A stretch of 64,000 nucleotides of DNA, taken from contig JACIWK010000004.1 in NCBI GenBank assembly GCA_014360985.1, forward strand, positions 1-64,000, read 5' to 3'. A program made the position numbers and the translations under genes. Positions 1-64,000 of this stretch are shown here, in pieces. This DNA comes from Candidatus Bipolaricaulota bacterium (GTDB taxonomy: Bacteria > Bipolaricaulota > Bipolaricaulia > Bipolaricaulales > Bipolaricaulaceae). Position 1 is the first letter of the stretch. Every line of letters begins with the position of its first letter. The notes under the pieces are model-generated. The model saw nothing but the letters and a program-made list of their open reading frames with translations. It had not been told where the DNA came from and made no database searches.

Positions 1-1
1 G

Positions 2-118
2 GACGTGCGCGAGATGACGCGGTACATCGTGGCCAACCCAGTGCGGCGGGGGCTGGTTCAGGACTTCCGCGAGTACGGGGGCTCGGGCTCGTTGGCGTTC
101 CCACTGGATGACCTGTAG
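2..118 (+). CDS. REP-associated tyrosine transposase (RAYT), C-terminal fragment
   Basis: Only the last 38 codons lie in the window; the gene starts before base 1. The tail reads RYIVANPVRRGLV then DFREY, which is the typical end of Y1/IS200-like RAYT proteins, where RYI..NPVRAGLV follows the catalytic domain. RAYTs are single-copy transposases that recognise REP hairpins carrying a GTAG head. Here the TAG stop codon at 116-118 is itself part of the GTAG of the first REP element, so gene and repeat abut directly. The family call rests on this C-terminal motif and on the adjacent REP cluster; the catalytic HUH motif and tyrosine are outside the window. Confidence 0.75.
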   Translation, partial: DVREMTRYIVANPVRRGLVQDFREYGGSGSLAFPLDDL

Positions 119-700
119 CGTCGGGGCTTGTCCCCGACGGCCTTTCGGTTCCGGGAACGACGGGCGGACACGAGGTCCGCCCCTACGGACCACGGACAAC
201 GGGTTACGGATCACCGCCGACGGATCGCCGTTCCGTTGTAGCGTCGGGGCTTGTCCCCGACGGCCTTTCGGTTCCGGGAACGACGGGCGGACACAAGGTC
301 CGCCCCTACGGAACCCGAACCACGGATCGCCGTTCCGTCGTAGCGTCGGGGTTTATCCCCGACGGCCGTTTCGTTCCCGGAACGGCGGGCGGACACGAGG
401 TCCGCCCCTACGGACCACGGATCGTCGTTCCGTTGTAGCGTCGGGCCTTGTGCCCGACGGCATTACGGCGGTTCGTCGGTTGGCCGGTTCGGGAATCAAC
501 GGGCGGACACGAGGTCCGCCCCTACGGACCACGGGTTACGGATCACGGAGCCCGGACCACGGATCGTCGTTCCGTTGTAGCGTCGGGGCTTGTCCCCGAC
601 GGCCTTTCGGTTCCGGGAACGACGGGCGGACACGAGGTCCGCCCCTACGGAACCCGAACCCGATCGGGAAAGGGCCGTCGCAGACAAGCTGCGACGCTAC
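115..700. repeat. Cluster of GTAG-headed REP/BIME hairpins
   Basis: About eleven short palindromes stand in alternating orientation. One form is GTAG followed by CGTCGGGG-CTTGT-CCCCGACG (first copy 119-139). The opposite orientation is GGGCGGAC-ACGAG-GTCCGCCC followed by CTAC (first copy 162-182); the second copy of that arm has the loop ACAAG, the exact reverse complement of CTTGT. Pairs recur with first arms near 119, 242, 343, 439 and 580. A further variant GTCGCAG-ACAAG-CTGCGAC lies at 677-695. The copy at 439-459 has a compensated stem, GGGC paired with GCCC instead of GGGG with CCCC. Inverted GTTCCGTAG-like flanks bound each pair. The stretch carries no gene; the open frames across it are by-products of the repeats. 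Confidence 0.85.
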
Positions 701-725
701 GGAACCCCGCCTTCTGGGGGGCGCC

Positions 726-1694
726 TCAGCCCCCACGTTGGGCGGCCTCGGTGGCGAGCTCGTGGGCCCACTGGAGGGGCGGGGGGCGGGGCGCCCGCGC
801 GGTGAGGCCGAGGACGAGCTGGATTGAGCTCGCCACGTCGGCCCGGTGGCCAGGGGACACGAACAAGGTCCGGTTCCGGTCCGTGCGCAGCGCCGCCCCC
901 ACCGTGTCGTCGTCCAACACCACGGGCCTCCACTCGCCGATCGCCATCCCCGCCGTGTTCGCGTGGCCACAGAGGTGCCCCTTGGCGATCCCCACCGTCG
1001 GCTGGTCGAGGAGCACGCCGAGGTGGCTCGCCACCCCCGCGCGGCGCGGGTGGAGGATCCCGTTTCCGTCGACCAGGTACACGTCCGGCCGCAAGCCTCT
1101 GGCGTCGGCTTCCTCGATCGCCGCGAGGTAGGGGGGGATCTCCCGGTAGGAGAGGTAGGTCCGGATGTAGGGGAAGCGCACGGGCGCGCGGACGGTGAGG
1201 TGGTCGAGGATCTCCCCCTCGCGGTCGGCGAGGGCGAACGCGGCCACGGCCTCGCGGTCGGGGTAGGCGACGTCGAGGGCGCCGATCGTCTCCACCGCGG
1301 GGAGCGGGGCGAGGACCACCCGCCGCGCGACCTCGGCCTGCTCCTCCTGGAGCCGGGCCAGCGGCCGATCGGTCGGGAAGTCCCACACGAAGTACCGGGC
1401 CAACGGATCGACCCGCGACCCGACCACGCGCACGCCTTCAGCAACGAGCTGGGCGGCCGTTTCGTCGTGGGTCCCGCCCCACGTCCGGCCCACCGCGCCC
1501 GAGGCGTGGACGACGCGGTGCGCAGGGAGCCCCTCCGCCTCCGCCGAGGAGAGCCAACTAGCGATGAACGCCGCTGCGCCCGGGTCGCCGAGGGCCTCGG
1601 CCAGCGCGCGGTACGTGGTCACTCTCCCCGGTGGGATGGCGCAAACGAGCTCGCGGAGGGTGCGCTCGAGATCGGGGACGCGGAACTCAACCAC
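726..1694 (-). CDS. Alkyltransferase-like (ATL) domain fused to endonuclease V
   Basis: 322 residues, two domains. Residues 1 to about 90 resemble the DNA-binding domain of O6-alkylguanine transferases (PPGRVTTYRALAEALG, then PAHRV at 57-61). The acceptor cysteine of the PCHRV motif is alanine, as in non-catalytic ATL proteins that only flag alkylated guanine. Residues about 110-315 match endonuclease V (nfi), which nicks DNA next to deaminated purines: D141 in ALDVAY, E185 in SYREIP and D209 in LVDGNG match the metal-binding acidic residues. The GTG start overlaps the upstream lipoprotein gene by 8 bases, implying translational coupling. An AGT-EndoV fusion is known from the archaeon Ferroplasma, but there the cysteine is retained. 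The domain calls are firm; the role of the ATL half is inferred. Confidence 0.88.
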   Translation of the reverse strand: MVEFRVPDLERTLRELVCAIPPGRVTTYRALAEALGDPGAAAFIASWLSSAEAEGLPAHRVVHASGAVGRTWGGTHDETAAQLVAEGVRVVGSRVDPLARYFVWDFPTDRPLARLQEEQAEVARRVVLAPLPAVETIGALDVAYPDREAVAAFALADREGEILDHLTVRAPVRFPYIRTYLSYREIPPYLAAIEEADARGLRPDVYLVDGNGILHPRRAGVASHLGVLLDQPTVGIAKGHLCGHANTAGMAIGEWRPVVLDDDTVGAALRTDRNRTLFVSPGHRADVASSIQLVLGLTARAPRPPPLQWAHELATEAAQRGG

Positions 1695-2298
1695 AGCACC
1701 CGCGCGGCTCGATCCGCACCGACAAGTGAGCGGGATAGGACATGTCTCCGGTGGCGTCGACCACGACCAGGGTGACGAGGTAGTCCCCCGGCGCGCTGTA
1801 GGTGTGCGCTACCTCGGGGACGGTCGTGAACTCGGTCGTCCCGTCGTTGAAGTCCCAGCGGTACTCGGCGATCTCGCCATCAGGATCGTACGAGTCAGCG
1901 GCATTGAAGGTGAGCTGGTAGCCGACCTTGGCTGTGGAAGGGAACACCGTGAACCGGGCCACGGGGCGCTGGGAGTGGACGTACACCGTGGTCGAGGTCT
2001 GGTCCGTCGACCCGTCGCGGCCGACCACGGTGAGGTACACAACGTACGTCCCCCGCTGGTGGTAGGTGTGGGAGAGCGAGGGCTCTGAGCCGGTCGTGTC
2101 GTCCCCGAACGACCACAGGTACTCGACGATGTCCCCGCGTGAGCGGGAGGCATCGAACGTGGCGGTGAGGGGATAGGGCCCGTGGGCGGGACTGGGGTCC
2201 GTGACGATCACGGCCTGCAGGCCTGCTGTTACCGGGCCGAAACACCCAGCGAGGGGGAGGACGGCGAGGGAAAGGATCGCATACAGGTACTTTCGCAT
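1687..2298 (-). CDS. Secreted lipoprotein with two PKD domains
   Basis: About 203 residues. The N-terminus MRKYLYAILSLAVLPLAGC is a lipoprotein signal with a lipobox (LAGC), so the mature protein is probably lipid-anchored outside the cytoplasmic membrane. Two PKD beta-sandwich repeats follow, each with the hallmark pattern (YLWSFGDDTTGS, then YRWDFNDGTTEF), an aromatic-x-x-D/N-G segment, and HTY with a YxVxL strand. PKD domains mediate protein-protein or carbohydrate contacts; no catalytic domain is present. Two tandem ATGs follow the GGAGG at 2304-2308. The second (2298) has the better spacing of 5 bases, the first is at 2301. It is the first gene of a two-gene unit with the ATL-EndoV fusion, with no evident functional link. 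Confidence 0.75.
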   Translation of the reverse strand: MRKYLYAILSLAVLPLAGCFGPVTAGLQAVIVTDPSPAHGPYPLTATFDASRSRGDIVEYLWSFGDDTTGSEPSLSHTYHQRGTYVVYLTVVGRDGSTDQTSTTVYVHSQRPVARFTVFPSTAKVGYQLTFNAADSYDPDGEIAEYRWDFNDGTTEFTTVPEVAHTYSAPGDYLVTLVVVDATGDMSYPAHLSVRIEPRGCCG

Positions 2299-2401
2299 CA
2301 TGACCTCCTGGCGAAGCTTACCTCCCCGGGCCGGGGGTTCCAGGTGGGGCTGCGCCTGCCAGCGGACACGAGGTCCGGAACCAGGCACAACGGTGGGTGC
2401 C

Positions 2402-2431
2402 GTCGTAGCGTCGGGCCTTGTGCCCGACGGC
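2402..2431. repeat. Solitary REP element
   Basis: One copy of the GTAG-headed hairpin seen at 115-700: GTAG, then CGTCGGGC-CTTGT-GCCCGACG. It carries the GGGC/GCCC compensated stem also seen at 439-459. It sits between the divergent PKD lipoprotein and dihydrolipoamide dehydrogenase genes. Confidence 0.75.
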
Positions 2432-2471
2432 CGTTCCGTCCCGGCAAGGCCTACGGAACATCGCCCGCCCC

Positions 2472-2480
2472 GGGTACACT
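2472..2480 (+). promoter_or_regulatory. Extended -10 promoter placing lpd near leaderless
   Basis: GGGTACACT ends only 7 bases before the ATG at 2488. Transcription from this -10 would start at or next to the start codon, and no Shine-Dalgarno sequence is present. No good -35 box is seen. The same GGGTAnnnT form recurs at other promoters in the window. Confidence 0.45.
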
Positions 2481-2487
2481 CGGGCCC

Positions 2488-3861
2488 ATGGAGCGAACGC
2501 GGGTTGCGATCGTGGGCGGGGGGCCAGCGGGGTACGTCGCGGCCCGGAGGCTGGCGCAGCTCGGGGTGGAGGTGGTGCTCGTCGAGAAGCGGCACCTCGG
2601 GGGGACGTGCCTCAACGAGGGGTGCATCCCCACGAAGGCCCTCTACGCCGCGACCTCGCCCCTCGGGCACCGGGAAACGTTCGCCCGGATGGGGATCTCC
2701 CTCTCCCCAGCGGTCGACGCCGCTCGGCTCCGGACATGGCTCTCCGAGGTCGTGGGCGCGGTGCGGGGCGGGGTGGAGAAGCTCCTCGCCCAGTCGGGGG
2801 TGGAAGTCGTCTCCGGCGAGGCGACCCTCGTCGGCCCAGGAAGGCTCCGCGTCCGGACGCCTGCGGGCGAGGAGGGGATCTCGGCCGACGCGGTCGTCCT
2901 CGCCACCGGCTCAACCCCGATCGAGCTTCCCGGCCTCCCGTTCGATGGGGAGAGGGTATGGTCTTCAACGGACGCCCTCCTCCTCCCGCGCATCCCGGAC
3001 AGGCTCGTCGTGATCGGGGGCGGGGTGATCGGGTTGGAGCTGGGGACGGTGTACCGCCGCCTGGGGAGCGCGGTGGTGGTGGTGGAGCTCCTCGATCGGC
3101 TCCTCCCCGGGGTTGGCGTCTCGCGCCGCGGGGAGGCGGTGCTGCGGCGGGCGCTCGCTGCCCAGGGGATCGAGCTCCGCCTCGGGGCGCGGGCGGAGGG
3201 GCTCACGGCCGATGGGGTGAAGATCCGCACGACCAACGGCACGGAGGAGCTCCCTGCTGACGCGGTCCTCGTCGCCGTGGGCCGCAGGCCGAACGTGGAC
3301 GGCCTGGGCCTGGAGGCGGCGGGGGCAAGGGTCGAGCGGGGGGTCGTCGTCACGGACGACGGGTTCGCCGCTACACCGGGCCTGTACGCGATCGGCGACG
3401 TGCGGGGGGGATGGATGCTCGCCCACAAGGCGTCCCACGAGGGGCTCCTCGTCGCGGAGCGGATCGCCGCGCCGACCGCCCCCCCCCCTGGGGGGGCCGC
3501 GCCGGTGATCCCCCAGGCGATCTTCACCCAGCCCGAGGTGGCGCTGGTGGGAACCCCGATCGACGAGGCGGCGGGGGGCCTGCGGGTGGGCCGGTTCCCC
3601 CTCGCCGCCCTCGGCCGGGCGTGGGCACAAGGGGAGACGGAGGGGCTCTTCCAGATCGTAGCCGACGAGAACGGACGCCTGGTCGGGGCAGAGATCGTGG
3701 GTCCCCATGCCTCGGACCTCATCGCCGAAGCCGCCCTCGCCGTCTCCGCCCGCCTCACCGCAGAGGACCTCGCCCGGGCGGTCCACGCCCACCCCACGTT
3801 CCCCGAGGGGCTGTGGGAGGCCGCCCTGGCCCTCCTCGGCCGGCCGCTGCACAGAGGGTGA
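2488..3861 (+). CDS. lpdA: Dihydrolipoamide dehydrogenase (E3), pyridine nucleotide-disulfide oxidoreductase
   Basis: 457 residues. The N-terminal FAD-binding motif is VAIVGGGPAGYVAARR; the redox disulfide is GGTCLNEGCIPTKAL with C41 and C46. A second dinucleotide site reads VIGGGVIGLELG. The second FAD motif ends in YAIGDV. The dimer-interface end carries H-P-T-F-P-E, the catalytic His-Glu pair of lipoamide dehydrogenases. E3 reoxidises lipoamide of 2-oxoacid dehydrogenase or glycine-cleavage complexes with NAD+. No E1, E2 or gcv gene lies nearby, so the partner complex is elsewhere. The ATG at 2488 is chosen because the FAD motif begins at residue 6. REP elements flank the gene on both sides. 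Confidence 0.9.
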   Translation: MERTRVAIVGGGPAGYVAARRLAQLGVEVVLVEKRHLGGTCLNEGCIPTKALYAATSPLGHRETFARMGISLSPAVDAARLRTWLSEVVGAVRGGVEKLLAQSGVEVVSGEATLVGPGRLRVRTPAGEEGISADAVVLATGSTPIELPGLPFDGERVWSSTDALLLPRIPDRLVVIGGGVIGLELGTVYRRLGSAVVVVELLDRLLPGVGVSRRGEAVLRRALAAQGIELRLGARAEGLTADGVKIRTTNGTEELPADAVLVAVGRRPNVDGLGLEAAGARVERGVVVTDDGFAATPGLYAIGDVRGGWMLAHKASHEGLLVAERIAAPTAPPPGGAAPVIPQAIFTQPEVALVGTPIDEAAGGLRVGRFPLAALGRAWAQGETEGLFQIVADENGRLVGAEIVGPHASDLIAEAALAVSARLTAEDLARAVHAHPTFPEGLWEAALALLGRPLHRG

Positions 3862-3892
3862 TCTCTTCCCGTCCCCCGGGGGCGGACGCTCC

Positions 3893-4165
3893 GGGAAACG
3901 GCCGTCGCAGACAAGCTGCGACGCTACGAAACCGGTCCACAGCTACGAAATTAGGGCGGTCTCGGGGTTACGTAGCGGCAGGGTTTATCCCTGACGGCCG
4001 TTCGTCGGTGACGGCCTCGCGTCGGACACAGGGTCCGCCGCTACAGAACCCTGCCGTTGGCCGTTGGGGTTCGTAGGGGCGGGTTTATCCCCGCCCGCGG
4101 CGTCGGACTGCGACGCTACGGAACCGGTCCACAGACCACGGACCCCGGACCGTTTGTTCCGTTGT
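3893..4165. repeat. REP hairpins between convergent lpd and DUF885 genes
   Basis: The 313-base gap between two converging genes is filled with REP variants. They include GTCGCAG-ACAAG-CTGCGAC (3904-3922), a copy with CAGGG-TTTAT-CCCTG near 3975-3992, GGAC-ACAGG-GTCC followed by GCTAC near 4025-4050, and GGGCGGG-TTTATC-CCCGCCC near 4077-4096. Stem bases differ but pair, while the GTAG/CTAC heads are kept. They may serve as a bidirectional transcription or RNA-stability barrier. No gene is present. Confidence 0.75.
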
Positions 4166-4174
4166 AGTGGTGGG

Positions 4175-5824
4175 CTACGTCCCCAGGAGCCGCTCGCGGA
4201 GGAGCTTCGGGGGCAGGGACCCGCAGGACAGGATCGCGTCGTGCATCTCCCGCAGCGTGACCATCGGGTTCCGGCGCTTGTACTCCTCGATCACCTTCAG
4301 GATCTCGATCTTGCCCACGAGGTAGCTCAGCGGCTGGGTCGGGTTCGATGTGTACCGACGGACCTCGGCCTCGGCGTTCGTCCGCTCCAGACCCGCCTTC
4401 TCCATCAGGAACTGGATCCCTTCCTCGACCGTCATGTTTCCGGTGTGCAGCGACACGTCGAGGATGATCCGCGCCGCCCGCCAGAGCTGGTCCTGCAACC
4501 GCGCCAGCTTCTGCACGGGCTCCCGGATGTACCCCAGCTCCTCCATGAGCTCCTCGCAGTAGAACGCCCACCCTTCGACGAACAGGCTCGACAGGGCGCT
4601 CCCGATCTTGCGGGGAAGGGTCTTCGCGTACGTGTTGGCGTACACGAGCTGGAGGTGGTGCCCGGGATAGGCCTCGTGGAGCGCGGTCACCGGGATCTTG
4701 GCGTAGTTGTGGCCACGGAGCTTCTCCTCCTTGACCTTCCGCGGCGCCCACCTCTCCACGGGGGTGACGAGGAAGATCCCCTCCTGATCCTTCTCCAACG
4801 GCCCGGGCATCATGTACGCCGCGTAGGGGATGACGGGCCGCATCGAGGGCGGCGTGGGCCGGATCCGCAACTTCTCCCCCTCGGGGATGGTCACGATCTC
4901 CCGCTCGACCACGAACTGCCGCGCCCGCTCCATCTCCCGGCGGTAGGCGGCCAACAGCTCGCCGGCCTTGGGATGGTGGTCCTTCGCCTCCTCCACGATC
5001 TGGCGGGCCGTCTTCCCGGGGGCGATCTTCGCGGCAAGGGCTTCCATCTGGGCTTCCGTCTCCCGGAATAGCTTCCAACCCAGCTCCAACAGCTCGTCGG
5101 CGGAGTAGTCAAGGAGGTGGTCCTCGCGGAGGATCTCCTCGAACAATTCCTTCCCCACCGCGAACTCGCCCTGGGCCCGGGGGAGGACCTCCCGCTCCAG
5201 GAACGCGATGTAGTCGCCAAGCGCCCTCGCCGCTCTGCGGCTGGCGCGGAGGAGGCGCGGGAAGAGGTGGGGGGTGCGCAGGCCGAGGAGGGGCACCACG
5301 GCGCGGAACAGGACCATCCCCCGCTTCGCCCCCTCGACGGCTGTCTCGGCCCACACCTTGGGCACCTGCTCCGGAACCAGGTTCTCCTTCCCCTGGGCCA
5401 GGACCCGGGGGACCTCCCGTAGCCGCCCGAGCACCGCCCGCAGCCGTACGGGCCATGGGGCGAAGTTCCGCATCAGGAGGAGGAACACGCCGCCCAGGCA
5501 CTCGCTGGTGTACATCCCCGGGCTCCGCTCGTGGCCCCGCAGCTTCTCGAAATCGCGCAGGAACGATTTCGCGAACTGGATCATCAGGGTCCGGTCGATG
5601 CGGGCATCGAGCGACCAGCCGGCGGGGTCGAACGCCGCAAGCTGGGCGAGGGCCTCGCGCAGCATCCCTTCCTGGCGCGCCCGCGCCGCGGGACTGTGGT
5701 CCCCAAGCCTGTGGTCGAACCGGTGGTCCCCAAACTGGGTCGCGGCAACGGGCACCTCCTCGAGCATGCGGTGGAAGAACTTCTCCACCGAGGCGTAGAA
5801 CTCTCGTTCGCTTCCGTCGGGCAC
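4175..5824 (-). CDS. DUF885 family metallopeptidase-like protein
   Basis: 549 residues, the usual size for DUF885. The zinc-site region reads ALHEAYPGHHLQ (an HExxxHH-type motif), followed about 40 residues later by FVEGWAFYCEEL, which supplies further ligands. The C-terminal part NPTQPLSYLVGK is also typical. Family members are presumed zinc carboxypeptidase-like enzymes; the substrate is unknown. There is no signal peptide. A longer frame runs to a TTG at 5854, but the GTG at 5824 is preceded by AAGGAGGAG at good spacing and is preferred. It is transcribed alone, with REP elements behind its 3' end. Confidence 0.82.
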   Translation of the reverse strand: MPDGSEREFYASVEKFFHRMLEEVPVAATQFGDHRFDHRLGDHSPAARARQEGMLREALAQLAAFDPAGWSLDARIDRTLMIQFAKSFLRDFEKLRGHERSPGMYTSECLGGVFLLLMRNFAPWPVRLRAVLGRLREVPRVLAQGKENLVPEQVPKVWAETAVEGAKRGMVLFRAVVPLLGLRTPHLFPRLLRASRRAARALGDYIAFLEREVLPRAQGEFAVGKELFEEILREDHLLDYSADELLELGWKLFRETEAQMEALAAKIAPGKTARQIVEEAKDHHPKAGELLAAYRREMERARQFVVEREIVTIPEGEKLRIRPTPPSMRPVIPYAAYMMPGPLEKDQEGIFLVTPVERWAPRKVKEEKLRGHNYAKIPVTALHEAYPGHHLQLVYANTYAKTLPRKIGSALSSLFVEGWAFYCEELMEELGYIREPVQKLARLQDQLWRAARIILDVSLHTGNMTVEEGIQFLMEKAGLERTNAEAEVRRYTSNPTQPLSYLVGKIEILKVIEEYKRRNPMVTLREMHDAILSCGSLPPKLLRERLLGT

Positions 5825-5894
5825 CGTTCTCTCCTCCTTCGCCGGATGGTCCAAGGCGCAGGGAAGGATACCCGTTCGGGCCCGCCGTTGCTCC

Positions 5895-6044
5895 CTAGCG
5901 GGGGCGGGTCGGAACCAAGATCCGGTAGGCGATCCACGCTCCGACCAGAATCAGGACGACGGGGAGGAACAGCGGGAGCAGGATCAGGCCCGCCACGAGC
6001 CCGATCACGCCTCCCAGGAGCCGGAACAGGGCACCGAGGATCAA
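5895..6044 (-). CDS. Small membrane protein in the bactofilin-like operon
   Basis: 49 residues, almost entirely hydrophobic, with two likely membrane segments (LFRLLGGVIGLVAGLILLP and FLPVVLILVGAWIAYRIL) and a short basic tail. The TTG start at 6044 overlaps the TGA stop of the upstream gene as TTGA, the coupling geometry common in this genome. The family is not recognised. Its position as third gene after DUF4004 and bactofilin-like genes suggests a membrane anchor or partner for the bactofilin-like protein; this is inference. Confidence 0.6.
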   Translation of the reverse strand: MILGALFRLLGGVIGLVAGLILLPLFLPVVLILVGAWIAYRILVPTRPR

Positions 6045-6769
6045 CGCTTGATCCTCTCCCCCACCTCGGCCTCGGGGTGGACCTCGAGGGACTCCGTGTA
6101 CTCCACCCGGCCGACTCGGCATCCTGGCCCGATGTGGACCGTCTTGCCGCGCACGACGTCGGCCGTGGTGGCTTCGAGGTGGACGCGATCGCCCTCGATC
6201 TCGCCCACGGTGAGGGTCCCGATCCCGAGCCCGAACCGGAACCCTCGCGCCAGGCTGAACCCGAAGCTCAGCCCAGAACTGGCGCGGATGTCGATGTTCT
6301 CCCCCCCGATCTCGCGGGCGCGGCTGTCACCGACGAGCTTCACCTCCACCCGGTCCGCGGACAGAAGCCCGCCGATCTCGAACCGGCCCGAGGAGGTGAA
6401 CACGTCGGTCTCCAGATCCCGGGCCACATGGAGCACCCCGCTCACCCGCACGTAGTGGCCACGGAAGCTTCCCCCGATGCGCTGGGCGCCCGAGGAACGG
6501 AGCTCCTTTACCTCCGCATCGCCGTCGATCCCACAGCTGCCGGAGGTGACGAGGACGTCGGCCTCCACCCGGGCGGTGAACTTCCCGGCCCCGGAGACGG
6601 TGATCTCTTTGGCCTTCACCTCTCCCTGGAACCGCCCCGAGCCGGAGACGCGGATCTCTTGGGCGGTGACATCCCCGTCCACCTTCCCCGACCCCGAGAT
6701 GCGGACCTGGCCGTACTCGCCGCCGGAGACCCGCCCCGATCCCGAGATGGAGATGTTCTGCCCTTCCAT
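6041..6769 (-). CDS. Bactofilin-like beta-helical protein (YhbE/YhbF type)
   Basis: 242 residues built of short repeats with alternating hydrophobic and glycine residues (ISISGSGRVSG, VRISGSGKVDG, IRVSGSGRFQG, ITVSGAGKFTA), the signature of right-handed beta-helical polymer-forming proteins. It lacks a signal peptide and transmembrane segments, so it is cytoplasmic. Bacillus bactofilins BacE/BacF (YhbE/YhbF) are likewise encoded next to the DUF4004 protein YhbD, which supports the assignment. The ATG at 6769 abuts the stop of the DUF4004 gene. It probably forms a scaffold whose cargo is unknown. Confidence 0.75.
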   Translation of the reverse strand: MEGQNISISGSGRVSGGEYGQVRISGSGKVDGDVTAQEIRVSGSGRFQGEVKAKEITVSGAGKFTARVEADVLVTSGSCGIDGDAEVKELRSSGAQRIGGSFRGHYVRVSGVLHVARDLETDVFTSSGRFEIGGLLSADRVEVKLVGDSRAREIGGENIDIRASSGLSFGFSLARGFRFGLGIGTLTVGEIEGDRVHLEATTADVVRGKTVHIGPGCRVGRVEYTESLEVHPEAEVGERIKR

Positions 6770-7408
6770 CTACGCCACCCCCCTCAGCGCTAGCTTCACC
6801 TGCTCCACGATCTTCTCCATGTCCACGCGGTGCTTGACCCGCGATTCGCGGTCGAGCTTCACGGGCTCGTGGCCCAGTACCCCCACCGTGAGCCGCACCG
6901 AGACCCCCTCCTGGTCGATGGATTTCTCCCCCAATAGCGCGGTGATCCCGGTCGGAGCCCGCACCACCTCCTCCGCGGCCCGCACGAGGTCCACGAGGAG
7001 CTTCGCCTCCGCGGGACGGGTCCCCGCCCGGAGCGCATGGGCCCCGCACGCGAGGGCCACCAGCTCCCCGAACGTGTACCCACGGTCCTTCCACATCAGC
7101 TTCCGGCCCTCGGCCCCGACCGGGGCCAGGAGGGTCGGGTCATCGCACTTCACCGTCTCCGGGGCTGATTCCGGGGCCAGGATCGGCACGAGCTCGTCCA
7201 AGGACTGCTCCTCCTTGAGGGAGCGGATCTGCTCGATGCGGGTCAGGATCTTCTCTCGGGGGAAGAACGTCTCCTGACCGGTCACCGTCGCTTTGCGGAT
7301 GAACCACGCCTCGGGGATGAGCCCCTTCCGCTTCCACCGGTAGAGCTGGCCGTACGAGATCCCCGTCTGCTCGAGCACGTCCTTTTTTGCAATCAGATCC
7401 TCGTCCAT
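6770..7408 (-). CDS. DUF4004 (YhbD-like) MerR-type HTH regulator
   Basis: 212 residues. The N-terminal 60 residues form a MerR-like helix-turn-helix (KKDVLEQTGISYGQLYRWKR then GLIPEAWFI) followed by the FFPREKILTRIEQIRSLK helix, as in DUF4004 proteins. The rest has no recognised catalytic motif. The ATG at 7408 follows GGAGGGGGAG. It is first in an operon with the bactofilin-like gene and a small membrane protein. Its promoter contains a perfect inverted repeat, so autoregulation is likely. The partner genes suggest control of, or a structural role in, a bactofilin-based scaffold. Confidence 0.78.
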   Translation of the reverse strand: MDEDLIAKKDVLEQTGISYGQLYRWKRKGLIPEAWFIRKATVTGQETFFPREKILTRIEQIRSLKEEQSLDELVPILAPESAPETVKCDDPTLLAPVGAEGRKLMWKDRGYTFGELVALACGAHALRAGTRPAEAKLLVDLVRAAEEVVRAPTGITALLGEKSIDQEGVSVRLTVGVLGHEPVKLDRESRVKHRVDMEKIVEQVKLALRGVA

Positions 7409-7445
7409 CGCTCCCCCTCCGCCGCGGTGGCGACGGCACAAGGGT

Positions 7446-7474
7446 AGTGTAACAGAACACTGTTACAAGGTCAA
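7446..7474 (-). promoter_or_regulatory. Promoter with palindromic operator for the DUF4004 operon
   Basis: On the minus strand -35 TTGACC (7474-7469) and -10 TACACT (7451-7446) are separated by exactly 17 bases. The spacer and part of the -10 are occupied by a perfect inverted repeat GTAACAG-AACA-CTGTTAC (7449-7466). This position suits a repressor or a MerR-type regulator, most simply the DUF4004 protein itself. The -35 touches the stop codon of tldE. Confidence 0.72.
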
Positions 7475-7475
7475 G

Positions 7476-8801
7476 TCACTGGGCGACGACACGGACCCCG
7501 GTGGTGAGCACGGGTGGCACGTGGAGCGCCCCGAATGTCCACTCCGCCCGGCCCCCGATCGCCCGGATCCCGTCCTTGAGGACGTCGTAGGCGTTGCCGG
7601 CGATCATCGTGTTCTTGACCCGGCCCACGACCTGACCTCCCTTCACGGCGAACCCGACGCCCACGTTGTTCGAGAACGCGCCGGACTGGATGTTTCCCTG
7701 GCCCAGCCCGAGCACGCCGGCGACGATGAGGCCCTCCCCCATCTGTTGGATGAGGTCGTCGAGGGTCCCCTCGCCCGGGGCGATGACGAGGTTGCGGGAG
7801 GCAGGCCCGGGGGGGACGCGGAACCCTCCGCCTCCTAGGAGGCTCCCCTTGATTCCGTTCCCCGTGGAGGCAGCGTTGGCGAGCGCTGCGGCCCGTAGGT
7901 CGTAGTAGAAACCGGAGATGACCCCGTTCTCAACGAGGGGGAGCTTGCCCGCGGGGACCCCCTCGTCGTCGAACGTCCGCGAGCGGGGGGCGAAGGGAAG
8001 GGTCCCATCGTCGCTGAGCGAGAACCGCTCGTCGAACGCGGTCTCCCCGAGGCGGCCCGTGAGGGGCGACGTCCCGAGGAACACGGACAGGCCGGATAAC
8101 CCGACCATGAGGGGCAGGAGGAGGACTGGGGTCCCGGTGGGGAGGAACAGGACCGGCGGCGCGCCCGTGGGCGGGGGGGCGATCTTCCGTCCCCAGCGCA
8201 GCTCGCGGACCAGGTCCGCCAGGAGCGCGTCGCGGTCCAGATCGGTCGCCCGGCGCACGAGGCGGGACGCGTACACGCTCCAGATGTCCCCTTGGCGTAC
8301 CTGCTCGGCCTCGACCGTCATCGAGACGTAGGACCGGCTCTCGGCGCGCTCCGCCCCCTCGGTTGTGCGTACGGACACGTCCACTGTGCCCCGCTCAAGC
8401 AAGGCGTCGACGACGAGCTCGGGGAACTCCTCGCGGATCCGGCGCACGGCGTCCTCGCCCCACGCGATGAGGTCCTCCACCGCGATCTTCCCCACCGCCG
8501 GGTCGAGCACGGGCACGGACGGGCCTCGGCCATCGCCCTCCCCGAGGAAGCGGAACGGGGCTCGATCCCCGTGGGAGGCGGCGAGGAGGGCGGACTCGAC
8601 CAGGGCCGCATCGGTCCCGCCTGCGGTGGAGGCGAACCCAAGCCTCCCCCCGGCGATCACGCGCAGCGCGCGCCCCCGCACCGCCACCGAGCTCACGGAC
8701 TCGATCTCCCCGCCATGGAACTTGACGGCAACGCCTTCCCGCAGCTCCTCATACAGCTCCGCTGCTTCCGCCTTCTGCACAGCCTTTCTGAGGATGTCCA
8801 T
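7476..8801 (-). CDS. tldE: TldE/PmbA family metallopeptidase subunit
   Basis: 441 residues. It matches the inactive partner subunit of TldD/TldE (PmbA). The typical N-terminal helix-strand (EGVAVKFHGGEIESVSS), the central FDDEGVPAGKLPLVENGVISGF segment (split here), and the C-terminal FSNNVGVGFAVKGGQVVGRVKN region can be seen. It lacks the HExxxH motif of TldD, as expected. TldD/E processes ribosomally made peptides such as microcin B17 and degrades unfolded peptides. The ATG at 8801 shares one base with the tldD stop, indicating an operon. No peptide precursor was found in the neighbourhood. Confidence 0.88.
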   Translation of the reverse strand: MDILRKAVQKAEAAELYEELREGVAVKFHGGEIESVSSVAVRGRALRVIAGGRLGFASTAGGTDAALVESALLAASHGDRAPFRFLGEGDGRGPSVPVLDPAVGKIAVEDLIAWGEDAVRRIREEFPELVVDALLERGTVDVSVRTTEGAERAESRSYVSMTVEAEQVRQGDIWSVYASRLVRRATDLDRDALLADLVRELRWGRKIAPPPTGAPPVLFLPTGTPVLLLPLMVGLSGLSVFLGTSPLTGRLGETAFDERFSLSDDGTLPFAPRSRTFDDEGVPAGKLPLVENGVISGFYYDLRAAALANAASTGNGIKGSLLGGGGFRVPPGPASRNLVIAPGEGTLDDLIQQMGEGLIVAGVLGLGQGNIQSGAFSNNVGVGFAVKGGQVVGRVKNTMIAGNAYDVLKDGIRAIGGRAEWTFGALHVPPVLTTGVRVVAQ

Positions 8802-10174
8802 CAGCGTCCTCCCACCGTTACGTTCCGCACGCGGACGTGGGGGGCACCAGTCGTGGTGGGGAGCGGCCACTGGCCCCCCTTGCCGCACCCGCCTGCGCTC
8901 CCCTCGAGCTTGAAGTCCCGGCCGATCATCTCGATGTTCTGGAGGGTGTGGAACACGTTTCCAGTGAGGACGACGTCCCGCACCATCGGTCCGATCTTCC
9001 CGTTCACGATCTCGTGGCCGTAGGCGGCGGAGAACGTGAACTGCTCGAACATCGTCTGCCCCCCGAACGCCGAGCACGCGTACAGGCCACGCTCGATCCC
9101 CTGGAGCATCTCCTCCAGCGTCACCGTCCCGGGCTCGATGTACGTGTTGCGCATGCGCACGATCGGCTCGTGCTCCCAGGACACGGCGCGGGCGTTGCCG
9201 GTCGGCTTGGCCCCCATCTTGTGCGCCGTGGCCCGGGAGTGCATGAGCCCGGTGAGGACGCCGTTCTTGATGAGGTACGCCTTGGTCCACGGGACGCCCT
9301 CGTCATCGTAGGGGGTATTGCCACGCTCACCGGGGCGGTAGCCGTCGTCTACCACGTTGAGGGACGTGACCCCGAAGGGGGTACCGAGCTGCATCACCTT
9401 GCGCATCGGCTCGTTCTTGAGGAGGAAGTCGGCCTCGCAGATGTGGCCGAACGCCTCGTGGATGAACACCCCAGCGAGGTCCGGGTCGAGGATCACGGTG
9501 TACGTTCCCCCGCGCACGGGCTTCGCGGAGAGGAGGTCCACCGCCCGCTGCGCCGCCTTGAGGGCCTGTTCCTCCTTCCCCAGGACCGCCTCGAACCCGG
9601 CGGCGTAGCCCACGGACTCGAACCCCTGCTGGATGTCCCCGTTTTTCCTCGCCACGGCGGCCACCATGAGGGTCACGTCGGGGATGCCCTGCTCGACGTA
9701 GGTCCCCTCGGAGTTGGCGTAGATCGTGGTCCGCCAACTGTCGGTGTAGCGGACGCTGGTGGACGCGATGAGGGGAGAATGCTCGCGGAGGAGCTTGTTG
9801 TAGCCTTCGGCGAGGCGGCGCTTCTCCTCCAGGGGGACCCCGCGGAAGTCGCGCCTCACCTCTCCCTGCCACCGCGCCTCCACGGGCTCGACGGGGGCGA
9901 GCGCCACCGGGTCGGCCACGTGCCTGGCCGCGGTCCGCGCGAGCTCCGTCGCCTCCGCCACCTTGCGGGGAAGCTCCTCGGGATCGGTGAACACCGCGAT
10001 CCCCCACGCGCCCCGGACAAGGCAGCGCACGATCCCCCCCGCCTCCTCGCCCGACTCGAGCGCCATCAGCTGGTCGCGCTGGAACGCGACCCGCGACCGC
10101 GTGACCTGTTCCCAACGCGCTTCCGTGTAGTCGGCGCGGCTTTGGGCCACCGCCTCGCGCAGCCTGTCTTCCAT
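8801..10174 (-). CDS. tldD: TldD family zinc metallopeptidase
   Basis: 457 residues. The active-site motif is HEAFGHICEAD (HExxxH), with a downstream region GLYACSAFGGQT typical of TldD where a cysteine completes the metal site. The DDEGVPWTKAYLIKNGVLTG segment is conserved. It acts with the downstream TldE as a heterodimeric cytoplasmic protease. The ATG at 10174 is preceded by GGGGGT at close spacing. A TACAAT -10 lies about 25 bases upstream on this strand. Confidence 0.92.
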   Translation of the reverse strand: MEDRLREAVAQSRADYTEARWEQVTRSRVAFQRDQLMALESGEEAGGIVRCLVRGAWGIAVFTDPEELPRKVAEATELARTAARHVADPVALAPVEPVEARWQGEVRRDFRGVPLEEKRRLAEGYNKLLREHSPLIASTSVRYTDSWRTTIYANSEGTYVEQGIPDVTLMVAAVARKNGDIQQGFESVGYAAGFEAVLGKEEQALKAAQRAVDLLSAKPVRGGTYTVILDPDLAGVFIHEAFGHICEADFLLKNEPMRKVMQLGTPFGVTSLNVVDDGYRPGERGNTPYDDEGVPWTKAYLIKNGVLTGLMHSRATAHKMGAKPTGNARAVSWEHEPIVRMRNTYIEPGTVTLEEMLQGIERGLYACSAFGGQTMFEQFTFSAAYGHEIVNGKIGPMVRDVVLTGNVFHTLQNIEMIGRDFKLEGSAGGCGKGGQWPLPTTTGAPHVRVRNVTVGGR

Positions 10175-10198
10175 GGAGACCCCCTTTTCGGTGGGGGG

Positions 10199-10261
10199 AT
10201 TGTACCCCCGCTGCTGGTGTGATGGAGATCACGTCCGAAGGTGGGGTTCCTTCCCTATAAT
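10199..10261. promoter_or_regulatory. Divergent promoters of tldDE and a secreted-protein operon
   Basis: On the minus strand GGGGTACAAT (TACAAT at 10204-10199) serves tldD. On the plus strand TATAAT (10256-10261) lies 25 bases before the ATG at 10287, with AAGGAGG between. Neither has a convincing -35 box. Confidence 0.6.
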
Positions 10262-10286
10262 GTGGGCGAACCGAAGGAGGCCGAGG

Positions 10287-11546
10287 ATGACGAAGATGCG
10301 ATGGCTGCTCGTGCTACTGGCCCTCCCCGCCCTGGGGGCGGAGCTCCAGTTTGAAGGGGAGCCGCACCTGGCGGGGACGTTCAAGGTGGTCGTGACCGGG
10401 GTCGCCGCGACGAGCGGGCAGGCGACGCTGGTTGTGCTGAGGACGGGCGAGGTGATCCGGGTCGATCTCCGCTGCGAGGAGGGGCGGCTCGCGTCACCCC
10501 CGATCCACGCCCGGCGGCCGTGCGATCCGGACGGGGATCCGTCCCTGTCGGTGGAGCTCGGGGACACGGTCGTCGCGGCCACGGACCTCGGAGGAGGCCT
10601 ATCCCGGACGGCCCTCGTTGCGGCCCGCGAACCCGGCGTGCCCGCCCTCGCCTTCGAGCGCTGGGACAACGTGGACATGGAGTGGGTCCCCGCCGAAGAG
10701 GTGGGACCGGCCCTGTTTCGGTTCGTGGTCGCCGATCGTTCGCTCGATACGACCTGTGCGCGGGACCCGGTCGCGCTCTCCGTGACCATCGGAGGGGAGG
10801 AGTTCTCCCTTCCCCTCGTCGAGGACGCTCCCGCGAGCGGGGCGTTCGTTGTGGAGTTCGTGGTCGCCCTCGAACCGCAAGACGGCGCGCTGTGGCTCGA
10901 GTTGGTCACCGTGGAGGGGGACCTCCTCGCCGCGGTGCCGGTCGAGGGGGGGACGTACGTGGTGGGTCGGCACGGTGCGGAGACCCGACAGGTGCCGTTC
11001 GCCCCGCTCTCCGTCACGCTCGAACCCTCCGACCTCGCCCTCCCTGTGGGCTGCGTAGGGGAGGTGCGGGTCACAGAGCCGGCAGGGGCGGACGAGGTGC
11101 GGTGGTGGGTGGATGGGGTCGCGCGCAGCGGAGGCCTGGGGTTGCCCCTGTTCGCGGATGCTCCCCGTTCCGCGTCCGTGGTCGCCCTCGTGCGCCAGGG
11201 CCTCCTCTGGGGCCGGGCGGAGACGGAGGTGACGTTCGTCCCGCGGGTCAGGCTGTCGTTTGTGGACGCGACCACAGGCGCCCGCCCCACCGAGCCGTGG
11301 CCGTGCTCGCTCGAAATCCTGGTCCGGGCCGACGGGGCCACGGGACCGGTGGAGGTGATGGTGGGTCGCCTGGGCCCGGACCCGCGGGTGCAGACGTTGA
11401 CCCTCGCTTCGGACGTCGACGGGGCGTTCGTGAGCGCCGCCATCCGCCCGGCCGATCTCGGCGCCTGCGCGGGGGAGGTGCTGTGGGCCCAGTTCCGGGA
11501 TCCACGGGGATGCTACACGGCCTATATCACCCTCCCGTTGCGATGA
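10287..11546 (+). CDS. Secreted protein of unknown function
   Basis: 419 residues starting MTKMRWLLVLLALPALGAEL, a signal peptide with likely cleavage after LGA. The mature part is rich in beta strands, with repeated short sandwich-like modules and several cysteines (DLRCEEG, RRPCDPDG, DTTCARD, LPVGCVGEV), suggesting an exported, disulfide-containing multidomain beta protein. No catalytic motif or known family is recognised. The gene overlaps the next one by 4 bases (ATGA), so both are probably co-translated. Confidence 0.7.
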   Translation: MTKMRWLLVLLALPALGAELQFEGEPHLAGTFKVVVTGVAATSGQATLVVLRTGEVIRVDLRCEEGRLASPPIHARRPCDPDGDPSLSVELGDTVVAATDLGGGLSRTALVAAREPGVPALAFERWDNVDMEWVPAEEVGPALFRFVVADRSLDTTCARDPVALSVTIGGEEFSLPLVEDAPASGAFVVEFVVALEPQDGALWLELVTVEGDLLAAVPVEGGTYVVGRHGAETRQVPFAPLSVTLEPSDLALPVGCVGEVRVTEPAGADEVRWWVDGVARSGGLGLPLFADAPRSASVVALVRQGLLWGRAETEVTFVPRVRLSFVDATTGARPTEPWPCSLEILVRADGATGPVEVMVGRLGPDPRVQTLTLASDVDGAFVSAAIRPADLGACAGEVLWAQFRDPRGCYTAYITLPLR

Positions 11547-12529
11547 ACCGGTTGCTCCTCGCCCTCGGTGTGGCGATCGGCGTGGGCGCGGGGGGTATGG
11601 GGCTGGACGTGGCATGCCCCGTGTTCTTCCTCTCCGAGCCCCTCGTCCTGTGGACGGCGCGGGGGGCCGATCCCGTGCGTCTCGTCCACAGCGGTGAGAC
11701 GTGGGAGGTCGCCTGGCGCTGCGCCCCGGAGGGGGAGCGCATGCGGTGGGAAGCGGACCTTCCTTCCGCTGCCCCCGCCGGGGTGTGGATCGCCTGCACG
11801 GGCTCGGCCTGTTATGCCTTCCTGCGGGTGCCGGACGAGATGGGGGTGGCCGAGGTGCGCACGAGCCGCGGCGCCGCCCTCGACCTCTCCGGGCAGGCGA
11901 GGGTCGCCGATGCCTCGGGACGGGCGTTCTTCATTCTCGCGCCGGGGGACCACGAGCTCGCGGCGGAGGTGGGCGGGGAGGAGGTCCGCCGCTCGGTGCA
12001 CATCGAGCCCGCCACGCGGACCGCGGTGACGCTCGTCCTCGCCTCCCCGGAGACGTCCACGTCGGTCGTCCTCCCCGGATACCGGCTGACCCTCTCCGTC
12101 CGGCTCATCTCCCCGCGCGACCTTCCCACCCTGAACGCCGAGGTGGAGCTCCCCGCGGGTTGGTCGTACGCGCCCGACCCCGGAGTGCCCGACCCGGTCG
12201 TGGACGGTAGGCTCACGATCCGCTCGTGGCACGTGTCCGTCCCTCCCACCGCTTCCCCTGGGGAGTACGCCCTCGCGGTCAGCTTTCCCGACCTCGAGTT
12301 GGAGGCACAAGTCCATGTCTCCGTGGCCCATCACCTTCCGGCCGAGGTCGTCGTCTGTCACTGGGATGTGACGGGAGAGCAGCTCGATCTCGCGGCCCCC
12401 TGTGCGATCACCTACGAGCGCCTCCGGTGGGCGGCCACGCTCGTCGGCCAGGAGCTCCCCTTCACCGGCCGCGTGTTTACCCGGAGCGAGCTCGAGGCCC
12501 TCGCTGCGGAGTGGGAGAAGGGTCCCTAG
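11543..12529 (+). CDS. Secreted protein with Ig-like/NPCBM-associated-type domain
   Basis: 328 residues. The N-terminus MNRLLLALGVAIGVGAGGMG is a probable signal peptide. A beta-rich body follows. Residues about 165-275 contain PGYRLTLSVRLISPRDLPTL and VSVPPTASPGEYALAVSF, which resemble the CARDB/NPCBM-associated Ig-like fold found in exported bacterial proteins. No enzymatic motif is visible. It overlaps the preceding secreted protein as ATGA. The two probably act together at the cell surface, but the function is unknown. Confidence 0.68.
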   Translation: MNRLLLALGVAIGVGAGGMGLDVACPVFFLSEPLVLWTARGADPVRLVHSGETWEVAWRCAPEGERMRWEADLPSAAPAGVWIACTGSACYAFLRVPDEMGVAEVRTSRGAALDLSGQARVADASGRAFFILAPGDHELAAEVGGEEVRRSVHIEPATRTAVTLVLASPETSTSVVLPGYRLTLSVRLISPRDLPTLNAEVELPAGWSYAPDPGVPDPVVDGRLTIRSWHVSVPPTASPGEYALAVSFPDLELEAQVHVSVAHHLPAEVVVCHWDVTGEQLDLAAPCAITYERLRWAATLVGQELPFTGRVFTRSELEALAAEWEKGP

Positions 12530-12542
12530 GAGACCGTCTCGC

Positions 12543-12548
12543 TATAAT
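12543..12548 (+). promoter_or_regulatory. TATAAT -10 box before the nitroreductase
   Basis: A perfect TATAAT lies 19 bases upstream of the nitroreductase ATG, with AAGGAGGAG between. No clear -35 box is seen. It implies the nitroreductase has its own promoter although the preceding gene ends only 37 bases upstream. Confidence 0.6.
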
Positions 12549-12566
12549 CGCGCGAAGGAGGAGCCG

Positions 12567-13064
12567 ATGAACGAGGTCCTGCAGGCGATCCGCGCGCGGA
12601 GATCGGTTCGGGCGTTCCGCTCCCAGCCCGTGGAGCCGGAGAAGGTGGAGGCGCTCCTCGATGCCGGCCGGTGGGCCCCGTCGGGGAAGAACACCCAGCC
12701 GTGGCGGTTCGTGGTCGTGGAGTCGGCGGCCAAGCGGGCCGAGCTCGCCAAGCTTGTTCCCCAGCGGGATATGGTGGCCACGGCCCCCGTGACGCTGGCC
12801 GTTCTCCTCGACCGCCAGGCGGGCTACGACGAGCTCAAGGATGCCCAAGCGATTGGAGCCTGTGCCCAGAACATCCTCCTCGCCGCCCAGGCCCTCGGGT
12901 TGGGCGGGTGCTGGATCGGGCGGGCCCGCGACCGGGCGGTCGAGGCCCTCCTCGGGGCGCGGGAAGGGGAGGAGTTGATGATGCTCATCCCGATCGGGTA
13001 CCCGGCAGAGGAGCCACCCCCGCGGGAGCGGCGGCCCCTGGCTGAGCTCGTGCGGCGGATCTGA
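12567..13064 (+). CDS. Nitroreductase family FMN oxidoreductase
   Basis: 165 residues, a short-form nitroreductase. The N-terminal RRSVRAFRSQPVEPEKVEAL and WAPSGKNTQPWRFVVV segments bind FMN. GACAQNILLAAQALGLGGCW is the conserved dimer-interface helix, and the C-terminal PIGYPAEEPPPRER fits the family. Such enzymes reduce nitro compounds, quinones or enones with NAD(P)H; the natural substrate cannot be told. The start follows AAGGAGGAG. The stop overlaps the next start by one base. Confidence 0.88.
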   Translation: MNEVLQAIRARRSVRAFRSQPVEPEKVEALLDAGRWAPSGKNTQPWRFVVVESAAKRAELAKLVPQRDMVATAPVTLAVLLDRQAGYDELKDAQAIGACAQNILLAAQALGLGGCWIGRARDRAVEALLGAREGEELMMLIPIGYPAEEPPPRERRPLAELVRRI

Positions 13065-13339
13065 TGCCGTACGTGCTGGCGGTGGTGGTGGCGCTCCTCG
13101 TGATCCTGGCGGCGGGGCTGGGCCTCGTCGCCGTGGGCTTGGGCATCGTGGCGGGGGCGATCGTGGCCGCCTGTGCCCTCGCTTTGGGGGCGACGGGGAG
13201 CCTGCTCGAATGGGCCCTGGCCCTGTCCGCGGTGGGGGTATCGTGGCCGGCGGTCCAGTCCTGGCGGAGGCTCGTGCGCTGGGTGAAGGGGGCGCTCGCT
13301 ACCGCCGGCCCGGGCATTGGGCGGCCACGCGGGGGCTGA
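13064..13339 (+). CDS. Small membrane protein, unknown
   Basis: 91 residues with two or three hydrophobic segments (VLAVVVALLVILAAGLGLVA, then IVAGAIVAACALAL and WALALSAVGVSW) and a basic C-terminal tail. The ATG overlaps the nitroreductase stop (TGATG). Its last 41 bases overlap the 3' end of pckA on the other strand. No family is recognised; a YrhK- or phage-holin-like role cannot be supported. Confidence 0.55.
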   Translation: MPYVLAVVVALLVILAAGLGLVAVGLGIVAGAIVAACALALGATGSLLEWALALSAVGVSWPAVQSWRRLVRWVKGALATAGPGIGRPRGG

Positions 13340-14948
13340 TCGAAAGCTCCCCGAACGACCGCGAGAACTCCTCGGCGAACTGGCGGGCGAGGAGGTCGGC
13401 CCGTCGGGCGTAGGCCCCCTTGTCCTGCCACGTCGCCTCGGGACGGAGGATCTCGCTCGGCACCCCGGGGCACGCTTCGGGCACCCACACGTGGAACCGC
13501 TCGTCGAGCGCGAAATCCACCCCAGTAAGCTCCCCGGCGAGCGCCGCCCGCACCATCCGCCGGGTGAGGCGGATGTCGATCCGCGACCCCGTTCCGTACG
13601 GCCCCCCCGACCAGCCGGTGTTGACGAGCCATACTTCCGTCCCGTACCGATCGAGGTACTTCCCGAGGAGGTCCGTGTACACGTGGGGCAGCCGTGGCAT
13701 GAACGGCGCCCCGAAGAACCGAGAGAAGGTGGAACCGGGCTCGGCAACCCCCGTCTCCGTCCCGGCGAGCTTGCTTGTGTACCCCATCAGGAACCAGAGT
13801 TTGGCCTGATCCGGCTCCAGGCGAGCGAGGGGAGGGAGGACCCCGTGGGCGTCCGCGGTCAGGAACACCATCGCCGTCGGGTGTCCGGCCCGCCCCATCG
13901 GGTCGGCATTGCGGATGAACGAGAGCGGATACGAGGCCCGGGAGTTCTCCGTCAGGCGCCGGTCGGAGAAGTCAAACCTCCCGTTGGGGAGCATGAACGC
14001 GTTCTCCACGATCGCCCCGTGGTCCAAGGGGTCCGCCTCGTGCATCACCGCCCCGTAGATGTCCGGCTCCTTCGCCGGGTCGATCCCGATCATCTTCGCG
14101 TAGCAGCCCCACTCGAAGTTGAAGATCCCCTCCTCGTTCCACCCGTGCTCGTCGTCGCCGATGAGGATCCGCTCAGGATCGGAAGAGAGCGACGTCTTCC
14201 CCGTCCCGGACAGGCCGAGGAACAGGGCGGAGGCGCCGTCAGCTCCGACGTTGGCCGCCCCGTGCAGCGGAAGGACCCCCAGCGGGGGGAGGAGGAAGTT
14301 CATCACCGTGAACAGGAGTTTCTTCACCGATCCGAGGTACGCCGAGCCGTACACGATCCCCGCGCGGGGGGCGAAGTCCATGACCACGGCCAGGTCCGAG
14401 GTCCGCCCCGTTGCCCGATCGGTGCGCAGCCGGCCCGCGTACTTCCTTGGGTCGAGCTTGTCGTAGGGGAGGACGAGGAGGGTGAACGGCCGGTCGGCGA
14501 ACGCCGACCCCGCGGCGCCGGCTGGGATGGGGCGGAACATGTTGTCCGCGAACAGGGCGGTCAGGGCGTGGTCCGTGATCAGGCGCACCGTGAGGGAGCA
14601 CGTCGGGTCCGCCCCCAGCGCCCGCTCGACTGCGAACAGGCGGGGTTTGGCTTCCAGGGCGGCCCACCCGTCGGCGAGGATCATCTCGAACGTGTCCGGC
14701 GGCATCGGATGGCAGTACGGCGAGGACCAGTCCACCTCGTCGTGGATCTGCGGCCGATCCACGATGTACGTGTCCTCGGGCCGACGCCCGGTGGATTCGG
14801 GGGGCGTCCACGTGGCCAGTGCCCCCGAGACGCTGACGAGGGCCTCCCGATGGGCGATCGCCTCCTGGATCGCGACCGCGCGGGACGGGTTGACGAAGAC
14901 GTGGCCGTGCCGCCCCAGCACCCGCTCCGCTTCCCGGTCAACGACCAT
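13299..14948 (-). CDS. pckA: Phosphoenolpyruvate carboxykinase (ATP)
   Basis: 549 residues. The kinase-1a P-loop is GLSGTGKTSLSSDP, the metal/oxaloacetate site includes LIGDDEHGWNEEGIFNFE, and the region LPLHGAANVGADG matches ATP-dependent PEPCK. The enzyme interconverts oxaloacetate plus ATP with phosphoenolpyruvate, CO2 and ADP. In anaerobes it may run in the carboxylating direction. The ATG at 14948 overlaps the mscS stop by 11 bases, so it is co-transcribed with the channel gene. Near the C-terminus, ERFHVWVPEACPGVPSEIL is canonical. Confidence 0.94.
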   Translation of the reverse strand: MVVDREAERVLGRHGHVFVNPSRAVAIQEAIAHREALVSVSGALATWTPPESTGRRPEDTYIVDRPQIHDEVDWSSPYCHPMPPDTFEMILADGWAALEAKPRLFAVERALGADPTCSLTVRLITDHALTALFADNMFRPIPAGAAGSAFADRPFTLLVLPYDKLDPRKYAGRLRTDRATGRTSDLAVVMDFAPRAGIVYGSAYLGSVKKLLFTVMNFLLPPLGVLPLHGAANVGADGASALFLGLSGTGKTSLSSDPERILIGDDEHGWNEEGIFNFEWGCYAKMIGIDPAKEPDIYGAVMHEADPLDHGAIVENAFMLPNGRFDFSDRRLTENSRASYPLSFIRNADPMGRAGHPTAMVFLTADAHGVLPPLARLEPDQAKLWFLMGYTSKLAGTETGVAEPGSTFSRFFGAPFMPRLPHVYTDLLGKYLDRYGTEVWLVNTGWSGGPYGTGSRIDIRLTRRMVRAALAGELTGVDFALDERFHVWVPEACPGVPSEILRPEATWQDKGAYARRADLLARQFAEEFSRSFGELSISPRVAAQCPGRR

Positions 14949-16020
14949 CGGGCACCTCCGACTTGCTCTCCCCGGGATGGAGGAAGACGACCTGGGTCGG
15001 GTAGGCAAACGCGATCCCCATCTGGGCAAACCGCCGTTTGAGCTCGAGGTTGATCGCCTGCTGGGTATCCATGTACGCGTTGTAGTCGGGGACGAGCATC
15101 CAGTACACGACCTCGAAGGTGAGGGCGAAGTCCCCGAACTGCTTGAAGTGGGCGCGGTCGAAGCGGGTGTTGGGGAGGCCGGCGATGATCTCCCGCACCG
15201 TCTTCGGGATCTGCTCGAGGAGCTCGGGGGGCGTGTTGTAGACGACCCCGAACGAGAACACAACCCGTCGCTCGCGCATCCGCTTGAAGTTGCGGATCCG
15301 CTGGCGGAGGAGCTCGGCGTTGCCGATCACGATCTGCTCGCCGGTCAGGCTGCGGATGCGGGTCGTCTTGAGACCGATCCGCTCCACCGTCCCCAGCATG
15401 TCGCCCACGATGATGAAATCCCCCACCAGGAACGGCTTGTCGACGACGATCGCAATCGAGGCGAACAGGTCCCCGAGCACGTTCTGCAGGGCGAGCGCCA
15501 CCGCGATCCCGCCGATGCCGAGGCCCGTGATGAGGGCGGTGACATCCACCCCCATGTTCTGCAGGGCGAGGAGGAGGACGAGGGTCCACAGGACGAGCTT
15601 GGCCATGAACCCCACCGCGTTGAGGGTGGTGGCGGCGGCAGCGTCCTTCTCCTCGAGCTTGTGCCGCGCCTCGCGGGTCACCCAGAACGTGATGAACCGG
15701 CTCGCCCAGCTCGCCACCTGAAGGAGGAACGCCAGGAGCGCGATTGCCCCCAACGCCCGGGATGCGGGTTCGGGGAGCGTCACGGCCAGGGAACCGGCCC
15801 AGAGGGAGACGGCGAGCAGGAACAAGGGGTTCGTGCGGCGGACGAGGTCCGCCACCAGCTGCCGTACCTCCCCCTTCTTCTGCTCGTACTGCGCCGCGAG
15901 CCCGCGCACGACCGCCCACCGCACCACCCGGAGGAGGACGAACGTCAGGACGGCGATCCCCAACCCGAGGAACCAGACCCAGATCTCGTTTCCAGCCAGA
16001 ACGTGGTGGAAGAACCCCAT
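14938..16020 (-). CDS. MscS-family mechanosensitive ion channel
   Basis: 360 residues. Several N-terminal membrane helices lead into the pore helix and beta domain motif GLGIGGIAVALALQNVLGDLF, the MscS signature. KPFLVGDFIIVGDMLGTVERI and NAELLRQRIRNFKRM follow. It is an inner-membrane channel that opens on hypo-osmotic shock. It begins 3 bases after a small membrane protein gene and overlaps pckA downstream. Confidence 0.9.
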   Translation of the reverse strand: MGFFHHVLAGNEIWVWFLGLGIAVLTFVLLRVVRWAVVRGLAAQYEQKKGEVRQLVADLVRRTNPLFLLAVSLWAGSLAVTLPEPASRALGAIALLAFLLQVASWASRFITFWVTREARHKLEEKDAAAATTLNAVGFMAKLVLWTLVLLLALQNMGVDVTALITGLGIGGIAVALALQNVLGDLFASIAIVVDKPFLVGDFIIVGDMLGTVERIGLKTTRIRSLTGEQIVIGNAELLRQRIRNFKRMRERRVVFSFGVVYNTPPELLEQIPKTVREIIAGLPNTRFDRAHFKQFGDFALTFEVVYWMLVPDYNAYMDTQQAINLELKRRFAQMGIAFAYPTQVVFLHPGESKSEVPDGR

Positions 16021-16023
16021 CTC

Positions 16024-16209
16024 CTAACCGGGCCCTCCGCGTCGGGGGAAACGTAGAAACGCGATCACGATGCACAGGAGCGCGATCGCGAACAGAATCA
16101 CCGTGACCGCGGTGTCGAGCGAACCGATGAGGGTCCCGATCACCGTCCCCAGCAGGCCCGTCCCGAGGGTGAACGCCCCCCGGCGGACGACCGTCGTGAA
16201 CCGCTTCAT
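16024..16209 (-). CDS. Small membrane protein preceding mscS
   Basis: 61 residues from the ATG at 16209 (a GTG sits one codon earlier). A hydrophobic stretch with two possible helices (GTGLLGTVIGTLIGSL and AVTVILFAIALLCIVIAFL) is flanked by basic residues. It ends 3 bases before mscS, so it is first in the mscS-pckA unit. No family is recognised. Confidence 0.5.
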   Translation of the reverse strand: MKRFTTVVRRGAFTLGTGLLGTVIGTLIGSLDTAVTVILFAIALLCIVIAFLRFPRRGGPG

Positions 16210-16254
16210 CACGTTCCAGAATACCTCGCATTGCCCGCTCCGTCAAACTCCCCC

Positions 16255-16304
16255 TTGACGCCTCATCCTCCGCAGGGTAGTCTATCGCAAGGTTATGCAA
16301 GAAA
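16255..16304 (+). promoter_or_regulatory. Promoter and candidate GlpR operator of the glpA-like operon
   Basis: TTGACG (16255-16260) and TAGTCT (16278-16283) are separated by 17 bases. Just downstream GCAAGG and GCAAGAAA (16297-16304) recur with roughly 10-base spacing. GCAAGAAA also occurs just downstream of the -10 of the glpR-like gene at 19395-19402, so it is a candidate DeoR/GlpR operator half-site. Confidence 0.6.
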
Positions 16305-16339
16305 AGACTCACATATGAAAGAAAGGGAAGAGGTGTCCG

Positions 16340-17764
16340 GTGCGGACGGCGGTGATCGGGGCGGGGGTGGTGGGGGCGCTCCTCGCGCGGGAGCTCTGCC
16401 GCTACGAGGGGGAGGTTCTCCTGTTCGAGCGGGAGCTGGACGTGGGGTGGGGGGTGACGAAGGCGAACTCGGCGATCGTCCACGCTGGGTTCCACGAGCG
16501 GCCGGGCACGGCGAGCGCCCGGTTCTGCGTGGAGGGGAACGCCCTGTTCCCCGAGGTGTGCGGCGAGCTCGCGGTCCCGTTCCAGCGGATCGGGGCTTAC
16601 GTCCTGGCGCTGGCCGACGGAGAGCGGGCCGCCCTGGAGGGGCTGCGGGCGCGGGGGGAGGAGCTCGGGGTCCCGGGCCTGGAGCTCGTGGCGGGGGACG
16701 AGGTGCGGAGGCGGCTCCCCGACGTGAACCCCGCGGTCGTGGCTGCCCTGTGGGCGCCGAGCGTGGGGATCACCGAGCCGTGGGCCCTCGCGCTCGCTGC
16801 GGTGGAAAACGCTTGTGCCAACGGCGCTTCCCTTCATGTGGGGGAGGAGGTGACGGGGATCTGTCTCCGCGCGGGTCGGGTCCGGGGGGTGAGGACGGAC
16901 CGGGCGGCGTACGACGTGGACGCGGTGGTGAACGCCGCCGGCCTCGATGCCGATCGGGTCGCGGCCCTGGCCGGGGTCCCCGTTCCCGGGCTCGTCCCCC
17001 GGCGGGGGGAGTACCTCCTCCTCGTCGACGTCCCCCCGTCCCTGCGCTCGGCCGTCCTGTTCCCCGTGCCCACCCCGCACTCCAAGGGGGTTCTCGTCGT
17101 GCCGACGGTGGACGGGGGGCTCCTCCTCGGCCCGACTGCGGCCGACCTCGCACCGGAGGAAAGGGACGCCACGGAGACGACGACCGACGGCCTCGCCCAG
17201 GCCCTGGCCGGGGCGCGCCGGCTCGTCCCCGGCCTCCCGTTGGGGAAGGTGGTGAAGGCGTTCGCCGGCCTCCGCCCCGAGCCGAGGGACGGCGAGTTCT
17301 GGCTCGGGGAGACGAACGTGCGGGGGTTCTACCAGGCGGCGGGGATGCGGTCCCCGGGCCTCACCGCCGCCCCAGCGATCGCCCGCTGGTTGGCCGGGGG
17401 GATCGCCGCGGACCTCGGGCTCGCCCCCCGGGCGTCGTTCCGCCCCCTCCGCCCGGCGCCTCCGCGGGTGGCGGAGCTCCCGCCGGAGGAATGGGACGCG
17501 CTTATCGCCCGCGACCCCTGCTACGGGCGGATCGTGTGCCGCTGCAACCGGGTCACGGAGGGGGAGGTGGTCGCGGCGATCCGCCGCGGGGCGCGCACGG
17601 TGGACGGGGTGAAGTTCCGCACCCGGGCCGGGTTCGGCCGGTGCCAGGGCGGGACGTGCACGGACCGCATCCTGGCGTTGTTGGCTCGTGAGGCGAACGC
17701 GGCCCCGGACGAGATCTCCCTCCGGGGCCCCGGGTCGGCGCTCGTCGTGGGGAGGGTGCGGTGA
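16340..17764 (+). CDS. glpA: FAD-dependent glycerol-3-phosphate dehydrogenase (GlpA-like) with BFD-type [2Fe-2S] tail
   Basis: 474 residues. The FAD motif VIGAGVVGALLARELCRYE opens the protein. FKANSAIVHAG-like context (VTKANSAIVHAGFHERPG) and the C-terminal GFYQAAGMRSPGLTAAPAIA match DAO/GlpA-type dehydrogenases. From about residue 390 a BFD-like domain has cysteines in IVCRCNRVTEGE and GRCQGGTC, four ligands for a [2Fe-2S] cluster. It would oxidise glycerol-3-phosphate to dihydroxyacetone phosphate. The GTG start follows AAGAGGTG. Its stop overlaps the next gene as GTGA. This gene order with a GlpB-like oxidoreductase and DUF1667 is seen in Thermotogales and Firmicutes. Confidence 0.85.
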   Translation: MRTAVIGAGVVGALLARELCRYEGEVLLFERELDVGWGVTKANSAIVHAGFHERPGTASARFCVEGNALFPEVCGELAVPFQRIGAYVLALADGERAALEGLRARGEELGVPGLELVAGDEVRRRLPDVNPAVVAALWAPSVGITEPWALALAAVENACANGASLHVGEEVTGICLRAGRVRGVRTDRAAYDVDAVVNAAGLDADRVAALAGVPVPGLVPRRGEYLLLVDVPPSLRSAVLFPVPTPHSKGVLVVPTVDGGLLLGPTAADLAPEERDATETTTDGLAQALAGARRLVPGLPLGKVVKAFAGLRPEPRDGEFWLGETNVRGFYQAAGMRSPGLTAAPAIARWLAGGIAADLGLAPRASFRPLRPAPPRVAELPPEEWDALIARDPCYGRIVCRCNRVTEGEVVAAIRRGARTVDGVKFRTRAGFGRCQGGTCTDRILALLAREANAAPDEISLRGPGSALVVGRVR

Positions 17765-18999
17765 GGACGCACCGCGTGGACGTCCTCGTCGTGGGGGGCG
17801 GGGCGGCGGGGATGGCCGCCGCCGCGGCGGCGGCCCGCGTGGGGGCGAGGACGGTCCTCGTCGAGGAGGGGGCGCGCCTGGGGGGCGTCCTCGACCAGTG
17901 CATCCACCCCGGGTTCGGCCTCCACCGCTACCGGGAGGAGCTCACCGGCCCCGAGTTCGCCGCCCGGCTCGTGGCGGAGCTCGACGGGGTCGAGGCGTGG
18001 ACGGGCCAGTCCCTCCTCGCGGTCGACCCGAACCGGCCGCGGGCCCGGACGGTGGGGAGCGAGGGGCTGGTGGAGATCGAGGCGGGGGCGGTGGTGTGGG
18101 CGGCCGGGGCGCGGGAGCGGCCGCTCGGGGCGTTGCGCGTTCCGGGAACGCGGCCCGCGGGGCTCTTCGTGGCCGGGCTCGCCCAGCGGCTCGTGAACAT
18201 CCACGGGCTCCTCCCGGGGCGGCGGGCGCTCGTCCTCGGGTCGGGCGACATCGGCCTCATCATGGCCCGCCGCCTCCACCTCGAGGGGGTGGAGGTGGTC
18301 GGCGTGGTGGAGATCCGACCCCACCCCGGGGGGCTGCTGCGCAACGTCGTCCAGTGCCTGGATGACTTCGGGATTCCCCTCCTCCTCTCCCACACCGTGG
18401 TCGAGGTCCACGGGCGGGGAAGGCTCACCGGGGTCACGCTGGCCGAGGTGGACGGAGCCGGGGCCCCCCAGCCGGGGACGGAGCGGTTCGTTCCGGTGGA
18501 CACGCTCATCGTCTCGGTGGGCCTCGTCCCCGAGGTGGAGGGGGTCCCGTTCGCTCCGCGGGATCCGGCCACCGGGGGTCTCGCTGCATCCACGCGCCTC
18601 CAGACAGCGGTCCCGTGGTTGTTCGCCGCCGGGAACTGCCTCGCCCCGTTCGACCTCGTGGACACGGTGGCGACCTTCGGCGCGCGGGCGGGGACCCTCG
18701 CCGCCCGGCACGCGCGGGGGGAGCTTTCCCCCGCCCCCCGGCCGGTCCCCGTGCGCATGGGGCGCAACGTGGCCGCCCTCGTCCCCTCCTCCCTCGTCCC
18801 CGGCGAGGAGGCGATCCTCTACCTCCGGGCGCGGGAGCCGCTCGACCGGGCCCGGGTGACGGTGGGCCCGGACGGGCCCACGCGCACGGCGCGCGGGGTT
18901 CGTCCCGCGGAGATGATCGAGGTCCGCCTCACGGCCGAGGAGACGGCAGCGATGGCCTGCCTCCAGGAGGTCGCGGTGGAGGTGACCGCCCTGCGATGA
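17761..18999 (+). CDS. FAD/NAD-dependent oxidoreductase, GlpB-like partner
   Basis: 412 residues. The N-terminal FAD motif is VDVLVVGGGAAGMAAAAAAA; GGVLDQCIHPGFGL is typical of oxidoreductases paired with anaerobic-type glycerol-3-phosphate dehydrogenase. The NAD-binding motif is ALVLGSGDIGLIMARRL. WLFAAGNC and LVDTVATFGARAGTLAA form the C-terminal FAD contact. It probably passes electrons from the GlpA-like subunit to NAD or a quinone/ferredoxin carrier. It overlaps the glpA-like stop by 4 bases and the DUF1667 start by 4 bases. Confidence 0.82.
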   Translation: MRTHRVDVLVVGGGAAGMAAAAAAARVGARTVLVEEGARLGGVLDQCIHPGFGLHRYREELTGPEFAARLVAELDGVEAWTGQSLLAVDPNRPRARTVGSEGLVEIEAGAVVWAAGARERPLGALRVPGTRPAGLFVAGLAQRLVNIHGLLPGRRALVLGSGDIGLIMARRLHLEGVEVVGVVEIRPHPGGLLRNVVQCLDDFGIPLLLSHTVVEVHGRGRLTGVTLAEVDGAGAPQPGTERFVPVDTLIVSVGLVPEVEGVPFAPRDPATGGLAASTRLQTAVPWLFAAGNCLAPFDLVDTVATFGARAGTLAARHARGELSPAPRPVPVRMGRNVAALVPSSLVPGEEAILYLRAREPLDRARVTVGPDGPTRTARGVRPAEMIEVRLTAEETAAMACLQEVAVEVTALR

Positions 19000-19616
19000 T
19001 GAGGATCATCTGCGTGTCGTGCCCGATGGGGTGCGCAATCGAGGTCGAGGTCGCAGGAGGGATCCCGGCGCGGGTGAGCGGTCACGGCTGTCCCCGCGGC
19101 GTGGTGTACGCCCGTGAGGAAGTTCTCGATCCCAAGCGGGTTCTCACCACGAGCGTGCGCGTCGTCGGGGGAGAGCTTCCGCTGGCCTCCGTTCGCACCT
19201 CGACTCCGCTCCCCCGCTCGCTCCTCCCCGAGGCGATGGCGCTCGTCCGCGCGCTCGCCATTCCCGCCCCGGTGGAGGTGGGCCAGGTCGTGGCCACGGA
19301 TCTCCTCGGGACAGGGGCTGACCTCGTCGCCACACGGGCCGTTCGCCACGCCCCCACAGTTGACCGTCCTGCGGTCCCGCCTATAATGGCAAACGCAAGA
19401 AATGGTGAGCAAACGAAGCCGAGCGCTAAACGAGGAACGCCGCCGGATGATCCTGGAGGAGCTGCGCGAGCGCGGCGTGGTGCGGACGGCGGAGCTCGCG
19501 CGGAAGTACGGCGTCTCCCCGATGACGATTCGCAGCGACCTCGCCGCCCTGGAAGGGAGGGGGGGGCTCGTCCGCGTCCACGGGGGGGCGATGCTCCGGG
19601 AGCAGGTCGCCCGTGA
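18996..19616 (+). CDS. DUF1667 iron-sulfur protein, with an unusually long open C-terminus
   Basis: The first 115 or so codons match DUF1667: MRIICVSCPMGCAIEVEV and GHGCPRGVVYAREEV give a CxxC...C set typical of this Fe-S partner of GlpA/GlpB-like proteins. The family normally ends at about 110-125 residues, after a segment like VATRAV (ending near 19350). Here the frame stays open to 19616 (206 residues), passing through the glpR promoter and 215 bases of glpR; that tail is Arg/Gly/Pro-rich and looks like shadow sequence. Either the stop was lost or a frameshift is present: a TGA at 19361 lies in a neighbouring frame. Treat only the first part as reliable. Confidence 0.6.
   Translation: MMRIICVSCPMGCAIEVEVAGGIPARVSGHGCPRGVVYAREEVLDPKRVLTTSVRVVGGELPLASVRTSTPLPRSLLPEAMALVRALAIPAPVEVGQVVATDLLGTGADLVATRAVRHAPTVDRPAVPPIMANARNGEQTKPSAKRGTPPDDPGGAARARRGADGGARAEVRRLPDDDSQRPRRPGREGGARPRPRGGDAPGAGRP
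19360..19415 (+). promoter_or_regulatory. Promoter and possible autoregulatory site of glpR
   Basis: TTGACC (19360-19365), a 16-base spacer and TATAAT (19382-19387) form a strong promoter. The predicted start of transcription is only about 8 bases before the ATG at 19402, and there is no Shine-Dalgarno sequence. GCAAACG occurs twice, at 19389-19395 and 19409-19415, exactly 20 bases apart (about two helical turns), a plausible operator for the repressor itself. Confidence 0.68.
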
Positions 19617-20190
19617 GCCCTCGTACTACGAGAAGGCGGCTCAGAACCTCGACGAGAAGCGGCGCATCGGGCGTCGGGCGGCGGCGCTGGTCGAGGATGG
19701 GATGGCGGTGTTCATCGGCAACGGAACGACGACGATCGAGATCGTGCGCGCGCTTGCGGAGCGGCCCCCTGTGGGGATCAAGGTCTTCACCAACGCCCTC
19801 ACCCATGCCACCGAGCTCGCGGAGATCCCCGGGGTGGAGGTGTACGTGATCGGCGGGTACCTGCGCGGCGTGTCGTTCGCGATGGTCGGCCCGCTGGCCC
19901 GGCAGGCCCTGGAGGGGGTGTACTTCGACCTCGCGTTCCTGGGGGCGAACGGGGTGTCGCTTGAGCATGGGATCACGATCCCATCTCTGGAGGAGGCGGA
20001 GACGGCGGGGGAGATCGCGCGCCACGCGTTGCGGCTGGTGGTCGTCGCCGACCACACGAAGTTCGGGCTGGTTACACTGGGGAAGATCGCTGGGGTTGAG
20101 GATGCCGACACCGTGATCACAGATCCGGGAGCGGACCCGGCGTTCCTGGACTCCCTTCGCGAGCGGGGGGTCGAGGTGGTGACGGCGTGA
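19402..20190 (+). CDS. glpR: DeoR-family transcriptional repressor, GlpR-like
   Basis: 262 residues. N-terminal DeoR helix-turn-helix: RRRMILEELRERGVVRTAEL then ARKYGVSPMTIRSDLAALE, with the family motif VRVHGGA. The C-terminal DeoRC sensor domain has FIGNGTTTIEIVRAL and VVVADHTKFG. DeoR proteins of this type sense phosphorylated sugars; next to glycerol-3-phosphate genes the ligand is probably glycerol-3-phosphate. The start is ATG 19402 (or GTG 19405). Both lie too close to the promoter for a normal leader, so translation may be near-leaderless. It probably represses the genes on either side. Confidence 0.88.
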   Translation: MVSKRSRALNEERRRMILEELRERGVVRTAELARKYGVSPMTIRSDLAALEGRGGLVRVHGGAMLREQVAREPSYYEKAAQNLDEKRRIGRRAAALVEDGMAVFIGNGTTTIEIVRALAERPPVGIKVFTNALTHATELAEIPGVEVYVIGGYLRGVSFAMVGPLARQALEGVYFDLAFLGANGVSLEHGITIPSLEEAETAGEIARHALRLVVVADHTKFGLVTLGKIAGVEDADTVITDPGADPAFLDSLRERGVEVVTA

Positions 20191-20729
20191 GGAGCCTGCC
20201 CGTGGCCGGCGTTGCGGCTTCGTGCCGCGTACGTGGATGGCGGCGCAAGGGATGACGAGGTGCGGGACAGGGCCTCGGGCGAGGGCAGCGCCGAGCGCGG
20301 TCCGGCCGGAGCTGTGGGGGGGAGTGCTGCCGGAGAGACCGGAAGCGATGTGAGGGACGAAGGGGGTCGGAGACGGCGCGGGAATCGCAGCGCGGGAGTC
20401 GTGGCGAGGATTCGATGCCCGATGCGGCGAGAAGGAGGGAAAGGACAGGTCACCTCCACGACCGGGAGAAGGCCCGGCAGCTTCGCGAGGCGGGGCAGGG
20501 GTAGCTGAGCATTGCGGACGGTGATCGGTGCCGTGTGAGGGCCCTCGACCTGGGAGCAGATGGTGCTGACCTTGGGGGGGACACGGGCTCCTTGGACGGG
20601 GGGATATACTTGGGCCCCGCTGGGGCAGGAAGGGTCTGGGCGAGAAGGGGGTGATGAGGCGCGGGATCGGGAGGTAGCGGATTGGGGTATCGCTTTGAGT
20701 CACCAACACTCTTTAGGGAGGGATGCCTG
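20191..20729 (+). pseudogene. Non-coding gap with remnant of a glycerophosphodiesterase gene
   Basis: No credible gene is present in this 539-base stretch. Bases 20458-20497 (40 bases) are identical to 24632-24671, which encode the DREKARQLREAGH part of the intact glpQ/ugpQ downstream. Weaker similarity continues on both sides. The frame is interrupted by a TAG directly after the match. This is best read as the decayed 3' end of a second glpQ copy standing before the first ugpB, in the same relative place as the intact gene before the second ugpB. TATACT at 20605-20610 could be a weak -10 for the transporter operon. Confidence 0.6.
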
Positions 20730-22052
20730 ATGAAGTTGCACAAGCTTGTGGTCGTGGTCCTGGCGGTTCTGGCTCTGGGACCCTTGGCTGTGGCCCAGAA
20801 GGTGGAGATCGAGTTCTGGCACGCGGCGACAGGGGCGTTGGCGGCGGCGTTGACCGAGGTGGTCAATGGGTTCAACGCGTCTCAAGACCTGTACGTTGTC
20901 AACCCTATCTACAAGGGCTCCTACGCCGAGACCATGTCGGCGGCGATCGCCGCCTTCCGCGCCGGCCAGCCACCGCACATCGTGCAGGTCTTCGAGGTGG
21001 GCACGGCAACGATGATGGCGGCTACGGGAGCGATCTATCCGGTGTACCAGCTGATGGCTGACACGGGAACTCCGCTTGACCCGGACATCTACATTGCCCC
21101 GGTGAAGGGGTACTACAGCTCGGCCGACGGAAAGATGATCTCGATGCCGTTCAACAGCTCGAGTGCGCTCCTCTGGTACAACAAGGACGCGTTCCGGGCT
21201 GCCGGGCTCGACCCGGACAACCCGCCGCGGACCTGGGCCGAGGTCCGGACGGCGGCCAAGGCGATCGTAGACGCGGGAGCTGCGAAGATGGGGTTGGCCA
21301 CATCGTGGCTCACCTGGATCCAGTTCGAGCAGTTCGCTGCGCTGCACGACATCCCGTTCGCCACGAAGTCCAACGGGTTCGAGGGGATGGACGCGGTCTT
21401 GGCGCTCGATCACCCGCTGTTTGTTCGTCACGTGCAGACGTTGATGGACATGCAGGCCGAGGGGTCCTTCACCTACGCCGGCCGCGACTCCGCTCCGGAT
21501 GCCCTGTTTGGATCCGGTGAGGCAGCGATGCTCATGGCCTCGTCGGCGCTCCGCGCCCGCGTGATGCGGGAGGCGCAGTTCGAGTGGGGTGTGACCTACC
21601 TGCCGTACTACGACGATTTCATCGCCGAACCGAAGAACTCGATCATCGGCGGGGCATCGCTGTGGGCGATGCGGCGGCCGGGAGCCACGGCGCAGCAGTA
21701 TCAGGGTGTGGCGGCGTTCTTCGCCTACCTGAGCGAGGCGGCAAACGACGCGAAGTGGCATATCATGACCGGGTACGTCCCGATCACGCTTGGGGGATAC
21801 GAGGCGGCGAAGGCTCAGGGTTACTATGAGCAGAATCCTGGAGCCGACCTCGCCATCCTTCAGCTCGCGCGTCCGAACCCCACCTCGAACACCAAGGGCT
21901 TGCGCCTGGGCAACTTGCCAGCGATCCGTGTTGTGATCTACGAAGAGGTCGAGAAGGCCCTTCAGGGTCAGCAGACGGCGCAGCAGGCGATGGCCAATGC
22001 GGTGCGGCGGGGGAACGAGCTCCTCCGCGAGTTCGAGGCGATCTACAAGTAG
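20730..22052 (+). CDS. ugpB: Glycerol-3-phosphate ABC transporter, substrate-binding protein UgpB (copy 1)
   Basis: 440 residues with signal peptide MKLHKLVVVVLAVLALGPLAVA. It is close to E. coli UgpB along its length: EFWHAATGALA, AIAAFRAGQPPHIVQVFEVG, the PFNSSSALLWYNKDAF hinge, SIIGGASLWAM, and the C-terminal KGLRLGNLPAIRVVIYEEVE. It binds sn-glycerol-3-phosphate or glycerophosphocholine-like substrates outside the membrane. The start follows AGGGAGGG. A perfect hairpin follows the gene before ugpA, which should raise the mRNA level of the binding protein relative to the permeases. Confidence 0.93.
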   Translation: MKLHKLVVVVLAVLALGPLAVAQKVEIEFWHAATGALAAALTEVVNGFNASQDLYVVNPIYKGSYAETMSAAIAAFRAGQPPHIVQVFEVGTATMMAATGAIYPVYQLMADTGTPLDPDIYIAPVKGYYSSADGKMISMPFNSSSALLWYNKDAFRAAGLDPDNPPRTWAEVRTAAKAIVDAGAAKMGLATSWLTWIQFEQFAALHDIPFATKSNGFEGMDAVLALDHPLFVRHVQTLMDMQAEGSFTYAGRDSAPDALFGSGEAAMLMASSALRARVMREAQFEWGVTYLPYYDDFIAEPKNSIIGGASLWAMRRPGATAQQYQGVAAFFAYLSEAANDAKWHIMTGYVPITLGGYEAAKAQGYYEQNPGADLAILQLARPNPTSNTKGLRLGNLPAIRVVIYEEVEKALQGQQTAQQAMANAVRRGNELLREFEAIYK

Positions 22053-22062
22053 GCGGTCTGCT

Positions 22063-22096
22063 CGGGGCACACGCCTCTCCGGGGGCGTGTGCCCCG
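22063..22096 (+). terminator. Intercistronic stem-loop between ugpB1 and ugpA1
   Basis: GGGGCACACGCC (22064-22075) pairs perfectly with GGCGTGTGCCCC (22084-22095), extendable to 13 bp by C22063-G22096, with an 8-base loop. No T-tract follows. It is more likely a partial terminator or an mRNA-stabilising structure, as known after binding-protein genes of ABC importers. Confidence 0.75.
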
Positions 22097-22121
22097 GTCT
22101 TCGTTCTGGAGGTGAGGGCGG

Positions 22122-23006
22122 GTGAAGGGACACGCGACGTTCTCCAACAAGCTCCTTCCCTACCTGCTGGTGGCGCCGCAGATTGTGGTGACCAGCCTGT
22201 TCTTCGTTTGGCCAGCGGCGCAGGCGATCTACCAGTCGCTGCTGCGCTCGGATCCGTTCGGACTGCACACGAAGTTCGTCGGCTTGGACAACTTCCGGGC
22301 GCTCTTCGCGGATCCATACTACCTCGGATCCATCCGACTCTCGTTCCTGTTCTCCGGCGCAGTGGCGCTGACGGCGATCAGCGTGTCCCTGTTGCTGGCT
22401 GTGATGGCTCACAAACCGATCCGCGGGGCTCGGGTGTACAAGACCCTTCTCATCTGGCCCTACGCCCTCGCGCCTGCGATGGCGGCCGTGTTGTGGTTGT
22501 TCCTGTTTCAGCCGTCGATCGGGATTCTGGCTCAGGCCCTGCAGCACGCCGGGATCGGGTGGAACTACACCCTTCACGGGGGGCAGGCGCTTCTGCTCGT
22601 GATCCTGGCCTCGGTGTGGAAGCAGGTGAGCTACAACTTCATCTTCTTCCTCGCCGGGCTCCAGGCGATCCCGAAGTCCCTCATCGAAGCGGCCAAGGTG
22701 GACGGGGCGACGTCCCGTCGAGCGTTCTGGTCCGTCGTGTTCCCCTTGCTGGCGCCCACGACGTTCTTCTTGGTGGTCATGAACACGGTGTACGCGTTCT
22801 TTGACACGTTCGGGGCGATCGATGCCCTGACCAAGGGCGGACCGGGCAAGGCCACCGAGACCATGGTCTACAAGCTGTACGTGGACGGGTTCAAGAACTT
22901 CCGTCTCAACAGCTCGGCAGCCCAGTCGGTGATCTTGATGGCTCTCGTGATCCTGCTGACGGCGTTTCAGTTCAGGTTCATCGAGCGCCGCGTCCACTAT
23001 GTGTGA
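22122..23006 (+). CDS. ugpA: Glycerol-3-phosphate ABC transporter permease UgpA (copy 1)
   Basis: 294 residues, six predicted membrane helices. The ABC importer EAA motif for ATPase contact reads [20 protein letters not shown]. The C-terminal [17 protein letters not shown] is typical of UgpA/MalF-like sugar permeases. The GTG start follows GGAGGTGA. It pairs with UgpE 9 bases downstream. No ATPase gene is present in the operon. Confidence 0.92.
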
Positions 23007-23015
23007 GGGGAGACG

Positions 23016-23870
23016 ATGACCCGGCGGAGTCGCCGTCCGCGAAACATCGGTGCCCATCTGGTCCTTCTGGTGGGCGTGGCGGTCTTGGTGTTTCCGGTCT
23101 ACATGGCATTCATCGGCTCGACCCACGACGCGGCGACCATTGGGCGCGGTCGGCTCCCGCTGACGCCCGGGAGTCACCTGGCGGAGAACTACGTCCAGGC
23201 TTGGGTGTATGGCACAGGCGAGCGGGTCAGCGGGACACCGGTTCGGGTGATGATGGCCAACTCGCTGGTCATGGCGATCGTCATCGCCGTGGGGAAGATC
23301 AGCGTCTCGCTGCTGGCGGCCTACGCCGTGGTGTTCTTCCGGTTCCCCGGGCGGATGTTCTTCTTCTGGCTCATCTTTATCACCCTGATGCTTCCCCTCG
23401 AGGTCCGCATCATCCCCAGCTACAAGGTCGTATCGGACTTTGGGCTCCTCAACACCCTGGCTGGGCTCACCATTCCGTTGATGGTGTCTGCGACGGGTAC
23501 CCTGCTCTTTCGCCAGGTGTTCATGACGATCCCCAAGGAGCTCCTCGACGCGGCGAAGATTGATGGGGCAGGGCCGATGCGCTGTCTGTGGTCGATCATC
23601 CTCCCGCTGGGGCGGCCGAGCATCGCCGCCCTGTTCGTGATCCTGTTCGTGTACGGGTGGAACCAGTACCTGTGGCCGCTCCTCATCACAACGGAGAGGA
23701 ACATGGACACGATCGTCATCGGCATTGTGAAGATGCTCGGGACTTCGGAGTCGTTGATGGACTGGAACCTTGTCATGGCGACCACGGTGATGGCGATGGC
23801 TGTCCCCATCGCAGTGGTGATCCTGTTCCAGAAGTGGCTGGTGCAGGGACTCGTGGAGACGGAGAAGTGA
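23016..23870 (+). CDS. ugpE: Glycerol-3-phosphate ABC transporter permease UgpE (copy 1)
   Basis: 284 residues, six helices. The N-terminal VFPVYMAFIGSTHDA is characteristic of UgpE. The EAA-like loop is ELLDAAKIDGAGPMRCLWSI, and FVYGWNQYLWPLLIT is conserved in the carbohydrate uptake CUT1 group. It forms the translocation pore with UgpA. It is followed directly by the glycerophosphodiesterase gene. Confidence 0.92.
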   Translation: MTRRSRRPRNIGAHLVLLVGVAVLVFPVYMAFIGSTHDAATIGRGRLPLTPGSHLAENYVQAWVYGTGERVSGTPVRVMMANSLVMAIVIAVGKISVSLLAAYAVVFFRFPGRMFFFWLIFITLMLPLEVRIIPSYKVVSDFGLLNTLAGLTIPLMVSATGTLLFRQVFMTIPKELLDAAKIDGAGPMRCLWSIILPLGRPSIAALFVILFVYGWNQYLWPLLITTERNMDTIVIGIVKMLGTSESLMDWNLVMATTVMAMAVPIAVVILFQKWLVQGLVETEK

Positions 23871-23967
23871 GGGCGGAGTGGCGCGGTCGCTGGCGCTGGT
23901 GATGTGGGTGGGCCTGGTGATCTCCATGTTCGCCGCCCGTGGGGAACAAGCTCTTCCCGGAGGATCG

Positions 23968-24819
23968 ATGTCCAAACCTTTGGTCCTTGCCCATCGCGGG
24001 GCGCGGTCGGTCGCGCCGGAAAACACCCTCGCCGCGGCGCGGCGCGCCGCCGAGCTCGGGGCGGACGGTTGGGAGTTCGACGTTCAGCTCACCAAGGATG
24101 GAGAGCTCATCCTCATGCACGACGAGACCCTCGCCCGCACGACGAATGCCCACGGTGCCTTCCCAGAGCGGGCCCCGTGGCGCGTGGGCGATTTCACCCT
24201 TGACGAGATCCGCAACCTGGACGCGGGATCGTGGTTCCTGCGCGACGACCCGTTCGGCACGATCCGTTCTGGCGACGTGTCCACGGAGGAGGCGCGGGCT
24301 TACGCAGGGGAGCGGGTACCGACCCTCCGTGACGCCCTCGCGCTCTCCGCTGAACTAGGGCTATGGGTGAACATCGAGCTCAAGGGAACGCCGCTCGCCC
24401 CCTTGTCCCCCGCGGGGCGGGAGATGGTGGACAAGGTTGTGGCCCTCGTCCGCGAGCTCGGGCTTGTCGACCGGGTCCTCGTCTCGTCGTTCGACCACGA
24501 GCGGATCCGGTACCTCAAGGCGATCGCCCCTGAGATCCCAGCTGCGCTGCTCGTGCTCGTCCTCCCTTCCGACCCCGTGGGGTATCTGAGGGGGTATGGG
24601 GCGGAGGCCATGAACCCCCAAGCCACTGCCTACGACCGGGAGAAGGCCCGGCAGCTTCGCGAGGCGGGGCACGGGGTGTACCTGTGGACGGTGAACGCGC
24701 CGGACGAGCTGGCCCGCTTCGCGGTTGATCCCTATGTTTCGGGGATCATCACCGACTGGCCGCAGCGGCTGCGGGCGATCCTCGGGCCGACGGGGTACCA
24801 TCCGGGCGGTCCGCGGTAA
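23968..24819 (+). CDS. ugpQ: Glycerophosphodiester phosphodiesterase
   Basis: 283 residues from ATG 23968. GDPD motifs: LAHRGARSVAPENTLAA, the metal site WEFDVQLTKDGELILMHDE, and WVNIELKG. The C-terminal YLWTVNAPDELARF segment is also typical. It hydrolyses glycerophosphodiesters to glycerol-3-phosphate and an alcohol. ATG 23968 has a GGAGG at 5 bases. A longer form from GTG 23878 would add 30 residues with a hydrophobic, signal-like stretch (SLALVMWVGLVISMFAA), turning a cytoplasmic UgpQ-type enzyme into an exported GlpQ-type one; the choice is open. It lies between two ugpBAE sets. Confidence 0.9.
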   Translation: MSKPLVLAHRGARSVAPENTLAAARRAAELGADGWEFDVQLTKDGELILMHDETLARTTNAHGAFPERAPWRVGDFTLDEIRNLDAGSWFLRDDPFGTIRSGDVSTEEARAYAGERVPTLRDALALSAELGLWVNIELKGTPLAPLSPAGREMVDKVVALVRELGLVDRVLVSSFDHERIRYLKAIAPEIPAALLVLVLPSDPVGYLRGYGAEAMNPQATAYDREKARQLREAGHGVYLWTVNAPDELARFAVDPYVSGIITDWPQRLRAILGPTGYHPGGPR

Positions 24820-24889
24820 GGAGGTGAGCGACGGGACAAGGATCAGTACCAGGTTGGGGACATCACGCGAGGATGGAAAGGAGGGAACG

Positions 24890-26206
24890 ATGAATAGGGA
24901 GGGAACTTTGAAGCGCGTCTTGCTCGTGATCGCATCATTGGTCGCGTTGGGCGTCGGCGTGGCCCAGGCCAAGACGACGGTGGAGTTCTGGCACGCGATG
25001 AGTGGCTCGCGGCTTGCCGTGCTGGAGAAGATCGTGTCTGACTTCAATGCGACGCACCCAGACTACGAGGTGCGCGCGGTGTTCACGGGGACATACGAGG
25101 AAACGCTCACCAGGTTCATCGCCGCCTACCGGGCGGGCACAGCCCCGAACTTCGTCCAGGTGTACGAGGTCGGGACCCAGACCATGATCGACAGCGGAGC
25201 GATCATCCCCGTGTACCAGATCCCGGGGATGCTCGGCGAGACGTGGGACTGGGCGCAGTACGTGCGGCCGATCCTGCTCTACTACTCTGTCGACGGAAAC
25301 TTGTGGTCGTTCCCGTTCAACTCGTCGACGTCCATGCTCTACTACAACAAGGACCACTTCCGCCAGGCCGGCTTGGACCCCAACAAGCCCCCCACGACGT
25401 GGGACGAGGTGTTCGCGATTGGACGGGCGCTGATCGCGGCGGGCGTCGTTACGAACGTCCTCTCGTTCGGGTGGCCGGATTGGCAGTTCGAGCAGCAACT
25501 GGCGATCCACAACTACCTCTATGCGGACAGCGACAACGGCCGCGCCGGGTTGGCTACTACGGTGACCTGGCCGGATCCGTTCAGCGTAAAGGTGTTCACG
25601 ACTTGGACGGAGCTGGCCCGCGAGGGGATCTTTCTGTACGGGGGACCGGAGTACAACGCGAACTCCGCCTTCACGAGCGGGAAGATCTCCATGCTCTTCC
25701 AGTCGACATCATCTCTCGATGGAATCCTCAAGACGGCGAAGTTCGAGGTCGGCACATCGTTTCTGCCACGGTTCCCCGACGAGCCGCGGGGCAACTCGGT
25801 CGTCGGTGGGGGAAGTCTCTGGGTTCGCAAGGGCCAGAGGCCGGAGGAGCTCCGCGCGGTGTGGGAATTCTTCAAGTACCTGAGCCAACCCGAGGTCGAC
25901 ATCTTCTGGCACAAGGGAACGGGGTACTTCCCGGCCACGAGCGGGGCGATGAAGCAGCTCATGGATGAGGGATGGTTCGCGCAGAGCCCGAACCACCTCA
26001 CCGCGTTCTTGCAGATCCTTTCCGGGCGCCAGGATACGGCGGCCTCGATCGGGGTCCGGCTCGGCCCGTTCGTGGAGATCCGGGATTACGTCCGGGCGGC
26101 GCTGGAGAAGGCGGTGGCTGGTACCCTCTCGCCGGAGGCGGCCCTCGCCGAGGCGGCGGCCAACGCCAACCGAGCGCTTCGCGAGTATCGGGAGCTCATT
26201 CAGTAA
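24890..26206 (+). CDS. ugpB: Glycerol-3-phosphate-type ABC transporter substrate-binding protein (copy 2)
   Basis: 438 residues with an N-terminal signal peptide ending near GVAQA. It is clearly related to copy 1 (VEFWHAMSGSRLAVLEKIV, RFIAAYRAGTAPNFVQVYEV, PFNSSTSMLYYNKDHF, SVVGGGSLWV), but the C-terminal KGLRLGN-type segment is diverged (ASIGVRLGPFVEIRDYV). The changes suggest a related but different ligand, for example another glycerophosphodiester. The ATG 24890 follows AAAGGAGGG. A hairpin after the stop mirrors copy 1. Confidence 0.88.
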   Translation: MNREGTLKRVLLVIASLVALGVGVAQAKTTVEFWHAMSGSRLAVLEKIVSDFNATHPDYEVRAVFTGTYEETLTRFIAAYRAGTAPNFVQVYEVGTQTMIDSGAIIPVYQIPGMLGETWDWAQYVRPILLYYSVDGNLWSFPFNSSTSMLYYNKDHFRQAGLDPNKPPTTWDEVFAIGRALIAAGVVTNVLSFGWPDWQFEQQLAIHNYLYADSDNGRAGLATTVTWPDPFSVKVFTTWTELAREGIFLYGGPEYNANSAFTSGKISMLFQSTSSLDGILKTAKFEVGTSFLPRFPDEPRGNSVVGGGSLWVRKGQRPEELRAVWEFFKYLSQPEVDIFWHKGTGYFPATSGAMKQLMDEGWFAQSPNHLTAFLQILSGRQDTAASIGVRLGPFVEIRDYVRAALEKAVAGTLSPEAALAEAAANANRALREYRELIQ

Positions 26207-26216
26207 TGCCGGATGC

Positions 26217-26248
26217 GCCACTGGGGCAGCTGCGGCTGCCCCAGTGGC
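26217..26248 (+). terminator. Intercistronic stem-loop between ugpB2 and ugpA2
   Basis: GCCACTGGGGCAG (26217-26229) pairs perfectly with CTGCCCCAGTGGC (26236-26248) around the loop CTGCGG, 13 bp. There is no T-tract. The sequence is unrelated to the hairpin after ugpB1 but the position is equivalent. Confidence 0.78.
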
Positions 26249-26268
26249 GTTCAGGGCAAGGAGACTCC

Positions 26269-27156
26269 ATGGAGGCGAAGTTCCCCGGGTACCGCCTGCT
26301 CCCCTACCTCCTCATCTTCCCGTCGGTGGCGGTCATCGTCGTGTTCCTGGTCGTGCCGTTCGCGCAGGCAGTGCAGCAGTCCTTCTACCGGACGTCCCCG
26401 TTCGGGGCCACGACCCGGTTCGTGGGGTGGGATAACTACGTCCAGATCTTCTCGACGCCGGAGTACCTGCGCAGCCTGCTGACCACCGTTGGGTTCGCGG
26501 GGTTGGTGATTGCGGGAGGACTGTCCGCGTCTCTGGGGATCGCGATCCTCGTCACCCGGCGGATCCGCGGGCTGGGGTTCTACCAGGTGGCGTTCGTCTG
26601 GACGTACGCCCTATCCCCCGCGGTGGCAGGGATCATCTGGGCCCTTCTGTTCGACCCCGCGGTGGGCCTCGGGACGTACGTGATCCAGCTCATCAGCGGG
26701 TACCGGATCAACATGATGGTCCAGGGGACGGCCGCTCTCCTTATTGCCGCCACCGCAGCGGCGTGGAACATGCTGGGGTACAACATTTGCTTCTTCATCG
26801 CCGGCCTGCAGAACGTGCCCAAGGAGTTCGAGGAGGCGGCGCGGGTGGATGGGGCCGGGGCGTGGAGGACGTTTTGGCGGGTGACGTTCCCCATGATCTC
26901 CCCCACCACCGCGTTCCTCCTGTTCGTGAACATGGTCTACGCGTTCTTCCAGGTGTTCGGTCTGATCGACGTGATGACCCAGGGCGGCCCAGGGGGCGCG
27001 ACGGAGATCCTCGTCTACAAACTGTATCGGGATGCATTCATCCGCCTGCGGGGGAACTTCGCCTCGGCGCAGTCGGTCGTCCTGTTCCTGATGGTGGCGG
27101 CTGCGGCGCTGTTCCAGCTGCGGGTTGCCACCCGAAAGGCGGTCTACAGCCGATGA
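26269..27156 (+). CDS. ugpA: Glycerol-3-phosphate-type ABC transporter permease UgpA (copy 2)
   Basis: 295 residues, six helices. The EAA loop reads EEAARVDGAGAWRTFWRVTFP, and TQGGPGGATEILVYKLYRDAF is the UgpA-type C-terminal signature. The ATG 26269 follows AAGGAGA; a longer frame upstream covers the hairpin and is not credible. It overlaps ugpE2 by 4 bases (ATGA). Confidence 0.9.
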   Translation: MEAKFPGYRLLPYLLIFPSVAVIVVFLVVPFAQAVQQSFYRTSPFGATTRFVGWDNYVQIFSTPEYLRSLLTTVGFAGLVIAGGLSASLGIAILVTRRIRGLGFYQVAFVWTYALSPAVAGIIWALLFDPAVGLGTYVIQLISGYRINMMVQGTAALLIAATAAAWNMLGYNICFFIAGLQNVPKEFEEAARVDGAGAWRTFWRVTFPMISPTTAFLLFVNMVYAFFQVFGLIDVMTQGGPGGATEILVYKLYRDAFIRLRGNFASAQSVVLFLMVAAAALFQLRVATRKAVYSR

Positions 27157-27992
27157 GATTCCGCGTGCGCAGACGCGTCCTGTACCAGGTGGGCATCCAC
27201 GCCACTCTGCTCCTCATCCTGATGGCGGTGGCGTTCCCCGTGTACTTCGCGGTCGTCATGGGGACGCTCAGCCATCAGGATGCCTACGCGTTCCCGCCGA
27301 AGCTGGTGCCGGGGGGGGAGCTGTGGCGGAACGTGAGCGAGGTCTGGCAGCGCGTGAACCTCGGTCGGCTCATGCTCAACAGCACGGTGGTCGCAATCGC
27401 AGTCACCGTGGGGAAAATCGTGCTCTCGATCCTCGCCGCGTTCGCGTTCACCCACTTCCGGTTTCGGGGGCGGATCCTCCTCTTCCCCCTGTCCATGATC
27501 ACCCAGATGTTGCCCCTGCCGGTGCGGATTGTTCCTGCGTACGGCCTCATGGCGAGCTTCGGCTGGTTGAACACGTACTATGCCCTCATCGTCCCCTACC
27601 TGGCCAGCACCACTGGGCTCCTCCTGTTCCGCCAGTTCTTCCTCACGGTGCCCGATGAGCTGCCTGATGCGGCCCGGGTTGATGGGGCAGGGCCATTGCG
27701 CTACTTGGTGAGCGTCCTTCTACCGTTGTCGAAAACGAATATTGCCGCGCTGTTCGTGATTGAGTTTGTGTACATGTGGAACGAGTACCTGTGGCCTCTG
27801 ATTGTCACGACCGTCCCTGACATGCGCGTCGCTCAGATCGGCCTCAAGATGTTGATCACGACTGAGCGGACGGCAGCGGAGTGGAACATCATCATGGCAG
27901 GCGCGGTGCTGATCATGCTCCCGCCGCTGGTGGTGCTCATCGCGATGCGGCGGCAGTTCGCCCATGGGATTGCGATGCAGAGCACGAAGTAG
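27153..27992 (+). CDS. ugpE: Glycerol-3-phosphate-type ABC transporter permease UgpE (copy 2)
   Basis: 279 residues, six helices. AFPVYFAVVMGTLSHQDAYA, the EAA loop ELPDAARVDGAGPLRYLVSV, and FVYMWNEYLWPLIVTT match UgpE. It completes the second permease pair. As with copy 1 no ATPase follows, so a shared UgpC/MsmX-type ATPase must be encoded elsewhere. Confidence 0.9.
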   Translation: MRFRVRRRVLYQVGIHATLLLILMAVAFPVYFAVVMGTLSHQDAYAFPPKLVPGGELWRNVSEVWQRVNLGRLMLNSTVVAIAVTVGKIVLSILAAFAFTHFRFRGRILLFPLSMITQMLPLPVRIVPAYGLMASFGWLNTYYALIVPYLASTTGLLLFRQFFLTVPDELPDAARVDGAGPLRYLVSVLLPLSKTNIAALFVIEFVYMWNEYLWPLIVTTVPDMRVAQIGLKMLITTERTAAEWNIIMAGAVLIMLPPLVVLIAMRRQFAHGIAMQSTK

Positions 27993-28001
27993 GGCGAGGG
28001 G

Positions 28002-28919
28002 ATGAGCCCTTCTCGCTTGGCGGTTGCTTCAACGGTGCGGAGGCGGACGCCAGCGCGCGCCGTGGCGGGGGCGGAGGCTCTGCTTGCGGCCGGGATCTGG
28101 GCCTCGTCGTTCGTGGGGGTCAAGGCCGCCCTGGAGCACGCCGGCCCCCTCACCGTAGCCGGCCTCCGCTACACCCTGGCGTTCCTCCTCTTCGTACCCC
28201 TCCTCCGGCGGAGCCGGGGGGCCCTTCCCGCGGGGGCGTGGCCGCGGCTGGCCCTGATCGGGATCTCGCAGTACACGGTGGGCAACGGCGCCCTGTTTTG
28301 GTCGCTCCGCACCCTGTCGGCAACCGCGGGGAGCTTGAGCCTGTCCCTCGTCCCGATCGTCGTCCTTCTCCTGCAGATCGTCTGGTTGCGGGAGCGCCCC
28401 CGGGGGGTGGCCCTCCTCGGACTGGCCCTCACCGTGGGCGGGAGCGTCCTGTTCTTCCTCCCTACGTTCGAGGCGGGTGATGCGGCGGCGTTGGGGGCCC
28501 TCGCGGTGGCGGTCCTCGCGTTCGCGGTCCTCCCCGTGGTGGGGCGCGAGCTCGCCCGCGCTGGCAGCGTGGGCACGGTTCCCCTCACCGCGATCCCCCT
28601 CGGGATCGGGGGCGGGGTCCTCCTCGCGGCGGCCCTGACCTGGGAAGGGGTGCCCGAGCTGCCCCTCGCGATGTGGGGGGTGATCGTGGGCCTCGCGGTG
28701 GTGAACACGGCGCTGGCGTACCTCGTCTACAACCACGCCCTGCGTCACCTCACCGCGGTGGAGGCGAACGTGATCCTCAACCTGAGCCCGCTCGGCACTG
28801 CCCTCCTCGCCTGGCTCGCCCTTGGGGAGACGCTCTCCCCGCTGCGGATCGTGGCGATGCTCGTTGTCCTCCTGGGAGCGGGATTGGTCCAGGTCAGGCG
28901 GGGCGGAGGGGGCGGCTGA
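28002..28919 (+). CDS. EamA/DMT-superfamily transporter
   Basis: 305 residues with ten hydrophobic segments and the internal two-fold repeat of EamA domains (WASSFVGVKAALEHAGPL and, in the second half, LAYLVYNHALRHLTAVEAN then LSPLGTALLAWLALGE). These inner-membrane carriers move amino acids, nucleosides or other metabolites; the substrate is unknown. It starts 9 bases after ugpE2 and shares one base with the HAD phosphatase gene, so it belongs to the glycerol-related transcript. Confidence 0.88.
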   Translation: MSPSRLAVASTVRRRTPARAVAGAEALLAAGIWASSFVGVKAALEHAGPLTVAGLRYTLAFLLFVPLLRRSRGALPAGAWPRLALIGISQYTVGNGALFWSLRTLSATAGSLSLSLVPIVVLLLQIVWLRERPRGVALLGLALTVGGSVLFFLPTFEAGDAAALGALAVAVLAFAVLPVVGRELARAGSVGTVPLTAIPLGIGGGVLLAAALTWEGVPELPLAMWGVIVGLAVVNTALAYLVYNHALRHLTAVEANVILNLSPLGTALLAWLALGETLSPLRIVAMLVVLLGAGLVQVRRGGGGG

Positions 28920-29713
28920 TGCCCATCGCCGGGTACATCCTGGACCTGGATGGAACGGTGTACGTGGGGGAGAGGCTCGTCCCCGGCGCCGACCGCGCGA
29001 TCGCCGCGCTGCGGGCCCGCGGCCGGAGAATCCTGTTCTTGTCCAATAAACCCCTCTACTCACGCCGCGACTACGCGCAGAAGCTTTCCTGCCTGGGTAT
29101 TCCCACGTGTGAGGAGGACGTGATCAACTCCTCGTTCGTGCTGGCCCGGTACCTCGCCCGTCACGCGCCTGCGGCACGGGTGTTCGCGATCGGGGAGCCC
29201 CCGCTCCTCGCGGAGCTAGCCGCGGTGGGACTGCACCTTACGGACGACCCGGCGGAGGTGGAGTACGTGATCGCTGCCTTCGACCGCACGCTCGACTACC
29301 GCAAGCTCACGATCGCGTTCCAGGCCCTCCGCCGCGGGGCGCGGTTCCTCGCCACGAACCCGGACCGGACGTGCCCGGTGGAGGGGGGGGAGGTGCCCGA
29401 CGCGGCGGGGGTGATCGCCTTTCTCGAGGCCACGTCCGGGCGCGCGGTGGAGGAGGTGTTCGGCAAGCCCTCCCGCCACACGGCGGAGATGGCCCTCGCC
29501 ACCCTGGGGCTCCCCGCGGCGCAGTGCGCCCTCGTCGGCGACCGTCTGGAGACGGACATCCGCATGGCCAAGGAGAACGGGCTCGTGGCCATCCTCACGT
29601 TGACCGGGGTCACCCGCCGCGGCGACCTTGCCCGGGCTTCTCTCCAGCCCGATCACGTGGTCGATGGGATCGGGGACCTGCCGCGGCTCGATCGCGAACT
29701 GAACACGAGGTGA
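28919..29713 (+). CDS. HAD-IIA family phosphatase (NagD-like)
   Basis: 264 residues. The HAD nucleophile motif is GYILDLDGTVYVGERLVPGA; motif II is ILFLSNKP; motif III includes GKPSRHTAEMAL; motif IV is CALVGDRLETDIRMAKENG. The C2a cap places it with NagD, AraL and phosphoglycolate/glycerol-phosphate phosphatases. Given its place between glycerol-3-phosphate importers and glycerol kinase, a glycerol-3-phosphate or related sugar-phosphate phosphatase role is plausible but inferred. It overlaps the EamA stop (TGATG). Confidence 0.86.
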   Translation: MPIAGYILDLDGTVYVGERLVPGADRAIAALRARGRRILFLSNKPLYSRRDYAQKLSCLGIPTCEEDVINSSFVLARYLARHAPAARVFAIGEPPLLAELAAVGLHLTDDPAEVEYVIAAFDRTLDYRKLTIAFQALRRGARFLATNPDRTCPVEGGEVPDAAGVIAFLEATSGRAVEEVFGKPSRHTAEMALATLGLPAAQCALVGDRLETDIRMAKENGLVAILTLTGVTRRGDLARASLQPDHVVDGIGDLPRLDRELNTR

Positions 29714-29719
29714 TGGAAG

Positions 29720-30826
29720 ATGCAGGACCAGACAGTGACTGTTCCGGTGGAGACCCTTCGCCGATTCGTGCGCGACGTATTCGTGGGGGTGGGTACGGCG
29801 CCCGAGGACGCCACGATCTGCGCGGACGTCCTCCTCGCGTCCGACCTCCACGGGATCGAGTCCCACGGGGTGGGGCGGCTCAAGATGTACTACGACTGGA
29901 TCAAGAAGGGGATCATCTCGCCTCAGGTCCGGTTCGAGGTCGTGCGCGAGGGCCCGACGACGGCGGTCGTCGACGCCCACACGAGCCTCGGTCACCCCGT
30001 CGCCCACCGCGCGATGGAGCTTGCGATCGCCAAGGCGGGTGCATACGGCCTGGGAGCGGTGGCGGTGCGCAACTCCTCGCACTACGGGATCGCCGGGTAC
30101 TACGCCCGGATGGCGGCCGAGGCGGGGATGATCGGGCTCTCGTTCACGAACGCGCGGCCATCGGTCGCCCCCACGTTCGGGGTCGAGCCGATGCTCGGGA
30201 CGAACCCGATCGCCTTCGCCGCCCCCTCCGACGAGGCGTTCCCGTTCTGCTTCGACGCCGCGACGTCGATCACCCAGCGGGGGAAGATCGAGGTCCTCGC
30301 CCGGGAGGGAAAGCCCACCCCGGCGGGGTGGGTGGTCGACCGGGAGGGGAACCTCGCCACGGACACGGCGGCGATCCTCCAGGGGATCCCCAAGGAGCTC
30401 TACGCCCTCCTTCCGCTCGGGGGAGCGGGGGAGGAGATGGGCGGGCACAAGGGGTACGGCCTGGCGACGATGGTGGAGATCCTGTGCGCCGGGCTTTCTT
30501 CGGGGGCGTTCCTGTGGGCCCTGTCGGGGATGGAGAAGGACGGGACACCGCGCCCACACCGGCTCGCCCACTTCTTCCTCGCTGTGGACGTCGAGCACTT
30601 CGTCCCCCTGGACGAGTTCCGGGCCACAGTGGGGGGGATCCTGCGCGAGCTGCGCGGCGCGGCCAAGGCCCCCGGCCAAGAGAGGATCTACACGGCGGGG
30701 GAGAAGGGGCATGCCCGCGAGGAGCGGATCCGCGCCGAAGGCGTCCCGATCAGCCCCTCCCTCCAGGCCGAGCTGCGGGCGATCCGGGACGAGCTCGGAC
30801 TGGACCGGGATCGGCTCCCGTTCTAG
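29720..30826 (+). CDS. Ldh2/malate dehydrogenase-family NAD(P)-dependent oxidoreductase
   Basis: 368 residues. It shows the family-typical DLHGIESHGVGRL, SSHYGIAGYYARMA and GTNPIAFAAPS segments and GGHKGYGLATMVEILCAGLS. The family reduces 2-oxoacids (malate, lactate, ureidoglycolate, sulfolactate). The exact substrate cannot be deduced. Placement between a phosphatase and glycerol kinase suggests disposal of reducing power from glycerol oxidation. The ATG follows GAGGTGATGG. Confidence 0.86.
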   Translation: MQDQTVTVPVETLRRFVRDVFVGVGTAPEDATICADVLLASDLHGIESHGVGRLKMYYDWIKKGIISPQVRFEVVREGPTTAVVDAHTSLGHPVAHRAMELAIAKAGAYGLGAVAVRNSSHYGIAGYYARMAAEAGMIGLSFTNARPSVAPTFGVEPMLGTNPIAFAAPSDEAFPFCFDAATSITQRGKIEVLAREGKPTPAGWVVDREGNLATDTAAILQGIPKELYALLPLGGAGEEMGGHKGYGLATMVEILCAGLSSGAFLWALSGMEKDGTPRPHRLAHFFLAVDVEHFVPLDEFRATVGGILRELRGAAKAPGQERIYTAGEKGHAREERIRAEGVPISPSLQAELRAIRDELGLDRDRLPF

Positions 30827-30835
30827 GGGGGAGCG

Positions 30836-32314
30836 ATGGCGGAGCGGGTGGCGGCGCTCGACCTCGGCACGACCGGCGTGCGGTGCGTGATCTACGACCG
30901 CCGGGCGCGGGCCGTCGCCACGGCGTACCGCGAGCTCCCCCTCCGCTACCCTCAGCCGGGGTGGGTGGAGCAGGACCCGGAGGAGATGGTCGCCGGGGCG
31001 AGGGAGGTGCTCGCCCAGGCCCTCGCCCGCGCCTCGCTCTCCCCGGCGGACGTGGCTGCGCTGGGGATCACGAACCAGCGGGAGACGGTCGTCGTCTGGG
31101 ACCGGGCCACCGGGCGGTCGCTCGCCGCGGCGATCGTGTGGCAGGACCGCCGCACCGCTCCCCTCTGCCACCGGCTGCGGGCGGAGGGGCACGCGGACTG
31201 GGTACGGGAGAGGACGGGACTGCCCCTCGACCCCTACTTCTCGGCCACGAAGCTTGCCTGGCTCCTGGAGCACGTCCCGGGGCTGCGGGCGAGGGCGGAG
31301 CAGGGGGACGCCCTCTGCGGCACCGTCGACAGCTGGCTCGTGTGGAACCTCACCGGCGTCCACGCCACCGACCCCACGAACGCCTCCCGGACCCTCCTCC
31401 TCGACCTCGACCGCCGGGAGTGGGATCGCGAGCTCCTGAACCTGTTCGGGATTCCCTCCATGTGCCTCCCCGAGGTGCGGCCCAGCCTGTCCCCGTTCGG
31501 GACGTGGGAGGGGATCCCCGTGGGGGCGGTCCTCGGGGACCAACAGGCGGCCCTGTTCGGGCAGGGGGGGATCGTCCCCGGGAGGGCGAAGGTGACCTGG
31601 GGTACGGGGGCGTTCCTCCTCCTCAACGTCGGACCGGCGCCGGTGGGGAGCAGGCACGGGCTCGTCGCCACCGTCGCCCACGCCCGCCCTGGAGGCGCGG
31701 TTCACTACGCGCTGGAGGGGTCGGTGTTCGTCGCCGGGGCGGCGCTGCAGTGGCTGCGGGACGGGCTGGGGATCCTCACCGCGGCGGCGGAGGCCGACGT
31801 TCTGGCGGCGTCGCTTCCGGACAACGAAGGGGTGTACTTCGTCCCCGCGCTGGCTGGCCTCGGCGCTCCCCACTGGGATCCCCACGCCCGGGGAACGATC
31901 CTCGGCCTGACCCGGGGCACGACCCGTGCCCATCTGGCCCGGGCCGCCCTCGAGGCGATCGCGTACCAAACCCACGACCTCGTGCGGGCGATGGAGGCCG
32001 ACACCGGGCAGGAGCTGCGGGAACTCCGCGTGGACGGTGGAGCCGCGCGGAGCGACTTCCTGTGCCAGTTCCAGGCCGAGGTGCTCGGGATCCCCATCCT
32101 TCGCCCGGCGGACTTGGAGACCACGTCCCGGGGAGCGGCCCTCGCCGCGGGGCTCGCCGCCGGCCTGTGGACGGAGGACGGGGTGGTGGAGGCCGCGGCC
32201 GCGGACCTGACCCGATTCCTCCCCGCCGGCGACGCCGCCTGGACGGCGCGCCAGCTCTTCGGGTGGAGGAGGGCTCTGGACCGGGCCCGAGGGTGGGCGG
32301 CCCCGGCCGACTAG
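30836..32314 (+). CDS. glpK: Glycerol kinase
   Basis: 492 residues, standard for GlpK. FGGY motifs: ALDLGTTGVRCVIYD, GITNQRETVVVWDRATG, VWQDRRTA and TNASRTLLLDL, with GDQQAALFGQ and TWGTGAFLLLNVG in the second domain and LRVDGGAARSDFLCQFQAE near the end. It phosphorylates glycerol to glycerol-3-phosphate and closes the glycerol regulon. Its TAG stop lies within a CTAG shared with the stop of pncA on the opposite strand. Confidence 0.93.
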   Translation: MAERVAALDLGTTGVRCVIYDRRARAVATAYRELPLRYPQPGWVEQDPEEMVAGAREVLAQALARASLSPADVAALGITNQRETVVVWDRATGRSLAAAIVWQDRRTAPLCHRLRAEGHADWVRERTGLPLDPYFSATKLAWLLEHVPGLRARAEQGDALCGTVDSWLVWNLTGVHATDPTNASRTLLLDLDRREWDRELLNLFGIPSMCLPEVRPSLSPFGTWEGIPVGAVLGDQQAALFGQGGIVPGRAKVTWGTGAFLLLNVGPAPVGSRHGLVATVAHARPGGAVHYALEGSVFVAGAALQWLRDGLGILTAAAEADVLAASLPDNEGVYFVPALAGLGAPHWDPHARGTILGLTRGTTRAHLARAALEAIAYQTHDLVRAMEADTGQELRELRVDGGAARSDFLCQFQAEVLGIPILRPADLETTSRGAALAAGLAAGLWTEDGVVEAAAADLTRFLPAGDAAWTARQLFGWRRALDRARGWAAPAD

Positions 32315-32916
32315 GCCCGGGCTCGCGGGACGAACCGCGCCCCGTCCCCCGCGGCGAGGGGGACGCCCCGGTAGAGGAACGTCACCTGGTGGAACGCCAG
32401 GTGCAGATCGAACTCCGTGAGCGCGCTCACCCCGTCCCGGGGGACCACGGGCCGGATCCCGCGCAGGGCGGCCGATGCCGCGGCGTGCAGAACGCAGATG
32501 TTGGCCACGGTACCCACGATCACGAGCTTCTCCACCCCGAGGTGCTCCAGCGCCGGGCCGAGGTCGGTCCCGAAGAACGGGTCGTACGTGGTCTTCCGGA
32601 TCCGCGTCTCCTCCGGCCGCGGGGCAAGCGCATCCACCACCTCCGCCCCCCACGTCCCGGCCACGCAGTGGGGGGGCCAGATCCGGAACTCCGGGTCGTC
32701 GGCGCTGTGCCAGTCTTGGGTGTAGACGACCGGGACTCCCGCCCCCCGCGCCCGCGACAGGAGCCGGGCAATCGGGCCGACCGTTCCCGCAGCGGTGGGG
32801 ACGCGCAGCGCCCCCCGCTCGTGGACGAAGTCGTTCTGCATGTCCACGACGAGGACGGCGGTCCGCGAGGCGGGGAGCTGCACCTCGGTTGTCCAACCGA
32901 TCTCCGGAACCTCCAC
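32311..32916 (-). CDS. pncA: Nicotinamidase (isochorismatase family)
   Basis: 201 residues. The catalytic triad matches PncA: Asp in VLVVDMQNDFVHERGAL, Lys in RIRKTTYDPFFGTDL, and Cys in IVGTVANICVLHAA. The metal site is TQDWHSADDPEF and WPPHCVAGTWGAE. It deamidates nicotinamide to nicotinate. GTG 32916 is chosen because AAGGAGG lies 5 bases upstream. The gene overlaps or abuts the pncB stop, forming an NAD-salvage operon. Confidence 0.88.
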   Translation of the reverse strand: MEVPEIGWTTEVQLPASRTAVLVVDMQNDFVHERGALRVPTAAGTVGPIARLLSRARGAGVPVVYTQDWHSADDPEFRIWPPHCVAGTWGAEVVDALAPRPEETRIRKTTYDPFFGTDLGPALEHLGVEKLVIVGTVANICVLHAAASAALRGIRPVVPRDGVSALTEFDLHLAFHQVTFLYRGVPLAAGDGARFVPRARA

Positions 32917-32918
32917 CG

Positions 32919-34226
32919 TCACCTCCTTCCCGCGGCGAGGGAGACGAGGCGGGGGGAGAGCTCGACCGGGTAGCGGGGGTCCTCCACCGGCGCGAGGTCG
33001 GCCAGCGCGGGCGGAAGGGAGAACAGGGACTCCCGCACCGCTGCGCGCCGCTGGGCGAGGTCGGGGGGCGGGGCCACCCTCCGCCCGCCCTCCATCACCA
33101 CCCGCAGCAGCGGCCGGCCGTCCCCGATCTCGTCCGCCACCGTCACGAGGTCGCGGAACCCCTCCCGCCTCCATACCTGGCACCGCCCCGGCAACGACAC
33201 CTTCCCCGGGCTCGTCTTCATCCGCGGTCCGTGCGCGTCCTCCACGAGCTTGTACACCCCCCCAAGCGCCGGGAGGTCCCACGACACCCCAAGCCGCGTC
33301 CCCACCCCGTACCCCCACGCCACCCCGCCCCGGGCCCGGAACTCCCTGATCCGCTCCTCGTCGAGGTCACCGGACACGAAGATCCGCACGCTGGGGAACC
33401 CCGCCTCGTCGAGGATCCGCCGCACCGCCTGGGACAGCGCAGCCAGGTCCCCCGAGTCCAGGCGCACCCCGAACAGCTCCCGCCCCGCCTCCCGGAGCTC
33501 CGCCGCCACCCGCACCGCGTGGCGGATCCCCTGGAGGGGGTCGTAGGTGTCGACGAGGAGGATCGGCTGCGGGTGATCGTGGGCGAAGGCGCGGAACGCG
33601 CTGAGCTCGTCGGGGAAGCTCATCACGTAGGAGTGGGCCATCGTCCCGGCGACGGGGATCCCGTACCGCTTCCCTGCCAGCACATTTGAGGTGGCGTGGA
33701 ACCCGGCGAGGTAGCTCGCCCGGGCGGCGTGGAGGGCAGCCTCCGTCCCGTGGTCCCGTCGGGGGCTGAAGTCCACCAGCACCGCCTCCGCCCCCGCGGC
33801 GAGGACGATCCGCGCCGCCTTGGTCGCGACGAGGGTCGCGTAGTTGAGGAGGTTGAGGAGGACCGTCTCCACGAGCTGGGCCTCGATCCGGGGCGCGGTG
33901 ACGAGGACCAGGGGCTCCCCGGGGAACACGATCTCCCCCTCCTCCGCCGCCCACACCTCCCCCGTGAACCGGAGGCGTTCCAGCTGCGTCAGGAACGGGC
34001 GGTCGAACAGCTCGAGCCCCTCCAGGTACGCCAGGTCGTCTTCCCCGAACGCGAACTTCTCCAGGGCGTCGAGGAGCGGGTCCAGCCCGGCGAACACGAG
34101 GACCCGGCGGTGGGGGACAGGCGCCCGCACGAAGTAGGCGAACGACGCCTCTCCGGTCAGTCCCTGCCGGAGGTAGGACTGGGCCATCGTCAGCTCGTAC
34201 AGGTCCACGAGCGCGCCCTGCTCCAT
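32919..34226 (-). CDS. pncB: Nicotinate phosphoribosyltransferase
   Basis: 435 residues. The N-terminal LVDLYELTMAQSYL, the YATLVATKAARIVLAAG helix, LVDFSPRRDHGTEAALHAAR, GTMAHSYVMSF and FGVRLDSGDL are canonical NAPRT motifs. It joins nicotinate and PRPP to nicotinate mononucleotide, using the product of PncA encoded directly downstream. ATG 34226 sets the conserved start; an upstream ATG at 34280 is possible. TAAGAT at 34240-34235 could be a -10 giving a nearly leaderless message. Confidence 0.92.
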   Translation of the reverse strand: MEQGALVDLYELTMAQSYLRQGLTGEASFAYFVRAPVPHRRVLVFAGLDPLLDALEKFAFGEDDLAYLEGLELFDRPFLTQLERLRFTGEVWAAEEGEIVFPGEPLVLVTAPRIEAQLVETVLLNLLNYATLVATKAARIVLAAGAEAVLVDFSPRRDHGTEAALHAARASYLAGFHATSNVLAGKRYGIPVAGTMAHSYVMSFPDELSAFRAFAHDHPQPILLVDTYDPLQGIRHAVRVAAELREAGRELFGVRLDSGDLAALSQAVRRILDEAGFPSVRIFVSGDLDEERIREFRARGGVAWGYGVGTRLGVSWDLPALGGVYKLVEDAHGPRMKTSPGKVSLPGRCQVWRREGFRDLVTVADEIGDGRPLLRVVMEGGRRVAPPPDLAQRRAAVRESLFSLPPALADLAPVEDPRYPVELSPRLVSLAAGRR

Positions 34227-34273
34227 CGCCGCCAATCTTAGCCGCCCCGCCGCGTCCACGCCCGGTCGGGGAC

Positions 34274-34327
34274 TTGACATCCCCCCCTCCTCCCCCTATA
34301 ATTCTGGCAGTCTCATGTCAAGACTGC
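34274..34327 (+). promoter_or_regulatory. Consensus promoter and inverted repeat upstream of hsp20
   Basis: TTGACA (34274-34279), a 17-base spacer and TATAAT (34297-34302) match the sigma-70 consensus at all twelve positions. Immediately downstream GCAGTCT-N7-AGACTGC (34307-34327) is a perfect inverted repeat covering the likely transcription start. It resembles but does not match the HrcA-binding CIRCE element, and is a candidate heat-shock repressor site. Confidence 0.8.
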
Positions 34328-34345
34328 TAATAGGAGGTGAGCGTT

Positions 34346-34795
34346 ATGGTGAGACTACCTGTTTTGTGGCGTGAGCCGTTCTCTATCGCCTCGCGGATGG
34401 AGCGGATGATGGACGAGTTCTTCAAGGACTTCGGGAGTTTCCCGGACCTCGAGATGTTCCCCTCGTTCGGGCACACCGATATCTACGTCAAGGACAAGCA
34501 CCTCGTCGTCGAGACGGAGGTGCCGGGAGCGACGAAGGACGACGTGCAGGTCAAGGTTGAGGGGGACCGGCTCGTGATCACCGGGGAGGTGAAGCGGTCC
34601 GAGGAGGTCCGCAACGAGAACTACATCCGGATGGGACGCCGCTATGGCGCGTTCCGTCGGGTGTTCCCCCTCCCCGAGGACGTGGAGGATCGCAAGGGGA
34701 TCAAGGCGCGGTTCGAGAACGGTGTCCTCATCGTCGAGGTTCCGCTCAAGCGGGCCCCCGAGAGCGAGGGGGAGTTCGAGGTCAAGATCGAGTAG
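34346..34795 (+). CDS. hsp20: Small heat shock protein, Hsp20/alpha-crystallin family
   Basis: 149 residues. The alpha-crystallin domain spans about 42-140 (TDIYVKDKHLVVETEVPGAT, GDRLVITGEVKR, YGAFRRVFPLPEDV, and the A-x-x-x-n-G-V-L-x-x-x-x-P end AFENGVLIVEVPL in the form ARFENGVLIVEVPL). It is an ATP-independent holdase. It is first in a run with a ClpP-fold membrane protease and ClpC, so the unit serves protein quality control. AGGAGGTGA lies 5 bases before ATG 34346. Confidence 0.92.
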   Translation: MVRLPVLWREPFSIASRMERMMDEFFKDFGSFPDLEMFPSFGHTDIYVKDKHLVVETEVPGATKDDVQVKVEGDRLVITGEVKRSEEVRNENYIRMGRRYGAFRRVFPLPEDVEDRKGIKARFENGVLIVEVPLKRAPESEGEFEVKIE

Positions 34796-34802
34796 ATCGG
34801 GC

Positions 34803-34828
34803 GGGGGGAGGAGCCGTATCCTCCCCCC
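34803..34828 (+). terminator. Intercistronic stem-loop after hsp20
   Basis: GGGGGGAGGA pairs perfectly with TCCTCCCCCC around the loop GCCGTA (10 bp). No T-tract follows. It probably limits read-through or protects the abundant hsp20 message, leaving lower expression of the protease and ClpC genes. Confidence 0.7.
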
Positions 34829-34853
34829 AACCTACTGATCCCAAGGAGAGGCG

Positions 34854-35705
34854 ATGGGCGACATCATCAACCTGCTCTTGCTCTTGTTCCTGCTCCAGGC
34901 GTTGGTCCCGTTCTTCGGGCGGAGGATCCTCGAGTTCCGGCGGGGGGTGGCGATTCAGGCCCTCGAGCGGAAGCAGAGGAGCCGGGTCATCACCCTCATC
35001 CACCGCCAGGAGGCGGTGAGCTTCCTCGGGGTGCCCCTCGCGCGGTACATCGACATCGAGGACTCGGAGCAGGTCCTGCGGGCGATCCGCATGACCCCGC
35101 CCGAGATGCCCATCGACCTCGTCCTTCACACCCCGGGCGGGCTCACCCTGGCCTCGGAGCAGATCGCCTGCGCGCTCAAGCGCCACGCGGGCAAAGTGAC
35201 GGTGTTCGTCCCCCACTACGCGATGAGCGGGGGGACCCTCATCGCGCTCGCTGCGGACGAGATCGTGATGGACCCGAACGCGGTCCTGGGGCCGGTGGAT
35301 CCCCAGTTGGGGACGGGCCAGGGGTACTACCCCGCGGCATCGGTCCTCAAGGCCCTCGAGGAGCCGAACCCCAACCGCGACGACCAGACCCTCATCCTCG
35401 GCGATGTGGCGCGGAAGGCGATCGGCCAGGTGTACGAGACCGTGTACGCCCTCCTCCGGGACAAGCTCCCGGACGACCAGGCGCGGGAAGTGGCGCGGAG
35501 GCTCTCCGAGGGGCGGTGGACGCACGACTACCCGATCACGGCCGAGGAGCTGCGCGAACTGGGCCTTCCCGTGGGGGAGGACATGCCCCGTGAGGTGTAC
35601 GCGCTGATGGACCTCTACCCCCAGGCCCGCCAGCGCCGGCCCGGTGTGGAGTTCATCCCCGTCCCCTACGCTCCGCAGCGGAGCCCGGCGCGAGGAGGTG
35701 CGTGA
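34854..35705 (+). CDS. Membrane-anchored ClpP/SppA-fold serine protease (SDH family)
   Basis: 283 residues. The N-terminus IINLLLLLFLLQALVPFF is a membrane anchor. The crotonase/ClpP-like core contains IDLVLHTPGGLTLASEQIAC and the nucleophile region YAMSGGTLIALAADEIVMDP, with the serine in M-S-G-G. PVDPQLG follows, as in SDH-type proteinases. It is likely a cytoplasm-facing membrane protease. Its stop shares one base with the clpC start, raising the possibility that ClpC delivers substrates to it, though that is unproven. Confidence 0.85.
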   Translation: MGDIINLLLLLFLLQALVPFFGRRILEFRRGVAIQALERKQRSRVITLIHRQEAVSFLGVPLARYIDIEDSEQVLRAIRMTPPEMPIDLVLHTPGGLTLASEQIACALKRHAGKVTVFVPHYAMSGGTLIALAADEIVMDPNAVLGPVDPQLGTGQGYYPAASVLKALEEPNPNRDDQTLILGDVARKAIGQVYETVYALLRDKLPDDQAREVARRLSEGRWTHDYPITAEELRELGLPVGEDMPREVYALMDLYPQARQRRPGVEFIPVPYAPQRSPARGGA

Positions 35706-38344
35706 TGCCGTTGTGCGATGTGTGTCGGATCCGCCCAGCCACGGTCACGGCTGAGGTCGTGCAGGACGGCGAGCGACGGGTCCTCCACCTGTGCCAGGCC
35801 GACTACGCCCGGCTGCGAGGGGAGGAGTGGTTCTCGCCGTGGGAGTCCCTGCTCGAGGGGTTCCTCTCCCCGCGGCGACGGCCGGACCGGGAGTCGGCCG
35901 ACCTCGGGGCGTACCTGTCCGACGAGAGCCGCGAGCTCCTCCAACGGGCGGCGCGAGTGGCGGTGGGGTTCGGAAAGCGGGAGATGGACACCGAGCACCT
36001 CCTCTACGCCCTCACCGAGAGCGACGCTGCCCAAGAGCTCCTCCGGAAGGCGCAGCTCGACCCCCAGGACATCCGGGGCTACATCGACCACAACGCCCCG
36101 CGGGGGACGCTTGGGGCGGAGCGGGGGGAGACGGTCCGCGTGGGGATGAGCCCCCGCGTGAAGGCGGTTCTCGAGACGGCGTTTCACGCCTCGCGTGACC
36201 TCGGCCACTCCTACGTGGGCCCGGAGCACCTTCTCCTGGGGCTCGTCGCGGAGCCCGACGGCCTGGGGGGCGAGGTCCTGCGCCGGTTCGGCCTCAGCCC
36301 GGACACCGTGCAGGGCGAGCTCCGGCGCACCCCAGGGCGGGAGCCCGGCGCGGGCCGGGGGCCGAAGTCGGCCACCCCGATCCTCGACAAGCACTCCCGG
36401 GATCTGACCGCTCTTGCCCGCCAGGGGAAGCTCGACCCGGTGATCGGGCGGGCCAAGGAGATCGAGACCGTGATCGAGGTCCTCGCCCGGCGAAAGAAGA
36501 ACAACCCGGTCCTCATCGGGGAGCCCGGCGTGGGGAAGACGGCGATCGTGGAGGGGCTGGCCCAACGCGTCGCCCGGGACGAGGTCCCGGAGGTCCTGCG
36601 CGGGAAGCGCCTCGTGGAGCTCAACGTGAACTCCCTCGTTGCAGGGACGAAGTACCGGGGGGAGTTCGAGGAGCGGGTGAAGGAGCTCCTCGACGAGATC
36701 ATCGCCCACCAGGACGAGCTGATCCTGTTCATCGACGAGCTCCACACGATCGTGGGGGCCGGGCAGGCGGAGGGGGGACTGGACATCGCGAACACCCTCA
36801 AGCCGGCCCTCGCCCGGGGCGAGCTCCACCTGATCGGCGCGACGACGCTCAACGAGTACCAAAAGCACGTGGAGAAGGACGCGGCGCTTGAGCGGCGGTT
36901 CCAGCCGGTGTTCATCGCCGAGCCGACCGTGGACCAGACCGTCCACATCCTGCGCGGGTTGCGCGACCGGTTCGAGGCCCACCACAAGGTGCGGATCACC
37001 GACGAGGCGATCGTGGCGGCGGGGGAGCTGTCCGACCGCTACATCTCCGGCCGCTACCTCCCGGACAAGGCGATCGACCTCGTGGACCAGGCGGCGGCGC
37101 GGGTCCGCATTTCCTCGACGTCCCGGCCGGCCGAGGTCCAGGAACTCGAGGCGGAGATCAAGGCCTTGAAGCGCGAGCAGGACTACGCCACGTCCCGCAA
37201 GCAGTTCGACCGGGCCAAAGAGATCGAGGCGTCGATTGCCGAGAAGGAGAAGGCCCTCGCCCAGGCCACGGAGACGTGGAAGAAGGGGGTCGCCTCGGGG
37301 ACGCCCGAGGTCCGCGCCGAGCACGTGGCGGAGATCGTGTCCTCCCTGACGGGGATTCCGGTCGCCGATCTCACCGCCGAGGAGCGGGACCGGCTCCTCC
37401 ATCTCGAGGAGAAGCTCCACGAGCGGGTGGTGGGCCAGGACGAAGCCGTGGCCGCGGTGAGCGCCGCGGTGCGCCTGTCGCGGGCTGGGCTCAAGGAGGG
37501 GCACCGCCCGATCGCGACGTTCCTCTTCCTTGGCCCCACCGGGGTCGGGAAGACCGAGCTCGCCAAGACCCTCGCCTGGGCCGTGTTCGGGGACGAGGAG
37601 GCGATGGTCCGGATCGACATGAGCGAGTACACGGAGCGGCACACCGTGTCCCGGCTCGTCGGCGCGCCGCCGGGGTACGTGGGGTACGAGGAGGGCGGGC
37701 AGCTCACGGAGCGGGTGCGGCGGCGGCCGTACTCGGTGGTGCTCCTCGACGAGATCGAGAAGGCCCACCCCGAGGTCCACAACATCCTCCTGCAGGTGTT
37801 CGACGACGGTCGCCTCACTGACGGGAAGGGCCGCGTGGTGGACTTCTCGAACACGATCCTCATCGCCACGAGCAACGTCGGGAGCGACCTCATCCAGGCC
37901 AACCTCACCGCGCCGGAGGGGAGGCGGCTCGACTACGCGGCGCTCAAGGAGAAGCTGATGGACGTCCTGCGCCAGTACTTCCGTCCGGAGTTCCTGAACC
38001 GGATCGACGAGGTGATCGTGTTCCACGCCCTAACCCCGGGCCAGATCCGGGACATCGTGCTTCTGCAGCTGGAGCGGGTGCGGCGGGTGGCGCGGGGGCA
38101 GGGCGTGGAGCTCGAGTTCGACGCATCGGTCGTCGACCACCTGGCGGACGTGGGGTACCGGCCCGAGTTCGGGGCCCGCGAGCTCAAGCGGCGGATCAGG
38201 AGCGATGTGGAGAACCCGCTCGCGGATGCGCTCCTCAAGGGCGAGATCCGGGAGGGGGACCGGATTCGGGTGGCCTGCGACCCGACGAGCGGCTGCGCTG
38301 TGTTCGCCAAGGTGGCGATGGGGGGAAGGGAGGAGGGCGGCTGA
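35705..38344 (+). CDS. clpC: ClpC/ClpE-type AAA+ unfoldase with N-terminal zinc-finger-like segment
   Basis: 879 residues. A short Cys-containing start (LCDVCRIRPATVT ... LHLCQADY) recalls the zinc finger of ClpE/McsA but has only three cysteines. It is followed by a double Clp_N domain, AAA-1 with Walker A GEPGVGKTA and Walker B LILFIDELH, a middle domain with a UVR-like helix (KQFDRAKEIEASIAEKEKAL), and AAA-2 with Walker A GPTGVGKTE and VVLLDEIEKAHPE. The ATG 35705 overlaps the protease stop, with AGGAGG 6 bases upstream. It unfolds substrates for a ClpP-type peptidase. Confidence 0.92.
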   Translation: MPLCDVCRIRPATVTAEVVQDGERRVLHLCQADYARLRGEEWFSPWESLLEGFLSPRRRPDRESADLGAYLSDESRELLQRAARVAVGFGKREMDTEHLLYALTESDAAQELLRKAQLDPQDIRGYIDHNAPRGTLGAERGETVRVGMSPRVKAVLETAFHASRDLGHSYVGPEHLLLGLVAEPDGLGGEVLRRFGLSPDTVQGELRRTPGREPGAGRGPKSATPILDKHSRDLTALARQGKLDPVIGRAKEIETVIEVLARRKKNNPVLIGEPGVGKTAIVEGLAQRVARDEVPEVLRGKRLVELNVNSLVAGTKYRGEFEERVKELLDEIIAHQDELILFIDELHTIVGAGQAEGGLDIANTLKPALARGELHLIGATTLNEYQKHVEKDAALERRFQPVFIAEPTVDQTVHILRGLRDRFEAHHKVRITDEAIVAAGELSDRYISGRYLPDKAIDLVDQAAARVRISSTSRPAEVQELEAEIKALKREQDYATSRKQFDRAKEIEASIAEKEKALAQATETWKKGVASGTPEVRAEHVAEIVSSLTGIPVADLTAEERDRLLHLEEKLHERVVGQDEAVAAVSAAVRLSRAGLKEGHRPIATFLFLGPTGVGKTELAKTLAWAVFGDEEAMVRIDMSEYTERHTVSRLVGAPPGYVGYEEGGQLTERVRRRPYSVVLLDEIEKAHPEVHNILLQVFDDGRLTDGKGRVVDFSNTILIATSNVGSDLIQANLTAPEGRRLDYAALKEKLMDVLRQYFRPEFLNRIDEVIVFHALTPGQIRDIVLLQLERVRRVARGQGVELEFDASVVDHLADVGYRPEFGARELKRRIRSDVENPLADALLKGEIREGDRIRVACDPTSGCAVFAKVAMGGREEGG

Positions 38345-38443
38345 TCTAGAATTGCCCTCCCTCCTCGGAACGTCCCTCCTGTGTTCCCTTGACCGCGGGG
38401 TCGGCGGAATGCCCTGCGGGCTGTTCCCCTACCCCAGGAAGGG

Positions 38444-39103
38444 TTATGACCCCCGCTCCGGCAGGAGGTAGAGGAAGATCGCGAAGTAGTGGCACATCCC
38501 TGCGCCGAGCACCATCAGGTGCCAGACGGCGTGGTTGAACGGAAGCTTCTTCCACGCGTAGAAGACGAGGCCCAAGGTGTAGATCAGTCCGCCGGCCAAT
38601 AGGAGGGCCAGCGCCCCCAAGGGGATGTGGGCTACAACTTGACGTGCCGCCACTACGATCAGCCACCCCATCGCGACGTAGGTGACAACGGATGCCTTGC
38701 GCAGCCGGCCGAGGAAGAGCGACTTGAACAGGACACCGGCGATGGCCATCGCCCACACGACACCAAGCAGGGTCCACCCCCACGGGTTCCAGAGCCGGAT
38801 CACGAGGAACGGGGTGTACGTACCGGCGATGAGGAGGTAGATCGAGGCGTGGTCGAGCACCCGGAACACGGCCTTCGCCCCCCGGTGGGTGAGGGCGTGG
38901 TAGAGGGTCGAGGCGAGGTGGGTGAGGACAAGGGTCGTCCCGTAGACGACGAGGCTTGCGATCTGCCCGGCGTTGCTCCCCCCGAGCACTGCGAGCACGA
39001 TCAACGCCATCAGTCCCGCCAAGCTGAGCACAGTGCCCACGCCGTGGGTGACCGCGTTCGCGATCTCCTCGCCGGTCGAGTACTCGGGGAGGCTCGGCTT
39101 CAT
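38444..39103 (-). CDS. Hemolysin III family (HlyIII/YqfA, PAQR-like) membrane protein
   Basis: 219 residues with seven hydrophobic helices. Conserved His/Asp motifs are THGVGTVLSLAG, STLYHALTH, LDHASIYLLIAGTYTPFL and, at the end, NHAVWHLMVLGAGMCHYFAI. These bind a metal in PAQR-type hydrolases. The true cellular role of the bacterial family is unclear. The ATG overlaps the DUF362 stop as ATGA. The gene converges on clpC. Confidence 0.9.
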   Translation of the reverse strand: MKPSLPEYSTGEEIANAVTHGVGTVLSLAGLMALIVLAVLGGSNAGQIASLVVYGTTLVLTHLASTLYHALTHRGAKAVFRVLDHASIYLLIAGTYTPFLVIRLWNPWGWTLLGVVWAMAIAGVLFKSLFLGRLRKASVVTYVAMGWLIVVAARQVVAHIPLGALALLLAGGLIYTLGLVFYAWKKLPFNHAVWHLMVLGAGMCHYFAIFLYLLPERGS

Positions 39104-40284
39104 GCGGGGGGCGCACGCCGTCGGGCCCGGCGCCGGGCCCGGACGAGGGGGTGGACGAGGGCGCCCACGGCCGACCTCCGGAGCGCGATCGCGCCGAACC
39201 GACACACCTCGTGACAGCACATGCAGCGAATGCAGGTACGGCGGTTGATGGCTGCCTTTCCGTCTGTCACGGTCGCCGCTCCGGTCGGGCAGATCCGCGC
39301 GCACGCCCCGCAGCCGATGCAGGTGCGGGCCACGACCTGCGGGCGAGCCGAGATCTGGCTTGTGATGAACCGGGTCAGGAATCGGGGGGCCCGTGCCACG
39401 ATCGCCCCCGCGGGGAGCGGTGGGAGCCGAAAGTCGGGCACAGCCACGGACGCGAGCGGCTCCCCCACGACCTCGATCCGGTCGAGGTCCCCGACCCCTA
39501 CCCCGCGCGCGTGGGCGTGGCGGGTGGTCGCCACGGCGAGGGGGTCCAGGCCGATGATCTGTGCGGCCACGGCATCCACCGCCACCCCGTCCTGGCTGGC
39601 GAGGATCACCCCCAGTTCGCGGAGGGTCCCGTTTGCCGGGCCCGCCCCCTCCATGGCCACGATCCCGTCCATGATCGTGAGGTGGGGTCGGGTGGAGGCG
39701 AAGATGTCCACCAGGAGGTGGCTGAACTCGGTGGGGTCCGTGTAGCGCCCGTGGAACGCGGAGCGGAGCCCACCGGGGATCACCCCGTACATGTTCTTCA
39801 CCGCCCCTGTGAACAGGGTCAACGAATGGGTCTTCAGCTTGGGGAGGTTGATCACCACATCCGCCTCGAGGAGGGCCCGGCCGAGGTAGACCTCGTCTAG
39901 CACCTCCCCCCCGATCTTCACCCGCGTGAACCCGATCTCGCGCAGGTTGACGAGCCGGACCCCGAGTTGGGTACACATCGTGCGGTACCCGGACACGTCG
40001 AACCCGTCCGGGGTCGAGGGGTGGAGGTCATCGCCCACCGTGATGTGGGGGGTGATCTCCTTGAGGAGGGAGAGCACCGCCGCGGTGAACGCGGGATGGG
40101 TGATGATCCCCCGCTCGGGGGGGGAAGGAGGGGAGAGGTGATTCACCTTCACGAAGGCCTTCGCCCCGGGCCGGACGATGGCGCGGAGACCCCCGATCTC
40201 GGCGAGCGCCGCCTCGACAGCGGACCGGATCTCCGCTTTATCGTAGGTGTGGACCCTCTTCAGGGCGACCCTGGCCTGGCTCAT
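39100..40284 (-). CDS. DUF362 protein with C-terminal 2x[4Fe-4S] ferredoxin domain
   Basis: 394 residues. The DUF362 core includes VKVNHLSPPSPPERGIITHP, INLPKLKTHSLTLFTGAVKN and IMDGIVAMEGAGP. Two cluster-binding motifs lie at the end: CIGCGACARICPTGA and CIRCMCCHEVCRFGA. Such proteins are common in anaerobes and are predicted electron carriers or Fe-S enzymes of unknown reaction. The tail is strongly basic (RARRRARRRA). The start at ATG 40284 has only a distant GGAGG. Confidence 0.88.
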   Translation of the reverse strand: MSQARVALKRVHTYDKAEIRSAVEAALAEIGGLRAIVRPGAKAFVKVNHLSPPSPPERGIITHPAFTAAVLSLLKEITPHITVGDDLHPSTPDGFDVSGYRTMCTQLGVRLVNLREIGFTRVKIGGEVLDEVYLGRALLEADVVINLPKLKTHSLTLFTGAVKNMYGVIPGGLRSAFHGRYTDPTEFSHLLVDIFASTRPHLTIMDGIVAMEGAGPANGTLRELGVILASQDGVAVDAVAAQIIGLDPLAVATTRHAHARGVGVGDLDRIEVVGEPLASVAVPDFRLPPLPAGAIVARAPRFLTRFITSQISARPQVVARTCIGCGACARICPTGAATVTDGKAAINRRTCIRCMCCHEVCRFGAIALRRSAVGALVHPLVRARRRARRRAPPA

Positions 40285-40354
40285 GTCCGGGGGAGCCTCC
40301 GCGGGCCCCGGTTCCCCTTCGTGCGGGCAGTGTGCACAGCCAAGCGTCGACGAC

Positions 40355-42652
40355 TCAACGGCGCTGCTCCGCACCTTTCGGGTGGGGAAGGGCGGCGCCC
40401 TCTTCGGGGGGGAACCCCATCTTGGCGAGGTAGTCTTGGAATCGGGGGTCAGAACGTGCGCCATCGAACCACGGGTGGACTTTGAGGAGGCGAAGCCCCG
40501 GATCGCGGGTCTGGTAGGACCTCTCAAGCCACGCCAACCCCTCGTCGAGGTGGCCGAGGGCGATATGGGCACCGGCGACCATGAACGCGTGCCCGAGCCC
40601 GGAGCCCTTCACCTCGAGGGCCTTCAGGTTCTCCCCAGCGGTCGTCATCTCCCCCATTCCCGCGTAGGTCACGATCCGGCACGCATGGATCTCCGTGCGG
40701 AGGCGATCGGTCTGCGCGAGCCGGGCCTCGGCCTGTCGGAACGCCTCCAGGGCCTGCTCATAGCGGCCGAGGAGGGTGTACACGATGCCCAGCGTCACGC
40801 GGGGGTGGATCCCCTCGGGGTCGTGGTCGAGGGTGCGGACGAGCTGGGCCACGGCCTCTTCGTACTGCCGTGCGAGGAGGAGGGCCTGACCGTAGGCATG
40901 GTTCGCGACCGGCGAGTCGGGCTCCATGACCAGGACCTTGTGGAGGGTCTCCAGGGCCTCGTCGAATCGGCCGAGGTACAGGAGGTGCTCAGCGTACATC
41001 CTCCGCACGGTGCTGCTGTTGGGATCGAGGTCGAGCGCCTTGTTCAGCTCCGCCTCGGCCTCCGCCCACTTCCCCGCTGTCTGGAGGACGGACGCCAGCG
41101 ACAGGTGTCCCTGGACGAAGTCCGCAGCGAGGGCTTGGGCCCGCCGGTGTTGGTCGAGGGCCTCGCTGAACTGACCGGATGCCCACAGGATCCCTGACAT
41201 CGCCATGTTGATGATCGGGGAGAGGGGATCGAGGGCGAGGGCACGCTTCATCTCGGCCAACGCCTCCGATGTGCGGCCCATGTCGCTCAGGAGGTTGGCG
41301 TACCAATGTCGGGCGGTGGCGTAGTTGGGGTTCTGTTCGATCGCCCGCTTGAACCGGGCGGTGGCCCGGTCGAGGGCGTGCTCGAATAGCCACTCGATCA
41401 AGGCCAGGGAGGTGTGGGCTTCGGCGAGGTTCTCGTCCAGTTCGAGCGCCTTCTGGGCGGCCTCCTTGGCCTTGGGGATCGCCTCGTGGAGGGGGAGGTG
41501 CCCCTGGCTGGCAAGCACGCTGTAGGAGTCAGCCAGGCCTGCGTAGGCGAGGGCGTAGTGGGGATCGGCGGCGATGACGTCGCGGAAGATCTCGATCGCC
41601 CGCTTGAGCCCGCTCTCCGACCTCTGGTTCCAGAAGTGGCGGCCCTTCAGATACAGCATGTAGATGTCCACATCCCGCGCCGCTCTCTGCTGGAGGCGCC
41701 GCTCCTCGCCGGCGAGGAGCTTCACCTCCAGGACCTCGGCCACCTTGCGGGCGATCTCGCTTTGGATCGCGAGTACATCCTCAAGCTGGCGATCGTAGGC
41801 CTCGGACCAGAGGTGCTCCTCGCTCTGGGTGTCCACGAGCTGGAGGTTGATCCGCACGCGGTGGTCCACCTTGCGCACGCTGCCCTCGAGAACCGTGGCT
41901 ACCCGCAGCTCCTGGCCGATCTCCGCCACCGACTTCTGGGTCCCCTTGTACTTCATGACCGAGGTCTGGGCGATCACGCGCAGCCCGCGGATCCTGGACA
42001 GGGTGAAGATGAGCTCCTCCGTCATCCCGTCGGCGAAGAACGCGTCGGCGGGGTCGGGGCTGATGTTCGTCAGGGGAAGGACCGCGATCCGGGTCCGGTC
42101 CACCGGGCGTGGGTCCTCCGGCCGCACCTCCGACCACGGGAACACCACGCAGTAGACCTCGGTCGGTACGCGCACGTTCTTTAGGGCCTGCTTCCCCATG
42201 CTGGCGAGGGGAAGGTGGATCTTGTTCCACACGTGGTCGTACACCTGGGCGGAGATGCAAACCCCCTCCGGCTCGGCAAGGGGGGCGATCCGTGACGTGA
42301 TGTTCACGCCGTCCCCGAACAGGTCCCCTTGGCGATGGACGACGTCCCCGACGTGGACTCCGATCCGGATCCGGATCCGGCGCTCGGGAGGGTGGGAGGC
42401 GTTCCGCGCGTGGAGGGCCTCCTGGATCGCGATCGCGCACCGCGTCGCCTCAAGGGCGCTTGCGAACTCGACGAGGAACCCGTCGCCCATCGCCTTGACC
42501 ACCCGCCCGCCGTGGGAGGCGAACAGGGGGCGGAGGATGGCGTCGTGCTCCTGGAGGAGCTCGAGCGACAGGTCCTCGTTCGTCTGCCCAAGGAGGGTAT
42601 AGCCGACGATGTCGGTGATCATGATCGCGCTCAGCCGGCGTTCCTCGTCCAC
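40355..42652 (-). CDS. Class III adenylate/guanylate cyclase with TolB-like and TPR domains
   Basis: 765 residues. The N-terminal cyclase domain has metal ligands D14 (IMITDIVGYT) and D57 (VKAMGDGFLVEF), a purine-specificity lysine K53, and the transition-state residues in DGVNITSRIA, so it should be active. A linker domain (IAVLPLTNISPDPADAFFADG then MTEELIFTLSRI) is the FlgO/TolB-like module common in such fusions. About ten TPR repeats follow. It is a soluble signalling protein in which TPRs probably sense a partner. The GTG start follows AAGGAGGG. Confidence 0.9.
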   Translation of the reverse strand: MDEERRLSAIMITDIVGYTLLGQTNEDLSLELLQEHDAILRPLFASHGGRVVKAMGDGFLVEFASALEATRCAIAIQEALHARNASHPPERRIRIRIGVHVGDVVHRQGDLFGDGVNITSRIAPLAEPEGVCISAQVYDHVWNKIHLPLASMGKQALKNVRVPTEVYCVVFPWSEVRPEDPRPVDRTRIAVLPLTNISPDPADAFFADGMTEELIFTLSRIRGLRVIAQTSVMKYKGTQKSVAEIGQELRVATVLEGSVRKVDHRVRINLQLVDTQSEEHLWSEAYDRQLEDVLAIQSEIARKVAEVLEVKLLAGEERRLQQRAARDVDIYMLYLKGRHFWNQRSESGLKRAIEIFRDVIAADPHYALAYAGLADSYSVLASQGHLPLHEAIPKAKEAAQKALELDENLAEAHTSLALIEWLFEHALDRATARFKRAIEQNPNYATARHWYANLLSDMGRTSEALAEMKRALALDPLSPIINMAMSGILWASGQFSEALDQHRRAQALAADFVQGHLSLASVLQTAGKWAEAEAELNKALDLDPNSSTVRRMYAEHLLYLGRFDEALETLHKVLVMEPDSPVANHAYGQALLLARQYEEAVAQLVRTLDHDPEGIHPRVTLGIVYTLLGRYEQALEAFRQAEARLAQTDRLRTEIHACRIVTYAGMGEMTTAGENLKALEVKGSGLGHAFMVAGAHIALGHLDEGLAWLERSYQTRDPGLRLLKVHPWFDGARSDPRFQDYLAKMGFPPEEGAALPHPKGAEQRR

Positions 42653-42674
42653 GGTCGCTCCCTCCTTGGGGCTC

Positions 42675-42765
42675 CATTATACCGAGCGGCCCCGACGTCC
42701 TGTTCAGTTCTGGAAAGGCTGCCGCGGGGACGCCTGTCGCGTCCGGTGTGGGCGGAGGCTATGAT
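42675..42765. promoter_or_regulatory. Divergent promoters of the cyclase and ABC exporter
   Basis: Minus strand: GGTATAAT with TATAAT at 42680-42675, 23 bases before the cyclase GTG. Plus strand: TATGAT (42760-42765), 43 bases before the ABC ATPase GTG. Neither has a clear -35. Confidence 0.5.
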
Positions 42766-42808
42766 CCGGTGGCCCCGGCCTGGCCGGGCACCGGCGAAGG
42801 GGGGAGCT

Positions 42809-43729
42809 GTGGAGAGCGAGCGGGCCCCGCTCCTTGCGGTGCGGGATCTCAGGAAGAGCTACGGGAGCGTGCGCGCCGTGGACGGGGTGTCGTTCGCGGT
42901 CCCGGCGGGCACGGTGTTCACCCTCCTCGGCCCGAACGGGGCGGGGAAGACGACGACCCTCGAGATCCTCGAGGGGATCCGTGACGCCGACTCCGGCGAG
43001 ATCGAGATGTTCGGGATGCGGGTCCGGAAGGTGACCCGGGAGATGAAAGGGCGAATGGGGGTCCTCCTTCAGGAAGGGGGGTTCGAGCCCTACCTCCGGG
43101 TCCGGGAGGTGCTGGCCCTGTTCGCGTCGTTCTTCGACCGTCCCCGCCCCGTATCGGAGGTCCTGACGGAGGTCTCGCTTGAGGACAAGGCCGGGGCGAT
43201 GGTGCGGCACCTCTCGAGCGGGCAGAAGCAGCGCCTGGCCCTCGGTGCCGCTCTGATCAACGACCCGGACCTCGTGTTCCTCGACGAGCCGACCACGGGT
43301 CTCGACCCCCAAGCCCGCCGCAACATCTGGGCGATCGTCGAGCGCCTCAAGCATGAAGGGAAGACGATCGTCCTCACCACCCACTACATGGAGGAGGCGG
43401 AGGCCCTGTCCGACGACGTGTGCATCATGGACCTCGGGCGGGTAATCGCCCGCGGGAGCCCGCGCGAGCTCACGTCGCGCCTGGGCCAGGACTCGTTCAT
43501 CGAGTTCGACGCCCCCGAGCTCCCGGCCGCGGCGTGGGCCGCCCTTCCCGGGGGGGCGCGGCGCGCGGACGGGGCGGTGGCGGTGAACGCGCCCGATCTC
43601 GTGGGGACCCTCGACGCGCTCTTGACCTGGTCGCGGGAGCACGGGGTTCCGCTCCAGAACATGACCGTCCGCCAGCCGAACCTCGAGGACGTGTTCCTCT
43701 CCCTGACCGGGCGGAGGCTGCGCGGGTGA
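42809..43729 (+). CDS. ABC-2 type transporter ATP-binding protein
   Basis: 306 residues. Walker A GPNGAGKTTTLEIL, Q-loop MGVLLQEGGF, signature LSSGQKQRLALGAAL, Walker B LVFLDEPTTGLDPQ and H-loop TTHYM are all intact. The C-terminal extension resembles DrrA-type exporter ATPases. It energises two ABC-2 permeases encoded downstream with 4-base GTGA overlaps. The substrate (lipid, drug or polysaccharide) is unknown. The GTG start follows AAGGGGGGAG. Confidence 0.92.
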   Translation: MESERAPLLAVRDLRKSYGSVRAVDGVSFAVPAGTVFTLLGPNGAGKTTTLEILEGIRDADSGEIEMFGMRVRKVTREMKGRMGVLLQEGGFEPYLRVREVLALFASFFDRPRPVSEVLTEVSLEDKAGAMVRHLSSGQKQRLALGAALINDPDLVFLDEPTTGLDPQARRNIWAIVERLKHEGKTIVLTTHYMEEAEALSDDVCIMDLGRVIARGSPRELTSRLGQDSFIEFDAPELPAAAWAALPGGARRADGAVAVNAPDLVGTLDALLTWSREHGVPLQNMTVRQPNLEDVFLSLTGRRLRG

Positions 43730-44928
43730 AGGTGATCCTCCGCCTGGGGTGGCTGTCGCTCCTGGCCGCGCTGCGCGAGCGGGAGACCCTGTTCTGGTTC
43801 GTCCTGTTCCCCGTCCTGCTCCTCGCCCTGATGGCCGGGGTCTTCGGTCGCCTGGGCCGGGAGGGGCAGATGAGCTTCGCGGTCGCGCTCGTGAACCTCG
43901 ACGGGGGCCCCGGCGGTCCGGCCCCGTTCGCGGCCGTGGTCGAAGAGGTGTTCGCCACGTTGGGCGTTCCGCCCGAGGAGGGGAAGGAGCCCCTGTTCGC
44001 GCTCCGCCGGCCGCGGGACGGGGAGGATCCCCGGGCGTTCCTGGCCAGGGCCCAGGAGGGGGTCGGGCTCGGCAACCTCGCCCTCCTCGTCGTGATCCCC
44101 GCCGGGTTCAGCGAACGGGCCCTGGCGGCGATGGCGGGGGGGCCTCCCGCGGCCGTGCGCCTCTACCTGAACGAGGCCAACGCCGCGTCCGGCATGGCGA
44201 GCGGCGTCGTGGACCAGGTCCTGGCGCGGCTGAACCGGGAGCTCCTCACCCTCGCTGGCCTGTACCGGCCGGAGGCCGCGCTCGCCGTCGAGGCGGAGTG
44301 GGTGGGAGGGGCCGACCAGCCCGTGGCGTACGTCGACTTCCTCCTCCCGGGGATCGTGCTGATGGCGTTCTTCGTGGGGGGCCTGTTCAGCGTGCCGGGG
44401 ACGATCCTCTTCGCCCGCGACCAAAAGATCCTCCGCCAGTACTGGGTGACGCCGCTTGGCGTCCCGCAGTACCTCGCGGGGTTCGCGCTCGGGTACGGGT
44501 TCATGTGCCTCCTGCAGTTCGCCCTCCTGTGGGCGCTGGGGCGGTTCGCGTTCGGGGCGCGGGTGGACTTCCTCCGCCCGGCCGCCCTCCCCTATCTCGT
44601 GTTGGCCGCGGCCACGTTCCTGGCGCTCGGGTTCCTCGTGGCGTCGCTTGCCAAGACGGCCCAGGCGGGGATGGCCATCGCCAACCTCGTCAACCTCCCG
44701 GTGATGTTCCTGAGCGGGCTCTTCTTCCCGGTGGCGAACCTCCCGCTCGTTCTCCAGGTCCTCCTCTACCTCAACCCCCTGAGCCACCTCGCTGATGGGC
44801 TGCGGTTCGCGCTCGGCTCCGGGCAGGCCGTGCTCCCGCTTCCCCTTTCGGTCGTGGTCCCAGCGGGGTGGATCGCGGTGTCGACCGTGGTCGCCGCGCG
44901 GCGGCTGCGGTGGGACGTGGGGCCGTGA
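43726..44928 (+). CDS. ABC-2 type transporter permease
   Basis: 400 residues. An N-terminal helix (FWFVLFPVLLLALMAGVFG) is followed by a large extracytoplasmic domain and five C-terminal helices (GIVLMAFFVGGLFSVPGTIL, YLAGFALGYGFMCLLQFALL, LPVMFLSGLFFPVANLPLVL split by a Phe/Pro-rich turn). This is the ABC2_membrane architecture. It forms a heterodimeric channel with the following permease. Confidence 0.88.
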   Translation: MKVILRLGWLSLLAALRERETLFWFVLFPVLLLALMAGVFGRLGREGQMSFAVALVNLDGGPGGPAPFAAVVEEVFATLGVPPEEGKEPLFALRRPRDGEDPRAFLARAQEGVGLGNLALLVVIPAGFSERALAAMAGGPPAAVRLYLNEANAASGMASGVVDQVLARLNRELLTLAGLYRPEAALAVEAEWVGGADQPVAYVDFLLPGIVLMAFFVGGLFSVPGTILFARDQKILRQYWVTPLGVPQYLAGFALGYGFMCLLQFALLWALGRFAFGARVDFLRPAALPYLVLAAATFLALGFLVASLAKTAQAGMAIANLVNLPVMFLSGLFFPVANLPLVLQVLLYLNPLSHLADGLRFALGSGQAVLPLPLSVVVPAGWIAVSTVVAARRLRWDVGP

Positions 44929-45995
44929 CCGGGCTCGGGGCGCTTTTCCGGACCCAGGCGCGGGTGCTCCTGCGCGATCGGATCACCCTCTTTTTCACCG
45001 TGCTCTTCCCGATCGTGTTCGTCCTCATCTTCGGGTTCGTGTGGGGCGGGGTGGAGGGGCCCGGCGCGCGGGTGCGGTTGGGCCTTGTCCACCGCGACGG
45101 GGGAGACGACGTCCTCGCCGAGGTCCTCGCTGCCGTGCGGGCGGTGGAGGTGCTCCCCTACCCCGACCGGGCGACGCTCAAGGAGGATCTGGCGAAGAGG
45201 AGGGTGGACCTGGGGCTCGTCTGGGACGGGGAGAGCCTCGTCGTCCTCCAGGATCCGACGCGGGTCCAGGAGGGGTACGCGTTCGCCGAGCTCGCCCGCG
45301 GGGTTGCGGCCGAGGTCGACCTCCGGCGGCAGGGCCTCGCCCCGCCGGTGCGCGCGGAGCGGGAGAACGTCGGGCGGACCGTGGCCGTGGGGTGGTTCAA
45401 CCTCCTCGTCCCGGGGATCATGGCCTTCTCCATCCTGACCGCGGGGCTGTTCGCGGTGTCGGGTCGGATCACCCAGATGAAGGAGCGGAAGCTCCTCGAC
45501 CGCCTCCTCGTGACCCCGATGTCCCCCGGGGCCCTGCTCGCCGCCATCGCCGGGGTGCGGCTCGTCGCCGGGTTCCTCGCCACCCTGATCACCCTCGGCG
45601 CGGCCGTGGTCCTGTTCCGGGTCCGGTTCGCGGTGAACTGGCCCCTGTTCGGGGCGTTCGTGGTCGCGGCGACCCTCGGGGCGATGGGCTTGGGAACGGT
45701 GATCGCCCTCCTCGTGCGTCGCCCGAGCAGCGCGAGCACGCTGGCGAGCATCGTCGCCCAGATCATGCTCTTTCTGTCGGGGGTGTACTTCCCGATCGAG
45801 TTCCTTCCAGCGTTCCTACGAGCGGTGAGCAGGGCGTTCCCCCTCACGTACATCGTCGAGGGGATGCGCTACGTGACCGGCGTGGCCGACATGTCTGCCG
45901 AGAAGTTCGCCCTGATCACCGTTGGGTTGTTTGGGGTCGGGGTCGGGTTGCTCCCTGCCCTCAGCCGATACGTGGTCAGCGTTGGACGCCGCTAG
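44925..45995 (+). CDS. ABC-2 type transporter permease
   Basis: 356 residues with the same architecture as its neighbour: a first helix (LFFTVLFPIVFVLIFGFVWG), an external domain, and C-terminal helices ending FPLTYIVEGMRYVTGVAD, the usual ABC-2 end motif. The GTG start overlaps the preceding stop by 4 bases. It is the last gene of the exporter operon, followed by a strong hairpin. Confidence 0.88.
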   Translation: MTGLGALFRTQARVLLRDRITLFFTVLFPIVFVLIFGFVWGGVEGPGARVRLGLVHRDGGDDVLAEVLAAVRAVEVLPYPDRATLKEDLAKRRVDLGLVWDGESLVVLQDPTRVQEGYAFAELARGVAAEVDLRRQGLAPPVRAERENVGRTVAVGWFNLLVPGIMAFSILTAGLFAVSGRITQMKERKLLDRLLVTPMSPGALLAAIAGVRLVAGFLATLITLGAAVVLFRVRFAVNWPLFGAFVVAATLGAMGLGTVIALLVRRPSSASTLASIVAQIMLFLSGVYFPIEFLPAFLRAVSRAFPLTYIVEGMRYVTGVADMSAEKFALITVGLFGVGVGLLPALSRYVVSVGRR

Positions 45996-46005
45996 GGTTA
46001 CCCCG

Positions 46006-46037
46006 GGTCCGGCCCGCGCGAGCCCACGGGCCGGACC
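46006..46037. terminator. Bidirectional hairpin between convergent genes
   Basis: GGTCCGGCCCG (46006-46016) pairs perfectly with CGGGCCGGACC (46027-46037), 11 bp. It sits 10 bases after the ABC permease stop and 21 bases before the end of the converging propeller gene. There is no T-run, but the position suits termination in both directions. Confidence 0.75.
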
Positions 46038-46058
46038 GGCAGACAACAGACGGAACGA

Positions 46059-47543
46059 CTACGGCGTCCAGGTAGTGGCGAAATCCATCCGCTGCGTGGC
46101 GAACGGTGGCCCCCCCGGAAGAAGTGCCACCACAAACCGGACCTCGTCGGACGTCACCGGCGAGGGCCCTCGGTATTCCACGCTCACGGCGACAGTTCCG
46201 GCGCCCGCTCCCTCCACCCGCACTGGGGTGGACACGAATCCGGGGAGGACGGCACCGTTGCGGAGCACGTCCACTGAGATCCACACGGGCAGGCCCGCGC
46301 TGCCGTCGTAGAGATAGGTGATGCTTCCGGAGGCCCGGTTCCCGATCTGACTCAGCCCGTAGCTGAGGAACTGGAACGCGCCAGCAGTGGGAAGCGTGGG
46401 CGGCGGCCCGAGCACGGGGACGATGGACAGCTTGCCCACGAAGTTCCCCCGTTCGGCGGTGAACCACACGTTCCCCACCTCATCGAGGACGAGGAACAAG
46501 GGGTGCGTGCCGGCGGGCAGGCCGTAGAGGGTGATCTCGTTCCGCGCTGGGGAGAGGCGGCCCACGGCATCCGCTTCCCGATCGGTGAACCACACGTTCC
46601 CCACGGGATCAGGGACGAGCGCGAACGGCTGGCAGCCGCCGGGGATCGGCCACAAGCGGACATCGGCCGTGGCTGGGTCGAGGAGGCCGATCGCCGGTCG
46701 GTTCGTGTCCGTGAACCACACGCCGCCGTCGGGGCCCACCGTGATCCCGAGGGCTGCCGTCCCACTGGGGATCCCGTACAGGAGGACGGTGTTCGAGCTG
46801 GGGTCGAGGACCGAGAGCGGGGCCACCCCTTGGGTGAACCACACCCGGCCGTCCGGGGCCACCGCCACCCGTTCCAGGTAGCGGTCCGTGATCATCGACT
46901 GCCACTCCGTGAACGGGCCGCTCGTCGTGGGGACGAGGAGGGCGATCGGTGGGGGAAGCAACGGGTTCCCGGGGTAGACGGCAGGGACCACCACGGAAAC
47001 CACCGGCGTGATCTCGATCTCACTGGGGGCGACGGGGGTGGGTGGGCTGAGGATGTAGGGCAGGGTCACGGAGATCTGGGCTGGGGCGAACCGGGCGATC
47101 CTGTTCGAGTTCCGCTCGTTCAGCCACAGGTTGACCTGCCCCGGGCCGGTGGGCGCAGCGACGAGCACCTCTGGCCACGCACCGGGCGTGGGGAGCGACC
47201 ACTTCGCCCCACCTCCGACGAACACGAGGAGCTCGAGCGCGTTCTCCTGGCTGAGGGTGAAATAGACGGACCCGGTTTCGCCCAGCACGAGCCCCGCCGG
47301 TCCTTCGCCCACCTGGCGCTCGCGGATCTCGTTCGCGACCGGGTCCAGTTGGCCGATCCGATTCAGGGTGAATTCGGTGAAGTACACCTTCCCGTCCGGG
47401 GCGATCGCGATCCCGTAAGGCAAGGCGTTTGTGGTGGGGAGATCCCATCGGGTCAGCTTCATCACCTGCCCGCCGGCGGTGAGCGTCCCCAGGATGAGAC
47501 CGACGAGGCAGAGCAATATTCTGCACCAGTGCGCATTTCTCAT
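46059..47543 (-). CDS. Secreted beta-propeller protein (NHL/Vgb-like repeats)
   Basis: 494 residues. Signal peptide: RILLCLVGLILGTLTAGGQ. Propeller blades carry the repeated motif G-x-V-W/Y-F-T-D/E (DGKVYFTEF, DGRVWFTQG, DGGVWFTDT, GNVWFTDRE, GNVWFTAER), as in virginiamycin B lyase and NHL proteins. A C-terminal beta domain of about 110 residues follows. The catalytic role is doubtful; a binding function outside the cell is more likely. Two ATGs (47549, 47543) follow the GAGGAGG, and the second has better spacing. Confidence 0.75.
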   Translation of the reverse strand: MRNAHWCRILLCLVGLILGTLTAGGQVMKLTRWDLPTTNALPYGIAIAPDGKVYFTEFTLNRIGQLDPVANEIRERQVGEGPAGLVLGETGSVYFTLSQENALELLVFVGGGAKWSLPTPGAWPEVLVAAPTGPGQVNLWLNERNSNRIARFAPAQISVTLPYILSPPTPVAPSEIEITPVVSVVVPAVYPGNPLLPPPIALLVPTTSGPFTEWQSMITDRYLERVAVAPDGRVWFTQGVAPLSVLDPSSNTVLLYGIPSGTAALGITVGPDGGVWFTDTNRPAIGLLDPATADVRLWPIPGGCQPFALVPDPVGNVWFTDREADAVGRLSPARNEITLYGLPAGTHPLFLVLDEVGNVWFTAERGNFVGKLSIVPVLGPPPTLPTAGAFQFLSYGLSQIGNRASGSITYLYDGSAGLPVWISVDVLRNGAVLPGFVSTPVRVEGAGAGTVAVSVEYRGPSPVTSDEVRFVVALLPGGPPFATQRMDFATTWTP

Positions 47544-47775
47544 CTCCATCCCCTCCTCGGTGGGTGCAGCGCTCCCAAGCTTACTCCTTTCCTCTCGGTC
47601 GGGTGGCCGATGAACCCTGAGGCCGGAGTCCGGCACTCACCGTCAGACTGGTCGAGGAGGTGATGGACGGACTGGGATAACGTTGGGCGGAGAACGGGGA
47701 GAGGCCCCCGCGGCGGGACGGAAGAGTTGTGGCGGCCTCTCCAGCGGGGATGCATCGGGAGGAGGAGATCCGCGG

Positions 47776-48282
47776 GTGGACGATGGGCAGTTGTTGGCGC
47801 AGGTGGCGCGGGGGGACGGCCGGGCGTTCCGCGACCTGTACGAACGGTTTGCGGATCGGGTGTTCCGGTTCGCCCTCACCCTGCTCCGCAATCGCCACCT
47901 CGCCGAAGACGTGGTGCAGGAGACGATGGTCGCGGTGTGGAAGGGGGCGGGGAGTTTTACGGGCCGATCCCGGGTCTCGACGTGGATCTTCGGGATCGCC
48001 CGTCACCAGGCGTACCGGGCATTGCGGGATGAGGCGAAGGGGGAGCGGATTCCCGAGGAGCGGGGGGAAGAGGCGGATCCGTGTCGGGCGGTGGAGCGAG
48101 AGGTGCGCGTGCAACGCGCGGTGGCGGAGCTGCCACCCGAGCAGCGCGAGGTCGTGTTCCTCGCGTTCTACGAACATCTTCCCTACGCGGAGATCGCCCG
48201 GGTGCAGGGGGTCCCGGAAGGAACGGTGAAATCACGGATGTTTCACGCCAAGAAGAGGCTTGCCGAGGTGCTGAGATCATGA
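47776..48282 (+). CDS. ECF-type RNA polymerase sigma factor
   Basis: 168 residues. Region 2: FRDLYERFADRVFRFALTLL and AEDVVQETMVAVWKGAGSF, with STWIFGIARHQAYRALRD. Region 4: ELPPEQREVVFLAFYEHLPY and AEIARVQGVPEGTVKSRMFH. These are the two conserved domains of group 4 sigma factors. GTG 47776 follows GGAGGAGA. The next gene overlaps as ATGA and encodes its anti-sigma factor. The target promoters cannot be told. Confidence 0.92.
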   Translation: MDDGQLLAQVARGDGRAFRDLYERFADRVFRFALTLLRNRHLAEDVVQETMVAVWKGAGSFTGRSRVSTWIFGIARHQAYRALRDEAKGERIPEERGEEADPCRAVEREVRVQRAVAELPPEQREVVFLAFYEHLPYAEIARVQGVPEGTVKSRMFHAKKRLAEVLRS

Positions 48283-48635
48283 CCTGCGACCAGGCGCGAG
48301 GGTTGATCCCGCTCTATGCGGCGCGGGCCCTTTCCGAGTCCGACGGCGCTGGGCTCATCGAGCATGTGTCGCGGTGCACGGTGTGCCAAACGGAATTGGT
48401 GGAGGCAATGCAGCTCGGGCACGAGCTTCGCGCCACGTTCGGGCGCCTTCCGGGCGCGCCCGAGGGCACGTGGCTCTCCGTCGCCGCGCGGACGGTGGGA
48501 ATGCCCCTCCTCCAAGTAGATCTTGGCTCGGAGATGGCTGGGCTCAGCCTCAACGTGGGCGCAACGAGAACCGGGACCCCGATCACGGGGAGCTTGTCCA
48601 TCCTCGGGCGGGAAGTGCCGGTGCTGCGAATCTAG
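48279..48635 (+). CDS. Soluble zinc-finger (zf-HC2) anti-sigma factor
   Basis: 118 residues. MTCDQARGLIPLYAARALSE and IEHVSRCTVCQTELVE give the C..H-x3-C-x2-C zinc-binding anti-sigma pattern. There is no transmembrane helix; the C-terminal half is a short beta-rich segment instead, so it is a cytoplasmic sensor of the RsrA/ZAS kind rather than a membrane one. It is translationally coupled to the sigma gene. Confidence 0.82.
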   Translation: MTCDQARGLIPLYAARALSESDGAGLIEHVSRCTVCQTELVEAMQLGHELRATFGRLPGAPEGTWLSVAARTVGMPLLQVDLGSEMAGLSLNVGATRTGTPITGSLSILGREVPVLRI

Positions 48636-48649
48636 ACAGGAGGCAGACG

Positions 48650-48970
48650 ATGAGCGACGAAGAGAAGAAGGACTCGGGGGACGTCGAGGAGCTGCGCGAG
48701 GTGCTGAGCGTGGTGACGCAGCAGGTGCCGGGGCTCCTCAAGGGCCTGCGGGACGTGCTCTACTCCAAGGAGGCGGCGGAGAACATGGCCGACGCAGTGG
48801 GGACGTTCTACAAGAGGCTCGTCGAGGCAGGCATCCCCAGGGAGGAGGCGCTGGAGATGGCGCGGGGGTACATGATCAACCTCCGCGAGGTGTTCAAGGG
48901 GGTCAAGAAAGGGATCAAGGCTGGGGAAGGCGTGCACGTTCGCGTGGACGACGACGAGGAGGACGACTGA
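48650..48970 (+). CDS. Small acidic protein of unknown function in the sigma operon
   Basis: 106 residues, soluble, mostly helical, with a very acidic end (VDDDEEDD). The middle (VPGLLKGLRDVLYSKEAAEN and ADAVGTFYKRLVEAG) suggests amphipathic helices. No family is recognised. The start follows ACAGGAGG. It lies 14 bases after the anti-sigma gene, so it probably belongs to the same operon and may be part of the stress response. Confidence 0.65.
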   Translation: MSDEEKKDSGDVEELREVLSVVTQQVPGLLKGLRDVLYSKEAAENMADAVGTFYKRLVEAGIPREEALEMARGYMINLREVFKGVKKGIKAGEGVHVRVDDDEEDD

Positions 48971-49188
48971 AGCGCCTCTGGCATGGGATCAGGGCGGCGG
49001 GGGCGGTGCTCCGCCTCCTCGCCGCCTTGGTCGGGTTCGCGATCGGGTACATCTGGGTGCGGCGCCGGGCTGTGGCCCGGTTCCGCCGCCGGCTGCACCG
49101 CCAGGGCCTGCCCGCCGAGTTGGCCGATGCCCTCGCCGCTGAATACCGGGCCGTCGTTCGCTTCTTGGATCTTCTTCATCAGCGCTAG
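48967..49188 (+). CDS. Small basic membrane-anchored protein, possible CTG start
   Basis: 73 residues: basic start, one hydrophobic helix (AVLRLLAALVGFAIGYIWVR) and an Arg-rich helical tail. The only start giving the full frame is CTG 48967, which overlaps the preceding TGA as CTGA and has GAGGAGG 5 bases upstream. GTG 49006 is an alternative that keeps the membrane helix. The highly basic protein following a highly acidic one suggests they may interact. The family is unknown. Confidence 0.5.
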   Translation: MKRLWHGIRAAGAVLRLLAALVGFAIGYIWVRRRAVARFRRRLHRQGLPAELADALAAEYRAVVRFLDLLHQR

Positions 49189-49230
49189 GCGGGACGCGAC
49201 CGCTTGCCCTGGATCGCGGCGAACGACATC

Positions 49231-49269
49231 GGGTACAATCCAACTGCGCGGCGTCAGTCCGACGCGCGC
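49231..49269 (+). promoter_or_regulatory. Extended -10 promoter and leader hairpin of the NYN-LOTUS gene
   Basis: GGGTACAAT (49231-49239) is a -10 of the form seen at other promoters here. A GC-rich hairpin (GCGTC-AGTCC-GACGC at 49251-49265, extendable with GCGC arms) lies in the leader, 20 bases before the ATG. It could affect translation or mRNA stability. Confidence 0.5.
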
Positions 49270-49288
49270 AGGTAGATGGTAACACTCT

Positions 49289-50116
49289 ATGAAAATGCAG
49301 GGAGCGGAAACTACCAACATGGCGTTGTTCTGCGATTTTGAAAACATCGCCCTCGGTGTACGGGAGGCCAACTACCCCGCGTTTGATATCGGCAAGGTGC
49401 TGGAGCGGCTGCTCGTGAAGGGCAGCATCGTGGTGAAGAAGGCGTACTGCGACTGGGCCCGCTACAAGGAGTTCAAGGCGCCGATGCACGAGGCGTCGTT
49501 CGAGCTCATCGAGATCCCCCACGTGAGCCAGTCGGGGAAGAACTCCGCCGACATCCGGATGGTCGTCGATGCCCTCGATCTCTGCTACACCAAGCCCCAC
49601 GTGGACACGTTCGTGATCATCAGCGGTGACTCCGACTTCTCCCCCTTGGTGAGCAAGCTCCGCGAGAACAACCGCACCGTGATCGGGGTCGGGGTGAAGA
49701 AGTCGACCTCCGACCTCCTCATCGCCAACTGCGACGAGTTCATCTTCTACGATGACCTCGTCCGGGCGGCCCGGCCGGCGGCCAAGCCCCAGCCCAAGGC
49801 GTCGAGGAAGAAGCCAGCAACGAAGATGGATGAGAAGCCCTCTCCCCCGCCCGCCGATGCCAAGAAGCAGGAGGCGTGGAACCTCGTCGTGGAGACGTAC
49901 AAGGCCCTCCTCAAAGAGCGGGGAGAAGGCGAGAACATCTGGGGGTCGATGGTCAAGCAGACGATCAAGCGGCGGAACCCCGGGTTCAGCGAGTCCTACC
50001 ACGGGTTCGGCTCGTTCGGCCAGCTCCTCGAGGAGGCCGGGGCGCGAGGGATCCTCGACCTCGAGCGGGACGAGAAGTCCGGGGGCTACATCATCAAGGG
50101 CTGCCGGGCCCCGTAG
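49289..50116 (+). CDS. NYN domain (LabA/DUF88) ribonuclease-like protein with C-terminal LOTUS/OST-HTH domain
   Basis: 275 residues. The NYN/PIN-like domain has the metal-binding acids in ALFCDFENIALG, SADIRMVVDALDLCY and VIISGDSDFSPLV. A Lys/Pro-rich linker (about 155-190) leads to an OST-HTH/LOTUS domain (NPGFSESYHGFGSFGQLLEE), an RNA-binding winged helix. The combination suggests an RNA nuclease or RNA-silencing factor. ATG 49289 is used; ATG 49319 (MALFCDFENI) is a possible shorter start. The 3' end lies 3 bases from the converging LolA-like gene. Confidence 0.9.
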   Translation: MKMQGAETTNMALFCDFENIALGVREANYPAFDIGKVLERLLVKGSIVVKKAYCDWARYKEFKAPMHEASFELIEIPHVSQSGKNSADIRMVVDALDLCYTKPHVDTFVIISGDSDFSPLVSKLRENNRTVIGVGVKKSTSDLLIANCDEFIFYDDLVRAARPAAKPQPKASRKKPATKMDEKPSPPPADAKKQEAWNLVVETYKALLKERGEGENIWGSMVKQTIKRRNPGFSESYHGFGSFGQLLEEAGARGILDLERDEKSGGYIIKGCRAP

Positions 50117-50119
50117 CCC

Positions 50120-50857
50120 CTACCCGTCCCCCAGCCCCGCGGGATCGAACACCTCGTCGGGCAGCGTTTCGAACGACACATCGACGATCGTGAGGACCGT
50201 CCGGCTCCCCTCGACGAGGGCGTTCTCCACGACCTGCTCGCGAACGTAAACGTCCCCGTCCAGCTCGGCGTACGCGACGAGGGTCACCCGGTACAGGAGA
50301 ACCCCGGTCACGGCGAGGAGCCGGAGCTCGCGCGGCCGGCCGGCGGGGTCCACGGTCACGACGAGCGCCTGGAACGGGACCCCGGGCGACGTGGCCCGGA
50401 GCTCGAGCTCGAGGATGGGGGTTCCGTCCGTGGCGAGCGCCTCCCGTTCCGCGGCGATTCGGTACTCCTCGGCGAACCGGATCCCCGACAGCTGGGCCAC
50501 AGCGGCGTCGCCGAACGCGGCCTGGGTCCCGCTTGTGCGCAGCGGGGCGAAGAGCTCCGGCTGCCAGAAGTAGGTCCCCTGCGGTGTCACGAGGAACACC
50601 TGCCCCGCCTGATCCTCCGGGCGGACGAACTCGATCCGCACGTGGTCCCCTCCCGCGATCTCCTTGAACGCGAGGCGAACCTCGGCCTCGTCGACCTCCC
50701 CGTCCACCTCCGACCGGACGACGACCGTGAGCTGGCTCGCCGGGGTGTCGAGGAACCGCGCCCGATCGAGCGCCGCGAGGAGGTCGTCTCCCTGGCCGAG
50801 GGCCCCGAGGCCCGCAGCCCACGCCGCGACCACACATCCGACGATGAACTTCCGCAT
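50120..50857 (-). CDS. LolA-like outer-membrane lipoprotein-sorting family protein
   Basis: 245 residues with signal peptide MRKFIVGCVVAAWAAGLGA. The body matches proteins annotated as outer membrane lipoprotein-sorting protein: DGEVDEAEVRLAFKE, RIEFVRPEDQAGQVFLVTPQ, and the C-terminal VDVSFETLPDEVFDPAGL. These accompany MacB/LolCDE-type exporters. Here the three ABC genes just upstream are broken while this gene is intact. The ATG 50857 follows GGAGGG. Confidence 0.83.
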   Translation of the reverse strand: MRKFIVGCVVAAWAAGLGALGQGDDLLAALDRARFLDTPASQLTVVVRSEVDGEVDEAEVRLAFKEIAGGDHVRIEFVRPEDQAGQVFLVTPQGTYFWQPELFAPLRTSGTQAAFGDAAVAQLSGIRFAEEYRIAAEREALATDGTPILELELRATSPGVPFQALVVTVDPAGRPRELRLLAVTGVLLYRVTLVAYAELDGDVYVREQVVENALVEGSRTVLTIVDVSFETLPDEVFDPAGLGDG

Positions 50858-50868
50858 CAAACCCTCCT

Positions 50869-51622
50869 TCACAGACTGCGAAGCGCCTCGACGACCGTAA
50901 TCCGGGCGTTCTTCGCCGCCGGGTAGAGGCTGCTCAGGGCCGTTGCCCCCAGGGCGACGAAGAACGGGACGACGAGCGTGGACGCCCCGATCGCGACGCG
51001 GATCGGCTGGGGCATGTTTCCCCCCGGCGGGATGAACGTGAGGCCGAGGGCGTTGAACACAAGGGCGAGCGCCCCTCCCGCCAGCGCCCCGATCAGCCCG
51101 CCCAGGGCCCCCACCACGAGCCCCTCGGCGACGAACCCCGCGAACACCCGCCCCCGCGGGGCGCCGAGCGCGCGCACGGTTCCCACCTCCCGCGTCTGCG
51201 CCCTCCAACCCCCGCCCGGCGACGACCAGGCACGCGTAGTCGGTGAGGCAGTCCTCGGGGATGATCCCCCGGGCGAGGAGGAGGGTGCTCCCCCGTTCGT
51301 CCCCCACGAGCCCCGCGAACCGGACCTGGGCCGTGGCCCCCGCGACCCCCGGGAGTTCCGCCACCAGGGACAGCGCCCGCTCCAGGTCCTCGGGCGGGAT
51401 CAACCCCTCCAGCCCCGACCCCTTCCCGTCCAGGACCCGTGGGTTCCCGATCTGGAACGCCCCGAGCTCCATCACGAGCGAGCGCTGGGCGGCGGCGATC
51501 GCCTCGCCCACGAACCCGAGCACGAACGAGAGGATGGTGAGGCCGATCGCGATCACGAGGAGGCTGATCGCGGTGCGGCGCTTGTTGCGGAACACGTTCC
51601 GGACGGCGACCTTGAGTGTCAT
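50869..51622 (-). pseudogene. MacB/LolC-type ABC permease A, internal deletion with frameshift
   Basis: The start (ATG 51622) encodes KVAVRNVFRNKRRTAISLLV and the usual first helix through EDCLTDYACLVVAGRGLEG. At about 51200 the frame breaks, and the next homologous residues (REVGTVRALGAPRGRVFAGF) are in another frame, continuing intact to the stop at 50869. Roughly 140 residues of the extracytoplasmic domain and its following helix are missing compared with MacB-type permeases of about 390 residues. The gene cannot make a functional permease as written. Confidence 0.8.
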
Positions 51623-51624
51623 CG

Positions 51625-52638
51625 TCACACCGCGCGCAGCGCGTCCACCACGGGGACCCGCGATGCCTGGGACGCGGGGAGGAGCGCCGAGACGAGGGTC
51701 GAAACGACGCTCACCAAGAGCGGGATGAGGACGACCACCTCCGTGAAGTCGACGCCGAGGGTCACCGCTTGGACCGTCCCTGGGGGCTGCCAGGCGCGTG
51801 CCGAGGGCGCGGATCGTCCCCACCTCCCGCGTCCGCTCCAGAAACGACAGGGTGAGGATCTGGAGGACGATGAAGAACACGAGGATGAACACGGCCCCGA
51901 CGAGGAACCCGAACAGGAGGTCGAAGAACCCGGACAGGCCGCGGTAGAACGGGGACAGGACGTCCCACGTGCGCACCGTCAGGCCCAGGCCCGCCCCGTC
52001 GAGCCTCGTGCCGATCCTGCGGGCGGCGGTCCACGTCCGGCCAAGGCGGTCGAGGCGGACCTCGATCCGGTCCACCCCGTCTGTGGCGAGGAGGAGCTGG
52101 GCGAACCGGAGCGGGACGAACACCTGGGCCCGTTCGACCTCGACCGACGAGAAGCGGAACAGCCCCACGACCTCGAGCGGGCTCACGTTGAACGCGCCGG
52201 CGACCGTGGTTGCGGTGAGGTTCACGAAGTCCCACGGCCGGCGACGACGAGGTCGTTGTAGTCGAGGACAGGGTTCTCCGGGACGACGCCCACCGCCCGG
52301 ACCACCGCCGTCGTCCGGCGCGCGGCGAGGAGGCCGGACAGGGAGAGCTGGGCCGTGGTTCCGACCACGCCCCCCTCGGCGCGGACGAGGTCCTCGACCG
52401 CGGCCGAGACGTCCGGGCCGATGAGGTAGGCAAACCCCTCCGCGGTCCCGTCGAGAAGGTCCGGGGCGGCGATCTGCAGGTTCCCGAACTGCTGGACGGT
52501 CGTCTTCTGGATGAGGGCCCGCGACCGCTCCACGAACCCGAGGACGACGAGGGACAGCGCGCACCCCAGCGCGACGATCCCCGCCGAGAGGAGCGTCCGG
52601 CGCCGGTTGCGGGACAGGTTACGCAGGGCCAGCCGCAC
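51625..52638 (-). pseudogene. MacB/LolC-type ABC permease B, two internal lesions
   Basis: From GTG 52638 the N-terminus RLALRNLSRNRRRTLLSAGI runs to YNDLVVAGRG, then the frame breaks near 52240. About 28 residues are missing before DFVNLTATTVAGAFNVSPLE. A second break near 51790 follows RTREVGTIRALGTR, and the protein resumes out of frame at WQPPGTVQAVTLGVDFTEVV down to the stop at 51625. The lost piece corresponds to two helices that are present in permease A. Remaining parts are well conserved, so decay is recent or the assembly is faulty. Confidence 0.8.
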
Positions 52639-53045
52639 CGCGGCCCGTTCCCGCCGCTCCCGACGCGGGGTCTTCGTGAGGAGGAGGGGGTACTCCACGT
52701 TCTCCGCCGCGCTGAGGACGGGGATGAGGTTGAACGTCTGGAACACGAGCCCGATCTTTTCCCGCCGCAGGAGGGCGAGGTCGCCCTCCGCGAGGCGGCT
52801 CGTGGGTTTGCCCTCGAACAGAACCTCTCCCTCGCTCGGTCGATCGATCAGCGCGAGCAGGTTGAGGAGCGTGGTCTTCCCGCTCCCCGAGGGCCCGTTG
52901 ATGACCGCGAAGTCGCCCTGGACGGCGGTGAAATCCACCCGGTCGAGTGCCCGCACCGTCTCCTTGCCCAGGGTGTAGTGCTTGGTGAGGTTCTGGTCTC
53001 GAGCACCCGTGCCCCGCTCACGTAACAGAAGTTGCCCTGCTGCAT
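52639..53045 (-). pseudogene. MacB/LolD-type ABC ATPase, frameshifted and truncated
   Basis: ATG 53045 with GGAGG upstream opens a frame to LETR; one base appears missing (AGAACC in place of an expected AGGAACC), and NLTKHYTLGKETVRALDRVD continues in another frame. Walker A (GPSGSGKTT) and the Q-loop (LVFQTFNLIP) are present, but after KTPRRERRERA the protein runs straight into permease B. The signature motif, Walker B and H-loop (about 100 residues) are absent, so the ATPase would be inactive. Confidence 0.8.
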
Positions 53046-53199
53046 CGACCCTCCAATGGAGTCCCCATTCTAACCGCGATCCGCCGAGCCCACCGAACAC
53101 CCCTCAGCTCGGCTGTCGCCGCCGATTTGGGCGGGGGAGCAGGATGGGTTGAGAACACCTCGGCAGTGGTGGGCCCAACCGTGGGCTGCGCAGCGGCGC

Positions 53200-53840
53200 G
53201 CTCGGCCCGCGGAGGGGGCAGGAGCGGAGCGATCCCCGCCTCCCGGACGAGGACCCCGAAGTTCCGCCACCCCCGTCTGCGCACCTGGTGCTGGGTTCTC
53301 GCGAACTGGACAGAGAGGAGGTGCTCGACCCACTCGATCCGACACGGGATCGCCGCCGGTGGGTCGGCCCATCTGTGATCGCTCCCGACGAGGACCCGCT
53401 CGGGGAGACGGCGGTGCGGAACACCGATCGTCTCGCCACCGCCTCCCGTGTCTCCGTGACATGGCCTGTCCACCCATGAAGGATTCGTGCGGGGGCGAGA
53501 GGGTGGCGCAGTTCGTCCCGTACAGGCCGCGTCGCGGAGTAGCCGCACATGCCCACGGGTCTCGATAGCTTGGCTGCCACCTGAAGTGCGGTTCGAACCG
53601 TCCTCAGCCGCACGTCGAGTGGGACGCGCCCAGCGGGTGTCGAGCCCCATCTCGCCGATGATCGGCAGGCGTTCGGCGAGCGCACCGAACCGGTCCGGAT
53701 CGAACTTGACCTGGGTTCGACCTTCCGCGGGCCCGCCCAGTGGCCGCGTCGAGCGACGGGGTCATCGCCAGCACCGCGCCCGCGTCCTGGGGTTTGTTCG
53801 GTGTGGGACGGGGATCGAAGTGCGCGTGCGCATCGACAGA
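53200..53840 (-). pseudogene. TatD-family/amidohydrolase pseudogene
   Basis: No open frame covers this 640-base stretch, but pieces of one TatD-like metal-dependent hydrolase appear in order across three frames on the minus strand: VDAHAHFDP and GAVLAMTPSLDA (HxH metal motif, about 53830-53740), VKFDPDRFGALAERLPIIGE then MGLDTRW (about 53710-53630), ILHGWTGHVTETREAVA (about 53490-53440), and ERVLVGSDHRWA then RIEWVEHLLS (about 53410-53310). At least two frameshifts separate them. It lies between the broken ABC operon and an intact saccharopine dehydrogenase-like gene. Confidence 0.75.
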
Positions 53841-53847
53841 GGCGAGG

Positions 53848-55029
53848 CTAGCCCTGGCGGAGGTCCAGCGGGCCGATGGACCGCTCGACCTTCCACCCCC
53901 GCGCCGGGGCTTCCGCGAGGAACCGGGCTCCGGGGAGGGCGCACTCGATCGGGGTCGCCCCGGGGGGGATCTCCCCCCGCACGGCGAGGGCGAGGACGAG
54001 CGCGGCGTGCCAGCCCGTGAGCTTCTCCATCGCCCGGAACCCCGTCGCGGGGTCGTAGCGGTCCACGAGGCTCACCCGGGCCTCCGCCGGCCGGGCGTCC
54101 AGTGTTCCCCGCGCCCGGACGTGGATCAGGCACACGTCGCGGGCCTCCGGGTCGGCGAGGGAGCGATCGAACAGGGCGATCAGGAGGTCCCGCGGGACGA
54201 CCGTGGTGTTCCCCACGGGGATTGGCTCCCGGTTGAACAGGCCCACCGTGCGCAGCCCGAGAAGAAGGTGACAGTGCCCAGGGTAGCGGAGGGTCTTGTT
54301 CTCGAGAAGCTGGAGTCTCCCCGCGAACGTCCACGGCATGGTCGAGAGCCCGCCCGAGGTCACGAACGCCTCGAGTCTCCCCAGCGGCGGAACCTCCAGC
54401 TCCTCGAGCTCGGACAAAGCGGGGATGGGCGTGACCTCGCCCGCCCGGAGGAAGTACGCCTCGCCCTCGTACTCGTTCACCAGCCCCTCGGCGCTGAAGA
54501 AGAGGGCGTAGTTCCACGGCGGCTGCGGCCGCTCTGGGAGGCCGCCATCGTAGATCCGGACTTCGTCCGCTTCGTCGAGGAGATCCAGCGCGGCAAGGGC
54601 GAGGGTCACGTTCATCCCCGGCCCCATCCCGCAGTCGGGGACGAGGGCGATCCCCGCTCGCTTGGCGTCGGGATCGAGGGCGAGCTCGTCGCGGACGATC
54701 CCCGTGTGGCCCCCGAGGTCGACCATGTGCGTCCGCGTTTCGACCGCGAGGTGCGCCAGGCCCAGGTTGAACCGGTACGACGCCGCGGAGAGGAGCCCAT
54801 CGGCCGCCGCCAGGAGTGGGGCGAGGGACTGCGGTTGGGAGGCGTCGCCCGCGGTGGCCTTGGCCACGGAGCGGCCCACAAGCCGGTTCAGCCGCTCTGC
54901 CCCCCCGCGCGCAACGGCGACGTCGCGGTCGACCAAGGTGATCTGCTCCGCCGCGCCGTGCCGGGCGAGGTCGTACGCCGCGGCCACGCCCTGCCGCCCC
55001 GCCCCGACCACCACGTACCGGTAGCTCAC
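53848..55029 (-). CDS. Saccharopine dehydrogenase-family protein
   Basis: 393 residues. The Rossmann motif YVVVGAGRQGVAAAYDLARH opens the protein. GLAHLAVETRTHMVDLGGHT and VPDCGMGPGMNVTLALAALD are typical of the saccharopine dehydrogenase/lysine 6-dehydrogenase group. The enzyme probably oxidises an amino acid or related amine with NAD(P); the substrate is unknown. The GTG start at 55029 follows AAGGGGGATC. The 228-base gap upstream (55030-55257) holds no gene or repeat I can recognise. Confidence 0.82.
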   Translation of the reverse strand: MSYRYVVVGAGRQGVAAAYDLARHGAAEQITLVDRDVAVARGGAERLNRLVGRSVAKATAGDASQPQSLAPLLAAADGLLSAASYRFNLGLAHLAVETRTHMVDLGGHTGIVRDELALDPDAKRAGIALVPDCGMGPGMNVTLALAALDLLDEADEVRIYDGGLPERPQPPWNYALFFSAEGLVNEYEGEAYFLRAGEVTPIPALSELEELEVPPLGRLEAFVTSGGLSTMPWTFAGRLQLLENKTLRYPGHCHLLLGLRTVGLFNREPIPVGNTTVVPRDLLIALFDRSLADPEARDVCLIHVRARGTLDARPAEARVSLVDRYDPATGFRAMEKLTGWHAALVLALAVRGEIPPGATPIECALPGARFLAEAPARGWKVERSIGPLDLRQG

Positions 55030-55257
55030 CTGATCCCCCTTTCAGCCCGAGAGCCCGTTGACTCCTCGGCCGCGGAGCGAACCTCCCCGCCTCATCGAGG
55101 TTCGTCGGCTGGATCGGCATCCGGATCCCGAACACGGACCGGAACTCCATCCCCAGGAGGCTCGATTCGCGCACGGCCTTGATCTCCCGCACCGGCTGTG
55201 GGCGACGACTGCTTCCATCTTGATCGTGCTTCTTGACAGATCCAGGGTCCCTGCTCT

Positions 55258-55920
55258 TCACGCCCCCGAGACCAGGGCGCGGAGGTCGCCGGCTGCGTTC
55301 TCTACCTGGTCGGCGATCCCCCCCAGCATGAGCACAAGCTGGACGAGGTGGTAGCGATCGAACGGTGGCAGGTCCTCCGTCCCGTAGATCATGGACACGA
55401 TTTCCCGCTCCACGAGGTCCGATTCGTGCTCGAACTGGTTGATGCGGTCCACGCCCTCGGAGATCTTGGCAGCCGCTTCGCGGAGGTTGCGGGCAGTGAT
55501 CGCCGTGTCGAAGTCCTCGATCGTCACCCCGTAGGCATGGACGATCCGGCTCACGGCTTCCGCGAGCGCCCCATACGCCTCCTCGAGCGCGATCCCCAAC
55601 GGGGGACGGCGTAGCGACATCAGCAGCGCGGCATCCTGGCATAGATCCGCGATCTGGTCTTGATGCCACAGGAGCTGGTACAGGGCGGAGCGGGGGAGGA
55701 GGAGCCGCCGCTTCCGCGTCAGCTGATTGCGGATCTCTCGCTTGATGAGGTCCGCCTCGTGCTCTTTCTGGCTCACGAGGTCGGCGTTCACCGCCTCTCC
55801 CCTCAGCCAGGCCCGTGTCTGTCGGCCCAGCTCCTCTGCCGCCTCTTCCACCGCCGCAGCATGCGTTCTGAACGTAATCAGAGGCCGTTGACTCACGATA
55901 TGGTCCCTTATCCGCCCCAT
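55258..55920 (-). CDS. DUF47/PhoU-like protein (first of two)
   Basis: 220 residues, all-helical, with the DUF47 pattern of charged heptads: EHEADLIKREIRNQLTRKRR, HQDQIADLCQDAALLM and FEHESDLVEREIVSMIY. The E-x3-D and D-x3-D metal-binding motifs of PhoU-like proteins recur twice. DUF47 proteins usually regulate Pit phosphate permeases; no pit gene is in the window. ATG 55920 is chosen over 55941 because AAGGAGGAGG precedes it. Confidence 0.83.
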   Translation of the reverse strand: MGRIRDHIVSQRPLITFRTHAAAVEEAAEELGRQTRAWLRGEAVNADLVSQKEHEADLIKREIRNQLTRKRRLLLPRSALYQLLWHQDQIADLCQDAALLMSLRRPPLGIALEEAYGALAEAVSRIVHAYGVTIEDFDTAITARNLREAAAKISEGVDRINQFEHESDLVEREIVSMIYGTEDLPPFDRYHLVQLVLMLGGIADQVENAAGDLRALVSGA

Positions 55921-56017
55921 CGCCACCTCCTCCTTTCCCATTACGCGGCTTCCTTCTTTCGAAGGGTGCCTCTTGTCTCTGCGCAGGGTGACCGTACGCG
56001 AATACGTTCCCCCTCCG

Positions 56018-56665
56018 TCAGGGGCGACGCACGGCGACCGCCATCACCACGAGGTCGGACACGTCCTCCGCCCGGTCGGAGAGCGCGGCGAGCCTCTCCA
56101 GGAACTCCCGGACGAGGATCTTCTCCGCCAGCGGGAGATCGGTCGCGAACAGGCGGGCGATGGCCCGTCGCTGGAGCTCGTCCACCCGGCTCTCCTTGCG
56201 TTCCACCTCTTCGGCGTGCTTGATCGCTTCCGGGTCGCCGTCGAGGAGGCCCAGCACCGCGGCCTTCAGATCGCCCACCTGTTCCTGGATCGTCCCCAGC
56301 GCGTCGCGGATGAGGGGGTGAAGGAGGTCGGGGAGCGCGATCCGCTGCAGGGTAAGGGAGTACATCGCTCCCTCCGCGGCGTTGGCCAGGCCATCCACCC
56401 CTTCCACGATGTCGAGGAGGCTTCGCCGCGTGCCGGCGAGGAGCGCACCGCGGACCATCTCCTGCTCCGCGGTCCGCCGCACGTCGTCGGCCCGGGCTTC
56501 CTTGCGATGGGTCTCCACCGCGATCTCCTCGATCTCGTCCCACGGCTGACCGTCGAGGTGGGCTTGGATGCCCCTGGCCATGGTCGCCACCGCCTCCTCG
56601 ACGGTGGCGAGGTGCTCGGCCACCAGAGTGCGAACCCTGCTTGCCCGATTGCGTCGGAACCCCAT
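56018..56665 (-). CDS. DUF47/PhoU-like protein (second of two)
   Basis: 215 residues, helical, with THRKEARADDVRRTAEQEMV, SLLDIVEGVDGLANAAEGAM and VERKESRVDELQRRAIARLF, matching the DUF47 two-fold helix bundle and its acidic metal motifs. It is diverged from its downstream neighbour, which starts 98 bases further on; they are probably co-transcribed and may form a heteromer. The start follows AAAGGGGG. Confidence 0.83.
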   Translation of the reverse strand: MGFRRNRASRVRTLVAEHLATVEEAVATMARGIQAHLDGQPWDEIEEIAVETHRKEARADDVRRTAEQEMVRGALLAGTRRSLLDIVEGVDGLANAAEGAMYSLTLQRIALPDLLHPLIRDALGTIQEQVGDLKAAVLGLLDGDPEAIKHAEEVERKESRVDELQRRAIARLFATDLPLAEKILVREFLERLAALSDRAEDVSDLVVMAVAVRRP

Positions 56666-56675
56666 GCGTCCCCCT

Positions 56676-56705
56676 TTGTCTGCCTTCTCTCCGGTAGGAT
56701 ATACT
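56676..56705 (+). promoter_or_regulatory. Promoter of the EF-G-like gene
   Basis: TTGTCT (56676-56681), an 18-base spacer and TATACT (56700-56705) precede the start at 56743, with GAGGTG between. The -35 shares four of six bases with the consensus. It lies in the gap divergent from the DUF47 gene. Confidence 0.55.
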
Positions 56706-56742
56706 GCCGCTGCGTCGTCAAGCAACTTCTGAGGTGATCGGG

Positions 56743-58698
56743 ATGAGACAAGCCCACAGCGTATGCTTTGTCGGCCACTCCGGCTCGGGGAAGACCGCGC
56801 TCGCCGAAGCCATGCTCCGGGTCGCGGGGGTAGCCGGGGACATCGCCCTTGACCGCACGCCCGAGGAGAAGAACCGCAAGCAGTCCATCGACCTCTCCGT
56901 CGGTTCCTGTACGTGGCAGGGGAGGAGGATCGACCTCGTCGTGACTCCCGGCCTGGGGGAGTTCATCGAGGAGGTCCACAAAGGCATCGCGGCAGCCGAC
57001 CTCGTCGTGCTCGTCGTGAACGCGGAGAAGCCGGTGGAGGTGGTGACGGAGCAGGCGTGGGAGATCCTCCGCGCCGCCCGCCGCCCTGCGTTCGTGTTCG
57101 TGAACATGCTCGACAAGCCCCTCGCCGATCCGGAAGCCGCGTTGAACGCGGTCCGCGGGGCGCTCGACGGCAAGTTCGTCCCGCTGCAGCTCGCGGTGCG
57201 GGAAGGGGACGCGTTCTTGGGGGTGGCCGACCTGCTCACTGACCCCCCCGCCTCCGGGAAGTTCACCGTATCGGATGAAATCAGAGCCCGCGCGGAGGCG
57301 CTCCGCGCCGAGCTCGTCGAGGAAGCGGCGACGTGCGACGACGCCCTGTTGGAGAAGGTGTTGGCCGACGAGGAGCCGTCGCGGGAGGAGGTGTTGGCCG
57401 CCCTACGCACGGGGGTGCAAGAGGGGCGGCTCGTGCCTGTGCTGTGGGGGTCCGTATCGGAGGGGCATGGGGTGCGGGAGCTCCTCGATGCGTCCCTGGC
57501 GCTTGGCCCGGACGGGGCCAACTCCTCGGGGACCCGGCTCCGCGTGTTCTCCCTGTCTCTCGACCCCTATCTTGGCCGCCTCGCTTACGTGAAGGTCCAG
57601 AGCGGTGAGGTCCGAGATGGAGATGCATTGTTCAACCTCACGACGAAGGACAAGGTCCAGATCCGCGACGTGTACGCCTACTCTGGGGCGAAGCTGGAGA
57701 AGGTGGGCCATGCCGGAGGGGGAAGCATCGCTGCCTTGGGGAAGCTGGAGGGGGTGGAGCTGGGGGCAACGCTTGATGCTGACCCAGACGCGGAGCCCGA
57801 GCCTCCGATCCCGTTCCCGAAGCCCGTGTTCGTCCGGGCGGTGACCGCCCGATCCCAGGCCGAGGAGGAGAAGGTGAGCACCGCCCTTCGCGATCTCTCT
57901 ACGACCAAGGCCACGCTCACGTTCCAGCGCGACCCGGTGACGAAGGAAGGGCTCGTGGCGGGGATGGGCGATGTTCAGCTCGACGTGCTCGCGGAGCGGC
58001 TGCGCACCCGATATGGAGTGGAGATCCAGTACAAGGTTCCCAAGGTCCCGTATCGGGAGACGATCCGCAAGACGGCGACCGCCATGTACCGCCACAAGAA
58101 GCAGACCGGCGGGCACGGTCAGTTCGGTGAGGTCCACCTGCGCATCGAGCCCCTCCCTCGTGGGGCAGGATTCGAGTTCGTGGACGAGATCAAGGGTGGG
58201 GTTATCCCCCAGCAGTTCATCCCCGGGGTGGAGAAGGGGGTCCGCGAGGCGCTCGAAGAGGGGGTCCTTGCGGGCTTCCCGGTGGTGGACGTGCGGGCGG
58301 CCGTGTACTACGGGACCTACCACGAGGTGGACTCCTCGGAGCTCTCGTTCAAGATCGCGGCCCGCACCGCGTTCAAGATGGCGGCCGAGAACGCTGAGCC
58401 CACACTGCTGGAGCCGATCATGTCCCTCTCTGTGACCACGCCCGATGCGTTCACCGGGGACATCATCTCCGACGTTACCTCCCGTCGGGGGAGGATCCTG
58501 GGGATGGAAGCGGAAGGGGGGAGGACGACGATTCGGGTCGAGGTCCCGATGGCGGAGACCTTGTCCTATGCCCTCGATTTGAAGGCGCTCACCCAGGGCC
58601 GGGCCACGTTCCAGATGTCCTTTGCCCGTTACGATTTCGTCCCCGCCCAGCTGCAGGAACGCCTGCTCGTCCAGCTGCGGGCCGCAGATGCGAGTTAG
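56743..58698 (+). CDS. EF-G-like GTP-binding protein with degenerate G domain
   Basis: 651 residues. The EF-G domain order is recognisable: P-loop FVGHSGSGKTALAEAML, G4 NMLDK, domain III-V features (FQRDPVTKEGLVAGMGDVQL, KKQTGGHGQFGEVHLRIEPL, VTSRRGRILGMEAEGG). The G3 motif DTPGHxDF is VTPGLGEF, so the catalytic histidine is lost, and the switch I RGITI is not seen. This is the fusA2-like paralogue group whose role is not translocation proper; GTP hydrolysis may be impaired. ATG 56743 has GAGGTG 6 bases upstream. Confidence 0.88.
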   Translation: MRQAHSVCFVGHSGSGKTALAEAMLRVAGVAGDIALDRTPEEKNRKQSIDLSVGSCTWQGRRIDLVVTPGLGEFIEEVHKGIAAADLVVLVVNAEKPVEVVTEQAWEILRAARRPAFVFVNMLDKPLADPEAALNAVRGALDGKFVPLQLAVREGDAFLGVADLLTDPPASGKFTVSDEIRARAEALRAELVEEAATCDDALLEKVLADEEPSREEVLAALRTGVQEGRLVPVLWGSVSEGHGVRELLDASLALGPDGANSSGTRLRVFSLSLDPYLGRLAYVKVQSGEVRDGDALFNLTTKDKVQIRDVYAYSGAKLEKVGHAGGGSIAALGKLEGVELGATLDADPDAEPEPPIPFPKPVFVRAVTARSQAEEEKVSTALRDLSTTKATLTFQRDPVTKEGLVAGMGDVQLDVLAERLRTRYGVEIQYKVPKVPYRETIRKTATAMYRHKKQTGGHGQFGEVHLRIEPLPRGAGFEFVDEIKGGVIPQQFIPGVEKGVREALEEGVLAGFPVVDVRAAVYYGTYHEVDSSELSFKIAARTAFKMAAENAEPTLLEPIMSLSVTTPDAFTGDIISDVTSRRGRILGMEAEGGRTTIRVEVPMAETLSYALDLKALTQGRATFQMSFARYDFVPAQLQERLLVQLRAADAS

Positions 58699-59248
58699 CG
58701 ATTTCATGACCCCTGACCCGCCCGTGGCGCGGGCGGACGCCCCCCTCTCCGAGGCCCAGAAGGTCGCTGCCGAGGCTGGGGTGGCGGTGTTGTTCGTCGT
58801 GGATGGGGCGGGGCGCCTCGTTGGTTTCCTTACCCGCAAGGCGCTCGCCGCTGCCCTCGATGGGTCCCTCCCTGCGGGGAAGGCCGCCTCCGCTCCCACG
58901 GTCACGATGAGCCCGAACGATCCCCTCGAGCGCGCGGTGGTCCTCCTCTCCGAGCGCTACCTCCTCCTCCCGGTGGTGGACGAAGAGAAACGTCTCGTGG
59001 GCGTCCTCACCAACGTGGGGCTCCTGCGGGGGCTCGCCCAGATGGCTGGGTTGGGGGAGGAGGGGACGAGGATCCTGATCCGAACTTCATCCTCCGCCGA
59101 TGCGTACCGTGCCCTGCGGGTCCTGGAGGCGAAGGGGCTCCCCCTCGTGTCCGTCCTCCGCGGCCGGTCGGGGGAAGTCGTCATCCATGTCCAGGGGGTT
59201 CAGGATCCGGCGCAACTCCTCTCCGAGCTCGAGGGACAGCTGCGATGA
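58688..59248 (+). CDS. CBS-domain pair protein
   Basis: 186 residues. Two CBS motifs (VSDFMTPDPPVARADAPLSE and MSPNDPLERAVVLLSERYLL, each ending in LVGFLTRKAL / LVGVLTNVGLL). The last 70 residues look like an ACT-type fold. CBS pairs bind adenine nucleotides and report energy state. The ATG lies 11 bases inside the EF-G-like gene's end, so translation is coupled. Confidence 0.85.
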   Translation: MRVSDFMTPDPPVARADAPLSEAQKVAAEAGVAVLFVVDGAGRLVGFLTRKALAAALDGSLPAGKAASAPTVTMSPNDPLERAVVLLSERYLLLPVVDEEKRLVGVLTNVGLLRGLAQMAGLGEEGTRILIRTSSSADAYRALRVLEAKGLPLVSVLRGRSGEVVIHVQGVQDPAQLLSELEGQLR

Positions 59249-59652
59249 CCACTGGTGCTAGACGTGCGGAGATCCCGATTCGCACCCAGGCCCACGAGGA
59301 GATCCTCGATATCACGGCGCCGGTGGGGGACGCCGTTCACGCCTTGGGAATCACCGATGGGGCAGTTCTCCTCTTCTGTCCTCACACCACGGCTGCGCTC
59401 ACCGTGAACGAGGCGGCCGACCCGGACGTGCGGGCCGACGTGGGGGCGGCGCTGGCGAAGCTTGTGCCGAACCTGCCGTTCCGTCATGCGGAGGGCAACT
59501 CCCCGGCCCACGTCCGCTCCGCCCTCGTCGGCCCTTCCCTCCTCCTGCCCGTTCTCGCCGGAGAGCTCGTCCTCGGGACGTGGCAAGGGATCTACTTCTG
59601 CGAGTTCGACGGCCCCCGCCAGCGCCGGGTGTGGGCGTTCCCCCTCCGCTAA
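59245..59652 (+). CDS. yjbQ: YjbQ/UPF0047 family protein
   Basis: 135 residues, family-typical length. VLLFCPHTTAALTVNEAADP, FRHAEGNSPAHVRSALVGPS and GTWQGIYFCEFDGPRQRRV are the YjbQ motifs with the conserved His and Asn of the putative thiamine-phosphate-synthase-like active site. The real role is uncertain. It overlaps the CBS gene by ATGA. Confidence 0.92.
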   Translation: MTTGARRAEIPIRTQAHEEILDITAPVGDAVHALGITDGAVLLFCPHTTAALTVNEAADPDVRADVGAALAKLVPNLPFRHAEGNSPAHVRSALVGPSLLLPVLAGELVLGTWQGIYFCEFDGPRQRRVWAFPLR

Positions 59653-59768
59653 CCGCCGCGCTGCCGGCGTGGACCGCTCAGAACCGTTCACCACGGGACG
59701 AAGGAATTCGAGAGACATCGTTCCCCAATATGCCTCTCTGTCTTGGTGGTGATGAGGGTTGCCGGGCC

Positions 59769-59797
59769 TTGCCCCGTTCCGCACCTCCCGGTATATT
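59769..59797 (+). promoter_or_regulatory. Promoter of the tRNA/tuf block
   Basis: TTGCCC (59769-59774), a 17-base spacer and TATATT (59792-59797) lie 42 bases before tRNA-Thr(TGT). It is the likely start of the tRNA-Thr/tRNA-Tyr transcript. Confidence 0.62.
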
Positions 59798-59839
59798 CGA
59801 GCTCGGTTCCCCCGCGAGCACGGTTCCATCGGCGCCGCT

Positions 59840-59912
59840 GCCAGTGTAGCTCAATTGGCAGAGCATCCGCCTTGTAAGCGGAAGGTTGCCCGTTCGATTC
59901 GGGCCACTGGCT
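59840..59912 (+). tRNA. tRNA-Thr (anticodon TGT)
   Basis: Acceptor arms GCCAGTG/CACTGGC, anticodon stem TCCGC/GCGGA with loop CTTGTAA, and T arm GCCCG-TTCGATT-CGGGC fold into a full cloverleaf. The CCA end is not encoded. Confidence 0.95.
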
Positions 59913-59944
59913 CACCAAGGCGGTGCGCCGGTTGCCGGTTCGAC

Positions 59945-59967
59945 GGTTCCCGGTTCACCGGGAAACC
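59945..59967 (+). other. Hairpin between tRNA-Thr and tRNA-Tyr
   Basis: TTCCCGG-TTCA-CCGGGAA (59947-59964), extendable by two GC pairs across a bulge, lies in the spacer between two tRNAs. It is possibly an RNA-processing signal; nothing else is seen in this spacer. Confidence 0.4.
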
Positions 59968-60005
59968 TGGAACCTGCAACCGGGCACTGGCGAACCGGTT
60001 GTCCC

Positions 60006-60092
60006 GGAGGGGTAGCGAAGTGGCCAAACGCACCGGGCTGTAAACCCGGCGGCCTGGGGCCTTCGGGGGTTCGAATCCCTCCCCCTCCACCA
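60006..60092 (+). tRNA. tRNA-Tyr (anticodon GTA)
   Basis: Class II tRNA with a long variable arm. Acceptor GGAGGGG/CCCCTCC, anticodon stem CCGGG/CCCGG with loop CTGTAAA, and T loop TTCGAAT. Discriminator A and an encoded CCA (60090-60092) follow. Confidence 0.95.
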
Positions 60093-60096
60093 TGAC

Positions 60097-60126
60097 TTGC
60101 GCGCCACGGGCGCGATAGGGTAGACT
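60097..60126 (+). promoter_or_regulatory. Promoter upstream of tRNA-Thr(GGT)-tuf
   Basis: TTGCGC (60097-60102), an 18-base spacer and GGGTAGACT with TAGACT at 60121-60126. It lies directly after tRNA-Tyr and 10 bases before tRNA-Thr(GGT), so it can drive trnT-tuf-rpmG independently. Confidence 0.58.
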
Positions 60127-60136
60127 GTGCCTCGTC

Positions 60137-60209
60137 GCCCGTGTAGCTCAGTCGGCAGAGCACTTCCTTGGTAAGGAAGAGGCCGTCGGTTCGATTCCGA
60201 CCGCGGGCT
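60137..60209 (+). tRNA. tRNA-Thr (anticodon GGT)
   Basis: Acceptor GCCCGTG/CGCGGGC, anticodon stem CTTCC/GGAAG with loop TTGGTAA, and a T arm with TTCGATT. No CCA is encoded. It lies 70 bases before tuf, the classical trnT-tuf linkage. Confidence 0.95.
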
Positions 60210-60279
60210 CTCAGGGGCGGGCGACGAGCCGTTCGACTGCCTCGGCCCAAGCTGGGGAGGAAAACGAGGAGGATGGAGG

Positions 60280-61494
<1,215 letters not shown>

Positions 61495-61495
61495 C

Positions 61496-61657
61496 ATGGC
61501 GAAGAAAGATACGATCCAGCTCGTGACGTTGGCCTGTTCCGTGTGCGGGCGGCACAATTACCATACCCGCCGCAATCGGAACAACACCCGCCAGAAGCTT
61601 GCCTTGGGCAAGTACTGCCGGTGGTGCGCGAAGCACACCGAACACAAGGAGACGTGA
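61496..61657 (+). CDS. rpmG: Ribosomal protein L33 (bL33)
   Basis: 53 residues, starting one base after the tuf stop. [20 protein letters not shown] and [20 protein letters not shown] match bL33 of the zinc-binding type, with the two CxxC pairs CSVC and CRWC. It is a component of the large ribosomal subunit near the E site. No separate Shine-Dalgarno is clear, so translation is probably coupled to tuf. Confidence 0.93.
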
Positions 61658-61700
61658 GAAGGAGGTAGCCCCGCGACGTCGGTTGGCGTCGTGGGCTTCG

Positions 61701-61776
61701 AGGCCCGTAGCTCAAGTGGCAGAGCGGCGGACTCCAAATCCGCAGGCTGGGGGTTCAAGTCCTCCCGGGCCTGCCA
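61701..61776 (+). tRNA. tRNA-Trp (anticodon CCA)
   Basis: Acceptor AGGCCCG/CGGGCCT, anticodon stem GCGGA/TCCGC with loop CTCCAAA, and T arm loop TTCAAGT. Discriminator G and encoded CCA (61774-61776). It lies between rpmG and secE, the standard bacterial position. Confidence 0.95.
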
Positions 61777-61789
61777 GCGAGGGAAGAGG

Positions 61790-61984
61790 ATGAATGCGAT
61801 GACGAGGGTCCGGAACTACGTGGCATCCGTGCGTACCGAGATCGGCCGGGTGAGCTGGCCGTCGCGGAAGGAGGTGGTGAGCCTTACGGTGCTCATCATC
61901 CTCCTCGCGATCGCGTTGGGGATCTATCTCGGGGTCGCCGACCTGATCCTCACGCAGGTCCTCCGGCTTCTCCTCCGCGGTTAG
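61790..61984 (+). CDS. secE: Preprotein translocase subunit SecE
   Basis: 64 residues. VRTEIGRVSWPSRKEVVSLT is the conserved SecE amphipathic segment, followed by one membrane helix (LIILLAIALGIYLGVADLIL). It clamps SecY in the translocon. ATG 61790 or ATG 61799 may start it; GGGAAGAGG lies just upstream. nusG follows after 10 bases. Confidence 0.93.
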   Translation: MNAMTRVRNYVASVRTEIGRVSWPSRKEVVSLTVLIILLAIALGIYLGVADLILTQVLRLLLRG

Positions 61985-61994
61985 AGGCTCGACG

Positions 61995-63104
61995 ATGCAG
62001 CGGAAGCGGTGGTATGCCATTCAGACGTATGCGGGTTCGGAACTGCGCCTCAAGCACCAGCTTGAGGAGCGGGTCCGTCACCTCGGGTGGCAGACGCTGT
62101 TCGAGCCCCTCCCCACGGGGGAAGGGCAGGAGTACTTCTTCGTTCCCGTGGAGGAAGTGGTCACGTCGCGTTCCGGTCGCGGCCGGGCGAGCGAGTACCG
62201 CGTTCCGTACGACTACGACTTGCTTGTGACCACGAACGAGCGCATCCAGCGGGGTGCCCTGATCGCCCGTCGTCCTCCCAAGCACCTCGCTCGTCCCGCG
62301 GAGGTGGTCGCGATCGAGCCCCTGTGGCGAGTCGTCGTGGAGACCCCAACCCACGCCGAGATCGAGTACCTCCTCCCCCAGGAGAAGGGGTTGCGCCGGG
62401 ACGTTCGGGTGGGGGAGAAGACCCGGCCGGGGCTTCCCCTCACGGTGGACTCCGATGAGCGCTATGTGGCGGAGGAGCGCGGCCAGATCGTGGCCCGCGA
62501 GCGGGTGAAGCGCCTCGTCCTCCGGTACGAGGATGGCGCTGAGGAGGAACGGATCATCCCTGAGGCCTACCTCTCCCCGCAGGTCCGCCTCGGGGCGGCG
62601 CTCCCAGAAGGGGCGGAGATTGAACGGGAGCACAAGCTCCATGCCCGCGCCTCGGGGTTGATCAAGGTCAAGGAGTACAAGGACAAGCGCGAGGTGTCCG
62701 TGCAGCGGATCGAGAAGCGCCGGCTCATTCCCGGCTACGTGTTCGCGAAGATGGGCCTGGATGAGGGGGAGATGTTCGAGCTCCTCCGCGGCCTGGAGCG
62801 ATCGGCCCGCTTCGTGGGGAGCAAGACCCGCCCCGTGCCGATCGAGGGCCCCGAGATCCTGCTCGTACAGCGCAAGGCCGGCCTTGTGGAGGCCCCCCAG
62901 GCGGCGGAAGCGGCGAAAGCGCCGCGGGTGGAGGTCGAGTTCGAGGTCGGGGAGGTCGTCCAGATCGTGGAGGGCCCATTCGCCGACTTCACCGGCGAGG
63001 TCCGCGAGATCGACAAGGAAGGCGAAGAAGCGGTGGTCATGGTGAAGATCTTCGGGCGGGAGACACCGGTCCGCATTTCGTTCGACGGAATCGCAAAGGT
63101 GTAA
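61995..63104 (+). CDS. nusG: Transcription termination/antitermination factor NusG with large insertion
   Basis: 369 residues, about twice the usual size. The NGN domain begins [20 protein letters not shown] and resumes at [20 protein letters not shown], with an insertion of roughly 185 residues (about 48-232) containing beta-rich segments. The C-terminal KOW domain reads [21 protein letters not shown] comparable insertion (domain II) is known in Thermotoga maritima NusG, where it hides partner-binding surfaces. NusG couples RNA polymerase to Rho, NusE or ribosomes. Confidence 0.94.
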
Positions 63105-63114
63105 GGAGAAGACC

Positions 63115-63543
63115 GTGGCGAAACAACAGGTGGCCAAGATCAAGCTTCAGATCCCGGCCGGGCAGGCCAACCCCGCTCCTCCGGTCGGGCCGGCGCTTGG
63201 GGAGCACAAGGTCAACATCATGGACTTCTGCAAGAAGTTCAACGAGGCGACGAAGGGAGAGGAGCCCGGTCTCATCATCCCCGTGGAGATCACGGTGTAT
63301 CAGGATCGCTCGTTCGACCTCACGCTGAAGCAGCCACCGGTGGCGGTCCTCCTCCGCAAGGCGGCCGGAGTGGACAAGGGCTCGGCAACGCCCAAGCGGC
63401 TGCGGGTGGGGCGGGTGAGCATGGAGCAGGTACGCCGGATCGCGGAGCGCAAGCTGCCCGACCTCAACACCGATGATCTGGCGGCAGCGGTCCGCATGGT
63501 GATCGGCACAGCGGAGAACATGGGGCTCGAGGTGGTGCAATGA
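63115..63543 (+). CDS. rplK: Ribosomal protein L11 (uL11)
   Basis: 142 residues. [20 protein letters not shown] is the hallmark L11 N-terminus, followed by [18 protein letters not shown] and the C-terminal rRNA-binding [12 protein letters not shown] start after AAGGAGAAG. It binds the GTPase-associated centre of 23S rRNA. Confidence 0.96.
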
Positions 63544-64000
63544 AGCGCAGCCGGAGTTACGAGGCGAAGGTCGCCCTCCTGGAGCGGGAGACGACCTATC
63601 CCCTCCGCGAAGCGATCGAGCTCCTCAAGAAGACGGCCACGGCCAAGTTCCCGGAGACCGCCGAGGCCGCGATCGTGTTGGGGATCAACCCCTCGCAGCA
63701 CCAGGTGCGGGGAACGTGCGCGCTGCCCCACGGCACGGGGAAAGCGGTGCGGGTCCTCGTGTTTGCCCGGGGGGAGAAGGTTCGCGAGGCGGAGGCGGCG
63801 GGGGCGGATTACGCGGGCGGAGAGGAACTCGCGGAGAAGATCCAGAAGGAGGGATGGCTGGAATTCGAACGCGTGGTGGCTACCCCGGACATGATGTCCG
63901 TGGTGGGGAGGCTCGGGAAGATCCTCGGTCCACGGGGCCTCATGCCCTCCCCCAAGACGGGGACGGTGTCGATGGACGTGGGGGCCGTGGTGCGGGAGTT
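63540..64000 (+). CDS. rplA: Ribosomal protein L1 (uL1), truncated by the window end
   Basis: The first 153 codons are present; ATG 63540 overlaps the rplK stop by 4 bases. [40 protein letters not shown] and [20 protein letters not shown] are the uL1 motifs. It forms the L1 stalk and, in many bacteria, represses its own rplKA message. The end lies beyond base 64000. Confidence 0.95.

Follow-up and report, generated by a model that had tools for sequence, protein, structure and literature searches.

Endonuclease V (EndoV) makes nicks in DNA close to deaminated bases, inosine for example. The alkyltransferases (AGTs) and the alkyltransferase-like proteins (ATLs) have three features in common: a helix-turn-helix motif, a tyrosine, and an arginine finger by which the damaged base is flipped out of the helix. 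In the ATLs, Trp mostly takes the place of the acceptor Cys, which is absent, and the His is retained, yet they have no transferase activity (PMC10779285). The two kinds of protein are also known fused in a single chain. The AGT-EndoV of Ferroplasma acidarmanus (Kanugula et al., 2005) is reported to have alkyltransferase activity (PMC10779285), as was also stated in a preliminary description of the DNA considered here, and archaeal ATL-EndoV fusions have been described as well (2023 review, PMC10779285, its reference 20), the EndoV in these being speculated to cut in an XPG-like role (PMC10779285).

The window analysed here is a stretch of 64,000 nucleotides (contig JACIWK010000004.1) from a draft genome of 1.56 Mb (41 contigs). 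Its closest named relatives belong to Candidatus Bipolaricaulota/Acetothermia, and several of these bear the label Bipolaricaulaceae. The window encodes a fusion of this kind (Table 1), which is a well-conserved variant of a described architecture rather than a newly discovered read-and-cut enzyme. An alkyltransferase-like domain joined to EndoV had been claimed at this place with the strand unstated, and it is confirmed on the minus strand by Pfam and by homologues. The matches to DNA_binding_1 (PF01035, 50.8 bits, cut-off 27) and, after it in the same chain, Endonuclease_5 (PF04493, residues 123-311, 174.9 bits, cut-off 23.4) are both far beyond chance, and the motif LPAHRVV is present in the translation of the minus-strand ORF. 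Full-length homologues with 53-86% identity are found in more than 30 genomes of the same family, which confirms one continuous gene. On the plus strand a competing ORF of 309 aa runs over this stretch as well, and the minus-strand ORF is preferred because most family genomes contain full-length homologues of it. The GTG start is supported by the overlap with the upstream gene, since this overlap recurs in relatives. A similar PKD lipoprotein gene lies at the same place in 32 of the 33 family members, that is, in all whose contig reaches that far, and the overlap is mostly 8-17 nt. In addition, palindromic interspersed repeats, for example GTAGCGTCGGGGCTTGTCCCCGACGG and GGGCGGACACGAGGTCCGCCCCTACGG, are found at 91-706, about 2381-2438 and 3892-4053 of the window, both in the intergenic region that follows the fusion gene and close to the genes that come next; GTAGCGTCGGGGCTTGTCCCCGACGG occurs in six copies in the window, with none expected by chance.

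Table 1. Features of the fusion gene and its surroundings, in window coordinates.
Feature	Coordinates	Strand	Basis
Fusion gene, 322 aa	726..1694	minus	GTG start at 1694, stop 726-728 (coding 729-1694); Pfam and homologues
EndoV domain, residues 111-322	729..1364	minus	Pfam, alignment, fold match
AGT/ATL-fold domain, residues 1-107 (DNA_binding_1 at 11-88)	1374..1694	minus	Pfam, AlphaFold model, PDB matches
Ala58 (GCG), acceptor-cysteine position, motif PAHRV	1521..1523	minus	Alignment, codon comparison
Ala42, arginine-finger position (human AGT R128, S. pombe Atl1 R39), Arg lost	1569..1571	minus	Ungapped alignment
Tyr28, counterpart of base-flipping tyrosine (human AGT Y114), kept	1611..1613	minus	Alignment
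PKD-domain lipoprotein gene, upstream of fusion, 8-nt overlap with fusion start	1687..2301	minus	ORF list, neighbourhood comparison

The EndoV half looks catalytically intact. All six of its catalytic and wedge residues are kept, D141, Y176, E185, D209, K238 and H311 aligning with D43, Y80, E89, D110, K139 and H214 of the T. maritima enzyme, and the modelled fold matches solved EndoV structures (T. maritima 2w35 and 6ozf, E. coli 4xpu), although stand-alone EndoV, unlike the window's fusion, has no N-terminal alkyltransferase-type domain. The AGT-EndoV fusions of other Bipolaricaulota families (L044, L046, L048, L051-L056, also L038, L039, L041-L043) have a C-terminal tail resembling a sliding-clamp-binding motif (QLGLFDKL and QLSLFDKS, with QMALDL in others), and this tail is absent from the window's family and from the Planctomycetota fusions.

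The N-terminal domain, when modelled alone with AlphaFold, has a pLDDT of 92.3, and the best PDB matches of this model are the ATLs 2kif, 3gva and 3gx4 (TM 0.71-0.76), while the full-length model (pLDDT 96.8, pTM 0.92) suggests that the two domains are held in a defined mutual arrangement. Among genus members that have neither the acceptor Cys nor the arginine finger, dN/dS is 0.08-0.34 for the domain, a range comparable with that of EndoV (0.13-0.45), and these values, obtained by simple pairwise estimation from sequences of high G+C, show the domain to be still under purifying selection. A decaying domain or hidden pseudogene is ruled out by this range together with the open frame in relatives. 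Four residues of the domain, H59, R60, G66 and E86, are invariant in all 33 family members.

In AGT/Ogt proteins the acceptor Cys lies within PCHRV, and the window's protein instead reads PAHRV. This replacement of Cys by Ala, on which the preliminary description was built, is real as far as the absence of Cys is concerned, but Ala itself is not diagnostic, as none of the 33 members of the window's family has Cys and Val is the norm (26 members, with Ala in three and Gly, Ile, Leu and Ser in one each). The survey of fusions with variants of the PxHRV motif gathered 89 distinct fusions, mainly from Bipolaricaulota and Planctomycetota, with some from Thermoplasmatota and other archaea and two from Campylobacterota, most of the genomes compared being metagenome assemblies. 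Outside the window's family, Cys is present in 44 of the 56 fusions, the others having Ser (10), Thr (1) or Trp (1). When the tree is made with the key-residue columns left out, the family forms a single starred clade next to Planctomycetota that mostly bear Cys, and the Cys state has to change five times over the whole fusion tree, the simplest reading being that Cys was lost once on the stem of the family. At residue 58 the window's codon, GCG (Ala), differs by one base from GTG (Val), the codon found in the close relative L006.

Because the acceptor Cys is absent, the N-terminal half cannot, judging from its sequence, be an ordinary Cys-dependent alkyltransferase, which agrees with the earlier claim that it is no methyltransferase, and we infer that alkyltransferase activity has been lost in the fused domain. 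Two planctomycete fusions apparently lost the Cys separately, one of them (L129:1020-2006) having Trp at this site, as in classical ATLs (PWHRL), and the other (L118:3965-5008) Thr (PTHRV). In many Cys-bearing fusions (L038, L039, L041-L043, L047, L050, L057-L061) the residue that follows the Cys is Tyr or Trp instead of His (PCYKV, PCWRV), and their alkyltransferase activity is also uncertain for that reason.

Compared by description, the window's protein is like the Ferroplasma acidarmanus AGT-EndoV in joining the C-terminal part of an AGT to EndoV within a single chain, and unlike it in being without the acceptor Cys. It is closer in that respect to the archaeal ATL-EndoV fusions, in which a Cys-less alkyltransferase-like domain is joined to EndoV in the same type of domain order; again by description, it differs from these in belonging to a bacterial clade, in having Val or Ala rather than Trp at the Cys site, and in having lost the arginine finger.

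Alignment with the ATL and AGT families, which had been proposed as a check, supports an ATL-type assignment only in part. The domain has the fold of the AGT C-terminal domain without an acceptor Cys, and it shares with the ATLs (E. coli ATL, S. pombe Atl1, Vibrio ATL 2kif) this fold, the conserved Tyr and the PxHRV frame, besides having ATLs as its best structural matches. Unlike them, however, it has a nuclease attached, has no arginine finger, and carries Ala, or Val in most relatives, where most ATLs have Trp. The helix with Ala42 is aligned without gaps to S. pombe Atl1 and Vibrio ATL. Within the family the finger is Arg in 22 of the 33 members and Ala, Pro or Gly in the other 11, a distribution that requires three changes on the tree. 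The SNAP-tag likewise has Ala at this position in the alignment, where it was presumably engineered to weaken DNA binding; a literature search found no stated reason for this Ala with the terms used. Because its arginine finger is Ala, reading of O6-alkylguanine by the window's protein is doubtful, and on this basis it probably no longer reads that lesion, or does so weakly, while such reading is possible for the relatives that keep the Arg. It is nonetheless likely that the domain touches DNA in some way near the pocket, and the Arg could have been replaced in its function by another residue, because Tyr28 and the remaining helix-turn-helix region are conserved in the family. The order of loss is opposite to that in the window's family in some planctomycete fusions (L114, L116, L136, L137, L151), where the arginine finger is gone (replaced by P, K, L, T or V) and the Cys is kept.

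Also encoded in this genome are UvrC, an Ogt (L001) whose motif is PCHRV, and a free-standing ATL (L002) that has PWQRV and retains its arginine finger. Given these genes and Ala42, the proposal that the N-terminal half reads O6-alkylguanine damage is not supported for the window's protein. A free ATL is present in 8 of the 11 genomes with an Arg-less fusion, the window's genome among them, versus none of the 22 with an Arg-keeping fusion. The raw Fisher p of 1.2e-5 for this association ignores kinship, and a phylogenetically corrected test had three independent pairs, one or two of them in that direction and none opposite, with which significance was unreachable. No ATL match was found in three Arg-less genomes (G007, G015, G023), some of which are incomplete. 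Several of the genomes compared are incomplete, and in such genomes the absence of an ATL is weak evidence. The pattern suggests, as a lead rather than a result, that the job of reading has moved from the fusion to the free ATL.

Based on these observations, we favor, at about even confidence, the view that the protein is a predicted active EndoV with an accessory or scaffold domain that comes from an alkyltransferase and has neither the Cys nor the arginine finger, O6-alkylguanine being handled elsewhere. The N-terminal domain, docked on EndoV, would descend from the DNA-binding half of an alkyltransferase. Loss of the acceptor Cys on the family stem would have abolished alkyl uptake, and the further loss of the arginine finger in the window's lineage would probably have ended the reading of O6-alkylguanine. 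Since selection on the domain persists, its role is most likely that of an accessory DNA contact or a scaffold for EndoV, and O6-alkylguanine would instead be dealt with by the Ogt and by the Trp-type ATL together with excision that depends on UvrC.

A serious rival, mainly for the relatives with the arginine finger, is that the ATL-type domain flips and holds O6-alkylguanine unrepaired and EndoV nicks there in place of an incision of the NER type. This would fit a Cys-less domain whose modelled fold is best matched by ATLs and which is fused to an EndoV with intact catalytic residues, as well as the Arg kept in 22 of 33 relatives and the Tyr kept in most, and the idea has been published, as speculation, for the archaeal ATL-EndoV fusions (PMC10779285). 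We nevertheless regard it as doubtful, as the finger is Ala in the window's protein, the genome has a dedicated ATL with both Trp and Arg, and most of the family has Val, not Trp, at the Cys site. The preliminary description had put forward just such a direct read-and-cut enzyme; with Ala42 its reading of O6-alkylguanine is unsupported, and the concept itself was already available (PMC10779285). A mixed scheme, which we consider unlikely, is that in the Arg-keeping relatives a single chain truly both reads O6-alkylguanine and cuts there, Val being a new pocket residue for an ATL, and that reading has passed to the free ATL in the lineage of the window and in a few more, the fused domain now being a cofactor of EndoV for another lesion.

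Also unlikely is that the domain was re-purposed for another lesion or DNA structure, such as a deaminated base or a distortion, which it presents to EndoV. Selection continues after the loss of both key residues, and the His, Arg and Glu of the pocket are invariant, but there is no positive evidence for any particular lesion, and EndoV alone recognises inosine in other organisms, solved inosine complexes being among the structure matches. The counterparts of H59 and E86 activate the Cys in AGTs, and the invariance of these two residues might be taken to mean that alkyl transfer persists through another nucleophile; this is very improbable, as Val, which most relatives have at the Cys site, is unable to act as one. 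The ATLs, moreover, keep the His with no transferase activity (PMC10779285). Finally, an error of sequencing or assembly that turned Cys into Ala, conceivable in a draft of 41 contigs, is for practical purposes ruled out, since the family relatives come from independent assemblies and all are without Cys, with Val the norm.

What appears to be new here is the bacterial clade with Val or Ala at the Cys site, plus a second loss, that of the Arg, in part of this clade. Together the fusions are a natural series within a single architecture, from those with the Cys, through those with Ser or with Val or Ala in its absence, to those in which the arginine finger is gone too, and this series allows a test of whether EndoV acts on a lesion held by its fused partner, which is so far speculation in the literature. 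In the window's family, the loss of the arginine finger mostly alongside a free-standing ATL offers a case in which it can be tested whether one repair module has taken over the job of another.
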